From the NCBI GenBank assembly GCA_029210645.1, contig JARGFT010000005.1, positions 1 through 64,000 of the forward strand: a DNA stretch of 64,000 nucleotides, in the 5' to 3' direction. The notes under the pieces were generated by a model. It saw only the letters and a list, made by a program, of their open reading frames with translations, did no database searches and was not told where the DNA came from. Below are positions 1 through 64,000 of this stretch, piece after piece; position 1 is the stretch's first letter; every line of letters starts with the position of its first letter. The position numbers and the translations under genes were made by a program. This DNA comes from Anaerosomatales bacterium. GTDB taxonomy: Bacteria > Actinomycetota > Coriobacteriia > Anaerosomatales > SLCP01.

Positions 1-105
1 AGGCGCTACATGTCGGCCGAGTCGATCGAAAAGGCGATGCAGCCGGCACTCGTGATCGAGCACGGAGAAGGTCAGGAGGTGGTGCCCGCGCTCATGGCCG
101 GCTGA
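1..105 (+). CDS. C-terminal end of an unidentified protein (cut by window start)
   Basis: An open frame enters from the left edge and ends at a TGA at 103-105, giving 34 residues that finish in VVPALMAG. Nothing in this tail identifies the family. The stop lies about 94 bases before the apparent promoter of the ArsR gene, so it is probably a separate transcription unit. I do not assign a function. Confidence 0.5.
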   Translation, partial: RRYMSAESIEKAMQPALVIEHGEGQEVVPALMAG

Positions 106-198
106 GTGAGATGCTCGAGGTCGGAGCCGAGGGCTTCATACACCACTTGACGGGACGTGGCCCAAGCGCTCTAATCACCGTGACTTTCCATCAGGTAC

Positions 199-228
199 TT
201 GAACCCCATGGGGTATCTGTATTAAAAT
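199..228 (+). promoter_or_regulatory. Sigma-70-like promoter with overlapping palindromic operator for the arsR-dsrE-tusA operon
   Basis: TTGAAC at 199-204 and TAAAAT at 223-228 are 18 bases apart. A perfect 12-base palindrome ACCCCATGGGGT (203-214) lies in the spacer, touching the -35 box. The stretch is AT-richer than its surroundings. A palindrome in the promoter of an ArsR-family gene is the usual layout for autoregulation, so this is the best candidate operator. Confidence 0.5.
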
Positions 229-314
229 CGCTTAAGCACATGCAAGGATTCGAATGTCCGAATACGAGGAGCGCCGGTACGCGCCTCATTCCTCTGGGAA
301 ACGGATGGCATGAC

Positions 315-650
315 GTGGCGAACGCGGATTTCTACTGCATGCACTCAGACCTGTGCAAGACGCTTGCGAACGCCAAGCGTCAGCAGATTCTCGGAACGCT
401 CCGCGACCGCGAGATGACGGTCGGCGAGCTCACTGAAGCGACCGGCTTCACCCAGTCGAACGTGTCGCAGCACCTCACGATTCTTCGTGGCAAGGGCATC
501 GTCCGTGCCCGCCGTCAGGGCAAATACGCCTACTACTCGATCACCAACCCCAAGATCATCCAGGCATTCGACCTCATCACAGAGGTGATGCAGGAGAGCT
601 GGCAGGTCGAGTCGAGAGCCGCAGGAGGCGATGCAGACCCTGCCGAGTGA
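315..650 (+). CDS. ArsR-family winged-helix transcriptional regulator
   Basis: This is a 111-residue helix-turn-helix repressor of the ArsR/SmtB type. The sequence KTLANAKRQQIL followed by a recognition-helix segment containing TQSNVSQHLTILR and a wing with RRQGKYAYYSI is typical. The frame is open upstream to 111, but the family normally begins just before the LCKTLA motif, so I chose the GTG at 315; ATG 339 is an alternative. There are only two cysteines, at about residues 8 and 14 before the HTH, so any thiol or metal sensing would have to use this pair. It precedes sulfur-carrier and electron-transfer genes on the same strand and probably controls them in response to a sulfur species (inference). 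Confidence 0.85.
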   Translation: MANADFYCMHSDLCKTLANAKRQQILGTLRDREMTVGELTEATGFTQSNVSQHLTILRGKGIVRARRQGKYAYYSITNPKIIQAFDLITEVMQESWQVESRAAGGDADPAE

Positions 651-699
651 GTGTGCACGTCGATCAGAGTGACCGGAGTCCGATGCCGAGGAGGCGCAG

Positions 700-1185
700 A
701 TGTCAGATCAAGAGACCAAGAAGAAGTTGTCGATGGTGGTCATGAGCGGGGATATGGACAAGCTGTTTGGTGCGTTCATCATCGCCAACGGAGCAGCTGC
801 GATGGGTCAGGACGTCACGATGTTCTTCACCTTCTGGGGCCTGCGCGCGCTCAAGAAGGACGTGAGTACCGGCACGACGCTGTTTGGAAAGATGCTGGGA
901 GTCATGTACGGCGGCGACATCTCCAAGTCCAACCCGAGCAGGTTCTCGTTCCTCGGCATGGGTCGGTGGATGTTCAAGAAGATGATGGGCAACCACAACG
1001 TATCGAGCCTGGTCGAGCTGCGCGACCTCGCGGTCACGCTCGGAGTGAAGCTGTACCCGTGCCAGATGTCGATGGACGTCATGGAGATTCCCGCCGAGAC
1101 CTTCATCGACGGCGTTCAGGACCCGGTTGGCGTGGGCTTCTTCATTGGCGAGGCCGACGAGTCCGGTACCACGCTCTTCATCTAA
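700..1185 (+). CDS. DsrE/DsrF-like sulfur-carrier family protein
   Basis: This 161-residue protein has the DsrE-fold signature: an N-terminal beta strand LSMVVMSGDMDKL, a hydrophobic helix rich in Gly and Ala, and a conserved cysteine in YPCQMSMDVM near residue 120. That cysteine is the persulfide-carrying position in DsrE2/DsrE3-type proteins. Such proteins hand sulfane sulfur to TusA, which is encoded next. A ribosome site GAGGAGG sits just before the ATG. Compared with DsrE proteins of the DsrEFH complex this one is longer and of the DsrE2/3 kind often found beside TusA and rhodaneses. The donor and final acceptor cannot be read from the sequence. Confidence 0.8.
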   Translation: MSDQETKKKLSMVVMSGDMDKLFGAFIIANGAAAMGQDVTMFFTFWGLRALKKDVSTGTTLFGKMLGVMYGGDISKSNPSRFSFLGMGRWMFKKMMGNHNVSSLVELRDLAVTLGVKLYPCQMSMDVMEIPAETFIDGVQDPVGVGFFIGEADESGTTLFI

Positions 1186-1256
1186 TGACCAATCGTCGGC
1201 CTCGGGTCGGCGCACACCGACACGCGTCCGCGTACGCTGGCGCACGAAAGGAAGCG

Positions 1257-1505
1257 ATGAACGTGTCTGACGCACCGAACGTAGATCTTGAACTTGACCT
1301 CAAAGGATTGCTCTGCCCGATGCCCATGGTGAAAGTCAGCCAGAGCATCAAAGATGTGCCGGTAGGCGGCATCATCCGTGCCGTCGCCACCGACGCCGGA
1401 GCGATGGCCGACATCCCCGCATGGGCCAAGTCCACCGGCCACGAGGTCGTGTCCGCCCTCAAGGAAGGCAGCGAGTTCGTCTTCCTGGTCAAGCGCGTCA
1501 AGTAG
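1257..1505 (+). CDS. tusA: TusA-family sulfur carrier protein
   Basis: This is an 82-residue small sulfurtransferase with the family motif LDLKGLLCPMPMVK near residue 20. The Cys of the CPxP motif carries the persulfide. The rest (RAVATDAGAMADIPAWAKSTGHEVV) is the typical beta-alpha-beta TusA core. A good ribosome site GAAAGGA precedes the ATG. It lies between a DsrE-like gene and a membrane cytochrome/iron-sulfur pair, as in clusters that deliver sulfur to heterodisulfide-reductase-like or Dsr-type complexes. That role is inferred from context; TusA proteins also act in tRNA thiolation and molybdenum-enzyme maturation. Confidence 0.9.
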   Translation: MNVSDAPNVDLELDLKGLLCPMPMVKVSQSIKDVPVGGIIRAVATDAGAMADIPAWAKSTGHEVVSALKEGSEFVFLVKRVK

Positions 1506-1524
1506 CTAAGGAGCCCCAACTGCT

Positions 1525-2244
1525 ATGGAACTCTACTTGGAAATAACGTCTATCTGGGGGGTGTACCTCGGCATAGCGGTGTTCATCGTCGGCATGGCGT
1601 GGCGCGCCTACCAGTGGGCGACGACACCGCGCTCACCCGTTGCGCTCGGGATGTTCCCCAAGCCGGCGACTGGCGCGGGACGCTTCACCAAGATGCTCAA
1701 GGACACGTTCATCGCTCCGCAGTCGGCCAAGATCGAGCCGGTCATGTGGGCGTTCGCGTTCCTGTTCCACATCGCCGCACTGGCGGCGTTCGTGGGACAC
1801 CTGCGGCTTGTCCAGGAGTTCACCCCGCTCAAAGACATGCTCGGGACTCAGGGCATGAACGAATTCGCCGCATGGGCGGGGGGTATCGCCGGCACGATCA
1901 TGATGGTCGCTGTCATCTTCTGGATCCTGCGCCGGACGTTCGGTCCGTACAAACAGCTCTCGGTGCCCGAGGACTACCTGCTGCTCTTCCTGCTCCTCGG
2001 CGTGATCATCATGGGCAACCACATGCGCTTCTTTGGAATCGTGCATTCCGAGACGTATATGGAGTGGTTCAGGAGCCTCATGGTGTTCAAGCCCGAGATT
2101 CCCGCAGAGATCCTCGCGACAACGACCGGGTGGTCGCTCGGGACGCACATGCTCTTCACGACGCTCTTTCTCATCTACTTCCCATTCAGCAAGCTCACCC
2201 ATGCCATGGGCGCTTTTGCCGCGAATATGACGAGGAGTGAGTAG
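1525..2244 (+). CDS. DsrM/NarI-like membrane b-type cytochrome subunit
   Basis: The 239-residue protein has about five or six membrane spans and histidines in or near them (FLFHIAAL, FVGHLRL, GNHMRFF, LGTHMLF, KLTHAMG) that could bind two haems b, as in NarI, HdrE and DsrM. It starts 19 bases after tusA, and the next gene begins 2 bases beyond its stop. The following gene encodes the cytoplasmic iron-sulfur partner. In characterised relatives this pair moves electrons between the quinone pool and a cytoplasmic thiol/disulfide couple. Which disulfide or sulfur carrier is used here is not known; the adjacent DsrE and TusA genes suggest one of them. Confidence 0.75.
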   Translation: MELYLEITSIWGVYLGIAVFIVGMAWRAYQWATTPRSPVALGMFPKPATGAGRFTKMLKDTFIAPQSAKIEPVMWAFAFLFHIAALAAFVGHLRLVQEFTPLKDMLGTQGMNEFAAWAGGIAGTIMMVAVIFWILRRTFGPYKQLSVPEDYLLLFLLLGVIIMGNHMRFFGIVHSETYMEWFRSLMVFKPEIPAEILATTTGWSLGTHMLFTTLFLIYFPFSKLTHAMGAFAANMTRSE

Positions 2245-2246
2245 TG

Positions 2247-3503
2247 ATGGAGAAGGTCACCGTTGATACCATGGTCGGGGTGCTCGACAAGCGTATGCAC
2301 CGCCAGCTCAAGCAGTACCTCGATATCTGTGCCCGCTGCGCGATCTGCAAAGACGCGTGCCATCAGTACGTCGGCACAGGCGACTTCAAGTACTTGCCCG
2401 CGAGACGAGCGGAGCTTATCCGGCAGGTCTACAAGAAGTACTTCACCAAGACCGGCCAGTTCGTTCCCGCACTCTACGAGGCACGCGACCCGGACGACAA
2501 CCTGCTTCAGGAGCTCTACGAGTCTACCTACGGGTGTACCGGGTGTCGCCGATGCATGTACTTCTGTCCGTTCTCGATCGACACGGCCTGGATCGCCGCG
2601 GTTGCCAAGGGCATGCTCATCGCCGCGGGCCACGGCAACGAGATGCTGGGTCAGCTCGCCGACGCCGCCATCTTCAAGGGCGATAGCCCCGAGATGTTCC
2701 ATGACGTCCTTGTCGAGGGTTTCAAGGGTATCGAGGCCGAGCTGCGCGATGAGACGGGCGATGACACGATCGAGGTGCCGGTGGACGTGAAGGGCGCCGA
2801 GATGCTCTACGTCGGCCTCGCCGGCTCGCACACCATCAAGCCCGCCGCCCGCATCTTCCATGCGGCCGGGCAGAGCTGGACACTCTCACTCTATGAGGCC
2901 GCGAACTACGGTCTGTTCTTCGGCGACGGCGAGAAGGCTAAGAAGATCGCCAAGCGCTTCATCGACGAAGCGGTCGAGCTCGGCGTGAAGGAAGTCGTGA
3001 TCACCGAGTGCGGGCACGCCTACCGGGTGGCCAAGATCTTCTACGAGTCCTGGGCGGGGGAGAAGCTTCCCTTCAAGGTCAGCCACATCCTCGATGTGAT
3101 CGACCGCTTCATGGCCGAGGGCCGCCTCGAGCTCAAGCCCGGCGCGATAGCCGAGCCGATCACCTACCATGATCCCTGCCAGGTCGGTCGTAACGGTGGC
3201 CTGTACGAGGCGCCCCGCCGAATCGTCACTGCGATCGCGGCCGACTTCCGCGATCTGACCCCCAACAGGGCCGAACAGTGGTGCTGTGGTGGGGGCGGCG
3301 GCCTGGTCGCGCTCACGGATATGAACGACATGCGTCTCAAGTCCGGCGCAAAGAAGGTGGAGCAGATTCGCGCCACCGGCGCCACGGTGATCGCGAGCCC
3401 ATGCGAGAACTGCCGACTGCAGATGGAGGACCTGGTCAACGAGTACGACCTCGATCTCAAGGTGATGGCGGTCATGGACCTCGTTGTCGAGGCCATGGAC
3501 TAG
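2247..3503 (+). CDS. DsrK/HdrD-like iron-sulfur oxidoreductase with two 4Fe-4S motifs and CCG domain
   Basis: This is a 418-residue soluble protein. Two 4Fe-4S motifs lie near residues 30-40 (CARCAICKDACH) and 96-107 (CTGCRRCMYFCP). The C-terminal half carries a cysteine-rich CCG domain: HDPCQVGRNGG, WCCGGGGG and SPCENCRLQM. This is the architecture of DsrK, HdrD and TmcB, where the CCG domain holds the special cluster that reduces heterodisulfides. An earlier half-site (ITECGHAYR) looks degenerate. GTG 2244 is possible, but ATG 2247 has better spacing to the AGGAG near 2232. With the preceding cytochrome b it forms a two-subunit membrane complex, presumably the electron-transfer end of this sulfur operon. 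Confidence 0.85.
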   Translation: MEKVTVDTMVGVLDKRMHRQLKQYLDICARCAICKDACHQYVGTGDFKYLPARRAELIRQVYKKYFTKTGQFVPALYEARDPDDNLLQELYESTYGCTGCRRCMYFCPFSIDTAWIAAVAKGMLIAAGHGNEMLGQLADAAIFKGDSPEMFHDVLVEGFKGIEAELRDETGDDTIEVPVDVKGAEMLYVGLAGSHTIKPAARIFHAAGQSWTLSLYEAANYGLFFGDGEKAKKIAKRFIDEAVELGVKEVVITECGHAYRVAKIFYESWAGEKLPFKVSHILDVIDRFMAEGRLELKPGAIAEPITYHDPCQVGRNGGLYEAPRRIVTAIAADFRDLTPNRAEQWCCGGGGGLVALTDMNDMRLKSGAKKVEQIRATGATVIASPCENCRLQMEDLVNEYDLDLKVMAVMDLVVEAMD

Positions 3504-3524
3504 TCAAGGAACCATACGTCACGT

Positions 3525-3558
3525 GCGGCGCCGTTCCCGGATTCGGGGGCGGCGCCGC
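3525..3558 (+). terminator. Hairpin after the sulfur operon
   Basis: GCGGCGCCG (3525-3533) pairs perfectly with CGGCGCCGC (3550-3558), and a smaller CCCG/CGGG helix can form inside. It begins 22 bases after the stop of the DsrK-like gene, between convergent genes. No T-tract follows, so termination would be of the non-canonical GC-hairpin kind. I see no gene in the remaining 234 bases up to 3792. Confidence 0.5.
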
Positions 3559-3792
3559 TACCTGGGGCAAGTAGTCACAGGCGAGTCCGCGGGCCCTGCT
3601 CAGGCACCGCCGCCCAGGGCCAGTCCCAACTTCTTCGGTCCGAAGAGCGAAATCCGGCCCTCGTTTCCTCCTGGGTCGTCCCCTACGTTGACACCCATGG
3701 GCGGCGTGTGACCTCCGGTGGTCTGCGGGCCGACGGAGGTCCCGTCCGGTCTGTGCGAGGGCGAGGCGAACTTCAGATACCGGTCGCCCGCG

Positions 3793-4641
3793 CTACACCT
3801 CGGTCGCGATGCTCATCAGGTCGATGATGTTGCGCAACAGGCGAGTGTTGTCGGCCTCTCCCAGCGCCAGGTTGGCGAAGATTGCGTCATCGCCGCAGAC
3901 AACGATACGGCCCTGACCCAGCTGCGTGACGCCGACGAGGCCGAGTGAGCCGTACGCGACATCGGCTGGCGGCTCGGGCGCCTGGTCGCCTGCGGCGGCA
4001 AGCCAGGTGTCCTCGCGCGTGGAGACGATGATCTTGCCGTCAGAGGACGCCGCGGCCACCGGCCAGCCGGAGACGATGAGCACCTGCGACACACCCTCGG
4101 TGATCGGGCTCTCGGTGATCGAATCAGCCACGAAGACGCTGGGCTCGGCGGGATTACCGGCGGGGCTGCGCGACATCATGATCTCCGTGCCGACGGGAAG
4201 TCCCCAGTGCGCGGGAACCTTGAGTACCGGGAAGGGCACGTGAATGGTCAGGAGTACGGTCCCGCCTGCCTCGATGAACCGCGTGACTACCTCGTACTCG
4301 GCGTCCCTGAGCGGTACCATCGGTCCCGCGAGCACCAGACCCGAGGCCCCCTCGAGGTCGTCCACAGTGATCTCGTCCTGGTTGATGACCACTTCGTACC
4401 CGGCATCCCGCATGAGGCCGACAGCGCCCGATTGCCCGAGCGGGGTGGTGTCCTGAGCGCCGAACACCTCACCGTGCGCCATGTCGAACACGATCGTGCC
4501 GAGCGGCGGTAGTCCCTGTTCGGGCGTGGAGGCGGGGCCGGACTGCTCCTGCCGAGCGCAACCGGCCGCCGCTGGCAGCGCGGTCGCGGCCAGGGCTGCA
4601 GCGATTGTCAGCCGCGTGAGAGTGTGCACGATCGTTCGCAT
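3793..4641 (-). CDS. Putative lipoprotein with GATase-like (DUF4350-type) domain
   Basis: The 282-residue product starts with a basic N-terminus, a hydrophobic stretch and LPAAAGC, a plausible lipobox with Cys at about residue 28. The mature part alternates beta strands and helices (TIVFDMAHGEVF, GLVLAGPMVPL, GGTVLLTIH, GRIVVCGDDAIFAN), like the Rossmann-type fold of DUF4350/GldG-like proteins that sense or bind a ligand without catalysing a known reaction. I cannot name a function. It is monocistronic and convergent with the sulfur operon. Confidence 0.6.
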   Translation of the reverse strand: MRTIVHTLTRLTIAAALAATALPAAAGCARQEQSGPASTPEQGLPPLGTIVFDMAHGEVFGAQDTTPLGQSGAVGLMRDAGYEVVINQDEITVDDLEGASGLVLAGPMVPLRDAEYEVVTRFIEAGGTVLLTIHVPFPVLKVPAHWGLPVGTEIMMSRSPAGNPAEPSVFVADSITESPITEGVSQVLIVSGWPVAAASSDGKIIVSTREDTWLAAAGDQAPEPPADVAYGSLGLVGVTQLGQGRIVVCGDDAIFANLALGEADNTRLLRNIIDLMSIATEV

Positions 4642-4792
4642 GGAGAGCTCCGGTCCCGTCAGACGTGCGCCTGGGCGAGCTGATTGTACTGCCAGCAGGC
4701 CGCCTGCGCTCGGCGCAGTCCTCTACGAGCAGTTTCTACTCACGTGAGCAGGGCAGAAGCGTAGCAGAAGATCCCGGGAGAGGAAGTGCATC

Positions 4793-4835
4793 ATGACCAG
4801 GGCCACCGAATGGGTGCTTGGAATCCTGGCTCCAG
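4793..4835 (+). pseudogene. Possible 5' stub of a truncated membrane-protein gene
   Basis: An ATG at 4793 with a good upstream purine tract (GGGAGAGGAAG) begins MTRATEWVLGILAPV, which resembles the start of small DUF4064-type membrane proteins. The reading then runs antisense into the transposase remnant and stops at 4900. It may be a gene cut by the insertion. This is a weak call from a short stretch. Confidence 0.2.
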
Positions 4836-4966
4836 TCACGACATCGTGGACACATCAAAGCGTCCGATGGCCTGATAGTCCTTGGTCGGATCGAGGGTGA
4901 GGTGCCTCAGCACCTCACCCTCTTCCGTTAGGAAACGCACGTCGAGGTCGGCGACCAGCCTTGAAG
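4836..4966 (-). mobile_element. C-terminal remnant of an IS481-type transposase
   Basis: The minus strand reads SRLVADLDVRFLTEEGEV followed by LRHLTLDPTKDYQ and a TGA stop at 4836-4838. The LTLDPxxDYQ ending is characteristic of the C-terminus of IS481-family integrase-type transposases as I remember them. Only about 40 codons remain; the catalytic DDE core and inverted repeats are absent, so the element is dead. It lies directly upstream of the rlpA-like gene. Confidence 0.5.
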
Positions 4967-5018
4967 CGCCAGTCCTCGAACATCGGCTCGCTCCGCCCGC
5001 CTTGCTACACTTCTCGTT

Positions 5019-5954
5019 ATGTCCTCTCAACGGCCATACCGCTGTCTGCGTGCCGTCGTGCTGGCCGCGTGCCTCCTGGCCGCGACCGCCTTCCCGGCTG
5101 TGGCTCAGCCTTCGGCGTCGCAGACCGCCGCAGACCGGGCGCGCCTCGAGAGCTCGCTCGAGAAGCTTGCCTCAGTCAGGGGGGAGTCCGCCCGCGTCGA
5201 TGCGCGCATCGATGAGATCTTCGCGGAACTCGACCTCATCATGGTCGAGCAGGAGCGCGCGCTTACCGCGCTCAACTCCAGGGCGCGCATGATGTACCGG
5301 TCCGGACCCATGTCCTACCTCGAGGTGCTGCTGGGGGCGGAGACCTTTGAGGAGTTCGCCACGCGCTGGGAGCTGCTGCTGCGGATGAACCGGCGCGACG
5401 TCGAGGACATCCGGACGCTCGAGGCCGCACGCATCGAGGCGCAGCGGTCCTCCGAGTCACTGATGGAGCTGCAGGCCGAGCACGCGAGAGCGGCAGAGAT
5501 AATCGAGGCCGAGGTGGAACAGGCGCGGGAGGATCTCGCGGCGAGCGAGGCGGCTCTGCGCGAGTACGAGGCCCGGCTCACCGAGCAGACCAGGCAGGCC
5601 GCTGCAACGCGGGCGGCGGCTGCCGCGCCCGCACCGGCACCCGAGGGCACCATCCAGCGACTCACCGGGTCCGGGGCATGGCAGACCGGTGTCGCGTCCC
5701 ACTACGGCCGCTCGTTTTCCGGGCGCGGAGCGAGCGGGGCCGAGATAGGGCCCTATTCGATGATCGTCGCCCACATGGCGCTGCCCTTCGGCACGCTCAT
5801 CGAGTTCGAGTACAACGGCAGGCGGGCTGTCGCGAGCGTGCAGGACCGAGGACCCCACACTCCGGGGCGCGACTTCGACCTCGGTCCGGGCGTGGTGCGC
5901 GTGCTGGACTTCCGCGGCGTACATGAGGTCGGCTACCGAATCATCACGCGGTAG
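5019..5954 (+). CDS. Secreted RlpA-like double-psi beta-barrel protein with coiled-coil N-domain
   Basis: This 311-residue protein has a signal peptide (residues 1-29, ending FPAVAQP). A long Glu/Arg/Ala-rich coiled coil follows (about 32-190) with a PcsB/CwlO-like segment (RARMMYRSGPMSYLEVLL). After an Ala-Pro linker comes a C-terminal domain beginning GVASHYGRSFSGRGASG and containing VQDRGPHTPGRDFDLG, the RlpA/expansin-like double-psi barrel. Proteins of this design act at the cell wall. The predicted -10 TACACT lies just before the ATG. A degraded copy of this gene's start, middle and barrel start lies at 23935-24070. Confidence 0.8.
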   Translation: MSSQRPYRCLRAVVLAACLLAATAFPAVAQPSASQTAADRARLESSLEKLASVRGESARVDARIDEIFAELDLIMVEQERALTALNSRARMMYRSGPMSYLEVLLGAETFEEFATRWELLLRMNRRDVEDIRTLEAARIEAQRSSESLMELQAEHARAAEIIEAEVEQAREDLAASEAALREYEARLTEQTRQAAATRAAAAAPAPAPEGTIQRLTGSGAWQTGVASHYGRSFSGRGASGAEIGPYSMIVAHMALPFGTLIEFEYNGRRAVASVQDRGPHTPGRDFDLGPGVVRVLDFRGVHEVGYRIITR

Positions 5955-6127
5955 CCGGTCACACCGCTTTCGCGTGGCCTGCTGTCCTCGGTCACCACGG
6001 TCGAGAACTGCGCCGAGTCCGAGACGACCCAGAAGCCCCAGACGAGACCTACGATCAGCATAAGGATGACGGGACGTGGCCGGGCCGCTCGCCGACGAGA
6101 CAAGAGGCGGCGGTCCGAGCGGGGCAA
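5933..6127 (-). CDS. Possible small single-span membrane protein
   Basis: A 64-codon frame starts with TTG at 6127 and contains a basic N-terminus, then PVILMLIVGLVWGFWVV, a convincing single membrane span, then a polar tail. It overlaps the 3' end of the rlpA-like gene by 22 bases on the opposite strand. I see no ribosome site. It could equally be chance, so the call is tentative. Confidence 0.25.
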   Translation of the reverse strand: MPRSDRRLLSRRRAARPRPVILMLIVGLVWGFWVVSDSAQFSTVVTEDSRPRESGVTGYRVMIR

Positions 6128-6177
6128 GAACGGGCATCAAGCATGTATGTGCGACCCCCCGGTGAAAGGATTTCCTC

Positions 6178-6828
6178 GTGAGCATCAAGGCACTCTTCCT
6201 CAACTGCACCCTCAAGCCCTCGCCCGAGATCTCCAACACGCAGGCTCTGATCGACAAGGTGGCGGGGCTCTTCGGCGAACTCGGCATCGAGTCGGAGACG
6301 ATTCGCGTGGTCGACCACGCCGTGAAGTTCGGGATCTCGTCAGATGAAGGGGAGGGCGATGAGTGGCCGGTCATCCTCGAACGCATCAAAGCGTGCGACA
6401 TCCTCGTGATCGGGATGCCCATCTGGTTCGGGGTGCGTTCGTCGGTCGCTCAACTCGTGATGGAGCGCCTCGACGGGACCTACGCAGAGGGTGATTCGCA
6501 GACCGGACAGTATCCGCTGTACGGAAAGGTCGCGGGCGTCATCGTGACCGGGAACGAAGACGGCGCGCACGACTGCTGTGCGAACACGCTGTTCAACCTC
6601 ACCCATCTCGGTTGCGTGGTGCCGCCGAACGTCGACTGCTACTGGGTCGGGGATGCGGGCCCGGGGCCCAGCTACATCGAGGCCGGCGGCGACAAGCATC
6701 TCTACACGAATCGCACCGCCCGCTACATGGCGCAGAACCTGCTCTGGGGAGTGCACGCGCTCAGGGCGACGCCTCTCCCGACGAACCTCAAAGCACTCGA
6801 CGCGGAGGCCCGCGCGGTCAGCCGCTGA
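6178..6828 (+). CDS. NADPH-dependent FMN reductase / flavodoxin-fold protein
   Basis: The 216-residue protein opens with KALFLNCTLKPSPEISNT, the phosphate-binding loop of flavodoxin-like NAD(P)H-dependent oxidoreductases, and has PIWFGVRSSVAQLVMERLD and GVIVTGNEDGAHDCCANT at the expected flavin-contact positions. The GTG start follows GAAAGGA at a good distance. It is a soluble flavoprotein that would reduce quinones, azo compounds, metals or thiol partners. The DUF3179 gene starts 31 bases after its stop, so the two may be co-transcribed; whether the flavoprotein reduces that protein is unknown. Confidence 0.8.
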   Translation: MSIKALFLNCTLKPSPEISNTQALIDKVAGLFGELGIESETIRVVDHAVKFGISSDEGEGDEWPVILERIKACDILVIGMPIWFGVRSSVAQLVMERLDGTYAEGDSQTGQYPLYGKVAGVIVTGNEDGAHDCCANTLFNLTHLGCVVPPNVDCYWVGDAGPGPSYIEAGGDKHLYTNRTARYMAQNLLWGVHALRATPLPTNLKALDAEARAVSR

Positions 6829-6859
6829 GCATCACGACGCTCACAACCGAGGAGGTCCG

Positions 6860-7882
6860 ATGTACGCTCGAAGTGTCTCCGGCCGGTGGGGCATCAGGCG
6901 AACGAGGAAATGGGTCGTCGCGACCATGTTGCTCGGCACGGCGTTGGCCGGCGTCGGATGTGCCTCGGGCGAATCTCCCCCTGACGAGCCGGGCACCGGG
7001 GCCGGGAGCCGTGACATGGAGCGGTTCGGCCTGGCGACCGACACCTCGAAGCGCAGTGTCGAGCTCGATGAGTTCCTCTCCGGCGGGCCGCCCAAAGACG
7101 GCATCCCTGCGCTTACCGAGCCAAAGTTCGATGAACTCGGCAACTCTACCGTCCCTGACGACGTGTACGGCGTGCTGGTTGAGATCGGTGGTGACACCCG
7201 CTTCTACCCCTACAACGTCATGGTGTGGCACGAGATCGTGAACGACATCGTGGGGGGTCGCCCGATCGCGGTCACCTTTTGACCGCTGTGCGGCTCGGCC
7301 CTTGTCTTCGACCGCGAGGTCGACGGCGAGGTGCTGGAGTTCGGTGTGAGCGGCCTGCTCCACGAATCGAACCTCGTCATGTACGACCGCACGACGGAGT
7401 CCCTCTGGTCGCAATCGCGCGGTGTCGCGTTGGTGGGCGAGTACACCGGAATAGAGCTCGAGCTTGTGAGCGCTGTGTTCATGACCGTAGGGGAGCTCAG
7501 GCAGGAAATCCCCGGCGCCCTCATCCTGTCGGAGGACACGGGGCACACGCGCGACTACCGTCACAATCCGTACGCCGGATACGAAGTAAGCGAGCAGTTG
7601 ATCGCACCGGTGAGCCGGCAGGATGTGCGCTTCCCTATGAAAGAGATCATGTACGTCTTCCGCATGCCTGACGGCCCTGCGGTGGCCGTACCCCGAGATG
7701 ACTTGCCGAGCGGTGTGCACTCGACGCGCCTCGACGGGCGCGAGGTGACGTTGGAGCACGACGGAGTACGTACCACGGCGGCTGTCGACGGTGTGGATGC
7801 GCCCGTCTACCTCGAGATGTGGTTCTCGTTCGTGACGCAGCACGGCGACAACGCCGAGGTCTGGGAGCTCGCTGCGGAGTGA
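6860..7882 (+). CDS. DUF3179 domain protein with in-frame TGA at a conserved Cys: candidate selenoprotein
   Basis: From an ATG with a near-perfect ribosome site (GAGGAGGT), 341 codons run to 7882 with one in-frame TGA (7280-7282, codon 141). The N-terminus is a signal sequence with lipobox LAGVGC. Around the TGA the protein reads WHEIVNDIVGGRPIAVTF, [TGA], PLCGSALVFDR. DUF3179 proteins normally have VTYCPLCGTA here, so the TGA replaces the first Cys of a CxxC pair, making UxxC. Homology continues after it (FGVSGLLHESNLVMYDR, TESLWSQSRG) with no frame change. A SECIS-like hairpin follows at 7304-7327. The alternative is a single nonsense mutation; the absence of any other lesion argues against this. 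DUF3179 has no established reaction that I know of. Confidence 0.7.
7304..7327 (+). promoter_or_regulatory. Candidate bacterial SECIS element
   Basis: TCGACC (7308-7313) and GGTCGA (7318-7323) form six perfect pairs closed by a GCGA loop (7314-7317). After one mismatch, GTC (7304-7306) and GGC (7325-7327) add three more pairs, one of them G-U. The loop starts with G and lies 31 bases after the TGA. Published bacterial SECIS models call for a G at the start of the apical loop and roughly 16-37 bases from the UGA, so the geometry fits. Hairpins of this size also occur by chance in GC-rich DNA. Confidence 0.5.
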
Positions 7883-7924
7883 GAGCACGCGCTAACCGGG
7901 CGTAGGCGTTGTCACCGCTTCCCC

Positions 7925-8497
7925 TCACGCCCGGGTTGTGCCCGGACGCAGGAAGCCGCGGAAAACGCGCGTCACGACGGGCATCACCGCCCAGGTCATC
8001 AGCAGAACCGACAGCGCCGTCGTCACGACCGAGCGCGCCGGCAGCGGCCACCCGGCGACGAGGGCTCCCACCGTGTAGCCGACCGCCAGCACCGTCGGGT
8101 ACAGCCCGAGCCAGGTGAGCAGGGCTTGCTTCCATACCTTGGGAGGCGGCTCCCCCGCGCACGACGGGTCCGTGAACCAGTACTCGAGACCCGTGGCCAT
8201 CTGGACGCGCGGCTCGCCGACGATCAGATCGCGCGAAGCCTCCATCCAGCGATGTCGCTCCTCGGAGTTCTGCCACGCGTCGAAGTGCTCGCGCGTGTCG
8301 AATCGGTAGACGATCGTGTGCTCGTCGTCCGCTCGCGCCGGGCGTATGTGCCCCGCCCCCAGGTGACCGGGGAAGCGTGCCGCGTCGGCGCTGATGCCCT
8401 GCGCCCACTCGGCGAACGCCGCTTCACGGCCCGGGATGACGTGTCTGGACACCGCGACCGTGACCGGAGCGTCCCCTTCGTCGCTCACGTGCGCCAT
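7925..8497 (-). CDS. Antibiotic-biosynthesis-monooxygenase (ABM) domain membrane protein
   Basis: The 190-residue product begins with an ABM/dimeric alpha-beta barrel domain (PVTVAVSRHVIPGREAAFAEW, VYRFDTREHFDAWQNSEER) and ends with two membrane spans (residues about 130-180). This fusion is a recognised family of ABM proteins with a C-terminal membrane tail; function is unknown. It starts one base after the stop of rpiA and closes the pgi-nnrE-rpiA operon. Confidence 0.75.
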   Translation of the reverse strand: MAHVSDEGDAPVTVAVSRHVIPGREAAFAEWAQGISADAARFPGHLGAGHIRPARADDEHTIVYRFDTREHFDAWQNSEERHRWMEASRDLIVGEPRVQMATGLEYWFTDPSCAGEPPPKVWKQALLTWLGLYPTVLAVGYTVGALVAGWPLPARSVVTTALSVLLMTWAVMPVVTRVFRGFLRPGTTRA

Positions 8498-8498
8498 C

Positions 8499-9191
8499 TC
8501 ACTCCGCCCCTTTCTCGCGGCCGGGATCGACCTCCGTGACGGTTCCGTCCGGGTGGCCTACCAGGACCAGGTCGGCGCGCCGGTGTGCGAAGATGCCGCA
8601 CGCGACCACTCCGTCTATCGACTCCAGCCGGCGCTCTGCCTCCAGCGGGTGCTGCAGATCGAGCCCGTGCACGTCGGCGATGAGCGTGCTCCCGCGCTGA
8701 CGTGTGTGTTCCCGCACGGTCAGATGCGCGCCCATCCCCTCGATTGCTTGCTGCGCGGCGTGAAGCTGGTTCGTCTCGATCTCGAGCGGTACCGGCGAGT
8801 GCGATCCCAGCTCCGAGACCACCTTGCTCGCGTCCACGATGCATACCCAGACCCGAGAGGCGCGTGCCACCGCTTTCTCCCGGGTGTGCGCGCCTCCTCC
8901 GCCCTTGATCGCCCGGCCCTGTGGGTCGATCTCGTCAGCGCCATCGACGTACACGCCGAGTGGAAGCGGCGCAGCTTCGAGTCGCACCACCTCGATGCCG
9001 AGCCGCCGCAGCCGTGCGTCGGTGTCGTCAGATGTCGAGACCGCGCGGGCTGGCCGAGCGGCAGCCGACGCCAGTGCGTCGACGAAGTGCGCGACCGTGC
9101 TGCCGGTCCCGACCCCGATGATGCTCTCCGACTCGACGAACCGGATCGCCGCCTCGGCGGCGGCGCGCTTCGCGACGTCCTGCGCGCTCAT
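8499..9191 (-). CDS. rpiA: Ribose-5-phosphate isomerase A
   Basis: This 230-residue enzyme interconverts ribose-5-phosphate and ribulose-5-phosphate in the non-oxidative pentose phosphate pathway. The signatures are GVGTGSTVAHFVDAL (phosphate loop), VYVDGADEIDPQG with the catalytic Asp pair, and IKGGGGAHTREKAVA. Its start overlaps the nnrE stop by one base, so translation is coupled. The oxidative branch is encoded divergently only 2.7 kb away, so this locus covers glucose-6-phosphate to ribose-5-phosphate apart from the lactonase step. Confidence 0.92.
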   Translation of the reverse strand: MSAQDVAKRAAAEAAIRFVESESIIGVGTGSTVAHFVDALASAAARPARAVSTSDDTDARLRRLGIEVVRLEAAPLPLGVYVDGADEIDPQGRAIKGGGGAHTREKAVARASRVWVCIVDASKVVSELGSHSPVPLEIETNQLHAAQQAIEGMGAHLTVREHTRQRGSTLIADVHGLDLQHPLEAERRLESIDGVVACGIFAHRRADLVLVGHPDGTVTEVDPGREKGAE

Positions 9192-9988
9192 CAGACGACC
9201 TCTACGATGCGGCCGGGCCGGAACGGATCGCCGCTTTCGACCCCCATCGTCCGCCAGAGCGTCTCGGGCAAGCCTATGTCGGCGAGGTAGAGAGGTCTGA
9301 CGTCTGCGAGCGCTTTCTTAGGCAGAGCGAGTGTCAGCGTCGCCATCGGCTCTACCGCTCCTTCGAACCCGTGTCCCGAGGGGAAGTCCAGTGAGATGGC
9401 GCGGTGTGCCGATGCCCAGGCGGCGAGCTCGGCGGACCTCCCTCGAAGCCGCCCGCTCAGCCCGTAGCCGACGAGCGCATCGACGGCGACATCGCCGCCG
9501 GGACGGTCCGCGGGCGCGATGCCCATCCGGCCGAGGGTGATGAGGTGGTGGCGGGCAGCGTCACCCGGGCGCTCGGTGGCGAGCACTACCTCGACCTCGC
9601 GGCCGCGATTGACGAGGTGACGCGCGGCGGCCAACCCGCCGCCCCCGTTGTTGCCGCCGCCAGCGAGAACGGTGATACGTCCCTCCGGAGCCAGGCGCAT
9701 GACGAGGTCGGCAAGGGCGGCTCCGGCATGCTCCATCATCTGCAGCAGCCCGATCCCGAACTCCTCGATCGCGAGCCGGTCTGCCTCGGCCATCTGGTCA
9801 ACGGAGAGCCAGGGGAGCGTGTCGGCGCGCAGGCGCGGGAGCAGGTCGGTGCCGTCAAGTGAGGGAAGAAGCTGCCGCGCGTACCACCGGGGCCACCCGG
9901 GGTCCTCCCCGTCGGTGGCCGCGTACGCGGCGTGGTGCGCGTCGGCGATATCGCTCAGGCGTGCGGCGAGGCGGTCCATCACGCTCAC
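9191..9988 (-). CDS. nnrE: NAD(P)H-hydrate epimerase (YjeF N-terminal domain) with N-terminal extension
   Basis: This 265-residue protein has a YjeF_N domain (about residues 60-265): LSVDQMAEADRLAIEEFGI, then VLAGGGNNGGGGLAAARHL and VAVDALVGYGLSG, the motifs of the epimerase that repairs damaged NAD(P)HX. The ADP-dependent dehydratase domain (NnrD) is absent, so that step must be encoded elsewhere. The first 50-60 residues (DIADAHHAAYAATDGEDPGWPRWYA) match a short conserved module seen beside YjeF domains rather than the domain itself. It overlaps pgi by 4 bases. Its place in an NADPH-producing sugar operon makes sense as damage control. Confidence 0.8.
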   Translation of the reverse strand: MSVMDRLAARLSDIADAHHAAYAATDGEDPGWPRWYARQLLPSLDGTDLLPRLRADTLPWLSVDQMAEADRLAIEEFGIGLLQMMEHAGAALADLVMRLAPEGRITVLAGGGNNGGGGLAAARHLVNRGREVEVVLATERPGDAARHHLITLGRMGIAPADRPGGDVAVDALVGYGLSGRLRGRSAELAAWASAHRAISLDFPSGHGFEGAVEPMATLTLALPKKALADVRPLYLADIGLPETLWRTMGVESGDPFRPGRIVEVV

Positions 9989-11664
9989 GGTGTGAGCCTT
10001 CCGATCGTCGAGGCCACATCCCCTCTGATCCGGAGGCCGAGCACACGCCTTCCGCGATCGAGCAGCACGCGTCTATCGGCACTCGCCTCGGCGGAGGTCA
10101 GCACGCCGAACGTGAGCGATGAGGTGGGCGAGCCCGCATCATCGGGGACAGCGAGGTCCCCGGCACTATCCGAGATCATCTGAATGAACAACCCACGGCC
10201 GGAATCGCCCTTGTGCAGCTGCCCCGTCGAGTGTAGGAAGCGCGGGCCGTACCCGACCGTTGTCGCCATGCGGGTCGCGCCCCGGATCGCGACGCGCACC
10301 GCCGCGAGCGCCGCATCGGTCCGCTCGTCCGGTGGCACGAAGGCCTGGATGCTCACGTAGTCGCCGGGTTGCCCTGCCGACAGGAGGTCTGCCACGGCTG
10401 CGGCCGGGGATACCTCGTCGATGCCGAGGATGTCGACATCGCCAGCTACCGCGGTCGGCTCTTCGGCCGGCAGGCTGCCATGCTCCCTGTAGGCAGCGAT
10501 CGCCTCGCGTGCGAGTACCTTCGCGGCTTCGACATCGGGTTGATCGAACGGGTGGATGCCGGTCACGTGTCCGGCAAGCGCTACGGCCATCTCCCAGAGG
10601 AACATCTGCGCACCGAGCCCGTAGACGTCCGCAAGCTCGAAGCGGACCACCGGGTGACCGGCCTCGGCGAGCGCATCGAGCGCGGCATCTTCGCGGTCCT
10701 CGCCGGCGAGTGAGAGCCCGACGAACACGCGGTCGTCGCCGTAGAGGTCCGGGGTGCCCACCGGCTCGCCAACGACCGGCAGGATGCCCCGACCGTCCTT
10801 ACCTGTGCTCTCGGCGATCAGCTGCTCGACCCAGTCTCCGAAGCTTGCGAGCCCGGGAGAGGTTACGAACGTCGCCTTGTCCCTGCCCGCGTTCGCGCAC
10901 GCGCCGAGCACGGCGCCGAGCGTCGCTGCGGCGTTGGCTCCTGTCGCCGACGGCTCCGCGGACGCGCGGGCCGCCTCTGTTGCGCTGGCGAGAAGCCGGT
11001 CGAGATCGACTCCGATGAGTGAGGCAGGCACGAGTCCGAAGTGCGAGAGCGCAGAGTAGCGGCCTCCGAGGTTCGGATTCGCCTGGAAGACCTCGCGAAA
11101 GCCGAGCGAGCGCCCGAGCGTTTCAAGCGAAGTCCCCGGGTCGGTGACCGCGACGAAGTGTCGGCCCGCGCCGTCGTCTCCGACGGTCTGTGCGACACGG
11201 TTCCAGAAGTACTTGAACATGGAGAGGGTCTCGGCTGTCCCGCCCGACTTGCTCGAGACGATAAACAGCGTGTGCGCCAGATCGAGCCGGCGCTCCAGCG
11301 CGGCGACGGCGTCGGGGTGCGTGCTGTCCAGGACGCTCAGGTTCATGAAGCCCTCGGCCGCACCGAACGTCTTGCTGAAGACCTCGGGTGCCAGCGAGGA
11401 GCCCCCCATGCCGAGAAGTACGGCGGCGGACAGCCCGTCACCACGCACACCTGCGACAAACTCCGTCAGCCGCACTACCTCGGACTTCATGGTGTCAGGT
11501 AGATCGAGCCAGCCGAGCCGGTTCTCGATCTCTTGCGGCGAGTCGCTCCAGACCGTGTGGTCTCGCTGCCAGATGCGCTCGATGACAGACTCTGCGCCGA
11601 TGCGGGCGAGTGTGTCGGTGACCAGGGGTTCTAGGGTGCCAAGCTGAGTGGTGATCATGTGCAT
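9985..11664 (-). CDS. pgi: Glucose-6-phosphate isomerase of the transaldolase-PGI type, here not fused
   Basis: The 559-residue protein resembles the PGI half of bifunctional transaldolase/glucose-6-phosphate isomerases: VIERIWQRDHTVWSDSP near the start, LLGMGGSSLAPEVF, IVSSKSGGTAET (sugar-phosphate SIS motif), and VTDPGTSLETL. No transaldolase domain precedes it, because the upstream DNA is the divergent promoter region. The frame is open to 12045, but ATG 11664 has a ribosome site (GAGG) at the right distance and matches the start of the PGI homology; ATG 11658 is also possible. It heads the pgi-nnrE-rpiA-ABM operon. Confidence 0.85.
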   Translation of the reverse strand: MHMITTQLGTLEPLVTDTLARIGAESVIERIWQRDHTVWSDSPQEIENRLGWLDLPDTMKSEVVRLTEFVAGVRGDGLSAAVLLGMGGSSLAPEVFSKTFGAAEGFMNLSVLDSTHPDAVAALERRLDLAHTLFIVSSKSGGTAETLSMFKYFWNRVAQTVGDDGAGRHFVAVTDPGTSLETLGRSLGFREVFQANPNLGGRYSALSHFGLVPASLIGVDLDRLLASATEAARASAEPSATGANAAATLGAVLGACANAGRDKATFVTSPGLASFGDWVEQLIAESTGKDGRGILPVVGEPVGTPDLYGDDRVFVGLSLAGEDREDAALDALAEAGHPVVRFELADVYGLGAQMFLWEMAVALAGHVTGIHPFDQPDVEAAKVLAREAIAAYREHGSLPAEEPTAVAGDVDILGIDEVSPAAAVADLLSAGQPGDYVSIQAFVPPDERTDAALAAVRVAIRGATRMATTVGYGPRFLHSTGQLHKGDSGRGLFIQMISDSAGDLAVPDDAGSPTSSLTFGVLTSAEASADRRVLLDRGRRVLGLRIRGDVASTIGRLTP

Positions 11665-11800
11665 GCCTACCTCTTCGGGTCGCGGTCTACTCGGTGAGTT
11701 CGTACCCAGGCTGAGCGTCGAGCAGCGCGCGCCGGTCGATGCGAGGTGTGAGCTACCCGAGTGTCGGGCACAAACGGTGAGAGAGCGAGTACGCCACCGC

Positions 11801-11821
11801 CACGATCGAGGACCGATCGTG
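11801..11821. promoter_or_regulatory. Inverted repeat between divergent pgi and zwf-gnd
   Basis: CACGATCG and CGATCGTG form a perfect 8+8 inverted repeat with a five-base spacer, 33 bases before the zwf-gnd start and within the 190-base divergent promoter region. It could be an operator controlling both sugar operons, but no regulator is encoded adjacent to it. Confidence 0.4.
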
Positions 11822-11854
11822 TTCGCGGACGGCACTGACCCGGGGAGAGCAAAG

Positions 11855-14230
11855 ATGAGTGAGAGAAACGATGCACCGACCATTCTCGTCGTGTTCGGGG
11901 CGACGGGTGACCTGATGGCCCGAAAGATCGTGCCGTCGATCTTCCACTTGTACCGCAACGACCTGTTGCCCGACCGCTTCCGGGTGGTGGGCTTCTCCCG
12001 TCGCGACTGGTCAGACGAGGACCTGCGTGACCACGTGAGTGGCATCCTTGCCGAGCGCTATCCGGATGCAGGCTCGCTCGACTCCTTCCTCGCGCTGTTC
12101 ACGTATCACAGGGGAACCTTCGAAGACCGCGGGGCGTACGAATCGCTTGCGCGGGCCTCTGCAGACGTGGCCGAGGAGTGGGGCACGTGCGCCAATCAGC
12201 TCTTCTACCTTGCGGTGCCCCCCGAGAACTACGAGACCATCCTGCGCAACCTTGCTGACGGAGGCCTCACCGCGATGTGCAGCGACGAGGAGGGGTACAC
12301 ACGCGTGCTCGTCGAGAAGCCGTTCGGGCACGACATCGAGAGCTCGAACGCCCTCGACGAGCTACTCGGCTCGCTCTTCCGGGAAGAGCAGATCTACCGG
12401 ATCGACCACTACCTCGCCAAAGAGATGCTGCAGGGCATCCTCGCCTTCCGCTTCCACAACGACTTACTCGAGTCCGAGTGGGACCGCAGCGCCATCGAGC
12501 GCATCGACATCTCGCTGCTCGAGACACTCGGCGTCGAGAAGCGCGGTGCGTTCTACGACGGCGTTGGCGCGTTGCGCGACGTCGGGCAGAACCATCTTCT
12601 GCAGATGCTCGCGCTCGTGACGATGGAGCAGCCGGAGAGCCTTCAAGCCGACGACATCCGGGCTGCCCGCGCCGCACTGCTCGAGCAGCTCCGACCGCTC
12701 GACGCCGATCAGGTCGCGCGTCAGACCTACCGGGCACAGTACGAGGGTTTCAGGGAGATACCCGGAGTGACCGGAGACTCCCAGACGGAGACCTACTTCA
12801 AGCTCGAGACGGTGCTGACCGGATCGCGTTGGGCGGGCGTGCCAGTGACGTTTGAGAGCGGCAAGCGCATCGGCGGCGACCCGCTCAAGCGCATCGTGGT
12901 GACGTTCCGCCACCGCCAACCATGCCTGTGCGGCAAGGCCAAGACGCACCTGCGTAACAAGGTCGTTTTCACCCTCGAGCCCAACGACACGATCACGATG
13001 ACGTTCTGGGCCAAGCGGCCAGGCTTCGAGTACGAGGTCGAGGAGCGCCGGTTCGAGTTCTCCCTCTACGAGAAGACCGAGAAGCTCCAGTATGTCGAGG
13101 AGTACGCCAAGCTGCTCTACGACGCTGTCCGCGGCGATCAGACCGCGTTCGTCTCCACCGACGAGGTGCGTGCGATGTGGCGATTCATCGACCCGGTCGT
13201 CGCGGCATGGCGGGAGGGCGCCACGCCGCTCGAGACCTACGCGCCGGACACCGACGAGCCGGTCAAGCGAGCCGTCGCGGTCCTGCGTTCCGGCGGGCCG
13301 AAGCGGCAGGCTGCTGTGGTCGGTCTGGGCAAGATGGGCGCAGGCATCGCACTCAACCTGGTAGACCACGGCTGGGAGGTCGTGGGCTGGAACCGGACCA
13401 CGAGCGTCGCACACGAGATGGCCTCCGACGGGCTCGTTCCTGCCGACACGCTTCCGGAGCTCGTGGCCGCTCTCGAGCCCCCGCGCATCGTCTGGCTGAT
13501 GGTGCCGGCTGGCAAGCCGGTGGACGCCGTGCTCTTCGGCGGCGGTGAGTCGAAGGGGCTCGCGGACCTGCTCGAGCCCGGCGACATCGTGATCGACGGC
13601 GGCAACTCGTTCCACGCCGATGACCTACCGCGGGCCGAGCGGCTTGCCGAGCGGGGCATCGGCTTCCTCGACTGCGGAACTTCGGGTGGTCCCGTCGGCG
13701 CGCGCACCGGCGCCTGCCTGATGATAGGAGGCGCTCGCGAGACGTATCAGCGCGTCGAGCCGCTCTTCGCCGACATCGCCGTGCCTGACGGCTACCGGTT
13801 CTTCGACGGCGTCGGGTCGGGGCACTACGTGAAGATGGTGCACAACGGCATCGAGTACGGCATGATGCAGGCCATCGCCGAGGGCTTCGGGCTGATGCGC
13901 GACTCATCGCGCGACCTTGATCTTCAGGCGGTGGCCGATGTCTACCAGCGCTCGAGCGTGATCGAATCGCGTCTCGTCGGCTGGCTCGGTGACGCGTACC
14001 GCCGCTTCGGCGGGGACCTCGAGCCGGTCTCGGGCACCGTTGGCCATACCGGTGAAGGCGAGTGGACGATCGCGGCGGCCAAGGACGCCGGCATCCCCAC
14101 GCCCGTGATCGAGGCGGCCTTCCAGTTCAGGGTCGACTCGGAGAACGCACCGAGCTACACCGGTCAGGTCGTACAGGCGTTGCGCAACGAGTTCGGGGGG
14201 CATGGGCTCGCACCGAAGAAGGCGAAGTAA
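11855..14230 (+). CDS. Glucose-6-phosphate dehydrogenase / 6-phosphogluconate dehydrogenase fusion
   Basis: One 791-residue frame encodes both dehydrogenases of the oxidative pentose phosphate pathway. Residues 1-480 are G6PDH: VVFGATGDLMARKI (dinucleotide fold), VEKPFGHD and the active-site RIDHYLAKE. After a short linker, residues 483-791 are 6PGDH of the short GntZ/YqeC-like type: AVVGLGKMGAGI, DGGNSFHADD, CGTSGGPVGARTGACLM and VKMVHNGIEYGMMQ. ATG 11855 follows GGGGAGA; upstream open frame from 11648 lacks homology. No 6-phosphogluconolactonase domain is present. Linking the two NADPH-forming steps on one chain is unusual. Confidence 0.92.
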   Translation: MSERNDAPTILVVFGATGDLMARKIVPSIFHLYRNDLLPDRFRVVGFSRRDWSDEDLRDHVSGILAERYPDAGSLDSFLALFTYHRGTFEDRGAYESLARASADVAEEWGTCANQLFYLAVPPENYETILRNLADGGLTAMCSDEEGYTRVLVEKPFGHDIESSNALDELLGSLFREEQIYRIDHYLAKEMLQGILAFRFHNDLLESEWDRSAIERIDISLLETLGVEKRGAFYDGVGALRDVGQNHLLQMLALVTMEQPESLQADDIRAARAALLEQLRPLDADQVARQTYRAQYEGFREIPGVTGDSQTETYFKLETVLTGSRWAGVPVTFESGKRIGGDPLKRIVVTFRHRQPCLCGKAKTHLRNKVVFTLEPNDTITMTFWAKRPGFEYEVEERRFEFSLYEKTEKLQYVEEYAKLLYDAVRGDQTAFVSTDEVRAMWRFIDPVVAAWREGATPLETYAPDTDEPVKRAVAVLRSGGPKRQAAVVGLGKMGAGIALNLVDHGWEVVGWNRTTSVAHEMASDGLVPADTLPELVAALEPPRIVWLMVPAGKPVDAVLFGGGESKGLADLLEPGDIVIDGGNSFHADDLPRAERLAERGIGFLDCGTSGGPVGARTGACLMIGGARETYQRVEPLFADIAVPDGYRFFDGVGSGHYVKMVHNGIEYGMMQAIAEGFGLMRDSSRDLDLQAVADVYQRSSVIESRLVGWLGDAYRRFGGDLEPVSGTVGHTGEGEWTIAAAKDAGIPTPVIEAAFQFRVDSENAPSYTGQVVQALRNEFGGHGLAPKKAK

Positions 14231-14269
14231 CGGAGCGTGCGCTGGCGGACCTGACCGGGAGTGCACCGA

Positions 14270-15319
14270 TCAGCTGCGCGCCGCCAGCCACACGCCGCCC
14301 TCGAGATTCACCTCGCCACCGACCGCGTACAGGGGGAGCGAGCCGAGCAGATCGGCGAATCGCTCGTGCTCCGCGAATGTCACGGTAAGCCCGCTCTCGC
14401 GTACGAGTGGCAGGTTGCGCTCGGTCGACGCACCACCGAATACGACCGCTGCGCACGGTAGATATGAGAGCGCGAGAGTCTGGGCAAACCTCGCGAGCGT
14501 GCGGTAGAAGATGCCGACGGCTGTAGCCGCCCGGTCGTCCTCGCTCGCGAGCGCCTTCGCTGCGATCGCTCCGGCCCGCTTGGCGTCGTCACCGCCGATG
14601 ACGAGCGGCTCGGCCGAGGCCAGCGCGCACGAAGCCTCGTAGATGTGGACGAGCCCGCGGCCCGACACAAGGTCCTCCCAGCTCGGAGGGCGTCCGAGAG
14701 CACGCTCGATCACCTCGACGGTTCGCGCGGTCTCCTCGTCGAAGCGCGGCATCCGCGTGTGCTGTGACTCGCAGCCCACTGCCGTCGCGCCGAGAGGCCC
14801 CTCGCCATGCCGTATGAGCGCCGCGGCGCCCAGCCCCGTTCCCGGTGCCAGGTAGACGAGACTGCCGTCCGCAAGACCCGGCTCGCCAGCGGTCTTGCCG
14901 GCTCCGGAGAGCGTCCGGATACCTTGGGCGTGCGCCGGAGAGTCGAGTCGTGCGAGTGCTCCCCAGGCACCGGCAACCACGTCGTTCACGAGATGCGTGC
15001 GACCGGCGGGCAGCCCTGCGCTCTCCAGTGCGCCGAGTTCGACCAGCGCGTCGTCGGAGTGCCAGTTCGTCAGGCGGCTGCGGGACCGGACAACAGGGCC
15101 TGCGACCGCCACAGCCGCAGCCGTGACCTGGCCGTACGTACGTGTCTCCCGAACGGTGTCCTCGACGTGGGCGTAGAGATCCGAGGCCGACGTGCTCTGG
15201 ATCACGATGTCGTCTCGCACGGTGGCGGTGGCCCCGCGCTCGCCTCCGCGTGTGAGGGCAGCGATGCGCGTGCGCGTGTTGGTGCCACCCACATCGAGGG
15301 CTAGCACGAGATCGGTCAT
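14270..15319 (-). CDS. glk: Glucokinase
   Basis: The 349-residue kinase begins LVLALDVGGTNTRTRIAAL (phosphate-1 motif of the ROK/Glk ASKHA fold), has HLVNDVVAGAWGA with the catalytic Asp, APGTGLGAAAL (phosphate-2) and VVFGGASTERNL (adenosine motif). It lacks the zinc motif of ROK repressors and matches the Glk family. It would phosphorylate glucose to glucose-6-phosphate, the substrate of both the PGI and the Zwf-Gnd fusion encoded next door. It is convergent with zwf-gnd and divergent from the GH15 hydrolase, which may supply glucose. Confidence 0.88.
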   Translation of the reverse strand: MTDLVLALDVGGTNTRTRIAALTRGGERGATATVRDDIVIQSTSASDLYAHVEDTVRETRTYGQVTAAAVAVAGPVVRSRSRLTNWHSDDALVELGALESAGLPAGRTHLVNDVVAGAWGALARLDSPAHAQGIRTLSGAGKTAGEPGLADGSLVYLAPGTGLGAAALIRHGEGPLGATAVGCESQHTRMPRFDEETARTVEVIERALGRPPSWEDLVSGRGLVHIYEASCALASAEPLVIGGDDAKRAGAIAAKALASEDDRAATAVGIFYRTLARFAQTLALSYLPCAAVVFGGASTERNLPLVRESGLTVTFAEHERFADLLGSLPLYAVGGEVNLEGGVWLAARS

Positions 15320-15410
15320 CGGATCACCTTCCAGAAGTGTGTGTCGCTTCGTCGCTTTGCGTAGATGAGGCGTGCGTGCCCCAGTGTGCGGTATTGGGTA
15401 CCTTCCACAC

Positions 15411-17225
15411 GTGACGAGAATCGAGGACTACGCCTTCCTGTCGGACTGTCAGTCCGCCGCACTCGTGAGCATCCACGGGTCGGTGGACTGGTTGTGCTTC
15501 CCTCGTTTCGACTCGCCTTCGGTGTTCGGCCGACTGCTGGACCCGGATGCCGGGACCTGGACGCTTGCGCCCACCGGAGAACACCGCACTGTCAGGGACT
15601 ACCTACCCGATTCGCTTGTTCTGCGCACCGAGCACGTTACACCCACGGGCACGGTCGAGGTCCTCGATGCGTTGCTCTTCGAGCCGGGTGCCCGGGAACA
15701 CGACATCGGTATGAGGGTGCCGCACGAGCTCGTTCGTGTGGTGCGAGGCGTCGTCGGCTCGGTCGAGATTGAAACGCAGGTGGAGCCGTGCCTTGAGTAC
15801 GGGCTCACCAGACCACGGATCGAACCGACCGGCTCGGGGTTCCGCGCCAGGGGAGGACCGGTGGAGCTTGTCCTCAGCGCCGACGTCGCGCTCGAGTGCA
15901 CCGAGCACGGCGCACACGTGCGGTTCGCTGTGGGGGCAGGGGAGGAGATCGGGTTCAGGCTCGCGTTCGCACGCATGTACGGACCGGGCAACGACTCGCA
16001 CTCCGGCAGCGGATCCGGGTCCGCGACAACCGGGCCGACCGGGGCTGCGGCCGCTATCGCGGACACCGAAGCGGCGTGGCGCTCCTGGGTCGACATGCAC
16101 TCGGCGTACGAAGGCCCCTACGCGGATAGCGTCCGCCGCAGCGCACTCATCCTGCAGGGCCTCACCTACCAACCGTCGGGCGCGCTCGTGGCTGCAGCGA
16201 CTACCTCGCTTCCGGAACGCGTTGGGGGCGAGTGGAACTGGGACTACCGCTACACCTGGCTCCGGGACGCCAGCCTCACCCTCAACGCGCGGTGGGTCTC
16301 CTCCTGTCCGCACGAACCGTGGCGGTTCTTCCGCTGGATCGAGAACGCGGGATCGCGAACGGGTGAGAGCCCGCTGCAGATCATGTACGACGTCGAAGGG
16401 GGAGCCGATCTCACCGAGCATACCCTCGACCATCTCCGCGGGTTCGCCGACAGCCGTCCGGTGCGCGTCGGCAACGACGCATGGACGCAGACGCAGCTCG
16501 ATGTTGCCGGAGAGATACTGGATGCCGCCTTTCTCATGCGGCACCAGATGGGCAAGCTCTCCGCTCCGACCCGGGCGATGTTGGTCCGGCTCGCGGACGA
16601 TGCCGCCGCGCGGTGGCGCGAGCCCGATGCGGGCATGTGGGAGTCGCGTGACATTCCCCGCCACTACGTCTCCTCGAAGGTGATGAGCTGGGTCGCGCTC
16701 GACCGCGCCGTACTCATGGCGGACTTGCTGGATGCTGAGTCCGGCCTGGTCGAAGCGTGGGTCGCGGAGCGCGATGCGGTTCGTGAGGCAGTGCTGCGGG
16801 ACGGCTGGAGCGAGGAGGCCGGAGCGTACGGCGGCGCGTTCGGCTCGAGCCACCTCGACGCATCGGTACTGCTCATGCCGATCGTCGGATTCCTGCCGGC
16901 CGACGACGAACGTATGCTCGCGACCATCCACGCGATCGACGAGCGACTCGGCAGGGGCGGGCTCGTGCGTCGCTGGGCCGAGGAGCCCAATGCGTTTCTC
17001 ATCTGCAGCTACTGGCTCATCCAGTGTCTCGCGCTTGCGGGTGAACGCGAGCGTGCCGAGGAGTACTTCGAAGCCGTCACCGCTCACGCCAACGACGTGG
17101 GGCTGCTCGCGGAGATGGTCGACATGGGCACAGGCGATCTGCTCGGCAACACGCCGCAGGCGTTCTCGCACATCGGGCTCATCAACTCGGCATGGACACT
17201 GTCCGGCAACGGGCTGCCGGAGTGA
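15411..17225 (+). CDS. Glycoside hydrolase family 15 protein (glucoamylase or trehalase-like)
   Basis: This 604-residue cytoplasmic protein starts TRIEDYAFLSDCQSAALV and GSVDWLCFPRFDSPS, the N-terminal beta-sandwich signature of bacterial GH15 proteins. The (alpha/alpha)6 barrel includes GGEWNWDYRYTWLRDAS and EGAYGGAFGSS. I chose GTG 15411 because the family begins at this TRIEDY motif; an upstream GTG at 15372 adds 13 unrelated residues. There is no signal peptide. It would release glucose from alpha-glucans or trehalose, and glucokinase is encoded divergently beside it. Its stop codon abuts the stop of the next, convergent gene. Confidence 0.88.
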   Translation: MTRIEDYAFLSDCQSAALVSIHGSVDWLCFPRFDSPSVFGRLLDPDAGTWTLAPTGEHRTVRDYLPDSLVLRTEHVTPTGTVEVLDALLFEPGAREHDIGMRVPHELVRVVRGVVGSVEIETQVEPCLEYGLTRPRIEPTGSGFRARGGPVELVLSADVALECTEHGAHVRFAVGAGEEIGFRLAFARMYGPGNDSHSGSGSGSATTGPTGAAAAIADTEAAWRSWVDMHSAYEGPYADSVRRSALILQGLTYQPSGALVAAATTSLPERVGGEWNWDYRYTWLRDASLTLNARWVSSCPHEPWRFFRWIENAGSRTGESPLQIMYDVEGGADLTEHTLDHLRGFADSRPVRVGNDAWTQTQLDVAGEILDAAFLMRHQMGKLSAPTRAMLVRLADDAAARWREPDAGMWESRDIPRHYVSSKVMSWVALDRAVLMADLLDAESGLVEAWVAERDAVREAVLRDGWSEEAGAYGGAFGSSHLDASVLLMPIVGFLPADDERMLATIHAIDERLGRGGLVRRWAEEPNAFLICSYWLIQCLALAGERERAEEYFEAVTAHANDVGLLAEMVDMGTGDLLGNTPQAFSHIGLINSAWTLSGNGLPE

Positions 17226-18671
17226 CTACACGGGGATGTCGCCGCCCGGACCTCCGGAGGTAAGCCGCTGCGCCATACGCACCAGCGTGCTTCGCCGTAG
17301 CTCGGCGATGCTCGCGCGGTCGGCAGGACGTTTGACCGCGTCGGAGAACGTCGGGTATGCGTGCATGACGGAGCTCAGCGCCGAGAACGGCAGTCCGCGC
17401 TGCTTGACGATAACGGCCTCGGCGATCATCTCCCCGGCCCGCTCGCCGAGGATATGCGCGCCGAGCAGGCGCTTGTCGCGTCCGACGATGTACTTCGCGA
17501 TACCTGCCGAGGCGACCTCGGCTCGAGCTCTGTCCTGGTGGGCGAACTCGTACCGGTAGACGTCGATCTCATCTCCGTGCCGCGCTCGCGCTTCCTCTTC
17601 GGTGAGGCCGAGGTGCGCGAGCTCCGGGTCGGTGAAGATCACCCAGACCAGGTCGTCGTAGCGCACGGCCCGTCCAACAGGCAGCACGGCACTCAACGTC
17701 GCCGAGATGGCCTGGCGCTCGGCGACGTGTGTGAAACGGTAGGGGCCGACAACGTCACCGGCCGCATAGATGTGTCGGGCCGAGGTGCGCATATGCTGGT
17801 CGACCGCGATTCCGCGTTCGCCGTACCGGACGCCGGCCGCCTCCAGCCCGAGGTCGGTGTTGGGGGCACGGCCGGTGGCGACGAGCACCTCGCGCGCCGA
17901 GACGATCGGCGCCCCCTCGGCGTCGAAGAGCGTCGCGAGCATTCCCGCCCGCGTCACACGCTTCACCCGTGTGTTGGTGATGATGGTGATGCCCTCGGAG
18001 ACGAGGACCGCGGTGAGACGTTCGGCGAGTTCGGCGTCCTCCCGGGGCAGGATGCGGTCCCGGCTCTGGACGATGGTGACGGCAGCTCCCAGCCGGGCGA
18101 GTGCAAGCCCCACCTCGGCCGCGATCACCCCTCCGCCGAGGATCGCGATCGAGTCCGGAACCTCGTCCAGATCCCAGATGCTCTGGTTGTCGAGGTACCC
18201 GGCCTCCGCGAGCCCGGCGACATCAGGTACCCGGGGTCTCGAGCCGGTCGCAAGGATGAACCGCGAGGCCGTGAACGTCTGCTCGCCGACCCGAAGCGTG
18301 TTCGGGTCCTCGAACCGTGCGTCGCCGAGCAGGACCCGGATGCCCTCGGCCTCCATCTCCTCGGGTAGGTGGTCCGCGGCGATGCGAGAGACGACCTCAC
18401 CGATGTGAGCGAACACGCCCGAGGTGTCGAGTTCGATGTCGGCTTCCGCACGGACGCCGAACTCGGGCAGCCGTGCAGTCACGGCTGCAGCACGTGCGGA
18501 CGCGAGCAGGGTCTTGCTCGGTACGCAGCCGGTGAAGGTGCACTCCCCGCCGATGCGCTCGTTCTCGACGAGGGCGACGCGCTTGCCCAGCCCGAGGGCG
18601 ACGTAGGCGGCGGTCAGGCCCGCGGAGCCGGCGCCGATCACCATGAGGTCGAAGTCTGTGGAGTGCTTCAT
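17226..18671 (-). CDS. FAD-dependent pyridine nucleotide-disulfide oxidoreductase (MerA/Lpd-like)
   Basis: The 481-residue flavoenzyme has the FAD fold VIGAGSAGLTAAYVALGLG, the redox-active disulfide GGECTFTGCVPSK near residues 42-54, an NAD(P) fold LGGGVIAAEVGLALARLG, and the C-terminal dimer domain with HAYPTFSDAVK. The mercury-binding C-terminal Cys pair of MerA is missing, and the family contains many enzymes of unknown substrate. ATG 18671 fits the homology; ATG 18686 is an alternative. A different member of the same superfamily is encoded at 21783. Confidence 0.85.
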   Translation of the reverse strand: MKHSTDFDLMVIGAGSAGLTAAYVALGLGKRVALVENERIGGECTFTGCVPSKTLLASARAAAVTARLPEFGVRAEADIELDTSGVFAHIGEVVSRIAADHLPEEMEAEGIRVLLGDARFEDPNTLRVGEQTFTASRFILATGSRPRVPDVAGLAEAGYLDNQSIWDLDEVPDSIAILGGGVIAAEVGLALARLGAAVTIVQSRDRILPREDAELAERLTAVLVSEGITIITNTRVKRVTRAGMLATLFDAEGAPIVSAREVLVATGRAPNTDLGLEAAGVRYGERGIAVDQHMRTSARHIYAAGDVVGPYRFTHVAERQAISATLSAVLPVGRAVRYDDLVWVIFTDPELAHLGLTEEEARARHGDEIDVYRYEFAHQDRARAEVASAGIAKYIVGRDKRLLGAHILGERAGEMIAEAVIVKQRGLPFSALSSVMHAYPTFSDAVKRPADRASIAELRRSTLVRMAQRLTSGGPGGDIPV

Positions 18672-18723
18672 GCGGGCGGCATCCATCCTTCCCGTCGAGC
18701 GCCACGATCGCGATGGCGACTGC

Positions 18724-18755
18724 GAGAAGCCCGGGCTGGACAGCCCGGGCTTCTC
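18724..18755 (-). terminator. Strong GC-rich hairpin (14-bp perfect stem)
   Basis: GAGAAGCCCGGGCT, a GGAC loop, and AGCCCGGGCTTCTC form a perfect 14-base-pair stem. It lies 48 bases downstream of the minus-strand gene ending at 18803 and 53 bases upstream of the next minus-strand start, so it most likely terminates the former. No T-run follows. Confidence 0.65.
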
Positions 18756-18802
18756 AATGGGCACATGGTCTGACTAGGCACGTGCCGAGATCAGACGCTC
18801 AC

Positions 18803-19333
18803 CTACCAGAACAACGCGCTATAGAGCGGCACGGGACTCTCGATGGTCATCGTGCCCTTGTCCATCATCCCCATCATGCCCATGTTGGACACGTCGTAGG
18901 TACCGTCACCGTTGTCGTGGATCATGAGCATGTCGCCCTCGCCCCAGGCCATCGGATCGTCGCTCTCCTCGAGCCCGAACCAGTGCAGACCCTCGACAAG
19001 CAACATGGCTCCCATGTCGCCCATCTGGGTGACGTAGGTGGGATAGCTCGGGTAGCTCTTGTAGAGCCCGAAGCCCGCCGTGGTCTGGGCCTCCATGTTC
19101 TTGGGTTCCTTCACGAAGATCTTCTCGCCCGTGCTGCCCCTCGTGGGGATGAGCACGAAGTATGCCCCGTGATCGCCGATGACCCACATCGCGTTGGGGT
19201 TCTTGAGGCTTACCGACGGGCACACGAACGGACCGGCTTCCGGTCCCGGCGGCGCTGCCACGGCACCCGCAGGAACCGCCATCGCGAGCATCATGCCCGC
19301 AACAATGATCAGGATCGCTCTTCTCAACCTCAT
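18803..19333 (-). CDS. Secreted protein of unknown function
   Basis: The 176-residue product has a clear signal peptide (RRAILIIVAGMMLAMAVPAGAVA). The mature part has no motif I recognise; it is rich in Met and Gly near the end (NMGMMGMMDKGTM) and contains NPNAMWVIGDHGAYFVLIP. A ribosome site GGAGATGA precedes the ATG. The Met-rich tail could contact copper, but this is speculation. It is probably monocistronic, with the hairpin at 18724 behind it. Confidence 0.6.
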   Translation of the reverse strand: MRLRRAILIIVAGMMLAMAVPAGAVAAPPGPEAGPFVCPSVSLKNPNAMWVIGDHGAYFVLIPTRGSTGEKIFVKEPKNMEAQTTAGFGLYKSYPSYPTYVTQMGDMGAMLLVEGLHWFGLEESDDPMAWGEGDMLMIHDNGDGTYDVSNMGMMGMMDKGTMTIESPVPLYSALFW

Positions 19334-19405
19334 ATACCGTCATCTCCAATCGCAAACATGACCTTGACCCGCTGTGTGTTGATTCCCGCTAAGACAGGTC
19401 GGCAA

Positions 19406-20713
19406 TCATCGATGCACTTGATCGCGGTCCAGCCACCCGCCCGTGAACCCGGCACGCCGGAGCCCGGTGGCGATCGGCTTGCAGCTCCTCATCAGCTCCC
19501 AGAACCATCCCGTGAGGTGGTTCTCGATCATCATCACGATTGGTCCCTGGTCGAGCCCGTAGTATCCCTTCGAGATCCAGGGCGCACCGTTGCCCGAAGC
19601 GTCGAACGTCGGATTGAAACTGCACTTGAAGCCGTAGACACTCTCCATGTCGGGGTAGTGCTCGTGGAAGGCTCGTATCGCAGGAAGCACGATCTCCGGT
19701 GCGAACGGCAGTGAGGCGATCGCCGCCCACGGTGCGATCGTGCCATCGTCGGGGCCCCAGGGTATGGCCCGGGCGCGGTAGTCGAGGAAGCTGCGCTCGC
19801 GCCCGTCGATGTAGCGGGTGGCCGGACCGGGGCCGTCGCTGGCTGTGACTCCCCAGATGTTCTCGGCGTAGCCGCGAAAGCCTCTCGGGTTGCGAATCGC
19901 ATACGAGCGCTGGATGTAGGTTGCCCGGCGACTGTTCTCGAAGTAGTCGATGCCGCGATCGCGCATGTAGGCATCGCGTATCTCGCGGAAGTCGATCCAG
20001 ACGTGGGAGAGCTGGTGGACGAAGAGCGGACCACCGTAGACGAACTCATGACCGTACAGCTTCTTCCATTGATAGGTGGAGAGCCATGTGTCGTAGCTCG
20101 AGCCCGGCAGAGGGTGCGTGGGAGACCCGAGACCGAGGGCGTAGAGCAGCAGCGCCTCGTTGTACCCGGTCCAGTGGAACCGCAAGAAGCCCGTCTCCGG
20201 TTTCCATCCGTGCGTCACCGCCGCCCCGCCATCGCGTGCCCAATCCCAGTCGACCCGTCGGTACAGTTCGTCCGCTAGCTCGCGGATCTCACGCTCATCG
20301 GGCGTGTCGAGGTCGAAGTACGCTGCGCAGGCGAGCATACCGGCGACAAGGAACGTCGTGTCGATCGTCGAGAGTTCGGACAGCCATGCGCGCTTGCCGG
20401 AGTCCATGTGCAAGAAGTGGTAGTAGAAACCCCGGTGACCGGTCGCGTCAGGCTCAGGTCCGTGCGGAGCGTTTCGGAAGAAGCGCAAAGTCGCCAGGGT
20501 CCGTTTCACGGCATCCGGACGGCGTACGTATCCGCGCTCCGCGCCGATCGTGTATGCGGCCAAGCCAAGACCGACGGCCGCGATGCTGCAGTGCGAGCCC
20601 GGGCGCGTGGTGTCGCGGACGAGCCCGTTGGCAGGGTTCGCTTCGGCGAGGAAGTAGCCGAACGTGTCACGCTGAAGCGCCAGGAGTTCATCGATGGAGT
20701 AGCCGCCGGACAT
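19406..20713 (-). CDS. GH144-like / PF10091 glucoamylase-type glucanase
   Basis: The 435-residue protein contains LQRDTFGYFLAEANPANGLVRD, STIDTTFLVAGMLACAAYF and WTGYNEALLLYALGLGSPTHPLP, the signatures of the PF10091 family that includes endo-beta-1,2-glucanases (GH144) and NdvB-associated domains. The conserved YGFKCSFNPTFD and GLDQGPIVMMIEN follow near the end. No signal peptide is seen, so it acts in the cytoplasm or is exported by another route. ATG 20713 lies 17 bases after the DUF427 stop, so the two form an operon. The substrate is inferred from family only. Confidence 0.75.
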   Translation of the reverse strand: MSGGYSIDELLALQRDTFGYFLAEANPANGLVRDTTRPGSHCSIAAVGLGLAAYTIGAERGYVRRPDAVKRTLATLRFFRNAPHGPEPDATGHRGFYYHFLHMDSGKRAWLSELSTIDTTFLVAGMLACAAYFDLDTPDEREIRELADELYRRVDWDWARDGGAAVTHGWKPETGFLRFHWTGYNEALLLYALGLGSPTHPLPGSSYDTWLSTYQWKKLYGHEFVYGGPLFVHQLSHVWIDFREIRDAYMRDRGIDYFENSRRATYIQRSYAIRNPRGFRGYAENIWGVTASDGPGPATRYIDGRERSFLDYRARAIPWGPDDGTIAPWAAIASLPFAPEIVLPAIRAFHEHYPDMESVYGFKCSFNPTFDASGNGAPWISKGYYGLDQGPIVMMIENHLTGWFWELMRSCKPIATGLRRAGFTGGWLDRDQVHR

Positions 20714-20730
20714 CGTGCGCGTACCGCGGC

Positions 20731-21012
20731 TCAGTCGGACACGGTGACGCCGCGCCAGAAGGCGTAGTGGCCGGCGATCTCGGAGGCCGCCTTCGATGGA
20801 GTCGGATACATCCATACTGCTCCACGTGCCACCTGGTCGCCTGCGGTGACATCGAAGTACTCGGCGCGGCCTTTCCACGGGCACACGGAGGTCTCGCCGT
20901 TGGCGGTCAGGCACTCCATGTTCACGTCGTCGGCGGGGAAGTAGTGGTTGCCTTCGATGACTACCGTCCGGTCACTCTCGGCGATCACAGTACCGTTGAA
21001 CGTGGCCTTCAT
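20731..21012 (-). CDS. DUF427 domain protein
   Basis: This 93-residue protein matches the small DUF427 family: MKATFNGTVIAESDRTVVIEGNHYFPADDV, then SVCPWKGRAEYFDVTAGD and AVWMYPTPS. The fold is a compact beta barrel; its function is not established. A ribosome site AGGAG precedes the ATG. It is the first gene of a pair with the glucanase. Confidence 0.85.
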   Translation of the reverse strand: MKATFNGTVIAESDRTVVIEGNHYFPADDVNMECLTANGETSVCPWKGRAEYFDVTAGDQVARGAVWMYPTPSKAASEIAGHYAFWRGVTVSD

Positions 21013-21089
21013 GCCTGTCTCCTCTCGACACGTGGCTTCGTATTCCGTCCGGGAGGCCGATGCGCACCCCTTTGTCCTTGAGCGATGCT

Positions 21090-21686
21090 CTACTCGGATC
21101 TCTCGATGATCTCGCGCATGCTGCGCCCGTAGGGCCAGAACTTGTCGCGCTCGCCACGCTCCCACGCCTCGCGCATCTCGGGCGTGTCGATCTGCCAGTC
21201 GGGCCGGTGCTTCATGCTCACCTCACGCAGGTCCTGGTGAAGCTCGCCCCGGGTCGGCCGGCCCCAGTACCAGTAGCCGTTGTAGATCTTGTAGATGACG
21301 AGCCCCGGCTCCAGCACAAGCGTATGAGGGATCATCACGTCATTGACCGGGTCGGTGTACTCCTTGATCTCGAGGTCCTGCTGGATGATGCGCTTGGGGT
21401 CGTGCAGGAACGTCCAGTGTGCGCCGACGCCGAGCTTGAGCTCGTTGAGCTGAGTGATGTTGTCGCACGTGATCGTGACGATGCGCGCGTAGCCCACGTC
21501 GAGCCGGTCGTGGAACCAGACGAGCTCCTGAAGCTGTCTGCGGTCCTTCGGGCAGTAGTGGCCGCGAAGCAGCGTCAGGATCATCGGGTCGTCGCCCTGC
21601 AGCGCCGAGAGCGTGTGGGGCTTGTTCTTGTGATCGCGAAGCTCGTAATCGGGGAATCTCGCACCCGGGACGATGTCGGCTCGCAT
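21090..21686 (-). CDS. Peroxiredoxin-like (AhpC/TSA-fold) protein
   Basis: The 198-residue protein has a thioredoxin-fold redoxin layout: VPGARFPDYELRD, then ILTLLRGHYCPKDRRQLQEL with a single Cys at the peroxidatic position, and VMIPHTLVLEPGLVIYKIYNGYWYWGRP later. The usual PxxxTxxC is replaced by RGHYCP, so peroxidase activity is not certain. It is transcribed divergently from a disulfide reductase gene that could reduce it. The frame is open far upstream, but ATG 21686 has a ribosome site (GAGAGG) and starts the homology. Confidence 0.7.
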   Translation of the reverse strand: MRADIVPGARFPDYELRDHKNKPHTLSALQGDDPMILTLLRGHYCPKDRRQLQELVWFHDRLDVGYARIVTITCDNITQLNELKLGVGAHWTFLHDPKRIIQQDLEIKEYTDPVNDVMIPHTLVLEPGLVIYKIYNGYWYWGRPTRGELHQDLREVSMKHRPDWQIDTPEMREAWERGERDKFWPYGRSMREIIERSE

Positions 21687-21703
21687 GGGTCGCCTCTCTT
21701 TCG

Positions 21704-21752
21704 GGGTCGAGGGGTATGTACCCCTGAGACCCGTTCCTCGTTCCGGGGAACG
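21704..21752. promoter_or_regulatory. Two inverted repeats in the divergent redox-gene promoter
   Basis: AGGGGTA-TG-TACCCCT (21710-21725) is a perfect inverted repeat, extended by GGGTC (21704-21708) and GACCC (21728-21732). A second one, CGTTCC-GG-GGAACG, lies at 21739-21752. Both sit in the 96-base gap between the peroxiredoxin-like and disulfide reductase genes, so either could be the operator for a shared regulator. Confidence 0.45.
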
Positions 21753-21782
21753 ATCCCGCATCTTCTCCAGGAGGCAGATCAC

Positions 21783-23117
21783 ATGCGTACCCATGACGTC
21801 ATCATCATCGGCAGCGGCGCCGCGGGCCAGACCGTTGCGACCGAGTGTGCGAAGGCCGGCAGGAGTGTGGCCGTCGTCGACCGCTTGCCGTTCGGAGGTA
21901 CGTGCGCGCTGCGTGGTTGCATGCCCAAGAAGGTGCTTCTCTCCGCCGCCGAAGCGACCGCGCGCATGGCCGCGCTCGACGGCATCGGCGTCACGGGCGA
22001 GGCGCGCGTCGACTGGCCCGCGCTGATGAGGCGCAAGCGCGGGTTCACCGACCCGGTTCCCGGCAATACCATGTCGTGGATGACCGATATGGGCATCGAC
22101 ACGATCACCGGCACGGCGCGCTTCATCTCGCCCGATTCGCTGGAGGTCGACGGCGAGGTGTTCGGTGCACCGGCGATCGTACTGGCGACCGGCGCACGCC
22201 CCATCGACCTTGGCATCGGTGGTCAGGACCTGGTGATGAGCAGCACCGACTTCCTCGACCTCGACGAGATGCCGGAGCGCGTCGCCTTCATCGGGGGCGG
22301 CTACATATCGTTCGAGTTCTCCTGGCTCGCACACCGCGCCGGTGCGGATGTGACGATCATCCATCGCTCCGCCCAGGTGCTCAAAGGCTTCGAGCCCGGG
22401 CTCGCCGAGCAGCTCGCAGGCAGGTACCGGTCGCTCGGCATCGACATCATGCTCGATGCGCCCGTGCAGGGCGTCGAGAAGAGCGCGGGCGGTCTTGCCG
22501 TCGTCACGCCTGATCGCATCGTCGAGGTCGACGCCGTCTTCCACGGTGCGGGCCGGGCTCCCGATCTCGAGGGCCTCGATCTCGAAACGGGAGGCGTCGA
22601 GTACTCACGGCGGGGGGTCACCGTCGACCGGTCGCTTCGCAGTACCACCAACCCCATCGTGTGGGCGGTCGGCGACGCGGCCGGCATCGGTACGCCGCTC
22701 ACCCCGGTCGCCGGCGCTCAGGGCGAGGTCGCCGCAAGCGGCATACTCGGCACACCGGCGACCTACGAGGACAGATTCACGCCGAGCGTGGTGTTCAGCG
22801 ACCCGCCGCTTGCACGTGTCGGCATCGGCGAGGATGCGGCCGCCGACGACGCGAGGCTCGAGGTGCGTACTTTCGACATGAGCACGTGGTTCACGCAGAA
22901 GCGTGTCGGTAACGACACCGCCGGTGCGGTCCTGGTGGTGGATCGTGAGTCAGGAGCGATTCGTGGCGCGCACCTGCTCGGGGTGGAGGCCGATGAGATC
23001 ATCAACGTCTTCACTCTGGCGGTTCAGTTCGGTATCACGATCGACGATCTGAAGACCGTTACCTGGTCGTATCCCACCCTTGCGTACGAAATCAACTATC
23101 TCACCGGCCGGTACTAG
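21783..23117 (+). CDS. Glutathione-reductase-like flavin disulfide oxidoreductase
   Basis: This 444-residue enzyme begins VIIIGSGAAGQTVATECAKAG (FAD fold) and carries the redox disulfide GGTCALRGCMPKK near residues 39-51. It has an NAD(P)-binding segment FIGGGYISFEFSWLAHRAG, and ends with WSYPTLAYEINYLTGRY, which lacks the usual His-Pro of dihydrolipoamide dehydrogenase. It therefore belongs to the class I family but probably has another disulfide or non-disulfide substrate. The ATG follows CAGGAGG. It is divergent from the peroxiredoxin-like gene, a plausible partner. Confidence 0.85.
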   Translation: MRTHDVIIIGSGAAGQTVATECAKAGRSVAVVDRLPFGGTCALRGCMPKKVLLSAAEATARMAALDGIGVTGEARVDWPALMRRKRGFTDPVPGNTMSWMTDMGIDTITGTARFISPDSLEVDGEVFGAPAIVLATGARPIDLGIGGQDLVMSSTDFLDLDEMPERVAFIGGGYISFEFSWLAHRAGADVTIIHRSAQVLKGFEPGLAEQLAGRYRSLGIDIMLDAPVQGVEKSAGGLAVVTPDRIVEVDAVFHGAGRAPDLEGLDLETGGVEYSRRGVTVDRSLRSTTNPIVWAVGDAAGIGTPLTPVAGAQGEVAASGILGTPATYEDRFTPSVVFSDPPLARVGIGEDAAADDARLEVRTFDMSTWFTQKRVGNDTAGAVLVVDRESGAIRGAHLLGVEADEIINVFTLAVQFGITIDDLKTVTWSYPTLAYEINYLTGRY

Positions 23118-23135
23118 GCAGACCGGAGGCAGTCC

Positions 23136-23909
23136 GTGATCCGCCTGTTCGTGTTCGATCTCGACGGAACGCTCGTGCAGACCGAGAGGCTGAAGGCAGA
23201 GTCATACGCCAAGGCCGTGATCGAACTCAGGCCCTCGGATGTTGCCGAAAGCGAGGTCCTCGACGCCTTTCGCGAGGTGATGGGGCAGTCCCGGCAGCGT
23301 GTCGCTGAGTACATGGTCGATCGCTTCGATCTCGCCGGCGCTGCCGGGGAGCGGATGTCTGAGTTCGGTGCGAGCGAGCCCTGGGAGGCGCTCGTCGGGA
23401 TCCGGCTCGGGTACTACGAACGGCTCGCCGGTGATCCGGAGACGCTGCGTGCGGCGGCCTGGCCCCACAACGTCGCCCTGCTCGATCTCGCACGGCAAAC
23501 GGGATGCCGCACGGCACTGGCGAGCATGTCATCGAGGGCGCGCATAGCCCAGGTCCTCGAGGCACTCGACCTGAGCGAATCGTTCGATCTCATCGTGTCG
23601 GCCGAAGACGTCGAGCGCGGCAAGCCCAGTCCGGATATCTACGAGTTCGTCGCGGCGCGGCTGGGCTTCGAGCCCCGGGAGTGCCTCGTGATCGAGGACT
23701 CGCCCGACGGCGTGAAGGCAGCGCTGGCGGCCGGCATGCACTGCGTTGCCGTGACGACCCCGTTCAGCCGCGAACGCGTTCTGGCGGCAGGGCTGCTGCC
23801 CCGTTCGCGGATCGTGGACGATCCGCGCCACCTGCTCGACGTCGTCAGCGGCGTGGTGGATGAGGCGCGGGGCTCGGTGTCATGTGACCCAACCAGCGAA
23901 GAGCGCTGA
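23136..23909 (+). CDS. HAD-family phosphatase (beta-phosphoglucomutase-like subfamily)
   Basis: The 257-residue hydrolase has motif I VFDLDGTLVQTE at the N-terminus with the nucleophile Asp, a helical cap, motif II LASMSS, and motif III/IV GKPSPDIYEFVAARLG and CLVIEDSPDGVKAALAAGM. This is the layout of subfamily IA HADs such as phosphoglycolate phosphatase and beta-phosphoglucomutase. The GTG start follows CGGAGG. It starts 18 bases after the flavoenzyme and may share its transcript. The substrate cannot be read from the sequence. Confidence 0.85.
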   Translation: MIRLFVFDLDGTLVQTERLKAESYAKAVIELRPSDVAESEVLDAFREVMGQSRQRVAEYMVDRFDLAGAAGERMSEFGASEPWEALVGIRLGYYERLAGDPETLRAAAWPHNVALLDLARQTGCRTALASMSSRARIAQVLEALDLSESFDLIVSAEDVERGKPSPDIYEFVAARLGFEPRECLVIEDSPDGVKAALAAGMHCVAVTTPFSRERVLAAGLLPRSRIVDDPRHLLDVVSGVVDEARGSVSCDPTSEER

Positions 23910-23934
23910 GAGGGGCGCAAGGCACACCCGGCCC

Positions 23935-24070
23935 ACGTTGCCAGACTTCTTCTCATGTCCCCTCAACGACCATACCGTTGCGTGCTCGTTGTCGCACAAC
24001 CCTCGGCGTCACGGATCGTCACAGACCGGGCACGCCTCGAGAGCGGCGTCGTATCGCACTACGGCCGTGA
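23935..24070 (+). pseudogene. Decayed partial copy of the rlpA-like gene
   Basis: Three blocks match the intact gene at 5019-5954 in order. Block 1 spans the -10 region and start: ACTTCT..ATGTCC.CTCAACG.CCATACCG. Block 2 has CCTCGGCGTC and ACAGACCGGGCACGCCTCGAGAGC, matching codons 27-45. Block 3 has GTCGTATCGCACTACGGCCG, matching the start of the barrel domain. The intervening parts, including most of the coiled coil, are deleted. No intact frame remains. Identity within blocks is about 80-90 percent by eye. Confidence 0.8.
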
Positions 24071-24143
24071 CTGAGCTGCACCGGGTGGGTATGCTGGCCG
24101 GGGACGGTTCGACGGGGGTACAGCGCTCGATCGAGGGGGACGT

Positions 24144-24968
24144 ATGGCTGGCGCGCTCGACGGCAAGGTCGTCGTGATCACCGGTTCGACCCGCGGTATC
24201 GGCCGTGCGATGGCAGAGGCGTGCGCCGACGCAGGGGCAACGGTGGTGGTGAGCTCTCGCACCGCAAGCGCTGTCGACGAGACGGTCGCGGCTCTCCGAG
24301 ATCGGGGCGCACGCGCCTCCGGGGTACCCTGCGACGTGGCCGACCCCGCGGCGCTCGAGGCGCTGCTGACACATGCCGTCGCGACGCACGGTTGCGTCGA
24401 CGTGTGGGTCAACAACGCCGGCATCTCGCTCGGCCTGCGTACACACATCGACACCTCGCCCGACGAGATCCGCTCCATCGTGGACATCAACCTTCTGGGT
24501 ACGATGATGGCCTCCAGGATGGTCGTGCCCTACTTCATCGGGCGAGGGGGTGGAGTGCTCATCAACGTCTCCGGCAGGGGAGGCAGGGGAGACGTGGCTG
24601 CCTACACGGCTGCGTACGCGGCCACGAAGGCGGGAGTCATGGTCTTCACGCGGAGCCTTGCTGCAGAGCACCGCTCGGATCCGGTATCCATACTGGTCTT
24701 CATGCCGGGGATGGTGGACACCGACTTCTACGGCGCCGACATGGCGGTGACGCCCGGCCTGAAGCCGATCGTCGATAACATCCGCATCGTGCTCGACACC
24801 ATCGGCACGCCTATCGAGGCGGTCGGACCAGCTCTCGTGGATGTCGCATGCACCGTACCGGGAACGGGGTCGGGCGAGGTGCATCGCGCGGGGAGTGCGC
24901 TGCGGGGGATGCTCGGCGGCTTCAGGCTGATGTGGGCACGCATCACGGGGCGCATGAAGCCGATGTAG
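24144..24968 (+). CDS. Short-chain dehydrogenase/reductase (SDR)
   Basis: The 274-residue enzyme has the classical SDR pattern: VVVITGSTRGIGRAMAEACA (TGxxxGIG cofactor loop), the NNAG motif in VDVWVNNAGISLG, a Ser in INVSGRGGRG, and the catalytic YAATK. The LVxxMPGMVDTDF segment is the substrate loop. It probably uses NADP(H), as an Arg follows the glycine loop at SSRTAS. The substrate is unknown. It stands alone between two decayed gene copies, which suggests this spot has been rearranged. Confidence 0.88.
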   Translation: MAGALDGKVVVITGSTRGIGRAMAEACADAGATVVVSSRTASAVDETVAALRDRGARASGVPCDVADPAALEALLTHAVATHGCVDVWVNNAGISLGLRTHIDTSPDEIRSIVDINLLGTMMASRMVVPYFIGRGGGVLINVSGRGGRGDVAAYTAAYAATKAGVMVFTRSLAAEHRSDPVSILVFMPGMVDTDFYGADMAVTPGLKPIVDNIRIVLDTIGTPIEAVGPALVDVACTVPGTGSGEVHRAGSALRGMLGGFRLMWARITGRMKPM

Positions 24969-25118
24969 GGCCCGCACCTGTGCGTCGCCTGGTATCCTCG
25001 CGACATGCCGGCCGCCGCAACACCAAGCACACGTCGTCACCGAGAGCTTACCGCCCGTCAGCTCCATTCGTGCCACCGAACGGGTGCCGTCCGACCCGAA
25101 CCGGAGGCTCGACACTCC

Positions 25119-25521
25119 GTGACTGAGTCGTTCACATCCAATGCTGTGAAGGTCGCCTGTGTCGGTGACAGCATCACGCGCGGGACATTCGTGTGGCGCC
25201 GCAGGGTCAACGCGTATCCCGCGCAGCTGCAGGCAATGCTCGGACATCCCTTCTGCGTGCGCAACTTCGGGGTGACAACTGGCGAGGGATCGAGCTGTTC
25301 GCACGCGATCACCGGGACCTCGCCGCGCATTTTGCGTCGCTAGAGTCGGCTCCGTCGGTGTGGCTGCTGACGCTGCCGTCGCTGTTCCGGGTGCGGGGAC
25401 ATGCGAAGGTCCTTTACGGGATGGACGAGCAGGCGCTTCGGGAGATCCGCGGTGCCGTCAAGAAGATTGCGACCACACTGAGCTGCGGTCTAATCGACGT
25501 CTACGCTGCAACGGGCCGGTG
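25119..25521 (+). pseudogene. Decayed copy of the SGNH (GDSL) hydrolase gene
   Basis: A GTG with ribosome site CCGGAGG begins a reading VKVACVGDSITRGTFVWRR and NAYPAQLQAMLGHPFCVRNFGV, nearly identical to the intact gene at 34648. About 110 bases are then missing and the frame changes. Homology resumes as GIELFARDHRDL, SVWLLTLPSLFRVRG and GLIDVYAATGR, and stops near 25521, so the C-terminal catalytic Asp-His segment is lost. The bases just before the GTG also match the end of the gene preceding the intact copy, so the duplicated segment was larger than one gene. Confidence 0.85.
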
Positions 25522-25568
25522 TGCGCTATGCTCACATCTGCAGAGGCACCTGATGGAGGGGAGTATCG

Positions 25569-25952
25569 ATGCCCATCAACATCATGATCGGCATGCTTGC
25601 GTTACTGGTGGCGCTGGTTCTGTACACGTGGGGAGCCCTGAGCGCGTTCCGCGTTCGGAGTCTAACGCGCAAGAGCGTGTCCTTGATCTGGGTGGGCGTC
25701 GCGTTCGACGTCATCGCAACCGCCATGATGGCGATTCAAGCGAAAGGTCTCGTGAACGACCTACACACCTACCTGGCCTTCATAGGCCTCGGAGGCATGG
25801 CGCTCGTGGCCGGCCTGGGTTCTTGGGCGATCTCGCAGGACCGGGAACAGCTGCTTGCGACGTTGTCCCGTGTCGTGCTGGCGCCATGGGCGGTCTGGGT
25901 GTTCGTCTTCGTCTGGGGGATGATCGAGCGGGGCTCCGAGCGGCTCCTGTAG
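25569..25952 (+). CDS. Small four-span membrane protein (HsmA/TIGR03987-like)
   Basis: This 127-residue product is almost all membrane: four hydrophobic segments at about residues 5-25, 38-58, 66-86 and 100-120. A conserved polar pattern WGALSAFRVRSLTRKSVSLIWVG links the first two. It resembles small uncharacterised membrane proteins of the TIGR03987/HsmA group. A ribosome site GGAGGGGAG lies before the ATG. No function is assigned. It follows the SGNH pseudogene by 47 bases. Confidence 0.65.
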   Translation: MPINIMIGMLALLVALVLYTWGALSAFRVRSLTRKSVSLIWVGVAFDVIATAMMAIQAKGLVNDLHTYLAFIGLGGMALVAGLGSWAISQDREQLLATLSRVVLAPWAVWVFVFVWGMIERGSERLL

Positions 25953-26272
25953 CTTCCCTCCCTCACCAGCGAGGTTCAAGTCCGCCAACAGCCACATGCG
26001 TGGAGTCTGGCATCCGCGGAAGTGGGTTCAGCTGAATCGCGTCCACTTGCGAGCTACGTCGAAATCCAGAACGCGTTCGAGAACAAGGCGCTGCGCACGC
26101 CCGCACGGATGACCGGTAGGGCTCCGCTCTCGTCGGCGCACTCGCCCTGATCTCACGATCAAGGCGTTCCCGGGGTTCGTTGGCATGTCGAGACCGACGC
26201 CGCCTCACGTGCCGATGACCGTGTGCTCGCGTGTGGTTCCGCGGAGGTTGCGGACAGGGTCGTGAGCCTCGG
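25953..26272. other. Intergenic region with no recognisable gene
   Basis: These 320 bases separate two genes that converge. I see no frame with family resemblance on either strand, no strong hairpin and no repeat. A tRNA T-arm-like string (GGTTCAAGTCC near 25972) has no surrounding cloverleaf. Confidence 0.5.
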
Positions 26273-27256
26273 TCACGTTGGCAGGGCGGCGCGCCAGTAG
26301 ATGGCGCCCAACAGTACGCCCAGTGCCACGAGCCATGCCACGATGTAGACGAGCGTCGAGCGTCTCGCCTGCCTCTTCTCCAGCCACCCACGGGGGCGGA
26401 CGCCTTTCATGAGGAAGACGAGCTTGCTGGCGAGGTTGACGGAGACCACGTTGACCGCCAGCAGGAGGCCGGCACCGGATGCGAGCACGAAGTCCCCGCT
26501 GCCCAGCATCAGGCCAAGAGTGGTCGCGGGTGGGAGTAGCGCTACGGCGACCATGACTCCTACGAGCACAGCCGGAAGCCCCGTGGTCATCGAGAGTGCC
26601 GCTGCGGCGCCGGATGCGAGCGCGAGCGCGACGGAGTCGAGCCCGGCGTCGGTGCGAACCATCAGCTCCGGGCTGTTGAGTGCGACGGGCAGGACAGCAC
26701 CGAGAGCCGCCGAGAGTGCAACGGCGAATCCGATACCCAGCCCAAGCTTCTGTATCGCCTTGCGGACGAGCTTAACGTCGCCGAGGGATGTTCCGAGGCT
26801 GAGCGCGAGGTTGGGCCCGAGAAGGGGCGCGATCACCATCGCCCCGATGACGACGGCGACGTTGTTCTCCACCAGGCCGATCGCGGCGACCACAGTCGAC
26901 AGGGCCACCAGGATCAGGTAGTCGCGGTCGAGTCGGGCCGCTCTCTCAGCCTCCTCGTAAAGCGTTTCGCGTGCCGTGATCGCTGCACGCTTCTTCTCGT
27001 CTTCGCCATCCTCGACCCTGGGCAGGGACGCTTCGAGCGGGAGCACCATGATTCGAGCGGACTCCTGGGCTCCCAGTACGGTTTGCAGGGCATCGAGAAC
27101 GTCCTGCAGCCGCTCGTCGCCGACGACCAGGCGCATGTACTGCATGCCGTCTTCACCGACGGCACCCAAGCGAAAGTCGAGCGCCTTCTCCTTCTCTGCG
27201 ATCCTGGCGACCGTATCCGAACTTCTGGGCTTGGCGACGACTTCGACGTACTTCAT
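26273..27256 (-). CDS. DUF389 (TIGR00341-type) membrane protein
   Basis: The 327-residue protein has a soluble N-terminal domain (MKYVEVVAKPRSSDTVARI, about 100 residues) and six or more membrane spans containing NNVAVVIGAMVIAPLLGPNLALSLGTS split over two helices and LPPATTLGLMLGSGD. These are hallmarks of the DUF389 family of unknown function, sometimes proposed as transporters. Length and topology fit the family. It is divergent from the amidohydrolase gene. Confidence 0.85.
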   Translation of the reverse strand: MKYVEVVAKPRSSDTVARIAEKEKALDFRLGAVGEDGMQYMRLVVGDERLQDVLDALQTVLGAQESARIMVLPLEASLPRVEDGEDEKKRAAITARETLYEEAERAARLDRDYLILVALSTVVAAIGLVENNVAVVIGAMVIAPLLGPNLALSLGTSLGDVKLVRKAIQKLGLGIGFAVALSAALGAVLPVALNSPELMVRTDAGLDSVALALASGAAAALSMTTGLPAVLVGVMVAVALLPPATTLGLMLGSGDFVLASGAGLLLAVNVVSVNLASKLVFLMKGVRPRGWLEKRQARRSTLVYIVAWLVALGVLLGAIYWRAALPT

Positions 27257-27392
27257 AGACCCGTCCCCCCAAGGTGCGTGACCCGCCAGTCTGGTGCGGC
27301 CTTCCGTACCGATGCTATCACCCGGGTCGCGAGGCGAACCCCGGTATGATGTGTGAGGATATCGAACCGTGACCGGAGGTACCCTGTCTCAC

Positions 27393-28181
27393 ATGAGGAT
27401 CGTCGACTTCCACGCACACGCGTTCGCCGACTCCCTGGCGCCCAAAGCGATTCCGGCGCTCGAGGCCCGCGGTGATCTAACCGCTCGCTACGACGGTACC
27501 GTCGCCGACCTGCTAGAGGCGATGAACCGCAACGGCGTGGCGGTCTCGGTCATCCAGCCGGTCGCGACCAGACCGGGCCAGGTCGCGGTTATCAACGACT
27601 GGGCCGCGTCGCTCGCGAGTGACCGTATCGTCGCGTTCGGTGCGATGCATCCCGACCTGCCCGACCCCGCTGCCGAGATGACGCGCATGCGCGAGCTCGG
27701 CCTGAAAGGCTTCAAGCTGCACCCCGAACACCAGGAGTTCGCGCCGGACGACCCGCGGATGGCAGCGATCTACTCCTCGGCGGTCGAGCACGACATGATC
27801 GTGCTCTTCCACGCGGGGGCAGACGTGATCCACGAGACCGTGCGCGGAGCGCCGGAAGCGTTCGCCCGCGTGATCGACGCGTGGCCGGATCTCACCGCGG
27901 TGCTCGCGCACCTCGGCGGCTTTCGCGAGTGGGAGGGCGTGGCCGAACATCTGGTCGGCCGCGACGTCTGGCTCGACACCGCTTACACGCTCGGCCATCT
28001 GCCTGACGCGGAGTTCGTGCGCATGGTGCGTGCTCACGGTGTCGATCGCGTGCTCTTCGGTTCCGATGGCCCGTGGACCGACTCGGCCGAGGAGATCGCC
28101 CTGCTTCGTTCGAGCGGGCTTACCGGAGCCGAGCTCGAGGCGGTCCTCGGCCTGAACGCTGAGCGCCTGCTCGGGCTCTAA
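27393..28181 (+). CDS. Amidohydrolase-family metal-dependent hydrolase
   Basis: This 262-residue TIM-barrel enzyme starts RIVDFHAHAFADSL with the HxH metal motif. It continues with LKGFKLHPEHQEF, a barrel-strand His in VLFHAGAD, VLAHLGGF, and VLFGSDGPW with the catalytic Asp. These are the PF04909 amidohydrolase_2 signatures (decarboxylases and hydrolases). ATG 27393 follows GGAGGT by 12 bases and matches the family start; GTG 27369 is an alternative. A -10-like TATGAT lies at about 27344. The substrate is unknown. Confidence 0.8.
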   Translation: MRIVDFHAHAFADSLAPKAIPALEARGDLTARYDGTVADLLEAMNRNGVAVSVIQPVATRPGQVAVINDWAASLASDRIVAFGAMHPDLPDPAAEMTRMRELGLKGFKLHPEHQEFAPDDPRMAAIYSSAVEHDMIVLFHAGADVIHETVRGAPEAFARVIDAWPDLTAVLAHLGGFREWEGVAEHLVGRDVWLDTAYTLGHLPDAEFVRMVRAHGVDRVLFGSDGPWTDSAEEIALLRSSGLTGAELEAVLGLNAERLLGL

Positions 28182-28290
28182 TCTACGGGGTGCGGCTCGG
28201 CGCGATCCATCAGGTATCATGCCACTCGATGTGCCGTGCGCCGGACGAGCGCTTCGAGGGGCACTCCAAGAAAGAAGGGGGACGGGCTTG

Positions 28291-28863
28291 ATGACGGAGA
28301 ACACGGGCATCGGAGGTAAGCTCACCACGTTGCGCGAGTCGCTCGGACTCTCGCCGGCCGAGTTGGCAGAGCGCAGCGGTTGTGAGGTCGCGGTGATCGA
28401 GCAGCTGGAGTCCGGCAGGATCGCCCCGTCGCTCGCTCCACTCATCAAGCTGACCCGCGCGCTGGGCGTCAGACTCGGCACGCTGCTTGACGACGAGCCC
28501 AACGTCGGTCCGGTCATCGTCCGTGCCGGCGAGGAGTCCGCCGTCGAGCGCACCCACGATCTGGAGACCGGCGTCGGGGCGGGCACGCTCGATTTCCGCT
28601 CGCTCGCGCAGGGCAAGACCGCGCGGCACATGGAGCCCTTCGTCATCACCGTCAACCCTGCCAGGGACCGCTCGCTCTCCACTCATGAGGGAGAGGAGTT
28701 CATCTACGTACTCGGTGGCGAGATCGAGATCGAGTACGGCAACGCCACGCACCGCCTCGGGGCGGGCGACACCATCTACTACGACTCGATCGTCCCGCAT
28801 CAGGTGCGCGCCGCCGGCGCTTCGGTCGCCAGGATCCTTGCCGTCGTCTACGCACCGGTCTAG
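28291..28863 (+). CDS. XRE-family regulator with C-terminal cupin sensor domain
   Basis: The 190-residue protein pairs a helix-turn-helix (about residues 9-65, [20 protein letters not shown] and [16 protein letters not shown]) with a C-terminal cupin (about 110-188: [36 protein letters not shown]). Such HTH-cupin proteins usually control the operon next to them in response to a small ligand. Here the acyl-CoA synthetase and oxidoreductase genes follow within 11 bases, so it is probably their regulator and may be co-transcribed. A -10-like TATCAT lies near 28214. Confidence 0.85.
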
Positions 28864-28874
28864 GGGGTGTGACC

Positions 28875-30566
28875 GTGGCGCTGCACACCGACCTGACGAT
28901 CGGCCAGTACTTCGAGAAGGTTGTCGCCGAGCAGGGCGACCGAGAGTTCGTCGTCTACCCCGACCGTGACCTGCGATGGAGCTACCGCGAGTTCGACGAG
29001 CGGGTCGACCGGTTGGCGAATGGGCTGCTGGCGATCGGGCTTGAGCGCGGCGATCACCTCGGCATCTGGGCGCGTAACGTGCCCGACTGGCTCACGTTCA
29101 TGTTCGCGACCGCCAAGATCGGCGTGGTGCTCGTCACCGTCAACCCGGTCTACAAGAGCCACGAGCTGGCTTACGTCATCAAGCAGTCGGACATGAAGGC
29201 ACTCGCGATCATCGATGCGTTCCGCGACGTCGACTACGTCGAGATCGTACGCGGGCTGGTTCCCGAAGCCTCCACGCAGGAGCGCGGCTACCTCGAGTCG
29301 CCCGAGTTCCCCAAGCTCAAGTCGCTCATCTACATGGGTCCCGAGAAGCACCGCGGGTTCTACTCGATGCCCGAGCTGCTCGTCCTCGGCGCGTACGGTG
29401 ACCAGCAGGCGCTGCGCGAGGCAGTGGCCGGGGGGCGTGCCGACGACGTCGTCAACATGCAGTACACCTCGGGCACGACCGGCTTTCCCAAGGGCGTCAT
29501 GCTCACGAGCCGCAACATCCTCAACAACGGGTTCTTCATCGGCGAGCGCCAGAAGTTCACGCCTGAGGACCGCGTCTGTCTGCCGGTGCCGCTCTTCCAC
29601 TGCTTCGGCTGCGTGCTCGGGGTGCTTGCCGTGCTCACCCACGGCGGGACGCTCGTGATGGTGGAGAGCTTCGACCCGCTGCTCGTGCTCGCGGCGGTCC
29701 AGAAGGAGCGCGCGACCGCGCTCTACGGCGTGCCCACGATGTTCATCGCCGAGCTCGATCATCCGATGTTCGACATGTTCGACCTTACGAGCCTGCGCAC
29801 CGGCATCATGGCGGGCTCGCCGTGCCCCATCGAGACGATGCGCCAGGTCATCGATCGGATGCACGCGAGCGAGATCACCATCGCCTACGGCCTTACAGAG
29901 GCAAGCCCGGTCTTCACGCAGACCTCGGTTGACGACACCATCGAGCGCAAGTGCGAAACGGTGGGGACCAAGCACCCCGAGGTCGAGGTGCGGGTCGTCG
30001 ACCCGGAGACGGGCGAGGACTGCCCGCACAGCGTGCCCGGCGAGCTGCTCTGCCGTGGCTACAACATCATGAAGGGCTACTACAACATGCCCGAGGCCAC
30101 CGAGAAGGCCATCGATGAGGACGGGTGGCTGCACTCGGGCGATCTGGGCACGGTCGACGAGGACGGCTACTACCGCATCACCGGTCGCATCAAGGACATG
30201 ATCATCCGCGGAGGTGAGAACATCTACCCGCGCGAGATCGAGGAGTTCCTCTACACGATGCCCGGCATCAAAGACGTGCAGGTGGTTGGGGTCCCCGACG
30301 CCAAGTACGGCGAAGTCGTCGGCGCGTTCATCACGCTCTCCGAGGGCGCCAACGTCACCGAGGGCGACGTGCAGGAGTTCACCCGTGCCCGGCTCGCACG
30401 CTACAAGTGCCCCAAGTACGTCTTCTTCGTTGACGACTTCCCGCAGACCGCGAGCGGCAAGATCCAGAAGTACAAGCTGCGCGAGATGGCTGCCCAGGCG
30501 GTCGGGACGGCTGGCGTGGGTGTGTTTGCCGGAGAGGGCACCGGCCGGGCGGAGGGCTCGCAATGA
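28875..30566 (+). CDS. AMP-forming acyl-CoA synthetase (ANL family)
   Basis: This 563-residue ligase has the AMP-binding motif [16 protein letters not shown] near residue 195, the adenine motif [10 protein letters not shown], the hinge [20 protein letters not shown] and the catalytic Lys region [10 protein letters not shown] at the C-terminus. It activates a carboxylic acid as acyl-AMP and then acyl-CoA. The sequence resembles medium-chain or aromatic acyl-CoA ligases; the acid is not identifiable. GTG 28875 is preferred over GTG 28869 because AGGGGG is too close to the latter. It overlaps the oxidoreductase gamma gene by four bases. Confidence 0.88.
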
Positions 30567-31153
30567 TGGCATCGGGACGAGAATCGGTCGAGATACGCTG
30601 GCACGGACGCGGCGGGCAGGGAGCGGTCACGGCTGCCAAGTTGCTCGCCGAGGCGGCCTACGCCAGCGGCTGGGAGGGCGTGACAAGCGCGCCGTCGTTC
30701 GGCGCCGAGCGGCGCGGCGCGCCGGTGACCGCCTCGACCCGGCTTGCACACGAGCCGGTGCGCGTGCTCTCGCAGGTCACCGCGCCGGATGTCGTGATCG
30801 TGCTCGACGACTCGCTCCTCGCCGTCGCCAACGCGACCGCCGGCCTGAAGCCGGGCGGTACGCTACTCGTCAACACCACGCTCTCGGCAGCCGAGCTCGG
30901 CGTCGCGGGTGACGTCAACGTCGTTGCCACCGATGTCACGGGCTCGGCCGAGGCGGCAGGTGTGATCGTCGCCGGCCAGCCAATCGTCTCGGCGGCTATT
31001 CTCGGCGCCGTTGCCAAGGCGACCGGGCTGGTCACGCTCCCGAGTGTGGAGCACGCGATCGCCGGGATGTTCCCCGCCGGTCCCGCAGGCAAGAACGCGG
31101 AAGCAGCGAAGATCGCGTACGAGTGTACGCCCGGGAAGGGGGCTGCTGCATGA
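30563..31153 (+). CDS. 2-oxoacid:ferredoxin oxidoreductase, gamma subunit
   Basis: The 196-residue protein opens with [22 protein letters not shown], the conserved GRGGQG motif of PorC/VorC/KorC gamma subunits, followed by [11 protein letters not shown] and IVLDDSLL. This subunit forms part of the CoA-binding region of the oxidoreductase. It starts within the stop of the acyl-CoA synthetase (ATGATGA), and the delta gene overlaps its end, so all these genes are translationally coupled. The 2-oxoacid specificity (pyruvate, branched-chain or aryl) cannot be decided by eye. Confidence 0.88.
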
Positions 31154-31488
31154 GTTCCCATCAGCGGATCTCGATGTCGCGACCGAGCCCGGGCGAGGCC
31201 GGACGCACCGGTGACTGGCGCTCCAGCCGCCCCGTGATGCAGGCCGAACTCTGTCTGGCCGTCAAGGCCGACACGGCGACCTGCCAGCTCTGCTGGGCCT
31301 ACTGCCCCGACGCGTGCTTCGCCAAGGGCGTCCCGCCCGCTATCGAGCTCGAGTACTGCAAGGGTTGTGGCATCTGCGCGCAGGAGTGCCCGTCGGGTGC
31401 GATCGTGATGGTGCCCGAACGCGAGCACGGTGTGTGCGAAATGCCGGAGGACCCGTCCGGCGATTTAGCGGAAGGCGGTGCACGATGA
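31150..31488 (+). CDS. 2-oxoacid:ferredoxin oxidoreductase, delta (ferredoxin) subunit
   Basis: This 112-residue subunit carries two 4Fe-4S motifs, CQLCWAYCPDACF and YCKGCGICAQECP, as in PorD/VorD, which pass electrons from the thiamine site to external ferredoxin. The N-terminus has a WRSSRPV segment typical of delta subunits. It overlaps both neighbours by four bases (ATGA). Confidence 0.9.
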   Translation: MSSHQRISMSRPSPGEAGRTGDWRSSRPVMQAELCLAVKADTATCQLCWAYCPDACFAKGVPPAIELEYCKGCGICAQECPSGAIVMVPEREHGVCEMPEDPSGDLAEGGAR

Positions 31489-32702
31489 GCGTCCGTGTGA
31501 TGACCGGCAACGATGCGGCCGCGACCGCGGTCAAGCTCGCACGCACCCAGGTGATCGCTGCCTATCCGATCACACCGCAGTCGCCCGTGGTCGAGAGCCT
31601 CTCGACGTGGGTCGAGAGCGGAGAACTGCCCGCAGAGTTCGTCGCGGTCGAGTCGGAGCACTCGGCGCTTTCGGTCTGCATCGGGGCCTCGACGGTTGGC
31701 GCGCGGGCGTTCACCGCGACCTCGGCAAACGGCCTTGCCTACATGACCGAGCAGGTCTGGTGGGCAGCGGGCGCCCGGCTTCCCATCGTGATGTGCGTCG
31801 CCAACCGTGCGATGGCCGCGCCGTGGAGCGTACTCAACGACCAGCAGGACTCCATGAGCGTGCGTGACGCCGGGTGGGTGCAGCTGTACTGCCGGGACAA
31901 CCAGGAGATCCTCGACACCACCGTGCAAGCGTTTCACATCGCCGAAGAGCTCAACGCGCCCGTCATGGTCTGCTACGACGGCTTCCTGCTTTCGCACACG
32001 ATGATGCCGGTCGATGTGCCGGACGCCGGGACCGTCGACGGGTTCCTGCCCCCGCGCACCGCGCCGCTGCAGATCGTCGATACGGCCGACCCCCGCAACG
32101 TCGGTCCGGTCACGCTCGCCGATCCCCGTCCTGACGCCGACGGCGTGCTGCAACCCGGCTATATGGAGTTCCGGGCCATGCACCATGCGGCCTTGCTTGA
32201 GGCGCTCGACGCCGTTCCTGCCGCCGATCGCGCGTGGGCCGGGATCACCGGGCGCTCCTCGGGTGGCCTGCTCTCCGAGTACCTGCTCGACGACGCCGAC
32301 ACCGTGCTCGTCGCGGCCGGCTCGCTCGTCACGCAACTCACCCTCGTCGCCGATGGGCTGCGCGCCGAGGGAGTTCGCGCCGGGGTGCTCGGCATCCGTT
32401 GCTACCGTCCGTTTCCGGCCGAGGCGCTGCGCGACCGGCTCGCCGGGCGCTCGCTCGCTGTCGTCTTCGACAAGGCACTCTCCTACGGCTACCAGGGCCC
32501 GATATGCGAGGACCTCAAGGCCGCGCTCTACGACGGAGGCGACTCGCCTGCGGTCCACGGGGTCGTCTGCGGGCTCGGCGGGCGGGACGTGACTCCCGTG
32601 CAGCTTGCCTCAGCGGTCCGGGAGGCGCGTGCCGACCTCGAGGCGGGGATGCGCGACAGGGCACCACACTGGATCGGCCTGGTTGAAGGGAGCATGCGAT
32701 GA
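31485..32702 (+). CDS. 2-oxoacid:ferredoxin oxidoreductase, alpha subunit
   Basis: The 405-residue subunit includes TGNDAAATAVKLARTQVIAAYPITPQSPVVE at its start, the YPITPQ motif being diagnostic of PorA/VorA. SEHSALSVCIGAS, FTATSANGLAYMTEQVW and VMCVANRAMAAPWS follow, as does a C-terminal transketolase-like domain. It builds the substrate pocket together with the beta subunit. The frame is open further upstream, but ATG 31485 overlaps the delta stop and starts the homology. Confidence 0.9.
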   Translation: MSVRVMTGNDAAATAVKLARTQVIAAYPITPQSPVVESLSTWVESGELPAEFVAVESEHSALSVCIGASTVGARAFTATSANGLAYMTEQVWWAAGARLPIVMCVANRAMAAPWSVLNDQQDSMSVRDAGWVQLYCRDNQEILDTTVQAFHIAEELNAPVMVCYDGFLLSHTMMPVDVPDAGTVDGFLPPRTAPLQIVDTADPRNVGPVTLADPRPDADGVLQPGYMEFRAMHHAALLEALDAVPAADRAWAGITGRSSGGLLSEYLLDDADTVLVAAGSLVTQLTLVADGLRAEGVRAGVLGIRCYRPFPAEALRDRLAGRSLAVVFDKALSYGYQGPICEDLKAALYDGGDSPAVHGVVCGLGGRDVTPVQLASAVREARADLEAGMRDRAPHWIGLVEGSMR

Positions 32703-33604
32703 CGCGGGTGACCGAGCTTCCCGACGCCGAGCACCTCCTCTCCGGTAACCGCGCGTGTGCGGGGTGCGGCATCGGCACCGGGTTGCGTGCGATCACCAAG
32801 GCGCTCGACGGCCGCATGGTGCTCGTCAACCCCGCGAGCTGCCTGACCGTACTGGGCGGGATGTACCCGATCTCCTCGCTCGACGTGCCCTGGGTCAACG
32901 TCGCTTTCCCGAGTACCGCTGCCTCTGCTGCAGGTGTTCGCGCGGGGCTACGCGCGCTGGGCCGGGACGGCGAGATGACGGTGCTTGCCATGGCCGGTGA
33001 CGGCGGTACCGCCGACATCGGCATCCAGGCGCTCTCCGGTGCGGCGGAGCGCAACGACGACTTCATCTACGTGTGCTACGACAACGAAGCGTACATGAAC
33101 ACGGGCACGCAACGGTCCGGGTCCACGCCCGCAGGTGCGCGCACCACCACCACGATGGCCGGCAAACGCGAGAACCCCAAGGACGTGCCGGCGATCATGG
33201 AGGCACACGGCGTCCCGTACGTGGCATCGACCAGTGCGGCGTTCCCGACCGACGTGTACGACAAGGTCGTGCGTGCGCGCGAGATGAGTGGCCTGCGCTA
33301 CATCCACATGAACACGCCGTGTCCGAGCGGGTGGTCTTTCGACCCCAAGGACTCCATCTCCATCGGCAAGCTGGCGGTGGACGCCGGTGTGGTCGTGCTC
33401 TACGAGATCGTGGACGGCGTCTTCCGGCTCACCGGCCGCTCGAAGTCTCTCGCGAAGGCGGGACTGCAGGTCCCGGTCGCCGAGTACGTTGCCGGGCAGG
33501 GACGCTTCAAGACACTCGGTGAGGCCGAGCTCGCCGGCGTGCAGCGCTGGGTGGAGGAGCGCTGGTCGGCTTACGTCGCGCGCGATGCCGCCGGCCAGCG
33601 TTGA
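32699..33604 (+). CDS. 2-oxoacid:ferredoxin oxidoreductase, beta (thiamine-binding) subunit
   Basis: This 301-residue subunit has an N-terminal GNRACAGCGIGTGLRA segment whose cysteines bind the 4Fe-4S cluster, and the thiamine diphosphate motif MAGDGGTADIGIQAL continuing to YVCYDNEAYMNTGTQRSGSTP. The C-terminal part is as in PorB/VorB. With the preceding three genes it completes a four-subunit enzyme that oxidises a 2-oxoacid with CoA to an acyl-CoA, CO2 and reduced ferredoxin, or runs in reverse. Together with the acyl-CoA ligase it could interconvert an acid and a 2-oxoacid. Confidence 0.92.
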   Translation: MTRVTELPDAEHLLSGNRACAGCGIGTGLRAITKALDGRMVLVNPASCLTVLGGMYPISSLDVPWVNVAFPSTAASAAGVRAGLRALGRDGEMTVLAMAGDGGTADIGIQALSGAAERNDDFIYVCYDNEAYMNTGTQRSGSTPAGARTTTTMAGKRENPKDVPAIMEAHGVPYVASTSAAFPTDVYDKVVRAREMSGLRYIHMNTPCPSGWSFDPKDSISIGKLAVDAGVVVLYEIVDGVFRLTGRSKSLAKAGLQVPVAEYVAGQGRFKTLGEAELAGVQRWVEERWSAYVARDAAGQR

Positions 33605-33748
33605 GATATCCGCTGGCGCGAAGTCCCGGTGCCTCGACCTGATATCCTCGGCACGGGAGTTCGCCTGGACCTGCGGGTGAAGGCGGCCTTGCAGATAGAT
33701 CGTCGATCGTTGCCCGGCGCAGTGTGCCGTCCAGAGGAGACACCAGAT

Positions 33749-34651
33749 ATGCAGCCTGCTGACCTTCGGCGCTATGTCAGGAACACCGAGAAGACGGTCG
33801 TACCGGCGACCGTCGCGATGAGAGTCCAGGGCATGGGCGTCCTCCGCAAGTTGCCGCGGCGGCTCCAGAACTACATCATCGACAGGGGATCCCGTTCCGA
33901 TCCATACATGAGCTTCATCGTCGAGCCGTATGCGGTCTTCCTCGCGTTCGAGATCACTGATACAGAGGCAGCCGAGGCCCTGTTGCCACCGGGCTACAGC
34001 CTGCACGCCTCGGCGATGTTCAGCGACACTCCCAAGCGGCCCTGCGCGATCGTCAGTGCCTTCACCGTCCACACGAACGTGTTCTGGGGCAGCCGGGTGG
34101 AGTTCTACCTGGTCGCCGAGAACTGCGAGACGGGCCTTCTGTCCTGGATCATCGAGGAGTACGAGAGCAACGCGCACAGCTACGACCCGAGGCGGGGTTT
34201 CACCTTGCCCAGCACGTCGCACTCGGTGGTCACCACGTCGTATCGCGGCGAGGTCATCGTGGATGTCGCGAGCGAGCACTCGGGAAACAGCCTCACCCTC
34301 CTCGCCGACCTGACGAACGGCGTCCTGAGCGACCTCGACCAGCGCCTGTGGGTCGAGGGCAACCTCTCGGTGGACTACGGCGGCGAACTGCAGCAGTCAA
34401 CGAAGCCGTTCAGTCTCATCTTCGATCCTGGGGAGATGGCACGAGCGCTCAAACTACCCCTTGAAGACATCTCGCTTTGCTCCAACACCTTCGGGGAGGG
34501 CATGCTCGACCCCGCGCCGTTCGAGGCTGCGGTGTTCCCGTACGCGCAGCACTTCGTCACCACGAGCTTTCCCACGGCCACCTCCATGCGAACGGGCGAG
34601 GACCTCGAGCGGGCCGTGTCCGAGCTGAACGAGAAGCTCGACAGGTTGTGA
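33749..34651 (+). CDS. Uncharacterised protein, weakly acetoacetate-decarboxylase-like
   Basis: The 300-residue protein is soluble. The middle section (EAAEALLPPGYSLHASAMF, FTVHTNVFWGSRVEFYLVAE) recalls the acetoacetate-decarboxylase/DUF2071 beta-barrel superfamily, whose members have an LPPG motif, but I cannot see the catalytic Lys with confidence. AGAGGAG precedes the ATG, and a -10-like TATCCT lies near 33640. Its stop overlaps the start of the SGNH hydrolase gene, so the two form an operon. Part of this pair was duplicated and decayed near 25.0 kb. Confidence 0.55.
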   Translation: MQPADLRRYVRNTEKTVVPATVAMRVQGMGVLRKLPRRLQNYIIDRGSRSDPYMSFIVEPYAVFLAFEITDTEAAEALLPPGYSLHASAMFSDTPKRPCAIVSAFTVHTNVFWGSRVEFYLVAENCETGLLSWIIEEYESNAHSYDPRRGFTLPSTSHSVVTTSYRGEVIVDVASEHSGNSLTLLADLTNGVLSDLDQRLWVEGNLSVDYGGELQQSTKPFSLIFDPGEMARALKLPLEDISLCSNTFGEGMLDPAPFEAAVFPYAQHFVTTSFPTATSMRTGEDLERAVSELNEKLDRL

Positions 34652-35286
34652 CCGCTCCTGCCGAGTCCGACGCCATCAGGGTCGCCTGCGTCGGCGACAG
34701 CATCACACGCGGGACGTTCGCGTGGCGCCGCAGGAAGAACGCGTACCCTGCGCAGCTTCAGGCGATGCTCGGCGAGCGATTCTGCGTGCGCAACTTCGGG
34801 GTCAACGGGCATGCCGCCCAGTGCTCGGCCGACCGTCCGTACTGGAACAGTGCTGCGTTTGCATCGAGCGCCGCCTTCCGGCCGGACATCGTGCTGATCA
34901 TGCTCGGTACGAACGACTCCCGGGGCGACAACTGGAAGGGTATCGAGCCGTTCGCCCGTGACTACCGGGACCTGGTCGAGCACTACAGATCGCTCGAGTC
35001 GGACCCGGCCGTCTGGCTGCTGACGCCCCCAACACTGTTCAGGGTCAGGCGCGCCAGGAGGGTGTACTACGACATGGATGAGCGGGCGGTCCGGGAGATG
35101 TGCCGCGCGATCGAGGGTCTCGCGAGTGACCTCGGATGCGGCTTCATCGATGTCAACGGAGTCACGGCCGACCATCCGGAGGCGTTCCGGTTCGATGGTG
35201 TGCACCCCGGAGCGGCAGGTCAGACGCTGATCGCCAGGGCCGTCTCCGAAGCGCTTGCAATCGGGCTGGCAGCAGACCCGAGATGA
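34648..35286 (+). CDS. SGNH/GDSL-family hydrolase
   Basis: This 212-residue esterase-like protein has the catalytic Ser block VACVGDSITRGTF, an oxyanion Gly in NFGVNGHAAQ, the Asn motif IMLGTNDSRGDNW, and the catalytic Asp-His pair in FDGVHPGAAGQTLI. The set of four blocks is complete, unlike in the copy at 25119. No signal peptide is visible. GTG 34648 overlaps the preceding stop by four bases (GTGA). The substrate (acyl ester or sugar acetyl group) is unknown. Confidence 0.88.
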   Translation: MTAPAESDAIRVACVGDSITRGTFAWRRRKNAYPAQLQAMLGERFCVRNFGVNGHAAQCSADRPYWNSAAFASSAAFRPDIVLIMLGTNDSRGDNWKGIEPFARDYRDLVEHYRSLESDPAVWLLTPPTLFRVRRARRVYYDMDERAVREMCRAIEGLASDLGCGFIDVNGVTADHPEAFRFDGVHPGAAGQTLIARAVSEALAIGLAADPR

Positions 35287-35309
35287 CACCAGACAGCGCC
35301 TGTCGCTGA

Positions 35310-37736
<2,427 letters not shown>

Positions 37737-37750
37737 GTACTGCGTTGGCG

Positions 37751-37828
37751 GCAGCGGTCGCCGCTGCTGTCCGCACCCCTTCGGTAACGAAACGGCTCCG
37801 GTTGCCTGCAGGAGGCAGCCGGAGCCGT
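37751..37828 (+). terminator. Two consecutive hairpins after katG
   Basis: GCAGCGG-tcg-CCGCTGC (37751-37767) is followed by ACGGCTCCGG (37792-37801) pairing with CCGGAGCCGT (37819-37828). An inner TGCCT/AGGCA helix lies inside the second stem. The second is the stronger and is followed by ATCCTT. They separate katG from the next gene. Confidence 0.7.
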
Positions 37829-37880
37829 ATCCTTGACTGAATGGTTTTCCGGCAGAAGTCTGCAACGGGGGAGGTCGGCG

Positions 37881-39245
37881 GTGGAGAACACGGGTGCGAC
37901 ACAGGGACTCGAATCGCGGATCGACGGGTGGCGGACCCACGCGCTCGCCCATGGTGGGGCCGAGACAGACGTCGCGATCGTCGAGGCCCGGCTGCGCGAT
38001 CACGCGCTCGCACTGTGTGATGCCGGCTTGTCGGCGGAGGAGGCATTCCTCGTAGCGCTCAGGCGCGTGGCGGACAGCGACGAGGTCGCTGACGGCCTCA
38101 CCCGTGTGTACGCAGAGAAGCACTGGTCTCGGCCTGTCGGCGCGGACACGGAAGAAGCCTCCACCCGCACCGGCTCGACCGAGTTCTGGGTGATGCTCGG
38201 ATGCGCGATCGCTGCCGCGATCGCCATCAAGGTCCCGACGCTCTTCGGATTCGAGTTCGACGGGCCCGACGGGGGCTTCTTCGCACGGAACCTCAGCCTC
38301 TTCGTGCTGCCGCTCCTGGCAACCTACTTCATCTGGAAACGCCGCCCGGGCACCAGGGCTGTCATCGGTGTGGCTGCGACCTTCATCGCCGGGACCGTCT
38401 TCGCCAACGCGTACCCTTTCGTGCCGGGCGGCTCCACCGAAGTGCTCACCGCTATTCATCTGCCCATCGTGCTCTGGCTCGCGGTCGGCGTCACCTACGT
38501 CGGCGGTGAGTGGCGCTCTCACGCGCGGCGCATGGAATACGTGCGGTTCACCGGGGAGTGGCTCGTGAACTACGCACTCATCGCGCTGGGCGGCGGTGTC
38601 CTCGTGGCGCTCTCCATCGGCGTCTTCGATGCGATCGGTCTCGATGCCGAGCCGTTGATCGAGGACTGGATCCTCGCCTTGGCCATGGGCGCTGTGATCG
38701 TCGCTGCATGGCTTGTCGAAACCCGTCGCGCACTCATCGGCGGGATGGCACCGATGCTTGCGCGCGTGTTCACCCCGCTGTTCGCGTTGATGCTCGTCGC
38801 GTTGCTCGCCGGCGTGGTGTTGACGTCCGGTGCCATCGACATCGAGCGCGAAGCGCTTATCCTCTTCGATCTGCTCCTCGTCGTCGTACTGGCGCTTCTG
38901 CTCTACGGGATATCGGCGCGCGATCCGCTTGCCGAGCCGGGACCGCTCGACTGGATCCAACTGCTGCTTGTGCTCTGCGCCCTGGCGGTCGACGTCTTCG
39001 CGCTCGTCAACATCGCCGGTCGCCTGAGCGAGTACGGATTCAGCGCGAACAGGACGGCGGCGCTCGGCCTGAATCTCATTCTGCTGGTCAATCTCGTGTG
39101 GTCTGCGCGCCTGCAGACGGGTCTCGTGAGACTCCGGCAAGGATTCGAACCCGTCGAGCGATGGCAGATGCGCTACCTGCCTGTCTACGCTCTGTGGGCC
39201 GCGATCGTCGTCATCGCGTTCCCGCCGCTGTTCGGCTTCGCGTAG
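37881..39245 (+). CDS. Polytopic membrane protein with permease-prefix-like N-domain
   Basis: The 454-residue product has a soluble N-terminal helical domain of about 80 residues (LESRIDGWRTHALAHGG, LSAEEAFLVALRRVAD), similar to the permease prefix domain, and about ten or eleven membrane spans. The layout resembles DUF4153-type proteins. GTG 37881 follows GGGGGAGG at ideal spacing; the longer frame from 37833 has no ribosome site. Function unknown. Confidence 0.65.
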   Translation: MENTGATQGLESRIDGWRTHALAHGGAETDVAIVEARLRDHALALCDAGLSAEEAFLVALRRVADSDEVADGLTRVYAEKHWSRPVGADTEEASTRTGSTEFWVMLGCAIAAAIAIKVPTLFGFEFDGPDGGFFARNLSLFVLPLLATYFIWKRRPGTRAVIGVAATFIAGTVFANAYPFVPGGSTEVLTAIHLPIVLWLAVGVTYVGGEWRSHARRMEYVRFTGEWLVNYALIALGGGVLVALSIGVFDAIGLDAEPLIEDWILALAMGAVIVAAWLVETRRALIGGMAPMLARVFTPLFALMLVALLAGVVLTSGAIDIEREALILFDLLLVVVLALLLYGISARDPLAEPGPLDWIQLLLVLCALAVDVFALVNIAGRLSEYGFSANRTAALGLNLILLVNLVWSARLQTGLVRLRQGFEPVERWQMRYLPVYALWAAIVVIAFPPLFGFA

Positions 39246-39299
39246 AGACGGTCACGAGCGACCCGGCCGGATGGCAGGTTTGTTGCACACCGGAAGCCG

Positions 39300-40154
39300 A
39301 TGAGCATCTCCGAACACATGCCGTGGCTGTTCGACACGTTCCGGGTCGGCATGCTCGGCGTTGCCCTGGCAGTCCCCGCGGTCACGCTGTACGGAGCCGC
39401 CGAAGCACGCACTCTCAAGGTGACGAGCGACGTCATCACGTCGAGATCACTGCCGAAGGAGTTCGACGGCACCCGGATCGTCTTCGTCGCGGACGTTCAC
39501 GCCGGACCGTACTTCGGGCCCAATCGCATGGACAAGCTCGTCGAGCAGGTGAACGCACTCGATCCTGACGTACTCATCCTCGGCGGTGATTACGTGGGTG
39601 GTCGCACGGGTGGGGCGAGGACGTTCTATGCGCGGGCAGCGGACTTCCGGGCACGCAGAGCCAAGGTCGCGGTCCTCGGCAACCACGACGTGTGGGAGGG
39701 TTCCGAGGAGGCGAGACGAGGTTTCGCCGAGGCGGGATTCGCGCTACTCGAGGACGACAGCGTGCACGTCTCGACCGGCGACGCTTCCATCGCGGTAGCG
39801 GGTGTAAGCGATCTGTACACGGGCGACCCGGACCCGGAAGCAGCAGCACGCGGCATCGCGCCGGAGACCTTCTCGGTGCTCGTGAGCCACAATCCCGATG
39901 TCTTCGCGGGGAGACTCGGCACGACGGCGGGCGAGTGGGACCTTGCGCTTGCAGGGCACACGCACGCAGGGCAGGTCACGTTCTTCGGCACACCCGCTTT
40001 CGTCCCCTCCGAGCACGGCGGACGGTATCGCACCGGCTGGCGGGACGAGAACGGAACACCGATCCTGGTATCGAATGGCGTGGGAACGGTCACACTTCCC
40101 GTGCGCCTATTCGCGCAGCCGGAGATACATCTCATCACGCTGCACAGTAAGTAG
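39300..40154 (+). CDS. Metallophosphoesterase (calcineurin-like)
   Basis: This 284-residue protein has an N-terminal hydrophobic anchor (residues about 15-35) and all five metal-site blocks: IVFVADVHAGPYFG, DVLILGGDYVGG, VAVLGNHDVWEG, LVSHNPDVF and LALAGHTHAGQV. It matches the YkuE/LpxH-like family, which cleaves phosphoesters at or near the membrane. The exact substrate is unknown. It follows the polytopic membrane protein by 54 bases and may share its transcript. Confidence 0.88.
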   Translation: MSISEHMPWLFDTFRVGMLGVALAVPAVTLYGAAEARTLKVTSDVITSRSLPKEFDGTRIVFVADVHAGPYFGPNRMDKLVEQVNALDPDVLILGGDYVGGRTGGARTFYARAADFRARRAKVAVLGNHDVWEGSEEARRGFAEAGFALLEDDSVHVSTGDASIAVAGVSDLYTGDPDPEAAARGIAPETFSVLVSHNPDVFAGRLGTTAGEWDLALAGHTHAGQVTFFGTPAFVPSEHGGRYRTGWRDENGTPILVSNGVGTVTLPVRLFAQPEIHLITLHSK

Positions 40155-40194
40155 TACCGCTGTGAGCAGTCCGATCAGCGGCCGCGGGCAGACG

Positions 40195-40398
40195 TCAGTC
40201 CGTCGCCTCGCTCCGGTTCCCGAGTGCGACGAGGAGCACGACAACGGCGGCGAGGCCGCCTCCGACCATGATGCCCCCCATGCGCAGCAGGACCGGCTCG
40301 GTCAGTACCATTCCGGCAAAGGACACCGGGAGGCCTACGAGGATCAAGACGAGCGATATGGAGACTCCGTAGGCGAATCCTTTTCCGGTCGGCGGCAT
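40195..40398 (-). CDS. Small two-span membrane protein
   Basis: The 67-residue product has two hydrophobic segments (VSISLVLILVGLPVSFAGMVL and GGIMVGGGLAAVVVLLVAL, the first split by a Gly). ATG 40398 is preceded by GGGAGGAA at good spacing, which decides this start over the longer frame. No family is recognised. It is divergent from the b-type membrane protein gene. Confidence 0.6.
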   Translation of the reverse strand: MPPTGKGFAYGVSISLVLILVGLPVSFAGMVLTEPVLLRMGGIMVGGGLAAVVVLLVALGNRSEATD

Positions 40399-40571
40399 GG
40401 TGTTCCTCCCTGTTTCAGATAGTTCCGTGGTTTCAAGAGTAGCAGTCTCGTGCCACTTCCTCTCGCCACGAGCCCAAGCGCTCTGCCCGGGTTGGGTAGA
40501 CACAGGTAAGGCGCGCCGACCCGCTCCCGCCGGTCGGCCCTACGGGGCGAGCATCCCTGGAGGAGAGTCTC

Positions 40572-41078
40572 ATGACGGAGAAGCAGAGCGAACGCGGTTC
40601 ACCGGCGATCGTCCTCCTGATCATCGCAGCCACGGCGGCGATGATGATCGGTGTCGGAACGCGCAACCTCGACCTGCACTTCACCATCGGCCCCTGGAAC
40701 CTGCACCACTGGCTCTCATGGTTCGGAGCCACGTTCATCGCACTCTTCACGCCCGCGTTCTACGTGCTGAAGCGTCGGAGCAGGGAGAGTCGCGAGGCGC
40801 TGCTACCGTGGCACGTGTTCGGCGGACTGATCGCCGCCGCCGCGGTATCGGCGCACTTCATCCAGCACGTGACACGACCGGCGGAGTTCTATCCCGACCT
40901 GGGCACGGGGATCGTCCTCTACACCGCACTCGCGATATCGGTCCTAACGGGTGTCCTGATGCGCCACCGGCTGCTGTCCGGTGCCATGCGGGAGTGGCGT
41001 GCGCTGCACGTCGGTGCGACGGTCACCTTCTATCTTGCCATCGTGATGCACGTACTGACCGGACTAGGGGTCTTGTGA
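40572..41078 (+). CDS. Four-span membrane protein with cytochrome-b-like histidines
   Basis: The 168-residue protein has four membrane spans and histidines placed in pairs: WNLHHWLSW, LLPWHVFGGL, VSAHFIQHV, LHVGATV and IVMHVLTGL. Such a pattern suggests haem b or metal binding, as in DUF4405-type or ferric-reductase-like membrane proteins. GGAGGAGAG precedes the ATG. Its stop overlaps the start of the metal ATPase by one base, so it is co-translated with it and may support metal handling or redox state. Confidence 0.6.
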   Translation: MTEKQSERGSPAIVLLIIAATAAMMIGVGTRNLDLHFTIGPWNLHHWLSWFGATFIALFTPAFYVLKRRSRESREALLPWHVFGGLIAAAAVSAHFIQHVTRPAEFYPDLGTGIVLYTALAISVLTGVLMRHRLLSGAMREWRALHVGATVTFYLAIVMHVLTGLGVL

Positions 41079-43126
41079 TGAACTCGACACATGGACACGA
41101 GGGGCATGGCGAGGAGCACGCGGCGCACGATAAGAATGGCGGGGACCACGCGGGACACGACCGCCACGAGGGCCACAGCCCGGAGATGTTCCGACAGAAG
41201 TTCTGGCTCTCGCTCGTCCTGACACTGCCGATCGTCTACTGGTCCGAGCACGTGCAGGAGTTGTTGGGCTACGCGGCGCCGGCATTTGCCGGGTCGGAGT
41301 GGGTCGGACCGGTTCTCGGCACGGTGGTCTTCATCTACGGAGGATCTGTCTTCCTGCGCGGTGCGGCACGGGAGCTCGCAGACCGCCTGCCCGGGATGAT
41401 GACGCTCATCTCTCTCGCCATCACCGTCGCGTTTGCGTTCTCCTGGATCGTGGACCTCGGCATCATCGACTCTTCGGCGCTCTGGTGGGAGCTCGCGACA
41501 CTCGTGACGATCATGCTCCTCGGCCACTGGATCGAGATGCGCTCCATCTCGCAGGCCCAGGGCGCCCTGAAAGAACTCGCGGCGCTGCTCCCGGATACCG
41601 CCACCCGGCTGACGGAGGCCGGCGAGGAGCGGGTCGGCGTCGACGAGCTGCGCACGGGCGACATGATTCTGGTCCGTCCCGGCGAGGGCATAGCGGCGGA
41701 CGGTCTGATCAGCGCGGGTCGAGGTGACGTGAACGAGGCGATGATCACCGGCGAGTCCCGTCCCGTGAAGAAGGGGGAGGGAGACGAGGTCATCGCCGGC
41801 ACCATCAACGGTGAGGGGTCCCTGCGAATCGAGGTCACCGGCACCGGGGACGACACGAAGCTCTCGGGGATCATGCGCTTGGTCGCCGACGCCCAGGTGT
41901 CCAAGTCGCGCGCACAGCACCTTGCCGATAAAGCAGCCCAACTGCTCACCGGTGTTGCCATCGTCGCGGCGCTCATCACCGCCGTTTCCTGGCAGCTTGC
42001 CGGCGCCACGATCGACTTCTCCATCGTTCGCACGGTGACGGTGCTGGTGATCGCGTGCCCCCACGCCCTCGGGCTTGCCGTCCCGCTCGTCGTCGCAATC
42101 TCGACCACCAAAGGTGCGCGAAGCGGGCTACTGGTCCGGGACCGTCGCGGGCTGGAGGAGGCGCGCAATCTGGACACCGTCATCTTCGACAAGACCGGGA
42201 CACTCACTCTTGGGGAGTTCCGGGTGGTCGAGCTGACGGCGGCAGAGGGCGTTTCGGAGGACGAAGCGTTGTCGGTTGCCGCCGGCGTCGAATCGGACTC
42301 GGAACACGCCATCGCCCGGGGCATCGTCAACACTGCCCGGGACAGGAAGATCGAGATCCCTTCCCCCGAGGGCTTCCGCGCTATCACCGGCAAAGGGGTC
42401 GCCGCGTCCATCGCCGGTACCGAGTACCACATCGGCGGGCCGGCACTGCTGGAGGCGGAGGACGCGCGCGTGCCCGCGCAGCTCACGAAGGCAGCCGACC
42501 GAGCCGCCAGCCGGGGGCAGGCCGCGATCTACCTGCTGCGCGGGGGCGATGCCCAGGCGGTCTTTGCAGTGGCCGATGCCATCCGGGAGGAGAGCCGGGA
42601 GGCCATCCGCGCGCTGCACGAGCGTGGTGTGGAGGTTGCCATGCTCACCGGCGATGCTCGCGCTGTCGCCGATGCGGTGGCCGAAGAGCTCGAGATCGAC
42701 ACCGTCTTTGCCGAGGTGCTTCCCGAGGACAAGGCCGCCAAGGTCAAGGAGTTGCAGGCCGGGGGCAAGCGAGTGGCCATGGTGGGGGATGGCGTCAACG
42801 ACGCCCCTGCGCTCGCGACCGCTGATATCGGCATCGCCATCGGTGCGGGAACAGATGTCGCGGTCGAGGCAGGCCACATCGTCCTGGTGCGCTCTGACCC
42901 GCGAGACATCCCGAAGATCATCACCCTGTCCCGGGGGACGTACCGCAAGATGCTGCAGAACCTCTGGTGGGCGGCGGGATACAACATCGTCGCCATCCCT
43001 CTGGCTGCCGGCGTACTCGCTGCATGGGGCATCCTTCTGACCCCCGCTGCAGGCGCGGTGCTCATGTCTGCAAGCACGGTGATCGTCGCGCTCAACGCGC
43101 AGCTCCTGCGGCGGATCGAGCTCTGA
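41078..43126 (+). CDS. copB: P1B-type (CopB-like) heavy-metal ATPase
   Basis: This 682-residue pump has a His-rich N-terminus of about 35 residues (HGHEGHGEEHAAHDKNGG). It also has the phosphatase motif ITGES, the metal-site CPH in VIACPHALGLAVP, the phosphorylation site DKTGTLTLGEF, and the hinge MVGDGVNDAPALATADIG. CPH rather than CPC marks the P1B-3 group, which exports Cu(II)/Cu(I) or Ag. There is no N-terminal CxxC domain. It shares an operon with the four-span histidine-rich protein. Confidence 0.9.
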   Translation: MNSTHGHEGHGEEHAAHDKNGGDHAGHDRHEGHSPEMFRQKFWLSLVLTLPIVYWSEHVQELLGYAAPAFAGSEWVGPVLGTVVFIYGGSVFLRGAARELADRLPGMMTLISLAITVAFAFSWIVDLGIIDSSALWWELATLVTIMLLGHWIEMRSISQAQGALKELAALLPDTATRLTEAGEERVGVDELRTGDMILVRPGEGIAADGLISAGRGDVNEAMITGESRPVKKGEGDEVIAGTINGEGSLRIEVTGTGDDTKLSGIMRLVADAQVSKSRAQHLADKAAQLLTGVAIVAALITAVSWQLAGATIDFSIVRTVTVLVIACPHALGLAVPLVVAISTTKGARSGLLVRDRRGLEEARNLDTVIFDKTGTLTLGEFRVVELTAAEGVSEDEALSVAAGVESDSEHAIARGIVNTARDRKIEIPSPEGFRAITGKGVAASIAGTEYHIGGPALLEAEDARVPAQLTKAADRAASRGQAAIYLLRGGDAQAVFAVADAIREESREAIRALHERGVEVAMLTGDARAVADAVAEELEIDTVFAEVLPEDKAAKVKELQAGGKRVAMVGDGVNDAPALATADIGIAIGAGTDVAVEAGHIVLVRSDPRDIPKIITLSRGTYRKMLQNLWWAAGYNIVAIPLAAGVLAAWGILLTPAAGAVLMSASTVIVALNAQLLRRIEL

Positions 43127-43172
43127 CCCGGTCTACGGGCTTGCGCACGCATGGCCGAGCACCTTGCACGGC

Positions 43173-43208
43173 ACTGAACGTGTGTTTAGTCTATTGAACA
43201 TGAGTTCA
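43173..43208. promoter_or_regulatory. Probable TetR operators
   Basis: ACTGAAC-gtgt-GTTTAGT (43173-43190, one mismatch) and TGAAC-atga-GTTCA (43195-43208, overlapping the ATG) are two related inverted repeats sharing TGAAC/GTTCA half-sites. They sit directly at the start of the TetR gene, the usual place for autoregulation. Confidence 0.55.
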
Positions 43209-43931
43209 GCGCGTTCGATAGATGATCGCACCGCGGCCGCCCGCATCCGCGACTCCGCCATCGTGAGCTTTGGCCAGGCGGGCTTCGACAAGACCACCGT
43301 TCGCGAGATCGCCGCCGCCGCAGGATTCTCACCGGGCCTCATCCTCCACCACTTCGGTTCGAAGGCGGGGCTGCGTGCTGCGTGCGACGAGCACGTGATC
43401 GCGGAGTTCGCCCGGTCGCGAAACGAGGCGGTCGACTCGGGAACGACCGATCCCTTTGCCGCGATGGCGGGTATCGAGCGCGAGGCACCGATGATGCGCT
43501 ACCTGCTGCAGTCATTGCGTGAGGGCTCCGAGGCCGCCGCGACGCTCTTTGACGGGCTGGCCGAGGAGTCGGCACGTCTGATGGAGCACAGCGTCGAAGA
43601 GGGCCAGCTCAGGCCGAGCGACAACCTCCACGACATGGCGGTCATCCTGGTTGCGTGGCAGTTCGGCGGTCTGCTCCTGCAGGAGCACGTCGCCCGGGCA
43701 TTCGGCGCTGAGCCGCTCACGGCCGCGCCGACACCGCGTCACATCCGTGCCGTTCTCGAGATCCTGACGCACGGGGTCTTCGCCGACAGCCGATACGAGG
43801 ATGCGTGGAACGAACTCGAGACCAGCGGCGAGCCACCGCCCGCCGCTATCAGAGGGCCCGCGAAGTGGCGGGAGAGGGAAAGCGGTCAATCGGCGGCCCG
43901 CAAGGGCGCTGACGCGGTAAAGGAGCGATGA
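43200..43931 (+). CDS. TetR-family transcriptional regulator
   Basis: The 243-residue regulator has an N-terminal HTH ([41 protein letters not shown]) and a C-terminal ligand domain. ATG 43200 fits the family start. An ABC exporter begins at its stop codon (ATGA overlap), so it probably represses that exporter, which is disrupted here. The inverted repeats at 43173-43208 are the likely binding site. Confidence 0.88.
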
Positions 43932-44856
43932 CCATGTCGAGCGTTATCGAGACCGTCGGTCTGGAGAAGAGTTTCGGGAAGGTACGGGCGCTCGACGGGC
44001 TCGACCTGAGCGTTGCACCGGGCGAGGTGCACGGGTTCCTCGGCCCCAACGGTGCCGGCAAGACAACCACGATCCGCGTCCTTCTCGGTCTCCTGCGTGG
44101 GGACGCAGGCCAGGCCAGGCTCTTCGGTGGCGATCCCTGGGAGGACGCGGTCTCGCTGCACCGGCGCATCGCGTACGTTCGCGGCGACGTGGAGCTCTGG
44201 CCGAACCTCACCGGTGGCGGACGATCGATCTCCTCGGCCGGCTCAGGGGTACGCTCAACACCTCCCGGCGTGACACGCTGATCGAGCGGTTCGACCTGGA
44301 TCCCACCAGGAAGGGCCGGACCTACTCGAAGGGCAACCGCCAGAAGGTCGCGCTCATCTCCGCGCTGGCCTCCGACGCCGAACTGCTCCTGCTCGACGAG
44401 CCGACCGCGGGGCTCGACCCGCTCATGGAGGCGGTGTTCCAGGAGGTCATCCGCGAGATGAAGGCCGAGGGTCGCACGGTGCTGCTCTCGAGCCACATCC
44501 TGGCGCAGGTCGAGGTATTGGCCGACCGCATCTCGATCATCCGGCTCGGCAAGGTCGTGGAGTCAGGAACGCTGAGAGACCTGCGGCATCTGACCAGGAC
44601 GACGTTCACGGTGCAGACCACACAGCCGGCAGAGGGGATCGCGCAGATGCCGGGCGTGTTCAACTTCGAGCCCACCGACGGGCAGGTGCGTTTCGACGTC
44701 GACGGCGAGCAAATCGACGTGGTGGTCAGGGAGCTCTCGGCCCTCGGCGTGCAGGCGATCACCTCGCGCCCGCCCACGCTGGAGCAGCTGCTGCTTCGCC
44801 ACTACGGCGACGAGATAGGCGCTCCCGGTGAGGAGCGTGCGGAGGTGGCACGATGA
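43928..44856 (+). pseudogene. ABC exporter ATP-binding protein with a one-base frameshift
   Basis: The N-terminal part has Walker A ([17 protein letters not shown]) and reads to [19 protein letters not shown]. The frame then breaks at about 44217-44221. One extra base there would restore [18 protein letters not shown] and the following TYSKGNRQKVALISALASD (signature), Walker B LLLLDEPTAGLDP and SSHIL. The rest is intact to 44856. It is most like drug-export ATPases regulated by TetR. Either a genuine frameshift or a sequencing/assembly error explains this. Confidence 0.85.
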
Positions 44857-46365
44857 CCACTGCGACCACTTCGGCGAGCGCGACCGGTCGCGGGACGCTC
44901 GCCGGCACGGGCACGCTCGTGCGGCTCATGCTGCGGCGGGACCGCGTCAAGCTGCCCGCCTGGATCCTCGGCATCTCGGTGTTCTGGCTCTACTACACGC
45001 GGCTCGTGCCTCAGGCCTATCCCACGCCGGAGGACCTCGAGAGCATCGTCTCCATGATGACCGCCGGGAGCGGCAGCATGTGGACGGGTCCGACCTACTT
45101 CCTCGAGAACATGACGTACGAGACGTTCATCCCGGGTGCGTACGGCGGGTACCTGTTCCTGATCATCGCGCTCATGAGTATCCTGGTCGTCATCAGGCAC
45201 ACGCGGGTCGAGGAGCAGACCGGTCGGGCCGAGCTGGTGCGCGCGAGTGTCGTCGGGCGTCATGCTCCGCTCACCGCAGCACTGATCACGGCGGTGATCG
45301 CAAACGCGATCGTTGCCGCGCTCGTCGCGCTCATGATGATCGCCGATCCGGTGTTCGGTACGGCGGGCTCGCTGCTCTTTGCGGCCGGATGCCTGGTGAC
45401 CGGTCTCGCCTTCGCGGGTCTGGCATCGGTCTTCGTCCAGATCACCGAGTACTCCCGGACCGCAACGAGCCTGGCGGCGGGTGCAGGCCTCGGTGGGGCG
45501 TTCATGATCAGGGCGCTCGGCGATCTTGGCGGCGATCATGGCACCACGCTCTCGTGGTTCTCCCCGCTTGCCTGGCCGCAGCAGGCCGCTCCGTTCGTGC
45601 TCGACCGCTGGTGGCCGCTCGCCCTGTCGGTGGGGTTCGCCGCCGTGACGGCGGCGCTGGGCTACGTGCTCTCATCGCGGCGCGATGTCGGTGCCGGCCT
45701 GGTGGCCGCTCGCGCGGGCAGGGCACGGGCCACCCGTTGGCTCAGCACGCCGATCGGGCTCGCGTGGCGACTCGAACGCAAGGCCATCATGTGGCGGGCG
45801 ATCGGCATGGGACTTCTGGGCATGGGTATGGGTGCGTTCTCCAACGCTGCGGTGCCCGGGGAGATGCCCGAGGCACTTGTGCAGGTCCTCGGCGGTATCG
45901 AGAACATCCTTGCTGGCTACCTGAGCTACCTGGGCGTCTTCACGGCGACGATAGCCGCCGTCTACGCGGTGCTTTCCGTACAGGGCTTGCGCGCGGAGGA
46001 GACCGTCGGGCGCAGCGTCCGCTATGGGCGACAACTCGCTGGTGTGGGAGGTCACCTTGGCGCATCTCAACCACGTGCCATCGGTGCTCGTGGTACTCGG
46101 CTTCGCCGGCCTGCTGTTCGGTCTGGTGCCCAAGGCGACGAGTGCGGCGTGGGCGCTTGTGGGCTACGGCTTCCTCGTGGGTACGTTCGGTGGGCTGATG
46201 AGCCTCCCCGATGCGGCGATCAAGGCATCGCCATTCGAGCATGCAGCGCGCATGCCGATCGAGAGCTTCGAGTGGGCACCGGTTGCCGCAGTGGGAGCCG
46301 TCGCACTCGCCCTCGCTGTCGCCGGACTTGTCGGTTTCCGGAGACGCGGCATCAACGTCACGTGA
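44853..46365 (+). pseudogene. ABC exporter permease with internal deletion and frameshift
   Basis: The frame from 44853 encodes a large membrane protein like the single-chain polyketide-antibiotic exporter permeases (LAGTGTLVRLMLRRDRVKLP, about ten spans) up to GLRAEETVGR near 46010. The continuation SAMGDNSLVWEVTLAHLNHV lies in another frame from about 46020 to 46365 (ending FRRRGINVT). The roughly 30-40 residues normally between these parts are missing, so this is a deletion rather than a one-base slip. Together with the broken ATPase it implies the exporter is dead, unless assembly errors are involved. Confidence 0.8.
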
Positions 46366-46462
46366 CGTCTGTTCGCGGCCGGAGGCGGTTAGCGCGGCGT
46401 CACGCCGGCTCGACCGGGCGTCTTGAGAAGGAGTGTGCGCTCGAGCGAGCGCGTAAGGCCCG

Positions 46463-46490
46463 TTGCAGTACACGTGTGTGCGGGTATATA
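46463..46490 (+). promoter_or_regulatory. Candidate promoter for the cytochrome locus
   Basis: TTGCAG (46463-46468) and TATATA (46485-46490) are 16 bases apart in an AT-rich stretch containing the palindrome ACACGTGT in the spacer. It lies 326 bases before the first hexaheme cytochrome gene, which would leave a long leader. No other gene is recognised in 46366-46815. Confidence 0.45.
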
Positions 46491-46604
46491 AGCAAATAGG
46501 GCTAGTATCGGAGTTGGGACTCAGTAGACTGCCCGGGGGAGCTACGTAACGGTCGGGGGACCGCATGCGCACGGTGACACCCGGGGATTCTCGGTTTCTC
46601 ATTG

Positions 46605-46618
46605 GTGAACGCGTTCAC
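46605..46618. promoter_or_regulatory. 14-base perfect palindrome upstream of the cytochrome genes
   Basis: GTGAACGCGTTCAC is perfectly self-complementary. It lies between the candidate promoter and the first cytochrome gene and could be a LacI- or GntR-type operator, though its position far downstream of the promoter would require roadblock repression or a second promoter. Confidence 0.45.
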
Positions 46619-46668
46619 AAGTCCTGCGATGCTCCATATCGGGCAGGATGAAGGGTTTCGGGCCTGAA

Positions 46669-46709
46669 GGGCGACAGCGGCACGGGGCGACAGCGGCACG
46701 GGGCGACAG
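46669..46709 (+). repeat. 16-base tandem repeat in the cytochrome leader
   Basis: GGCGACAGCGGCACGG occurs twice in a row (46669-46684, 46685-46700) followed by nine bases of a third unit. It lies about 105 bases before the first cytochrome start, in the leader. Slippage could alter its copy number. I see no riboswitch consensus in it. Confidence 0.7.
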
Positions 46710-46815
46710 CAGAGCCGAATCGCCAGTTTCAGGTCTGGAAAATTCAGTCACGGGAGGGAGGTGCAAGAAAGTGACATACAAATCGCATAGAGTTAAGGAA
46801 GAGAGGGATAGAGGA

Positions 46816-48273
46816 ATGAAGCGCATTACATTCGTGCTCGTATTGGCGGTCGTCCTGACCATGGTATTCTCGGCCACCGCCTTCGCCGAGCACCGTTCAT
46901 CGAAGTACTCGCAGTGGAACCCCGATGCGGCTGGCAATGCAGCGACCGCCGGTAGTCCGCATGCGGAGTACACCACCACGACGGTCAAGTGCAACGTGTG
47001 CCATGCGGTGCACAACGCAGCCGTCATGGGGCAGTACATCCAGAACCAACCAGGTGGCGACTGGATCCTGTCGTCCGAGACGGCTCCGACGGAGATGCTG
47101 CTGCGTTCGAGCGTGGCCGACTCGTGTTCCTACTGCCACATCGACACCAGCACCGGTGGCGTACGGTTGTGGAACGGCAACTCGGACAACTGGGGCCGCA
47201 TAACCATTGACGGAACCAGGTACGAGAAGGCATTCGACAGCGGGTACGGCCACGGCCACAGCGGCTGCTCGGGCTGCCATGCAGTCCACGGCGCCAAGGC
47301 GTTCAAGGGTGCGGTGGCCGGGAAGGTTCTTCGCTACGACGCGGACAACAACCTGAGGAAGGGCTCGCACCTGGGCGATCCGGACGGCGATGGCCCGCTT
47401 TCGAGCGATTCGTCCGCGTACGACATCGGGATCAACGGTTTGGTTGCGGGCAACGTTGCGAACCACACCTACACCGACCCGGTGACCGGGATCGCCACGT
47501 TGACCGGCATCCAGGACGAGGTCTTCACCCCGTACAGCGTTGAGACGTCCCAGCTCGTGGGACCCGAGAACCTGCCGTGGTTCGCGAGCCTGGCGGACCT
47601 CATCGAAGGCACCAATCCCATCAACGAGGCCGTTGGCGAGAACATGAAGGACTTGCAGGTAGGCGGGTTCTGCACCATGTGTCACGCCAACATCTTCACG
47701 TCCGACTCGTTCCAGGTCATCAACCCCGACCAGGACACGTTCCTGGCTGGCGGCTCGTTCGGCCCGTGGCTCGATGTTGAGGGCTTCGAGTACGAGAGCG
47801 GCTTCTACAAGAGCAAGGGCCACCCGGTTCGCGAGGCGACCGACACCTTCTCGGCCCGCGGCGACACCACGGCCGCGACGACCGTGGCCTGGTCTGACGC
47901 TGACGTGTGCCGCAAGTGCCACGACGGCGGCAGCAGCGACGCCCCTGCGGGCATCGTGTACTCGTCGTTCCCGCACGTGACTCCGGGCTACTACAAGTTC
48001 GTGGGCGCGGGGCCCGATGCGGCGACCTACTCCGCCTACGACACCAAGAATGGCATGGTAGGCGAGGGCGAGTGGCTTGCCGGCGAGGAGTGGCTGGGCC
48101 TCGAAGGCGACCTGAGCCCGCTGGTTGCTGCCGGCGCGTATCTGTATGACGGCCAGAACTACAAGAGCGACAACACTGCCGACCCGATGGAGACCGACCA
48201 CATCGGCGTCGACGGCCTGTGCCTGAAGTGCCATGTGTCGGGTACCGGAATGGGCGTCGGGCTCACGTACTAG
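46816..48273 (+). CDS. Secreted hexaheme c-type cytochrome, copy 1
   Basis: This 485-residue protein has a signal peptide (residues 1-24, ending TAFA) and six CXXCH haem motifs in order: CNVCH, CSYCH, CSGCH, CTMCH, CRKCH and CLKCH, the last near the C-terminus. At least ten further His are conserved in the next gene (EHRSSKYS, CHAVHNAA, GYGHGH, CHAVHGA, SHLGDPDGD, ANHTYTD, KGHPV, FPHVTPGYY, TDHIGVDG), enough for bis-His ligation of all haems. DPDGDG may bind calcium. No membrane anchor or wall-sorting signal is seen, so it is probably outside the cell. Haem number, size, and a first motif followed by xxHN recall filament-forming OmcS (comparison from memory). It is probably an electron carrier to external acceptors. 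Confidence 0.92.
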   Translation: MKRITFVLVLAVVLTMVFSATAFAEHRSSKYSQWNPDAAGNAATAGSPHAEYTTTTVKCNVCHAVHNAAVMGQYIQNQPGGDWILSSETAPTEMLLRSSVADSCSYCHIDTSTGGVRLWNGNSDNWGRITIDGTRYEKAFDSGYGHGHSGCSGCHAVHGAKAFKGAVAGKVLRYDADNNLRKGSHLGDPDGDGPLSSDSSAYDIGINGLVAGNVANHTYTDPVTGIATLTGIQDEVFTPYSVETSQLVGPENLPWFASLADLIEGTNPINEAVGENMKDLQVGGFCTMCHANIFTSDSFQVINPDQDTFLAGGSFGPWLDVEGFEYESGFYKSKGHPVREATDTFSARGDTTAATTVAWSDADVCRKCHDGGSSDAPAGIVYSSFPHVTPGYYKFVGAGPDAATYSAYDTKNGMVGEGEWLAGEEWLGLEGDLSPLVAAGAYLYDGQNYKSDNTADPMETDHIGVDGLCLKCHVSGTGMGVGLTY

Positions 48274-48324
48274 AACCAAGAAGATCCTTGTCTTCAGACG
48301 GGGACCCCGACATGGAGCCTGACC

Positions 48325-48383
48325 GGCGTGGGGCCGGTCGGAACGGATCGGCCCCACGCCCGGCCCTCCGGAGACACGGAGGG
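48325..48383 (+). terminator. Double hairpin between the two hexaheme genes
   Basis: GGCGTGGGGCCG (48325-48336) and CGGCCCCACGCC (48349-48360) form a perfect 12-base-pair stem with a 12-base loop. CCCTCCG-gagaca-CGGAGGG follows at 48364-48383. There is no T-run. It may terminate part of the transcripts or protect the 3' end of the first message. A closely similar hairpin follows the second cytochrome. Confidence 0.65.
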
Positions 48384-48470
48384 GCTCCCGGCTCGCCGTC
48401 GGGGACAAGGGCAGGAATGTTGGACATGCACCTCAGGAACCGTTCAGTGAAGGGAGAGGAGGTGCAGACT

Positions 48471-49907
48471 ATGAAGCGAACAGCGTTCGTCCTGGTGTTG
48501 GCGCTGGCATTGCTGGTGGTGCTGTCAACGACCGCCTATGCCGAGCACCGGTCATCCAAGTACTCGACCTGGTCTCAGAGTGCCGGGACGAACGAATTGG
48601 TTGCCGTGCCGCATAGTGGCTACACCACGACGACGGTGAAGTGCAACGTGTGTCACGCGGTGCACAACGCCGCGGTCATGGGCCAGTGGATCCAGAACCA
48701 GCCTGATGGCGCATGGATCCTCTCTTCGGAGCGCGCTCCCGCGCAGATGATGCTCCGTTCCAACGTGGCCGAAGCGTGCTTGTACTGTCACGTCGACACC
48801 GGCATCGCCGGTGTGCGTTTGTGGAACGGCAACTCGCTCAACTGGGGCCGGGACCCGGTCACCGGTGAGGAGCGTCCGTTCGACAGCGGGTATGGCCATG
48901 GTCACACCGGATGCACGAACTGCCATGCCGTGCACGGTGCACGAGCATTCAAGGGTGACGCAGAGCGCAAGATCCTGCGCTACGACGCGACAAACAACCT
49001 GACGAAGAGCTCGCATCTGGGCGACCCTGACGGAGACGGTCCGATTCCGCACGATTCGTCCGAGTACGACATCGGGATCAACGATGCCGTACCCGGCAAT
49101 GTCGCCAACCACACGTACACGGACACGGCCACGGGCGTGTCGACCCTCGTGGGTATCCAGGACGAGATCTTCACGCAGGATCCGACCGGCGTGCTTGTCG
49201 ATCCCCTCAACAAGGCCCAGTTCGCGAGCCTTGCGGGGGTCATCGAGGGATATGGCGCGATCAACGACGCAGCGGGCGCCGACATGAAGGATCTTCAGGT
49301 GGGCGCGTTCTGCACGATGTGCCATGCCAACATCTACACGTCCGACTCGTACCAGGTCATCAATCCCGACCAGGATATGTTCCTGGCAGGTGGCTCGTTC
49401 GGCTGGTGGTACGACATCGAGGGCTTCGAGTATCAGAGTGGGTTTTACAAGAGCAAGGGCCACCCGGTGGCCAGGGCGACGAATGATTTCGCCGCTTCCG
49501 GCAGCACGATCGGAACCGGGAAGACCGTCGCGTGGTCCGGCGCGGAGACCTGCCGTAGATGCCACGATGCGGGACGAGACGATTCCCCTCCGGGTATCGT
49601 GTACTCGTCCTTCCCGCATGTGACCCCGGGCTACTACAAGTTCGTGGGCGCGGGAGCGGACGCAATGTCGTACGCAGTCTCGGGCAACAAGCAGCAGGAC
49701 ATGGTCGGCGACAGCACCGGTTGGCTGGCTGGTACCGAGTTCGTCGACGCAGAACTTGCTGCGGATGGATACATGCTCTATCCGGGTCAGAACTACAAGA
49801 GCGACGACCCGGCCGTACCGGGTCAGACCGATCACATCGGTGTCGACGGCCAGTGCCTGAAGTGTCACCGGTCGGGTTCCGGCGCCGGAGTAGGTCTGAC
49901 GTACTAG
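48471..49907 (+). CDS. Secreted hexaheme c-type cytochrome, copy 2
   Basis: This 478-residue paralogue of the preceding gene has the same plan: signal peptide ending TAYA, then CNVCH, CLYCH, CTNCH, CTMCH, CRRCH and CLKCH at matching positions, with the same extra histidines and DPDGDG. By eye about two-thirds of residues agree. Differences cluster between the third and fourth motifs and between the fifth and sixth. Both end with VGLTY. The ribosome site is AGGGAGAGGAGG. A tandem pair like this recalls omcS/omcT in Geobacter, but orthology is not claimed. Confidence 0.92.
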   Translation: MKRTAFVLVLALALLVVLSTTAYAEHRSSKYSTWSQSAGTNELVAVPHSGYTTTTVKCNVCHAVHNAAVMGQWIQNQPDGAWILSSERAPAQMMLRSNVAEACLYCHVDTGIAGVRLWNGNSLNWGRDPVTGEERPFDSGYGHGHTGCTNCHAVHGARAFKGDAERKILRYDATNNLTKSSHLGDPDGDGPIPHDSSEYDIGINDAVPGNVANHTYTDTATGVSTLVGIQDEIFTQDPTGVLVDPLNKAQFASLAGVIEGYGAINDAAGADMKDLQVGAFCTMCHANIYTSDSYQVINPDQDMFLAGGSFGWWYDIEGFEYQSGFYKSKGHPVARATNDFAASGSTIGTGKTVAWSGAETCRRCHDAGRDDSPPGIVYSSFPHVTPGYYKFVGAGADAMSYAVSGNKQQDMVGDSTGWLAGTEFVDAELAADGYMLYPGQNYKSDDPAVPGQTDHIGVDGQCLKCHRSGSGAGVGLTY

Positions 49908-49957
49908 TGAGCCGCATGCCCTTGCCAGGTATCCACAGGGGCTGGAAGGTTTGCGGA

Positions 49958-49991
49958 GGCAGGGGCCGGTCCAACCGGATCGGCCCCTGCC
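49958..49991 (+). terminator. Hairpin after the second hexaheme gene
   Basis: GGCAGGGGCCG (49958-49968) pairs with CGGCCCCTGCC (49981-49991). The 12-base loop gtccaaccggat is nearly the same as gtcggaacggat in the hairpin at 48325, so both stem and loop are shared between the two genes' 3' regions. Confidence 0.65.
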
Positions 49992-50160
49992 GTGCTGCTC
50001 TACGGGCGTGACGGCCCCTCGCGTGTCGGCTGCGGCCGGAGCGCACGGCTGCTATGTCTCGGCAGGACAGCGCCGTATCATGGAAGTAGTATGGAAGCAC
50101 CCGTGGGCGCTTTTCCCGGAGACTCGATGGGCGCCTGAGGAGAGAGAGGGCACTCGATCA

Positions 50161-50973
50161 ATGCACGATGTCAGCGTGCGTACCGGAACCGGCATGGCGG
50201 AACCCTCCAGCGCGACATACGGGTCCGGCATATACCGCTTCACGCCTGTGTTGATCACGGGTGTTCTCGTCACAATCGTCCTGATACTCGCCGTCATCCT
50301 CTACGGGCTGCTGGGAGGCGTCATCAATCCGCCAGCTCCTCGTACATACCCGGAGTACCTGCTCGTCCGCGCTCAGACTATGGTAGGAGAGGAGCCTGGC
50401 AACGGACAGTACTGGGCCGACTACGTTGACATCATGATCCTCCGCGGCAACTACCGAGAGGCGGAGGACCTGATCGTGCAAGCTCGGGAGGCGGTCGGCG
50501 ACAGCGCGACAATCCTACTCGTGAACAACGCCGAACTCCGGCTTCTCCTGGCCCAGGGAGTGTATGAGGAAGTGCTCGAGCGAGGAGAAGCCTACCTCGA
50601 GCAGGACGCCGAGATGCTCAAGAGCCAGCTTGCCGACTATGCAGCGCGCGGCATCACCGTGCCGTCCACATTCAATAAGCAGAGAGCAGCGGTGACTATC
50701 GAGACGCTGCTCGTGCGCGCCCGGGCAGCGGTAGAACTCAAGGAGTACGAGACTGCACTCGACGACTTGAATGCGGCGCTGGACTGGGATCCTCTGGCGG
50801 CGGACATCCGCATCTTCAGGGGCAACGTCGGTCTGCTCGAGGGTGGTGCCGAGTCGCTCGAGCGCGCGAAGGAGGACTTCACCTTCGCACTCCAGTTCCT
50901 GCCCGATTCCGACGCGGCACGGGCCGGCCTCGCCGAGCTGGAACGGCGGCTTGAGGAGGAGGTCGCACCCTGA
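50161..50973 (+). CDS. Membrane-anchored TPR-repeat protein
   Basis: This 270-residue protein has one membrane span near residues 30-52 (VLITGVLVTIVLILAVILYGL). A helical C-terminal domain follows with tetratricopeptide-like repeats (YWADYVDIMILRGNYREAEDLIVQA, TALDDLNAALDWDPLAADI). The C-domain would be outside the membrane. It lies in the cytochrome block and could help cytochrome export, assembly or haem loading; this is inference from position. The start is not certain: ATG 50161 has only a distant purine-rich site. Confidence 0.7.
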   Translation: MHDVSVRTGTGMAEPSSATYGSGIYRFTPVLITGVLVTIVLILAVILYGLLGGVINPPAPRTYPEYLLVRAQTMVGEEPGNGQYWADYVDIMILRGNYREAEDLIVQAREAVGDSATILLVNNAELRLLLAQGVYEEVLERGEAYLEQDAEMLKSQLADYAARGITVPSTFNKQRAAVTIETLLVRARAAVELKEYETALDDLNAALDWDPLAADIRIFRGNVGLLEGGAESLERAKEDFTFALQFLPDSDAARAGLAELERRLEEEVAP

Positions 50974-51039
50974 TGGGTGTCGGCTCAGAGCCACTCCGAG
51001 ACATGGAGAGATCACGTGATAGGAGGGAAGGACGACCAG

Positions 51040-52329
51040 ATGAGACACGATGGTGAGGATCCGACCGACGTGGCCGAAGGACAGTCTCCCCACGAGGAGC
51101 CGGTCTATACAGAGACGATCGTCGAGTACGTCGACAACAGACAGCGCAAGATCGTGTTCGGAGCCCTCATCGTCGTGCTTGGGTTACTCATCCTTCTCCT
51201 GGCGGGGTCGTCGTATTACGTCTTGTACTGGACGCAGGGCGGCTCGGGCGCTCCTGCCGCAGGGGATCTCCCGGAGGGTCTGGAGTGGGTCCGTTCGATC
51301 TACGGGTGGGGAGAGACAGCGGACACGTCCCTCAGTTCGCCGAGTGACGTCGCTATCGCACCTGACGGCTCTATATGGGTCATATCGGCAGCCCAGATGG
51401 TGGTGGGCTTCAATCCCGACGGCACGCTGAAGCAGGTCATCCATCCCGAGCGCGGCTTCGAGCGAGGACAGGTCGATACTCTCGAAGGCATCACCGTCGG
51501 TCCTGATGGTGTCATCTACGTCACCGATCAGGGCAAGGGATCCATCGAGAGGTTCGAGCAGGACGGAACCTGGATCGGACAGTGGCCGGCGAACTTGCCG
51601 ATCGAGATCACGTCTGACGGCAGCGATCGGCTTGGGGTCACCGGTGAGGGCGGCTTCGGTGTCCTGCGCGTCCTCGGTGACACCGCCGAGATCCTGGGGA
51701 GTTGGGGCCGGAGGGGCACTGGAGAGACCGAGTTCGACCTACCGCACGGCGTCGCGTTTGGCGCAGACGGGAAGGTCTTCGTCTCGGACACGCACAACGC
51801 GAGGGTCAAGGCGCTCGATCAGAACGGGGAGGTCCTTTGGATCACCGAGGGGACTCCCCGACGGTTCAGCGAGTCGATGGAGGCGACCACCACCTCGGTG
51901 TTCCAGCTGCCGTCCGGCATGACGGTTGACGCGAGCGGTCGAGTGGTCGTCGTGGACCCGTTCGGCTTCAACATCACGGTACTGGACTCCGAGACGGGAT
52001 CCACCATAGGCCAGTACGGCGACTACGGTGTGACCGACGGCCTGTTCGCGTATCCCACCGGCATCGACTACGACGAGGACCGGGACTGGTTCGCTGTCGC
52101 GGACACGGCGAACAACCGCGTGCAAGTCGTCCGCATCCCGGGCAGTGGCGGGTCGCCGCTTGCGGCGCTGAGGCGCAACCTCGTCGGCCCGGTCTGGGTG
52201 TGCTGCATCCCCCTGTTCCTCCTGCTGATACTGCTGGTTGCGGCCGTGCTTCGGCGACGTGCCAGGGGGCGACAGGACGACGAGCGTGCGGGTGAGGGAG
52301 CGGCAGCCGATGTGATCGAGGCCGGCTGA
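51040..52329 (+). CDS. NHL beta-propeller protein tethered by membrane spans at both ends
   Basis: The 429-residue product has a span near residues 37-60 (KIVFGALIVVLGLLILLLAG), a six-bladed NHL-type propeller (repeats such as SPSDVAIAPDGSIWVIS, LPHGVAFGADGKVFVSDTHNARV, LPSGMTVDASGRVVVVDPF), and a second span near the C-terminus (GPVWVCCIPLFLLLILLV). Both termini are thus cytoplasmic and the propeller external. Propeller proteins often accompany multihaem cytochromes in my recollection and may serve as binding platforms. ATG 51040 follows AGGAGGGAAGG. Confidence 0.75.
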   Translation: MRHDGEDPTDVAEGQSPHEEPVYTETIVEYVDNRQRKIVFGALIVVLGLLILLLAGSSYYVLYWTQGGSGAPAAGDLPEGLEWVRSIYGWGETADTSLSSPSDVAIAPDGSIWVISAAQMVVGFNPDGTLKQVIHPERGFERGQVDTLEGITVGPDGVIYVTDQGKGSIERFEQDGTWIGQWPANLPIEITSDGSDRLGVTGEGGFGVLRVLGDTAEILGSWGRRGTGETEFDLPHGVAFGADGKVFVSDTHNARVKALDQNGEVLWITEGTPRRFSESMEATTTSVFQLPSGMTVDASGRVVVVDPFGFNITVLDSETGSTIGQYGDYGVTDGLFAYPTGIDYDEDRDWFAVADTANNRVQVVRIPGSGGSPLAALRRNLVGPVWVCCIPLFLLLILLVAAVLRRRARGRQDDERAGEGAAADVIEAG

Positions 52330-52417
52330 GAACCGCGATGTCGAACGGGACCGCCATCGCGCCAGCGTGCAGGTGCCGGCGGACGTACACGATACAGGGG
52401 GCGCAGGGGCGATCGAC

Positions 52418-53383
52418 GTGTCTGACCGCGCAGAGCTGAAGAAGCCGACCAGGATCTGGCTGGTCGCGTTCCTGGCCGCGTGCGCCCTGCTTCTGGGCGT
52501 CGGCGTGGCCGGCTCCTTCCCGGCCGCCTGCTCGCTCTGCCATGCGGTCTCCGCACACGCACTCGAGGAGTCCGCGCACGCATCTGTGGCCTGCTACGAG
52601 TGCCACCTCTCCACCGGGGCCTGGAGTCTACCCCGGCACAAGGCCGAGGAGTTCCTCGTGATGTACACGCGTCAGCTGAGCGGAGCGCGCGGGCCGATGC
52701 TCGAGGAAACGTCACGCGCTGCCTGCCTGTCGTGCCACGGGGCTGTCCTGGAGGGGGTCACCTCCGGCAGGGGTCTCCGGATCGCTCACCTGTCGTGTGC
52801 GGAGGGTCCGACGTGCGACGGCTGCCACGCGACGGTCGCGCATGCGGGCGAGTCCGGGCGGCTATCGGCCCCCTCTATGGAGGAGTGCCTCGGATGTCAC
52901 GCTGCGGAAGCAGTGTCAGTCGAGTGTGAGACCTGCCATGTGGGCGATGAGTCAGTGACGCTGGACTCGCCGCGTCCGAGCCCATGGAGGGTGACGCACG
53001 GCGACAACTGGCGCGACACGCATGGAATGGGCGACAGCAGCCTGTGTGACGTGTGCCACGCAGAGGACTTCTGCGCGAAGTGTCACGCCGTGACACTTCC
53101 GCATCCCGCGTCGTTCGGGAAGACCCACGGCAGAGCCGCCATCAGTGATGGGTCGCTGTGCAGGGATTGCCATGACGAGGCGGCATTCTGCAATCCGTGT
53201 CACGGCATGTCGATGCCTCACTCCACCGGCTACATCAGGGTCCACGGAGCGAGTGCCGAATCGGTCGACGATCCGCGGTGCGCACGGTGTCACGCGATGC
53301 GCGACTGCGAGGACTGCCACAACAACCACATTCACCCCGGAGGGGCATCTCTGCCACAGCCACCGACCGGATCGAACCGATGA
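52418..53383 (+). CDS. Membrane-anchored dodecaheme c-type cytochrome
   Basis: This 321-residue protein has an N-terminal anchor (residues about 12-33, WLVAFLAACALLLGVGVAG) leading straight into CSLCH, as in NapC/NrfH quinol oxidases. In total there are twelve CXXCH motifs: CSLCH, CYECH, CLSCH, CDGCH, CLGCH, CETCH, CDVCH, CAKCH, CRDCH, CNPCH, CARCH and CEDCH. Repeats of LPHPASFGKTHG and MPHSTGYIRVHG add ligand histidines. It could take electrons from menaquinol and pass them outward. GTG 52418 (site AGGGG) is chosen over GTG 52367. It overlaps the next cytochrome gene. Confidence 0.9.
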   Translation: MSDRAELKKPTRIWLVAFLAACALLLGVGVAGSFPAACSLCHAVSAHALEESAHASVACYECHLSTGAWSLPRHKAEEFLVMYTRQLSGARGPMLEETSRAACLSCHGAVLEGVTSGRGLRIAHLSCAEGPTCDGCHATVAHAGESGRLSAPSMEECLGCHAAEAVSVECETCHVGDESVTLDSPRPSPWRVTHGDNWRDTHGMGDSSLCDVCHAEDFCAKCHAVTLPHPASFGKTHGRAAISDGSLCRDCHDEAAFCNPCHGMSMPHSTGYIRVHGASAESVDDPRCARCHAMRDCEDCHNNHIHPGGASLPQPPTGSNR

Positions 53384-54624
53384 TGAATGACCTGCTGGAC
53401 AGGTTCTTCTCCCAGGTGCGGGAGGTCTCGCTCGATGAGGCGCTCTCTGCTCTGAGGACGTTCGTCAACGACCCGACCGGCGATCCACGCGCACTCATGA
53501 TAGGCGTCGCGATCGTGGTCCTGGCCATCCTTGTCGTCGTGCTCTTTCTCCTGTACGTCCTGATGTCACCGAAACGGAAGATCGTCAAGGTCCGACAGTA
53601 CTCGTCAGTCCCGTCTTACGCACCCGACCGCGGCGATGGGGTGGAGTCTGGCGCCCTCGAACCCCGCGGAAAGCCACCTTCTTCGCAGGAACGGCCGACT
53701 TTCAGCCCGTTGTGGTCCTTCCTGGGCTCGGGACTGGGAATCACCTTGATCATGGTGACTGGTTTCGCGGTCCTCTACGGCGCCACGTCGACGGACAGCT
53801 ACTGCTACGATGCGTGCCACGCGCTGTCACAATCCGTCATAGCCGCGCACGAAGAGGACCACGCGTCGTGTGCGGGTTGCCATGAGCGTCCGGGGTTCGT
53901 CGGTGTGTTCGGCAATACGTTCTCCCGCGCGCGCATGGTTATCACGACGGCTGCCGGCCGGCAGCAGGCCGAGCCGCTCCCGGTAGGTTCTCTGGGCTGT
54001 GTGCGCTGCCACGATGACGTGTTGGATCGACCGGTGCTCTCCGAGGAGGGCGTCGCCGTATCCCACAAGGAGATCGTGGACGGCGGGGACCCCTGTACCA
54101 GTTGTCATGTCGGCATCGGGCACGGCCGGACCGACTACGTGTCGGGCATGGCTCCGTGTGTCGTGTGCCACGACGCGGTTCGGGCTACCTCGGAGTGCAG
54201 TGCATGTCACGTAGTGACCGTCGTGCACGAGCCTGAAGCGGGGGAGCCGATAGCAACCGTTTCGGAGAGCGGATACCACTACACGCTGGTGAACGCCTCC
54301 CGCCCGTACTGCGACGACTGCCACGATGTTGTCAACCAGTGTGATCCCTGTCACGGAGGGATCAGGATGCCCCATGACGATGACTTCATCGGTGGGGGGC
54401 ATGCTCGATCGGCTGCCTTCGAACGCAAGGCGGTGTGCTGGAACTGCCACACGCCCGAGCGCGACTGCGGCTCTCCGTGCCACCGGGGCTTCCGCAGATC
54501 GGGCGTGAACGGCCATCCACCCAGCTGGAGGACCGAGCACGGCAAGGCGCCACGTACGTCAACGTGCGGTTGTCACCAGTGGTATTCAGGTCGCAGAGGT
54601 CCTATGTGCCCGCTGTGCCACTGA
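53380..54624 (+). CDS. Two-span membrane multihaem cytochrome with CX3CH motifs
   Basis: This 414-residue protein has spans near residues 38-62 and 112-134. Nine standard motifs follow: CAGCH, CVRCH, CTSCH, CVVCH, CSACH, CDDCH, CDPCH, CWNCH and a C-terminal CPLCH. Two more have an extra residue, CYDACH at the end of the second span and CGSPCH, and there is one CGCH. CX3CH sites do bind haem in some cytochromes, so the total may be 9-11. Its ATG overlaps the stop of the dodecaheme gene (ATGATGA), implying coupled synthesis and perhaps a complex. Confidence 0.88.
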   Translation: MMNDLLDRFFSQVREVSLDEALSALRTFVNDPTGDPRALMIGVAIVVLAILVVVLFLLYVLMSPKRKIVKVRQYSSVPSYAPDRGDGVESGALEPRGKPPSSQERPTFSPLWSFLGSGLGITLIMVTGFAVLYGATSTDSYCYDACHALSQSVIAAHEEDHASCAGCHERPGFVGVFGNTFSRARMVITTAAGRQQAEPLPVGSLGCVRCHDDVLDRPVLSEEGVAVSHKEIVDGGDPCTSCHVGIGHGRTDYVSGMAPCVVCHDAVRATSECSACHVVTVVHEPEAGEPIATVSESGYHYTLVNASRPYCDDCHDVVNQCDPCHGGIRMPHDDDFIGGGHARSAAFERKAVCWNCHTPERDCGSPCHRGFRRSGVNGHPPSWRTEHGKAPRTSTCGCHQWYSGRRGPMCPLCH

Positions 54625-54700
54625 CCGGGTTTGCCGGCGGCGACCGCGCAGATGGCGGCCCGTGCAGATACGCGTGACAGCCAGCGAGCACCTGCCTTCT

Positions 54701-54757
54701 CCCGCACGTATCCGCTAACTGCTAGACTGTTCGCCACGAACAGGTGATACGTGCGGG
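54701..54757. promoter_or_regulatory. Nested inverted repeats between cytochrome locus and amino-acid transporter
   Basis: CCCGCACGTATC (54701-54712) and GATACGTGCGGG (54746-54757) are perfect 12-base arms. Inside them, CTGTTCG-cca-CGAACAG (54727-54743) forms a second perfect stem. The structure lies 77 bases after the last cytochrome gene and 100 before the transporter. It may be a terminator, an RNA regulator or an operator pair. Confidence 0.55.
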
Positions 54758-54856
54758 CACACCTTGTGCCAGCCTCCGAAGCTACCTGGCGTGGCGGCGG
54801 TGGGACCGACGGATCGCACCTGAGGTCCGGTACGGCGATCCGGCAAAGGAGCGACG

Positions 54857-55582
54857 TTGATCGAGCTCGTTGATGTAAGCAAACACTTCGGACACCTTAA
54901 GGCCTTGCGGCACGTCGATCTCGAGGTCCCCGCGGGACAGAAGCTCGTCATCATCGGTCCGTCCGGCTCGGGCAAATCGACGCTCATCCGCTGCGTGAAC
55001 ATGCTCGAGAAGCCCAGTTCGGGCCGGGTCATCGTGGATGGCGTCGAGCTCACCGCTCTCCGCGCACCCGTGGCCAAGGTCAGGCAGTCGGTCGCCATGG
55101 TCTTCCAGTCGTTCAACCTCTACCCGCACAAGACCGTGCTCGAGAACGTCGCGCTGGCCCCGATCGTCGTCTGCGGCGTCAAGAAGGAGCAGGCGACCGA
55201 GGCGGCCCTAACCTACTTGAAGCGCGTCGGCCTCAGTGACAAGGCGGACAAGTACCCCGCGCAGCTCTCCGGCGGGCAGCAGCAGCGCGTCGCCATCGCC
55301 CGGGCGCTCAACATGCACCCGAAGATCATGCTCTTCGACGAACCCACCTCGGCGCTCGACCCGGAGATGATCCAGGAGGTCCTCGAGGTCATTATCGACC
55401 TCGCGCAGGGCGGCATCACGATGGTGGTAGTCACACACGAGATGGGGTTTGCCAAAGAGGCCGCGGACCGCGTCGTCTTCATGGACGAGGGCCGTATCAT
55501 CGAGGACGGCACGCCCGAGCACTTCTTCGAGAACCCTCAGCACGATCGGACGAAGCTATTTCTCAGCAAGATCCTGCGCTAG
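54857..55582 (+). CDS. Polar amino-acid ABC transporter, ATP-binding protein
   Basis: The 241-residue ATPase has Walker [20 protein letters not shown]-loop [16 protein letters not shown], signature [15 protein letters not shown] and Walker [16 protein letters not shown], and matches GlnQ-type proteins throughout. The start is a TTG with AAAGGAG at ideal spacing. It leads a four-gene import system with a binding protein and two permeases. The amino acid transported is not identifiable. Confidence 0.93.
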
Positions 55583-55698
55583 GCACTATGCGTGGATTGC
55601 CCAGGCTGGTCGAGGTCGATCGTGACCTCTCATGCACCGCACGTACTGTCAGCACCACCGTGTGTCCCGGGCCCGTCCCGGGGGGAGAAGGAGGAAGT

Positions 55699-56532
55699 AT
55701 GAGGAAGTCATTGTGGTTGATGCTGCTCGTCATCGTGCTCGCACTGGGCACCCTGGGCCTCGCCGGATGCGGCGGAGCCGACGAGCCGGCCGACGACGAG
55801 ACGCCTGACGCCGTCAGCGATCTGCCCGCCGGCGTGCAGGAGATCGTCGACAGCGGCCGTCTGCGCGTGGGCGTCAAGGCCGACGTGCCGAACTTCGGTC
55901 TGCAGGATGCGGCCACCGGCGAGTTCTCGGGCATGGAGATCGACCTTGCCTACGAGCTTGCCGAGCGTATGGGTCTGAGCAGCGATGACGTCGAGTTCGA
56001 GGCCGTCACCGCCAAGACTCGTGGCCCGCTGCTCGACAACGGTCAGCTCGACGTGGTCATCGCGACCTTCACCATCAACGACGAGCGCAAAGAGCAGTGG
56101 AACTTCTCCGAGCCGTACTACCAGGACGAGGTAGGCCTGCTCGTGAAGAAGGAGTCCGGCTTCACCGGACTGGCCGATCTTGACGGCAAGCGCATCGGTG
56201 TCGCGCAGGGTGCCACTACCGCCGACGCCGTGCAGGTAGAGGCCGACGCCGCCGACATCTCGGTCGAGTTCCTCGAGTTCGCGACCTACCCCGAGATCAA
56301 CGCTGCGCTCGAGTCCGGTCGTGTCGACGCGTTCTCGGTCGACAAGTCGATCCTCTCCGGCTACGTCACCGAGGACTCGGAGATCCTGCCCGACGGCTTC
56401 GCGCCGCAGGACTACGGTGCAGCCATGAAGAAGGGCGACGACGATCTCACGAGCTTCTTCGATGAGATGCTCGCCGACATGCGTGCCAGCGGCGACCTTG
56501 ACGCGCTCTTCTCGAAGTGGAACCTGCTGTGA
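55699..56532 (+). CDS. Amino-acid ABC transporter, substrate-binding lipoprotein
   Basis: This 277-residue protein has a lipoprotein signal (LALGTLGLAGCGG, Cys near 24), then a family-3 solute-binding fold: RLRVGVKADVPNFGLQDAATGEFSGMEIDLA (split across the first strand), DVVIATFTINDERKEQWNFSEPYYQ and VAQGATTADAVQ. The motif pattern suits glutamine/glutamate or other polar amino acids. ATG 55699 follows GAAGGAGG. It lies between the ATPase and the permeases. Confidence 0.92.
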   Translation: MRKSLWLMLLVIVLALGTLGLAGCGGADEPADDETPDAVSDLPAGVQEIVDSGRLRVGVKADVPNFGLQDAATGEFSGMEIDLAYELAERMGLSSDDVEFEAVTAKTRGPLLDNGQLDVVIATFTINDERKEQWNFSEPYYQDEVGLLVKKESGFTGLADLDGKRIGVAQGATTADAVQVEADAADISVEFLEFATYPEINAALESGRVDAFSVDKSILSGYVTEDSEILPDGFAPQDYGAAMKKGDDDLTSFFDEMLADMRASGDLDALFSKWNLL

Positions 56533-56558
56533 TCGCTCGCGATCAGATGTAGCCGGGC

Positions 56559-57266
56559 ATGTCTGACCTGATCGCGAACATAGGCTTCCTGCAGCAGGGA
56601 CCGTTTGCCATCCCTCGCTGGGAAGCGTTGTTCTCGAACATCGACCTGCTCTGGCAGGGGACGATCGTCACGCTGACCGTGGCGTCCCTAGGACTGGCGC
56701 TTGCGCTGGTCCTAGGGACCGTCCTCGGTGTGATGGCCGCCTCTCACTGGCGGGTCCCACGCGCGTTCACGCGCGCCTACGTCGAGTTCTACCAGAACAC
56801 TCCACTGCTCATTCAGGTGTTCATGATCTTCAACGCGCTCCCGATGGTCTTCTCCGGACTGTTCATCCCGGTCATCACCATCGGCATCCTCGGTGTCGGG
56901 ATGTACCACGGCGCGTACATCTCCGAGGTGGTGAGGGCGGGTATCCAGTCGATCGGGCGGGGCCAGCTCGAAGCCGCTCTCTCGCAGGGCTTCACCTACG
57001 TCGGGGCGATGCGCTACATCATCATCCCGCAGGCGATGCGCATCGTCCTGCCGCCGCTGACCAACCAGGCAGTCAGTCTCATCAAGAACACGTCGGTCAT
57101 CGCTATCATCGCCGGTGGCGACCTGATGTACGCCGGTGACGCGTTCGCCGGACGCTTCGGCCACTACGGACCGACCTACGTGATCGTCGGACTCGGGTAC
57201 TTCCTGATGTGCTTCCCGCTCGCCATGCTGGCGCGGCGCCTCGAGGACCGGACGAGGGTGCTGTAG
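56559..57266 (+). CDS. Amino-acid ABC transporter permease 1
   Basis: The 235-residue permease is of the HisM/GlnP type, with the EAA loop EAALSQGFTYVGAMRYIIIPQAMRI and the N-terminal GTIVTLTVASLGLALALVLG. It has about five spans. Its stop overlaps the GTG start of the second permease by one base, so the two probably form a heterodimer. Confidence 0.92.
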   Translation: MSDLIANIGFLQQGPFAIPRWEALFSNIDLLWQGTIVTLTVASLGLALALVLGTVLGVMAASHWRVPRAFTRAYVEFYQNTPLLIQVFMIFNALPMVFSGLFIPVITIGILGVGMYHGAYISEVVRAGIQSIGRGQLEAALSQGFTYVGAMRYIIIPQAMRIVLPPLTNQAVSLIKNTSVIAIIAGGDLMYAGDAFAGRFGHYGPTYVIVGLGYFLMCFPLAMLARRLEDRTRVL

Positions 57267-57952
57267 TGGAAGCGATCATGAACACGCCCGTCGTGATGAT
57301 GCTCCGCGATCCGGTCCTCTACCTTGGTCTCGGGCAGGGATTGATGCTGACGCTGCAGATCGCGGCGCTCTCAATCGTGTTGAGTTTCGGGTTCGGTACC
57401 ATCCTCGGCGCGATGCGCTACTCGGGAGTGCCGGGCATCAAGCACATCGCCGCGAGCTACGTCGAGACCGTACGCAACCTGCCCACGCTGCTGCTCATCC
57501 TCGTGAGCTACTTCGTGCTGGGACTCCCGGCGATGTGGGCCGCGACGATCGGGCTGACCATCTACACGTCGGCCATCATCGCCGAGGTCATCCGGGGAGG
57601 GCTCAACTCGGTCCCGACCGGGCAGTGGGAAGCGGCGCGGTCGCAGGGCTTCTCGTTCCTGCAGTCGATGCGCTACATCGTGCTGCCGCCCGCGGTCGTC
57701 AAGATGATCCCGCCGATCGTGTCCCAGTTCGTCACCGTCATCAAGGACTCGTCGTTTGCGATGGCGATCGGTGCGTACGAGTTGATGTTCAAGGGCACGA
57801 TCCTCGCGGCCGTCTACTGGAGGCCGTCGCAGATCATCACGATCTACGTGGTGATCTCGCTCGTCTACTTCACCGTCAACTTCATCATCTCGATGGTCGC
57901 CCGCCGCCTCCAGACCAAGCTCTCGGTCGGTCGCGGCTCGATCGGCGACTGA
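57266..57952 (+). CDS. Amino-acid ABC transporter permease 2
   Basis: This 228-residue second permease has the same fold and EAA loop (WEAARSQGFSFLQSMRYIVLP) with YVETVRNLPTLLLILVSYF. GTG 57266 overlaps the upstream stop; ATG 57278 is an alternative. It completes the importer. No terminator is obvious behind it. Confidence 0.9.
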   Translation: MEAIMNTPVVMMLRDPVLYLGLGQGLMLTLQIAALSIVLSFGFGTILGAMRYSGVPGIKHIAASYVETVRNLPTLLLILVSYFVLGLPAMWAATIGLTIYTSAIIAEVIRGGLNSVPTGQWEAARSQGFSFLQSMRYIVLPPAVVKMIPPIVSQFVTVIKDSSFAMAIGAYELMFKGTILAAVYWRPSQIITIYVVISLVYFTVNFIISMVARRLQTKLSVGRGSIGD

Positions 57953-57999
57953 CGGTCCGGCGGCTTTGTCGGCGGTTTCGCCCCCACGTTGACGCCCGG

Positions 58000-58179
58000 C
58001 TACTTCCCGGCCTCGAGTTGCTCGATCACGTGCTCCAGAACGGCCTTCTCTCTCTTGAGTCCCGCGCGGAAGTCCCCGCTGTCCGTGTCGCAGATCTCCA
58101 TCCGGACGTCTGAGAGCAACAGCTCCAGACTCTTCTTGAGCAGCGAGGCTTCCTCCTCGCTCAGTTTCACGGCGATCAT
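58000..58179 (-). CDS. Small helical protein, 59 residues
   Basis: The minus strand encodes MIAVKLSEEEASLLKKSLEL, then DVRMEICDTDSGDFRAGLKR and a final helix EHVIEQLEAGK. The ATG follows GGAGGGG by six bases, an excellent site, and codon use is like its neighbours. The protein looks like two amphipathic helices. Similar short acidic proteins occur widely with no known role. It is the only gene between the transporter and the PlsY-like gene and points against both. Confidence 0.7.
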   Translation of the reverse strand: MIAVKLSEEEASLLKKSLELLLSDVRMEICDTDSGDFRAGLKREKAVLEHVIEQLEAGK

Positions 58180-58263
58180 GGCGAACCCCTCCCTCCAGAG
58201 TGAAGATTCCCGGGAGGCGAGACTTCTCTCGCATGTGCGGGGCAGTGACGCTAAGATACGTTC

Positions 58264-58875
58264 ATGATAGAAACTCCGTATTCCGGCGTCGCGTGGGTGC
58301 TCTCATTGGCCGTGGCAGCCGCGGTGGGAAGCGTGCCTTTCGCCGTCCTCGTGCCGCGGGCGTTGGGACACGACGACCCCAGGACCAGCGGCTCGGGCAC
58401 CCCGGGGGTCGCCAACGTGGCGATGTCGGCCGGACGCGTCGCCGGCGTCGCCGTGGCGCTTCTGGAGGGGGCCAAGGGTGTGATCGCGGTGCTGCTTCCG
58501 CGGGCGTTCGGACTCCCGTTCGAGGCGCAGGCGGCATCCCTCTTTGCCGCGGTGGTGATGACGGCGTACTCGCCGTTCCTACGCTTCCGCGGCGGGCATG
58601 CGCGGACGCCTGGGATCTGGGGCCTCCTCGCCGCGCAGCCGCTCGTGCTTCCGGTGCTCGCTGCCACGTACGGTGCGACACTCGCGGTGGCCCGCTCCGC
58701 ACAGAGAGCCGATGTGGCGACCCTGCTCGCCATCGGGCCTGCTCTCGGACTTGCGACCCGGTCGGTGAGCGGCCTGGTGGCCGGCGCGTGTTTCTCCGCG
58801 TTCTACCTGTGGCGAAAGCGTGAGCTCGGCAGCGACACGCAGCACTTCCGGGTACTCGGCGAGCTGAGCGACTGA
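58264..58875 (+). CDS. PlsY-like membrane protein (acyl-phosphate glycerol-3-phosphate acyltransferase family)
   Basis: The 203-residue membrane protein contains GSVPFAVLVPR, DPRTSGSGTPGVANVAM and LLEGAKGVIAVLLPRAFG, matching PlsY motifs 1 and 2. The third PlsY motif, normally FxGGKGVAT, reads FRGGHARTPG here, so the active site is altered. Start ATG 58264. It overlaps the next gene by one base. It is better called PlsY-like than PlsY. A true PlsY may lie elsewhere. Confidence 0.75.
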   Translation: MIETPYSGVAWVLSLAVAAAVGSVPFAVLVPRALGHDDPRTSGSGTPGVANVAMSAGRVAGVAVALLEGAKGVIAVLLPRAFGLPFEAQAASLFAAVVMTAYSPFLRFRGGHARTPGIWGLLAAQPLVLPVLAATYGATLAVARSAQRADVATLLAIGPALGLATRSVSGLVAGACFSAFYLWRKRELGSDTQHFRVLGELSD

Positions 58876-61271
58876 TGCGCTCCGGGCAGACTGTGTCGGT
58901 GGGATCCGAGCGAGTGGGCGGAAAGGCCGCAAGCCTCGAACGTGCCCGTGATGCAGGTCTGCCCGTCCCGGCCTTCGCCGTGCTCGGACCCGAGGAAGTG
59001 CGTGTGCTCGTGGAGGGCGACCCGGGCGATGAGCGCACGCTCCGCGCTCGCGAACTGGTTGCAGCCTCGCTCGAGTCACTCGGTGATGCTTGTGTCGCGG
59101 TGCGCTCGTCGGGAGTGGGCGAGGACGGCGAGGCGTCGTTCGCGGGGCAGTTGCACTCGGTCGTCGGCGTTTCAGGCCTCGATGAGACCATCGATGCCGT
59201 GCGCGTCGTTGGCGCGAGTGGCTCGGCTGAGCTGGTTCGTGCGTACGGTGCGAGCATGGGCGTCGAACTCGGAGCGGTCGCCGTCATCCTGCAGCGCTCT
59301 GTCGAAACCGAGTGGGCGGGAGTTGCGTTCTGCCGCGATCCGGTCACCTGTCAGCCCGAGATCGTCGTCGAAGCGGTGTGCGGTCCGGGATCGCTCCTCG
59401 TCGACGGCAGTACCACGCCTTCACGGACCGTACTGTGCCGCGAGACGCGCGATGTCATCGTACCGCCGGGAGAAGATGCGCAGGCACTCCCACCCCATGT
59501 GCTGCGGGCGGTCGGGGACCTTGCGATGCGTGCCGAGGAGCTCTTCGGTGCAGCACAGGACATCGAGTGGGGCTGGGACGGCGGACGGCTGTGGCTGCTC
59601 CAGAGCCGTCCGATGACCGCTCTGGACGGGCTCGAGGTGTACTCGGACACCTTCGCCGCGGAGGTCTGGCCCGGACTCATCAAGCCGCTGGTCTTCGATG
59701 TGGGCAACCGTTCGGTCAACAACGCCTGGGGACGCCTGCTCACGGCGATCGCGGGGCCTGTCGACGTGGACTGGCAGTGCATGGCAGGCCGGGCAGCCTC
59801 CCGGGCGTACTTCAACGATTCCCTCCTCGGGGACGTCCTGAGCTACGCTGGCCTGCCCGAGAATGCGCTGGAGGCCATCGAGCGCGGCGAGCGCCCGCGT
59901 CTTCGGGAGGGCTCGGTCGCGCGCATGGTAGCGAGTGCGACACGGCTCGTGGGCTTCGCGCTGGCCAATCGCACGAGGTTACGCACCGTGGAGCGGGAGG
60001 TGCAGTCGCTAAGGGAACGGGCGAGGTCTCTCGCGGCCGGAGCTTCAGATGCCACGGCGGCTGAGGTGGCGCGCCGCTTCGACGAGCTGCTGGACCTGCT
60101 CGAAGACGCCGCGTATCTGAGCGTACTAGCGATGATCGGGATGGGCCTGCGGGGGATGCGAGTCAAGCTGCTCGCCCGGCTATTGCGTGCCGGGGGCGAC
60201 GTCAACGCGCTTGCGACCCCTCGCGGGGAGGGGCCGATATCCGAGCTCGACGAGGTGGCCCGGCACGTGCACGAGCTTTCCGAGGCCGAGCTCGCCCTGT
60301 TTGAGACTGCGACCACCTCCGAGATACACGAGGTGCTTGACCGCACCGAGGCCGGCCGGCAGGCCCGTCTGGCGATGGACGCCTTTCTCGAGCACTGGGG
60401 TCACGTGGCGACCGTGAACACCGACTTCTCGGCCCCGACGTGGCGCGATGATCCGATGCTGCTCTGGCGCCTTTCGGTACGAACCAAGAGTGTGCCACGC
60501 GTGTCCGATGAAGCCGATCGTGCGCTCGAGCGGACGGGATGGCTGCTGCGCCGTCACGTGATGCGACTGCGCCGGTCTGTAGTCGCTCGCGACGAGGTCA
60601 ACGACGCGCTGGCGCTCGTCTACGACGGCTTGCGCGTAACCGCGCGCCGGGCGGGCAACCTGTTGACTCCATCGGTCATCCCCGCCGCAGACGGTGTGTA
60701 CTGCCTCACCCTCGACGAGCTGTTCAGCGCGCTGCGCGGTGAGTCCGGACCGCTTCACGATGTCGTGGAGCAGCGCCAGGCCGCGCTTGTCGCCGACGCC
60801 GATGTCTCTCCGCCCCACCGGCTTTGGGGGCTTCGCCTTCCGCCGCGCTGGCGGATGCTCGACGTGGAGCGTGCTGAGAGCGTTGCGTCCGAGGGCGAGC
60901 TGCGCGGAACACCGGCGAGCGCCGGGACGTTTACCGGCACGGCTCGTGTCGTGACCGACTTCGCCGAGGCGCCGAAGCTGGGTCCGGGCGACGTGCTCGT
61001 GATCGCGCATGCGGATGTCGGCTGGACCCCGCTGTTCGGCGTGGTTGGCGCGGTGGTGACCGGGACCGGCGGAGGGCTCTCGCATGCCGCGATCGTCGCC
61101 CGCGAACGCGGCGTCCCGGCTGTCCTCGGTGTCTCCGATGCGACACTGGCTATCCCGGACCGCTCCCGCGTATCAGTGGATGGAACTGAAGGGATCGTAA
61201 GGGTGCTGAACATCGAGCCCGAAGGAAATGAAAGCCGCTCGGACAAAGGAGACTCCGTATGGAGAGCATGA
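58875..61271 (+). CDS. PEP-synthase / rifampin-phosphotransferase-like protein
   Basis: This 798-residue protein has an N-terminal ATP-grasp domain (VGGKAASLERARDAGLPVPA, AVRSSGVGEDGEASFAGQLH, LWLLQSRPM), a long helical middle (about 330-640) and a C-terminal swivelling phosphohistidine domain with GTGGGLSHAAIVARERGVPA, His as the phosphate carrier. This three-part layout is that of rifampin phosphotransferase (Rph) and PEP synthase; lacking the PEP-binding TIM barrel it is nearer Rph. It transfers a phosphate from ATP via His to an unknown acceptor. Pairing with a PlsY-like gene is unusual. Confidence 0.8.
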   Translation: MRSGQTVSVGSERVGGKAASLERARDAGLPVPAFAVLGPEEVRVLVEGDPGDERTLRARELVAASLESLGDACVAVRSSGVGEDGEASFAGQLHSVVGVSGLDETIDAVRVVGASGSAELVRAYGASMGVELGAVAVILQRSVETEWAGVAFCRDPVTCQPEIVVEAVCGPGSLLVDGSTTPSRTVLCRETRDVIVPPGEDAQALPPHVLRAVGDLAMRAEELFGAAQDIEWGWDGGRLWLLQSRPMTALDGLEVYSDTFAAEVWPGLIKPLVFDVGNRSVNNAWGRLLTAIAGPVDVDWQCMAGRAASRAYFNDSLLGDVLSYAGLPENALEAIERGERPRLREGSVARMVASATRLVGFALANRTRLRTVEREVQSLRERARSLAAGASDATAAEVARRFDELLDLLEDAAYLSVLAMIGMGLRGMRVKLLARLLRAGGDVNALATPRGEGPISELDEVARHVHELSEAELALFETATTSEIHEVLDRTEAGRQARLAMDAFLEHWGHVATVNTDFSAPTWRDDPMLLWRLSVRTKSVPRVSDEADRALERTGWLLRRHVMRLRRSVVARDEVNDALALVYDGLRVTARRAGNLLTPSVIPAADGVYCLTLDELFSALRGESGPLHDVVEQRQAALVADADVSPPHRLWGLRLPPRWRMLDVERAESVASEGELRGTPASAGTFTGTARVVTDFAEAPKLGPGDVLVIAHADVGWTPLFGVVGAVVTGTGGGLSHAAIVARERGVPAVLGVSDATLAIPDRSRVSVDGTEGIVRVLNIEPEGNESRSDKGDSVWRA

Positions 61272-62515
61272 AGTGGATCATCGCCGGTGCGCTTGCCTTC
61301 GTGACGGGCTGGGCTCTTACCGGCTTTCTCACCGCACCACCCGTACAGATGAGTGCATACCTGGCCGTGGCGTGCTTTGCGCTGGCCGGGCTCGTCTATC
61401 TTGTGACGCGACCCCGCGGGCGTGAGCGCGCGATTCTGATCGGGCTTGGCGCGCTGCTGGTCGTGGTTGGCTACACCGCCAACGCTGCGGTCGTGCTCGG
61501 CCGGGAGGACTCGCGTTTCGTGCCGGAGTTGACCCGCGAGGCGGGCGATGCAGGCGACGGTTTCACGGCGGTGATCTACTTCACGCACGGCGAGCCCGAG
61601 ACCTACGACCCTATCGGCTGGCTCAACCAGTTCCGCGAGTTCGACGAGCAGGGTATCTCTTTCGTCCCGTTCGTAGCGCGCCCGTTCTTCCTCTACCAGC
61701 TGCGCGGCGCCTACCTCGAGGTCGGCACGAGCCAACACCGTTTGCGACACCTCGCAATGGCGGCCTCACTCGAACAAACGCTGCTGGACGAGGGTTACAC
61801 TAACGTGCGCGTCTACCCGTCCTTCCTCGATGACGAGCCGCGGCCCGACGCTGCAGTGGTCCAGGCCCTCAACGATGGCGCGAGCGAGATCGTTGTCGCG
61901 GAGGTCTTCGTCTCGATCTCGAATCACACGGCCGAAGGCGAGGAGCTCATCCACGAGGTCGACGCCGGGTCGCTCGGCGTGCCTCTGTCCTTCACAGGGC
62001 CACTCTGGGATTCACCGACGCTGCATCAGATGTTCGTGGAGAAGGTCGAAGCCGAGCGAGGCGACGTTCCCAGGGACAGAGTCGCGGTGCTACTGGTCGG
62101 GCACGGACAGCCTGATGAGTGGGACGAGGAGTGGGCGACCGAGACCGAGCACGAGCTCGGGCTTCGCGAGCACATCATCGATGCGCTCGTCGCCGAGGGA
62201 TACGACCGCAGCCTGCTCGATCTTGCGTGGATGTCCTTCAAGGAGCCGACGGTTCCCGAGCGTGCCGGCGAGCTTGCGTCCGCCGGGGCGGACAAGCTCG
62301 TCTACTTCTCGACCGGCATCAGCGCCGAGTCAATCCACAGCCAGTACGACGTGCCCGAGCTAGTCGCTAAGGCCCGCATCGACGAATCGGTCGAGGTCGT
62401 CAACCTCGGGGCGTGGAACAACCACGCTCTCACGATCCGGGCGATCGCCGAGAGCGTCGTACCGCTACTGCCGGAGACCGCCCGTGGCCAGGCGGATGTG
62501 ACACGTGAGCAGTAG
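61259..62515 (+). CDS. Membrane-anchored ferrochelatase/CbiX-like protein
   Basis: This 418-residue product has three N-terminal spans (about residues 5-25, 30-50, 60-83), then a soluble part resembling class II chelatases and ferrochelatase. AVIYFTHGEPETYDP and VAVLLVGHGQPDEWDEEW are the two half-domain motifs, with the second His at the catalytic position, and MSFKEPTVPE and ELASAGADKLVYFST follow. Ferrochelatases in this phylum are usually soluble, so a membrane tether is odd. It may insert iron or cobalt into tetrapyrroles, or simply bind metal. ATG 61259 follows AAAGGAG, overlapping the previous gene by 13 bases. Confidence 0.7.
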   Translation: MESMKWIIAGALAFVTGWALTGFLTAPPVQMSAYLAVACFALAGLVYLVTRPRGRERAILIGLGALLVVVGYTANAAVVLGREDSRFVPELTREAGDAGDGFTAVIYFTHGEPETYDPIGWLNQFREFDEQGISFVPFVARPFFLYQLRGAYLEVGTSQHRLRHLAMAASLEQTLLDEGYTNVRVYPSFLDDEPRPDAAVVQALNDGASEIVVAEVFVSISNHTAEGEELIHEVDAGSLGVPLSFTGPLWDSPTLHQMFVEKVEAERGDVPRDRVAVLLVGHGQPDEWDEEWATETEHELGLREHIIDALVAEGYDRSLLDLAWMSFKEPTVPERAGELASAGADKLVYFSTGISAESIHSQYDVPELVAKARIDESVEVVNLGAWNNHALTIRAIAESVVPLLPETARGQADVTREQ

Positions 62516-62527
62516 GGAGGAGTCGCG

Positions 62528-63475
62528 GTGAAAGCGCTCTGGCTCGAGGACCGCGAGCTCTCGGTGCGGGACATCGAGGTTCCCTCGGCAGGGGGCGAGG
62601 CCCTCGTGCGCGTGCGCCTCTCGGGCATCTGCGGCACCGATCTGGAGCTGAGGCGCGGCTACTACCCGTACACAGGGGTTCCGGGTCACGAGTTCGTGGG
62701 TGAGGTCGCCGAGGCCCCCGAGCCTTCATGGATCGGTAGGCGGGTGGTAGGCGAGATCAACGACGCATGCGGCGCGTGCGCGACATGCCGTCGCGGGCAT
62801 CCGACTCACTGCGAACGGCGAACCGTCCTGGGCATCGTCGGTCACGACGGAGCACATGCAGAGTACGTGCGCATCCCGACGGCGAACCTGCATCGGGTGC
62901 CCGATGGCGTCACCGACGAGGCGGCGGTGTTCACCGAGCCGCTCGCGGCAGCGCTCGAGGTCCTCGAGCAGGTCCACATCCGGCCGGGCGATCGGGTCCT
63001 GCTCGTCGGCGCCGGACGTCTCGGCCAGCTCGTTGGGCGGGTCCTTGCGCTGACCGGTGCACACCTGCGTGCGGTGGCACGCTACGAGAGACAGGCGGAG
63101 CTGCTCGCGCTCGCAGGCATCGAGCAGATCGCCGGGGACGAGGCGGGGGAGCGGTGCTGGGACGTCGTTGTCGAGGCCACCGGCTCGCCTTCGGGGCTCG
63201 ACCTCGCCCGCCGTACGCTCCGTCCGCGCGGCACGCTCGTGCTGAAGTCGACCTACCACGGCGAGGTCACGCTCGACCTCGCGCCCTTCGTCGTCGACGA
63301 GATCACCATCGTCGGTTCTCGCTGCGGACCCTTTGCGCCGGCGCTCGAGCTGCTGGCTACCGGTCGGATCGACCCGGTGCCCCTCATCGAGGCGCGCTAC
63401 CCGCTCGCGAGCGCGCTCGAGGCATTCGAGGCGGCCGTGCGCCCTGGAGCGATGAAGGTGCTGCTCGAGCCGTGA
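62528..63475 (+). CDS. Zinc-dependent alcohol/polyol dehydrogenase (MDR family)
   Basis: The 315-residue enzyme has the MDR catalytic zinc site (SGICGTDLELRRG, GHEFVG), the structural zinc cysteines CGACATCRRGHPTHC, and the NAD fold VLLVGAGRLGQLVGRVLAL. The substrate is likely a polyol or alcohol. GTG 62528 follows GGGAGGAG. It is shorter than usual MDRs (about 340-360), with a condensed C-terminus, but no key residue is missing. Confidence 0.85.
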   Translation: MKALWLEDRELSVRDIEVPSAGGEALVRVRLSGICGTDLELRRGYYPYTGVPGHEFVGEVAEAPEPSWIGRRVVGEINDACGACATCRRGHPTHCERRTVLGIVGHDGAHAEYVRIPTANLHRVPDGVTDEAAVFTEPLAAALEVLEQVHIRPGDRVLLVGAGRLGQLVGRVLALTGAHLRAVARYERQAELLALAGIEQIAGDEAGERCWDVVVEATGSPSGLDLARRTLRPRGTLVLKSTYHGEVTLDLAPFVVDEITIVGSRCGPFAPALELLATGRIDPVPLIEARYPLASALEAFEAAVRPGAMKVLLEP

Positions 63476-63483
63476 GCGCCGGG

Positions 63484-64000
63484 ATGACACAAGGCAGTCC
63501 GAGCCATCGGGTGCCGCGCAGGCAGCGCGTACGCCGCGTCCTGCTCCTGCTCTCGTTCATCGCGTTCCCGGTGACGATGAACCACTTCTCGCCCTATCTG
63601 ATCGTCGAAGGCGCCCCTTTGCCGGCGTCGTCACCACCGGCTTGTGTGGAAGCGCGCTGACCTCGCCAGGTGGATCGTCTGGGTCGTGTGGGTGGCCGTC
63701 ATCGTCGTCGGTGTGGTGCGGCCGGCGGGTACACTCGTGTTCCTCGGGTTTGCGCTCGCGCTCGGCCGCAGGGGCGGCTGTCACGCGGTCTGCTGGATGG
63801 CGCCGTTCGTGATCTCGGGCCGAGCGATGCGCAACCGCCTCGGCCGTGGCCCTCTCTGGGTCTCGTCACTGACGCATCGTCGTGCACGCAGTGTGGCATG
63901 TGCACGAGGGAGTGCCCGATAGCATCGACATGCGCGCCCGTGTGGCCTCCGGATCGATGGAGGACGCCGAGTGCGTACTCTGCGCAACGTGCATCGATGC
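63484..64000 (+). pseudogene. Decayed membrane ferredoxin-type (4Fe-4S, NapH/NosR-like) protein, cut by window end
   Basis: From ATG 63484 the start RVRRVLLLLSFIAFPVTMN and HFSPYLIVEGA match the N-terminus of membrane-bound 4Fe-4S proteins that continue with the GRAWCGWVCP motif. Here that part is deleted and the frame changes after EGA. A later span (IVWVVWVAVIVVGVV) and CHAVCWMAPFVI, the second conserved motif, lie in another frame. CTQCGMCTRECP and AECVLCATCIDA, the two cluster motifs, lie in two further frames separated by a one-base loss near 63920. At least three lesions make this a pseudogene. Confidence 0.85.

Follow-up and report, generated by a model that had tools for sequence, protein, structure and literature searches.

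Selenocysteine (Sec)-containing members of the DUF3179 family are on record, as the family (pfam11376, UxxC/T) is listed in the prokaryotic selenoprotein tables of two reviews, where the entry is attributed to the 2007 work of Zhang and Gladyshev on the Olavius algarvensis deltaproteobacterial symbiont (PMC9312934, PMC13188914). MBW1804167.1 and MDJ0986319.1 are published Sec-type DUF3179 sequences. The original prediction for the DNA studied here, a 64,000-nucleotide stretch of an Anaerosomatales genome that we refer to as the window, had left it as a question whether Sec-type DUF3179 members were known, and these tables answer that they are. The novelty of the window gene is therefore lower. 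Compared by table entry, the published selenoprotein and the window gene share the Pfam family and a Sec in a UxxC motif, but the published one comes from a deltaproteobacterial symbiont, whereas the window gene lies in an actinobacterial (Coriobacteriia) genome. We found no description of actinobacterial Sec-type DUF3179 members in the literature searched, whose coverage was partial and in which the family is named by only three papers. A second actinobacterial Sec group, described below, does not form one clade with the window gene.

The gene and the elements that define its reading are as follows.

6849 to 6854 (give or take a base or two), plus strand: Shine-Dalgarno sequence AGGAGG (CCGAGGAGGTCCGATG), just 5' of the ATG at 6860, read from the sequence.
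6860 to 7882, plus strand: DUF3179 (PF11376) gene, 340-residue product with one in-frame UGA, predicted exported lipoprotein.
7280 to 7282, plus strand: the UGA, read as Sec141, first residue of the UPLC motif; Cys or Sec occupies the site in all readable homologues.
7289 to 7291, plus strand: Cys144, second of the UxxC pair and predicted resolving cysteine; Cys in 55 of 56 sequences and Thr in the remaining one.

We consider it very probable that this gene encodes a selenoprotein in which the UGA is read as Sec141, a reading supported by the Sec machinery of the genome, the conservation of the UGA, the hairpin that follows it and selection on the downstream codons. The frame runs from the ATG at 6860 to a TGA stop codon at 7880–7882, and its sole internal TGA (context ...PIAVTF-TGA-PLCGSALVF) falls on the first Cys of the otherwise invariant CPLC motif. 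With this TGA translated as Cys, the Pfam DUF3179 profile matches residues 79–307 with no frameshift (E = 8.9e-72, 242 bits against a cut-off of 27). Translation and the Pfam match thus bear out the claim that a single in-frame TGA stands at the first Cys of CPLC in an otherwise intact gene. Wherever in the window a TGA connects two open stretches, each at least 30 codons long, codon usage was scored on either side; the TGA at 7280–7282 clearly came out on top (0.36 versus 0.19 for the runner-up).

The runner-up, TGA 50971 on the plus strand, was considered as a further Sec gene in the window and rejected, having been read by eye as the point where two ordinary genes adjoin. Within 49900–52329 (plus strand) it looks like the junction of a tetratricopeptide-like gene with an NHL-repeat-like gene in the same frame. 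Elsewhere in the window, a row of plus-strand genes at 111–3503 comprises an ArsR-type regulator, DsrE_2, a NarI-like membrane subunit and an HdrD-like CCG/Fe-S protein, with the overlapping ORF 651–1505 ending in a TusA-like reading, and looks like a sulfur-transfer/heterodisulfide reductase-type operon.

Two further features bear on the location and possible partners of the product.

6178 to 6828, plus strand: FMN_red (PF03358) flavodoxin-like reductase gene (Pfam E = 6.8e-14), 31 nt upstream of the DUF3179 gene.
6860 to 6967, plus strand: putative N-terminal signal ending in lipobox-like AGVGC (Cys34), identified in the sequence by eye.

AGVGC is presumably related to the PROSITE lipobox, and the N-termini of the orthologues carry LGGC, AGSC and LSGC at the same place, which by eye are also lipoprotein-signal-like. 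The product would thus be a membrane-anchored extracytoplasmic DUF3179 lipoprotein. As the FMN_red gene adjoins the UGA gene in all four genomes with the UGA (tblastn listing), the arrangement suggests an operon in which the two genes are probably cotranscribed. Parts of the DUF3179 gene carry the names of overlapping ORFs in that listing, from which the FMN_red neighbourhood alone was used. Since no export signal is obvious to the eye in the FMN_red gene, direct electron transfer between its product and the DUF3179 protein is doubtful.

Among 56 aligned sequences, the invariant residues include Trp123, His124, Glu125, Cys/Sec141, Pro142, Leu143, Gln185 and Arg231. Since residue 141 varies only to Sec, while residue 144 can vary, 141 is more likely to be the nucleophile, and 144 the resolving residue. 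An AlphaFold model built from the 56 sequences has a mean pLDDT of 89.2 and a pTM of 0.83. DUF3179 has no solved sequence relative in the PDB, and a Foldseek search with the model returned no confident PDB structural match; the case for the redox role therefore comes from the motif and from the part that Sec usually plays. NCBIfam gave nothing over its cut-off, its only match lying below threshold and being confined to the N-terminal region. In BFVD, the predicted structure of A0A1V0SD44, an uncharacterised protein from Indivirus ILV1 (a giant virus), resembles DUF3179 (E = 1.1e-10, target TM 0.67).

We infer Sec insertion, export and redox function for the protein along the following lines. 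Ribosomes would arrive at the UGA, where SelB with Sec-tRNA-Sec(UCA) would bind an mRNA hairpin with its loop 31 nt downstream; Sec141 would be inserted, and translation would then run on to the TGA at 7880. In the product, Sec141 replaces the invariant Cys and would most likely be the redox nucleophile, resolved by Cys144 through a selenenylsulfide, in a predicted site that includes the invariant His124, Glu125, Gln185 and Arg231. The product may accordingly be described as an exported, membrane-anchored selenol/thiol oxidoreductase, with the odds moderately in favour of the redox role.

A different use of the same residues is conceivable, in which Sec is indeed inserted but Sec141 and Cys144, together with His124, bind a metal in a distant Rieske-like fold whose CPxH box II has become UPLC. 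We regard this as unlikely. The spacing of 17 between His124 and Sec141 equals that between the box I His and the box II Cys in 31 of 31 Rieske domains, and Foldseek matched the model (pLDDT 89) to Rieske ferredoxins with a probability of 0.87 but an E-value of only 0.28 (5bok, 77 columns, target TM 0.53). Rieske [2Fe-2S] domains are recognised by their CxH and CPxH boxes and by a profile match. At the level of sequence, hhalign did not match DUF3179 to 31 Rieske sequences (E = 0.12, away from the motif), and the Pfam Rieske profile (PF00355) matches no DUF3179 member. In addition, the second Sec group has NRREM or NVREM in place of WHEI and so lacks the equivalent of His124. That the whole DUF3179 family is a remote, cluster-less Rieske-like fold whose UPLC/CPLC site and His124 bind a metal or cofactor seems to us less likely still. 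On this last reading, Sec141 would provide a selenium ligand, and the proteins would form a class of exported metalloselenoproteins that has gone unrecognised.

The window's own genome (G000), 1.98 Mb in 46 contigs with an estimated completeness of 100%, carries one cluster in the order tRNA-Sec (72 bits), selB (390 bits), selA (600 bits) and selD (374 bits) on a single contig (C22, 78744–83849); all four exceed the curated cut-offs. ARAGORN likewise identified a tRNA-SeC with the anticodon tca (UCA). The genome was thus found to hold together all of the genes that the original prediction had named as its first check, including selB and selC, whose absence would have spoken against it. SelD of this genome is itself a selenoprotein (AGUAAKW; locus L018, C22:82932–83849, minus strand), and the UGA in its gene is followed 17 nt downstream by a hairpin with a GGA loop. 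The genome therefore holds at least one further gene in which UGA is expected to be decoded as Sec; it relies on the same Sec machinery as the DUF3179 gene, but its product belongs to an unrelated protein family.

DUF3179 genes occur in 6 of the 69 genomes sampled from the order. At the codon in question, four have TGA (G000, G037, G061 and G133) and two have TGC (G040 and G097). The proteins of the other three TGA genomes are 93% (G037), 70% (G061) and 72% (G133) identical to that of the window, while the TGC relatives are more distant (G040, HGW-Actinobacteria-7, 46%; G097, 34%). These two are Cys-type (CPLC) members that share the domain and the order with the window gene; in Cys-type genes TGC or TGT replaces the TGA. 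No other lesions were found in the four UGA genes, and in pairwise comparisons among them dN/dS 3' of the UGA was 0.12–0.37, similar to the 5' part, which indicates purifying selection. A frame constrained after the UGA is not the pattern of a dead C-terminus.

These data bear directly on whether the TGA could have come from a sequencing error or from a nonsense mutation, the Cys-type gene then being on its way to a pseudogene. A TGC-to-TGA conversion is a single base change, and Cys-type homologues are present in the same order; yet the same TGA stands in four separately assembled genomes, selection persists past it in a gene with no other lesion, and the genome has the complete Sec machinery. 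We therefore hold this explanation to be highly improbable. The original prediction had named close relatives with TGC and no conserved hairpin, together with other lesions in the gene, as grounds against the Sec reading; the three close relatives instead have TGA, with the hairpin and no other damage. Some bacterial codes assign UGA to Trp or Gly, but decoding of this UGA as another amino acid, through a variant code or leaky readthrough, is just as improbable, since TGA is an ordinary stop codon here (it ends the DUF3179 and FMN_red genes as well as the one at 15372–17225), the only internal TGA of the DUF3179 gene falls at the invariant Cys, and the genome has tRNA-Sec and SelB.

In a set of contig loci (n = 80), the site was Cys at 77 and TGA at one (L028), which by its identical site sequence is the G133 locus (Coriobacteriia bacterium CSSed162cmB_508). 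Among 116 homologues the motif was CxxC in 107, UxxC in 8 and CxxT in 1. SelB was not found in G133 (85% complete), nor was a clear tRNA-Sec in G133 or G061; these missing matches are likely assembly gaps.

Downstream of the UGA in the window gene, the transcript can form a hairpin with these parts.

7295 to 7337, plus strand: bSECIS-like hairpin, from the fold, the model test and its presence in three UGA orthologues.
7308 to 7313 and 7318 to 7323, plus strand: upper stem UCGACC/GGUCGA, 6 bp.
7314 to 7317, plus strand: apical loop GCGA, starting 31 nt after the UGA; the lower stem has a U-C mismatch.

The 56-nt segment 7280–7335 folds with -31.1 kcal/mol (z = -3.3 versus dinucleotide shuffles). 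The bSECIS model specifies a loop of 3–9 nt with a G within its first two positions, an upper stem of 4–16 bp, a distance of 16–37 nt from the UGA and a minimum free energy of at most -7.5 kcal/mol (PMC13188914). With its GCGA loop, 6-bp stem and 31-nt distance, the window hairpin satisfies all of these constraints, so that both the fold and the bSECIS-like search agree with the proposed hairpin with a G-first loop 31 bases after the TGA. The bare model is permissive in GC-rich DNA and is passed by 934 of the 1625 TGA triplets on both strands of the window; passing it is therefore weak evidence alone. Equal hairpin stability, in contrast, was reached at only 7 of the 1625 in the same kind of search.

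The UGA orthologues in G037, G061 and G133 also comply with the bSECIS model (loops GCGA, CGCACC and GGGU, at 30–31 nt). Measured against synonymous-codon shuffles, z was -2.4, -3.1, -1.1 and -2.3 for G000, G037, G061 and G133, the G061 value being modest, versus +0.8 and +2.2 for the Cys genes of G040 and G097, whose hairpins are thus no more stable than their codons alone give. In three other Cys homologues (L034, L035 and L038) the folds at this place are equally stable, and no double-compensated pair was found among the four sequences of the window-group hairpin. We therefore take the hairpin as good supporting evidence for the Sec reading, short of proof.

Across the phylum, 396 genomes were sampled and DUF3179 was found in 74. 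Four of these, from four other families (G560, G734, G451 and G478; loci L138–L141), have a TGA exactly at UPLC, and a related gene in G440 has Cys at the site; SelB and tRNA-Sec scored over cut-off in all five. The hairpin of this second group differs from that of the window group (CGGCGAUG-GUC-CAUCGCCG, loop 21 nt after the UGA), and in G478 it contains two double-compensated pairs at which the amino acids change (Ala to Gly, Arg to Ser) while the stem is kept.

The tree calls for a minimum of two Cys–Sec changes. A single Sec clade was rejected by an AU test (38 rows), with a log-likelihood 198.5 lower (p-AU = 5.7e-144). This one-clade hypothesis was framed post hoc, after both groups had been seen, and LG+G4 is a simple model; the margin is nevertheless large. 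Sec and Cys have therefore interchanged at least twice. Since exchange of an invariant Cys and Sec in lineages separated in the tree is good evidence that the chemistry takes place at this residue, the UPLC/CPLC site offers a testable active site for a family that is widespread in the phylum. Standard annotation would truncate the window's DUF3179 protein at residue 140 or label its gene a pseudogene.

Follow-up and report, generated by a model that had tools for sequence, protein, structure and literature searches.

A conserved six-gene multihaem cytochrome module in Anaerosomatales, a probable electron conduit of monoderm bacteria

The passage of electrons through the thick wall of bacteria without an outer membrane is largely an open question. 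Gene clusters that combine multihaem cytochromes with NHL and TPR proteins have been described in Dethiobacter alkaliphilus (clusters 1-Fe-T, 2-Fe-T, 3-Fe-T and 2-Fe), and a role of the NHL and TPR proteins in the assembly or placement of cytochromes was proposed at that time (PMC10376724). In the order Anaerosomatales, quinol-oxidising multihaem cytochromes are clustered with other multihaem cytochromes in Parvivirga hydrogeniphila and Anaerosoma tenue; the available part of that paper names neither TPR and NHL genes nor a five-gene order, and associates Fe(III) reduction with a cluster that includes a molybdopterin enzyme (PMC9686372). In the hexahaem cytochrome OmcS, 12 His serve six haems with all-His ligation, one His being supplied by a neighbouring subunit (PMC6584659). 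A literature search for the module returned nothing closer than these three papers and PMC5347234.

The window studied here (the whole analysed stretch of 64,000 nucleotides, contig JARGFT010000005.1) belongs to a member of Actinomycetota, class Coriobacteriia, order Anaerosomatales. This order comprises poorly known Gram-positive bacteria. Positions 46816-54624 contain six open reading frames, all on the forward strand, which encode two secreted hexahaem cytochromes (P0001 and P0002), a TPR protein (P0003), a two-span NHL propeller (P0004) and two NrfH-like anchored cytochromes (P0005 and P0006), in agreement with the original prediction. The predicted number of 33 CXXCH motifs was confirmed by a recount, with 6, 6, 0, 0, 12 and 9 motifs in P0001–P0006, respectively, and the four cytochromes have about 36 haem sites in total. 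No sign of control by a riboswitch was found: no Rfam family exceeded its gathering score in the window, nor in any of seven relatives. Sigma-70 promoters and terminators were no more numerous than in shuffled sequences. The locus probably encodes all parts of an electron conduit in a monoderm (Gram-positive) actinobacterium; its most likely task is electron transfer, in one direction or the other, linking the cell membrane to minerals, electrodes or partner cells outside.

The gene content matches that of the Dethiobacter clusters as published, several of which contain a CymA-like quinol-oxidising cytochrome. However, some of those clusters add flavoproteins, ABC transporters and MtoA-type cytochromes, and they come from a different group of organisms (PMC10376724). 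The phrase “undescribed assembly set”, applied to the locus initially, is too strong, because NHL and TPR proteins in multihaem clusters, the assembly hypothesis included, have already been published for Dethiobacter (PMC10376724), and quinol-oxidising multihaem clusters for Anaerosomatales (PMC9686372). Porin-cytochrome conduits (MtrCAB, OmaB-OmbB-OmcB) likewise form a multihaem chain leading from the membrane outward, but there is no barrel or porin gene among the six, and Omp85 is absent from the host genome according to a family search, the technique used for all host-genome questions.

The arrangement of the module was compared in 24 loci chosen solely for the presence of the 12-haem protein. 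All 24 encode the 11/12-haem partner, 23 have a TPR-NHL pair, and 22 encode a secreted multihaem cytochrome; all the missing members were close to contig ends. In relatives, the TPR and NHL genes are immediate neighbours with the same orientation. The 12-haem protein is present in 51 of the 61 genomes sampled from Anaerosomatales, and several further actinomycetotal families also carry the module. The six-gene set is real and old, a conserved syntenic unit, so the objection that synteny might not be conserved fails. Being present in most sampled genomes of the order and in other families, the module names the likely minimal parts, which include two helper proteins (TPR and NHL) of unknown function.

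The hexahaem cytochromes P0001 (46816..48273, + strand, 485 aa) and P0002 (48471..49907, + strand, 478 aa) have Sec-type signal peptides, with cleavage between AFA and EHR in P0001. Neither a lipobox nor a C-terminal anchor was seen in their sequences. Pfam assigns a doubled CXXCH domain to P0001 and an MtrC/MtrF domain II/IV, above the cut-off, to P0002, which is a tandem paralogue of P0001 with 67% identity. In each protein, 12 of 12 Cys residues lie inside the six CXXCH motifs; hence, a chance origin of the motifs is excluded. Exactly 12 His residues are invariant among 22 relatives (H49, 63, 66, 108, 146, 155, 158, 290, 336, 369, 387 and 473 in P0001), six of them in CXXCH and six distal, in strict alternation. 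These residues could meet the need of six bis-His haems, with the distal His as candidate ligands.

OmcS of Geobacter sulfurreducens (PDB 6ef8/6nef), which has a paralogue, OmcT, is also a secreted hexahaem cytochrome with 12 His and a doubled-CXXCH domain, and the order of the invariant His in the hexahaem sequences is compatible with it. On the other hand, OmcS is filamentous and its host is diderm, whereas the host of P0001 and P0002 is monoderm and filaments of these two proteins are putative. A sharper form of the conduit explanation presents the hexahaems as OmcS-like filament subunits, homologous or convergent, in a dedicated Gram-positive nanowire system with the TPR-NHL pair as its assembly machine. 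This is quite plausible, although we stop short of calling it probable. The six haems, the alternating His and the doubled-CXXCH domain in common with OmcS, the tandem paralogy resembling that of OmcS and OmcT, and secretion without a covalent anchor signal all point to such filaments. However, single-sequence and profile searches of the PDB were weak, the profile search missing OmcS; hhalign matched a piece of 41 columns only, and global profile alignments against a shuffled null gave z values of 1.2 and 1.8, within the null. A bridge via OmcS-like pairs of other families (L092 and L093) was also tried, in which the hexahaem profile matched L093_1633 with an E-value of 2e-7, and the profile of the pairs matched OmcS weakly (E 0.0046). 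The hexahaems are not classed as OmcS-type members, since the sequence homology to OmcS is not significant. The AlphaFold2 models, with pLDDT of 37 for the full window protein and 42 for the compact homologue L047 without its signal peptide, were too poor to support a filament. In P. hydrogeniphila, pili-like appendages were seen with ferrihydrite and not with Fe(III) citrate, which favours the nanowire, but their reported width of 0.8-0.9 nm is less than that of the OmcS filament (PMC9686372).

P0003 (50161..50973, + strand; family profile 269 bits) is a TPR protein with an N-terminal membrane anchor, a single TM helix at residues 31-49. In P0004 (51040..52329, + strand; family profile 548 bits), the NHL beta-propeller (E 4.7e-23) lies between two TM helices (residues 39-57 and 386-404), and the basic flanks of the helices place the predicted propeller outside. 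As part of the conduit, this membrane-tethered and mutually adjacent pair would hold, assemble or anchor the secreted cytochromes. Alternatively, the hexahaems might be monomeric wall or surface cytochromes with an OcwA/OmhA-like role, conducting electrons through the wall to acceptors in soluble or solid form, while the TPR-NHL pair forms a static complex with the anchored cytochromes. We consider this possible, if somewhat doubtful. TPR and NHL are protein-interaction folds, here tethered to the membrane, and the Fe(III) reduction of monoderm relatives has been ascribed to surface multihaem cytochromes (PMC10376724). It is less easily reconciled with hexahaems that have no anchor or sorting signal and among whose haems none evidently lacks a distal His, so that all six may be bis-His.

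The anchored cytochromes P0005 (52367..53383, + strand) and P0006 (53380..54624, + strand) possess one TM helix (residues 30-48) and two TM helices (residues 44-62 and 115-133), respectively. The stop codon of P0005 overlaps the start of P0006 (ATGATGA from 53380), which suggests coupled translation. Their profiles match NrfH (2j7a_C) with E-values of 1.3e-7 and 2.2e-8, and P0006 also matches PF03264 above the cut-off (E 3.4e-7). Both proteins begin with a TM helix followed by a four-haem NapC/NirT domain, the N-terminal part that corresponds to NrfH (PDB 2j7a/2vr0). Unlike NrfH, they carry eight more haem sites and have no NrfA partner, and P0006 has an extra TM helix. Proteins of the NapC/NirT/NrfH type have one quinol-site haem without His as the second ligand; the 12 CXXCH motifs and 11 further conserved His of P0005 would be compatible with this. 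Anchors of the NrfH/NapC type normally serve reductases of soluble acceptors, and the locus might thus encode a nitrite, sulfite or tetrathionate type reductase with accessory proteins and no extracellular conduit. This is highly improbable: the module has no catalytic multihaem cytochrome (NrfA, Otr or SirA/MccA), and the hexahaems, with their six distal His, gave no match to a catalytic family that passed the cut-off.

NrfH-type proteins are usually quinol-oxidising. The match of both anchored cytochromes to this quinol dehydrogenase is in line with the prediction that the pair takes electrons from menaquinol. Menaquinol as the donor is uncertain, because MqnC and PF02621 were not found in the family search of the host genome and the best MenD score there was 62.8 bits, far below the cut-off of 244.2, although MenA is present (323 bits). 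The cultivated species P. hydrogeniphila and A. tenue both yielded no detectable quinones (PMC9686372).

In the conduit that we consider probable, P0005 and P0006, with 12 sites each, would be located at the outer surface of the membrane, extend into the wall and pass electrons to or from the membrane redox pool, quinol being the putative partner. The hexahaems may accept electrons from this pair or deliver electrons to it, and would provide the section of the route that crosses the wall and lies outside the cell, possibly stacked into OmcS-like filaments. A more specific version is an ancient, dedicated system of monoderm Actinomycetota, in which hexahaem filaments not detectably related to OmcS are built or held by the TPR-NHL pair and receive electrons directly from the membrane through two NrfH-type proteins of 12 haems each, of which one has natural CXCH and CX3CH haem sites; so complete a picture is tentative and rather unlikely to hold in full.

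It is unlikely that the module works mainly inward, drawing on cathodes, Fe(II) or partner cells as electron sources for reduction inside the cell, and the usual quinol-oxidising activity of NrfH-type proteins speaks against it. Nevertheless, the module is present in EMTCatB1 (L043), which accounted for about 60% of the reads on a cathode poised at -0.5 V (PMC5347234), a finding in favour of inward flow. The module was also found in the putative genomes of P. hydrogeniphila and A. tenue (L026 and L035). A. tenue reduces neither ferrihydrite nor AQDS, which would suit inward flow, but P. hydrogeniphila is an obligate Fe(III) reducer (PMC9686372). The proposal that electrons are passed to minerals, humics or partner cells gains from relatives that reduce Fe(III) (PMC9686372) or dominate an electrode (PMC5347234), but the module is insufficient for mineral reduction, because the putative genome of the non-reducing A. 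tenue contains it. Parvivirga is a cultivated relative suited to tests of the module.

P0006 has 12 haem sites (nine CXXCH, two CX3CH and one CXCH) rather than the approximately 11 motifs counted before, and with these sites all 24 Cys residues are used. Only about 6-7 conserved non-motif His are available for the 12 sites, so the ligation in P0006 is partly unexplained. As for haem attachment, ResB is encoded in the host genome, outside the locus. The non-standard sites CYDACH (143), CGSPCH (364) and CGCH (397) are each conserved in an alignment of 57 relatives, and in many relatives the same position is occupied by CXXCH. Such swaps between CXXCH, CXCH and CX3CH at fixed sites represent a natural experiment on the tolerance of haem attachment.

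The six-gene cytochrome locus occupies positions 46816-54624 on the + strand of the window. The window is contig C42; the whole genome totals 1.98 Mb and is assembled into 46 contigs. Proteins P0001 to P0006 contain 6, 6, 0, 0, 12 and 9 CXXCH motifs, respectively, and three or more such motifs were not found in any other ORF of the window. The signal peptides, transmembrane segments and NHL and TPR domains of the original prediction were borne out by domain and topology analysis. Immediately to the left, ABC exporter genes (43928-46499) are broken up over different frames (43928-44281 and 44425-44856; 44853-46499 and 46024-46365), which suggests frameshifts or assembly errors.

Most loci of relatives found with the hexahaem follow the order TPR, NHL, hexahaem, 12-haem and 10/11-haem. 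The window departs from it: the hexahaems P0001 and P0002 are tandem, 67% identical and placed ahead of the TPR (P0003) and NHL (P0004) genes. Another such tandem of long hexahaems, with an equal degree of identity, occurs in genome G011 (locus L038, on a contig shared with L042). For an unbiased synteny test, 24 loci were picked only by the 12-haem protein from a collection of 84,980 species. All 24 contain the 11/12-haem partner, 23 have TPR and NHL genes paired on one strand, and 22 encode a secreted multihaem protein belonging to the family. Each of the three missing cases is close to a contig end, at a distance of 1.5, 2.8 and 3.4 kb. The set is kept together in related genomes (22-24 of 24 loci per component) and is a unit.

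Of 61 genomes sampled at levels from genus to order, 51 encode the 12-haem protein (E at most 1e-60); across the phylum, 46 of 396 genomes do (E at most 1e-20), and this wider search gave no match among the other class members listed. Related loci are titled 'Anaerosomatales bacterium', 'Coriobacteriia bacterium' and 'Coriobacteriaceae bacterium EMTCatB1', and the tree of the 12-haem protein places the window inside an Anaerosomatales/Coriobacteriia group (support 97/91 for a set of 14); on these grounds the host is assigned to class Coriobacteriia, order Anaerosomatales. In many other families of the phylum, and in Candidatus Aquicultor, TPR, NHL and multihaem genes also accompany the cytochrome pair. 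It had been suggested that the set may be undescribed. For Dethiobacter, published multihaem clusters include NHL and TPR proteins and in several cases a CymA-like cytochrome, with a proposed role of NHL/TPR in complex assembly (PMC10376724), and multihaem clusters were reported earlier for Anaerosomatales (PMC9686372). What stands is narrower: no description of the fixed five-gene module or its phylum-wide reach was found in the literature.

A single in-frame TGA at a shared position, RH-TGA-xRxM, interrupts the gene for the secreted cytochrome in sister modules of a Tomsk MAG and of Candidatus Aquicultor-type MAGs (L059:14399-16288; L060:11772-14078; L061:10052-12502). The frame is open on either side, a hairpin lies just downstream (more stable than shuffles in only one of three) and tRNA-Sec was found in these genomes (about 72-74 bits); these genes are candidates for a selenocysteine-containing multihaem cytochrome. 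In other families, O-antigen-ligase-like Wzy_C proteins of ~670-690 aa with C-terminal TPRs adjoin the module (L081:9885-11900; L082:8671-10194; similar ORFs), making glycosylation of the secreted cytochromes possible.

The family profiles of the anchored cytochromes P0005 and P0006 match NrfH in PDB (E 1.3e-7 and 2.2e-8) over the TM helix and four-haem domain, beyond which each has eight more haem sites. NrfH is a quinol dehydrogenase. P0005 has 11 conserved non-motif His for 12 haems in the family alignment, in agreement with NrfH, where haem 1 is without a second His. P0006 has only 6-7, which would account for only part of its haem ligands. All 24 Cys of P0006 are used by nine CXXCH, two CX3CH (143, 364) and one CXCH (397). 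Across 57 aligned relatives (47 distinct), the three non-standard sites are occupied almost throughout with varying spacing: 35 have CXXCH and 12 have CX3CH at site 1; site 10 shows 34 CXXCH, 9 CXCH and 2 CX3CH; and site 11 shows 23 CXCH, 21 CXXCH and 1 CX4CH. On the simplest reading of the sequences all three are haem sites, and P0006 would therefore carry 12 haems; the nine standard motifs stand as predicted, and the estimate of ~11 is corrected to 12. CXCH is an unusual haem motif, and no paper using the term was found in the collection searched.

The hexahaem family has exactly 12 invariant His (22 sequences): six belong to CXXCH motifs and six do not, and the two kinds alternate strictly from one end to the other. 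Six bis-His haems would be the natural reading. No description of this 12-His signature or of shifting haem motifs was found in the literature. In the Geobacter nanowire hexahaem OmcS, a subunit provides 11 of the 12 His and its neighbour the twelfth (PMC6584659). The OmcS His can be arranged in the same alternating order, and both proteins match the same Pfam domains; a filament form of the hexahaems is a tentative possibility. OmcS was not found by the hexahaem profile search of PDB, and global profile alignment to it gave z of 1.2-1.8 over haem-motif-keeping shuffles, against about 6-17 for family members of other classes. Two AlphaFold2 attempts (19-sequence alignment) gave no usable model. 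As homology was not shown, identity with OmcS is not claimed, though the hexahaems may work in a similar way. The rival form, monomeric wall cytochromes, is regarded as slightly less likely than filaments. Residues past the final CXXCH, at the extreme C-terminus, form a conserved GVGxxF/Y within the order (e.g., window 48253-48270); in several other families this end is LP.

Omp85 was not found in the window's genome by family search, which agrees with published evidence that both cultivated species of the order have a wall of the Gram-positive type (PMC9686372). The best reading, which we consider probable, is that the membrane redox pool would pass electrons to P0005/P0006 and these to the hexahaems, which would take them through the wall and past it; the TPR-NHL pair would be a tether or assembler. 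Ferrihydrite reduction is reported for Parvivirga hydrogeniphila, with appendages seen on ferrihydrite and none on Fe(III) citrate, but not for Anaerosoma tenue, which fails to reduce this mineral (PMC9686372). Their putative genomes (G030 and G045) both carry the module (L026, L035). Since the latter has it, the module is either insufficient for Fe(III) reduction or used for other acceptors or reverse flow in some hosts. EMTCatB1, which makes up about 60% of reads on a methane-producing cathode (PMC5347234), also carries it (L043); mainly inward electron flow is nevertheless judged unlikely.

The haem-attachment protein ResB has a match on contig C41 (36566-36871), away from the locus; therefore, ResB/CcsA-kind haem attachment is available to the cell. 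MqnC and PF02621 (above cut-off in 39 and 38 of the 61 genomes) were not found in the window's genome, and MenD gave only a sub-threshold match. MenA is present on C41 (57191-57901; L100:8090-9013; NF004751, 323 bits vs. a cut-off of 264) in this genome rated 100% complete. Menaquinone may be finished from imported dihydroxynaphthoate or via an unknown route. The 12-haem protein and MqnC are weakly associated over the 61 genomes (37/14 vs. 3/7, Fisher p 0.024, kinship uncorrected).

Further cytochromes are encoded in the same genome. A second multihaem cluster on contig C22 (L094:8798-17843), with 3-12 CXXCH per protein, is mostly related to the anchored pair and gave no TPR, NHL or hexahaem matches. 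Near the ResB match on C41, a single ORF of 1602 aa or more contains 29 CXXCH (L099:15094-19899), and on the same contig another NHL propeller adjoins a doubled-CXXCH cytochrome (L100:3722-5988).
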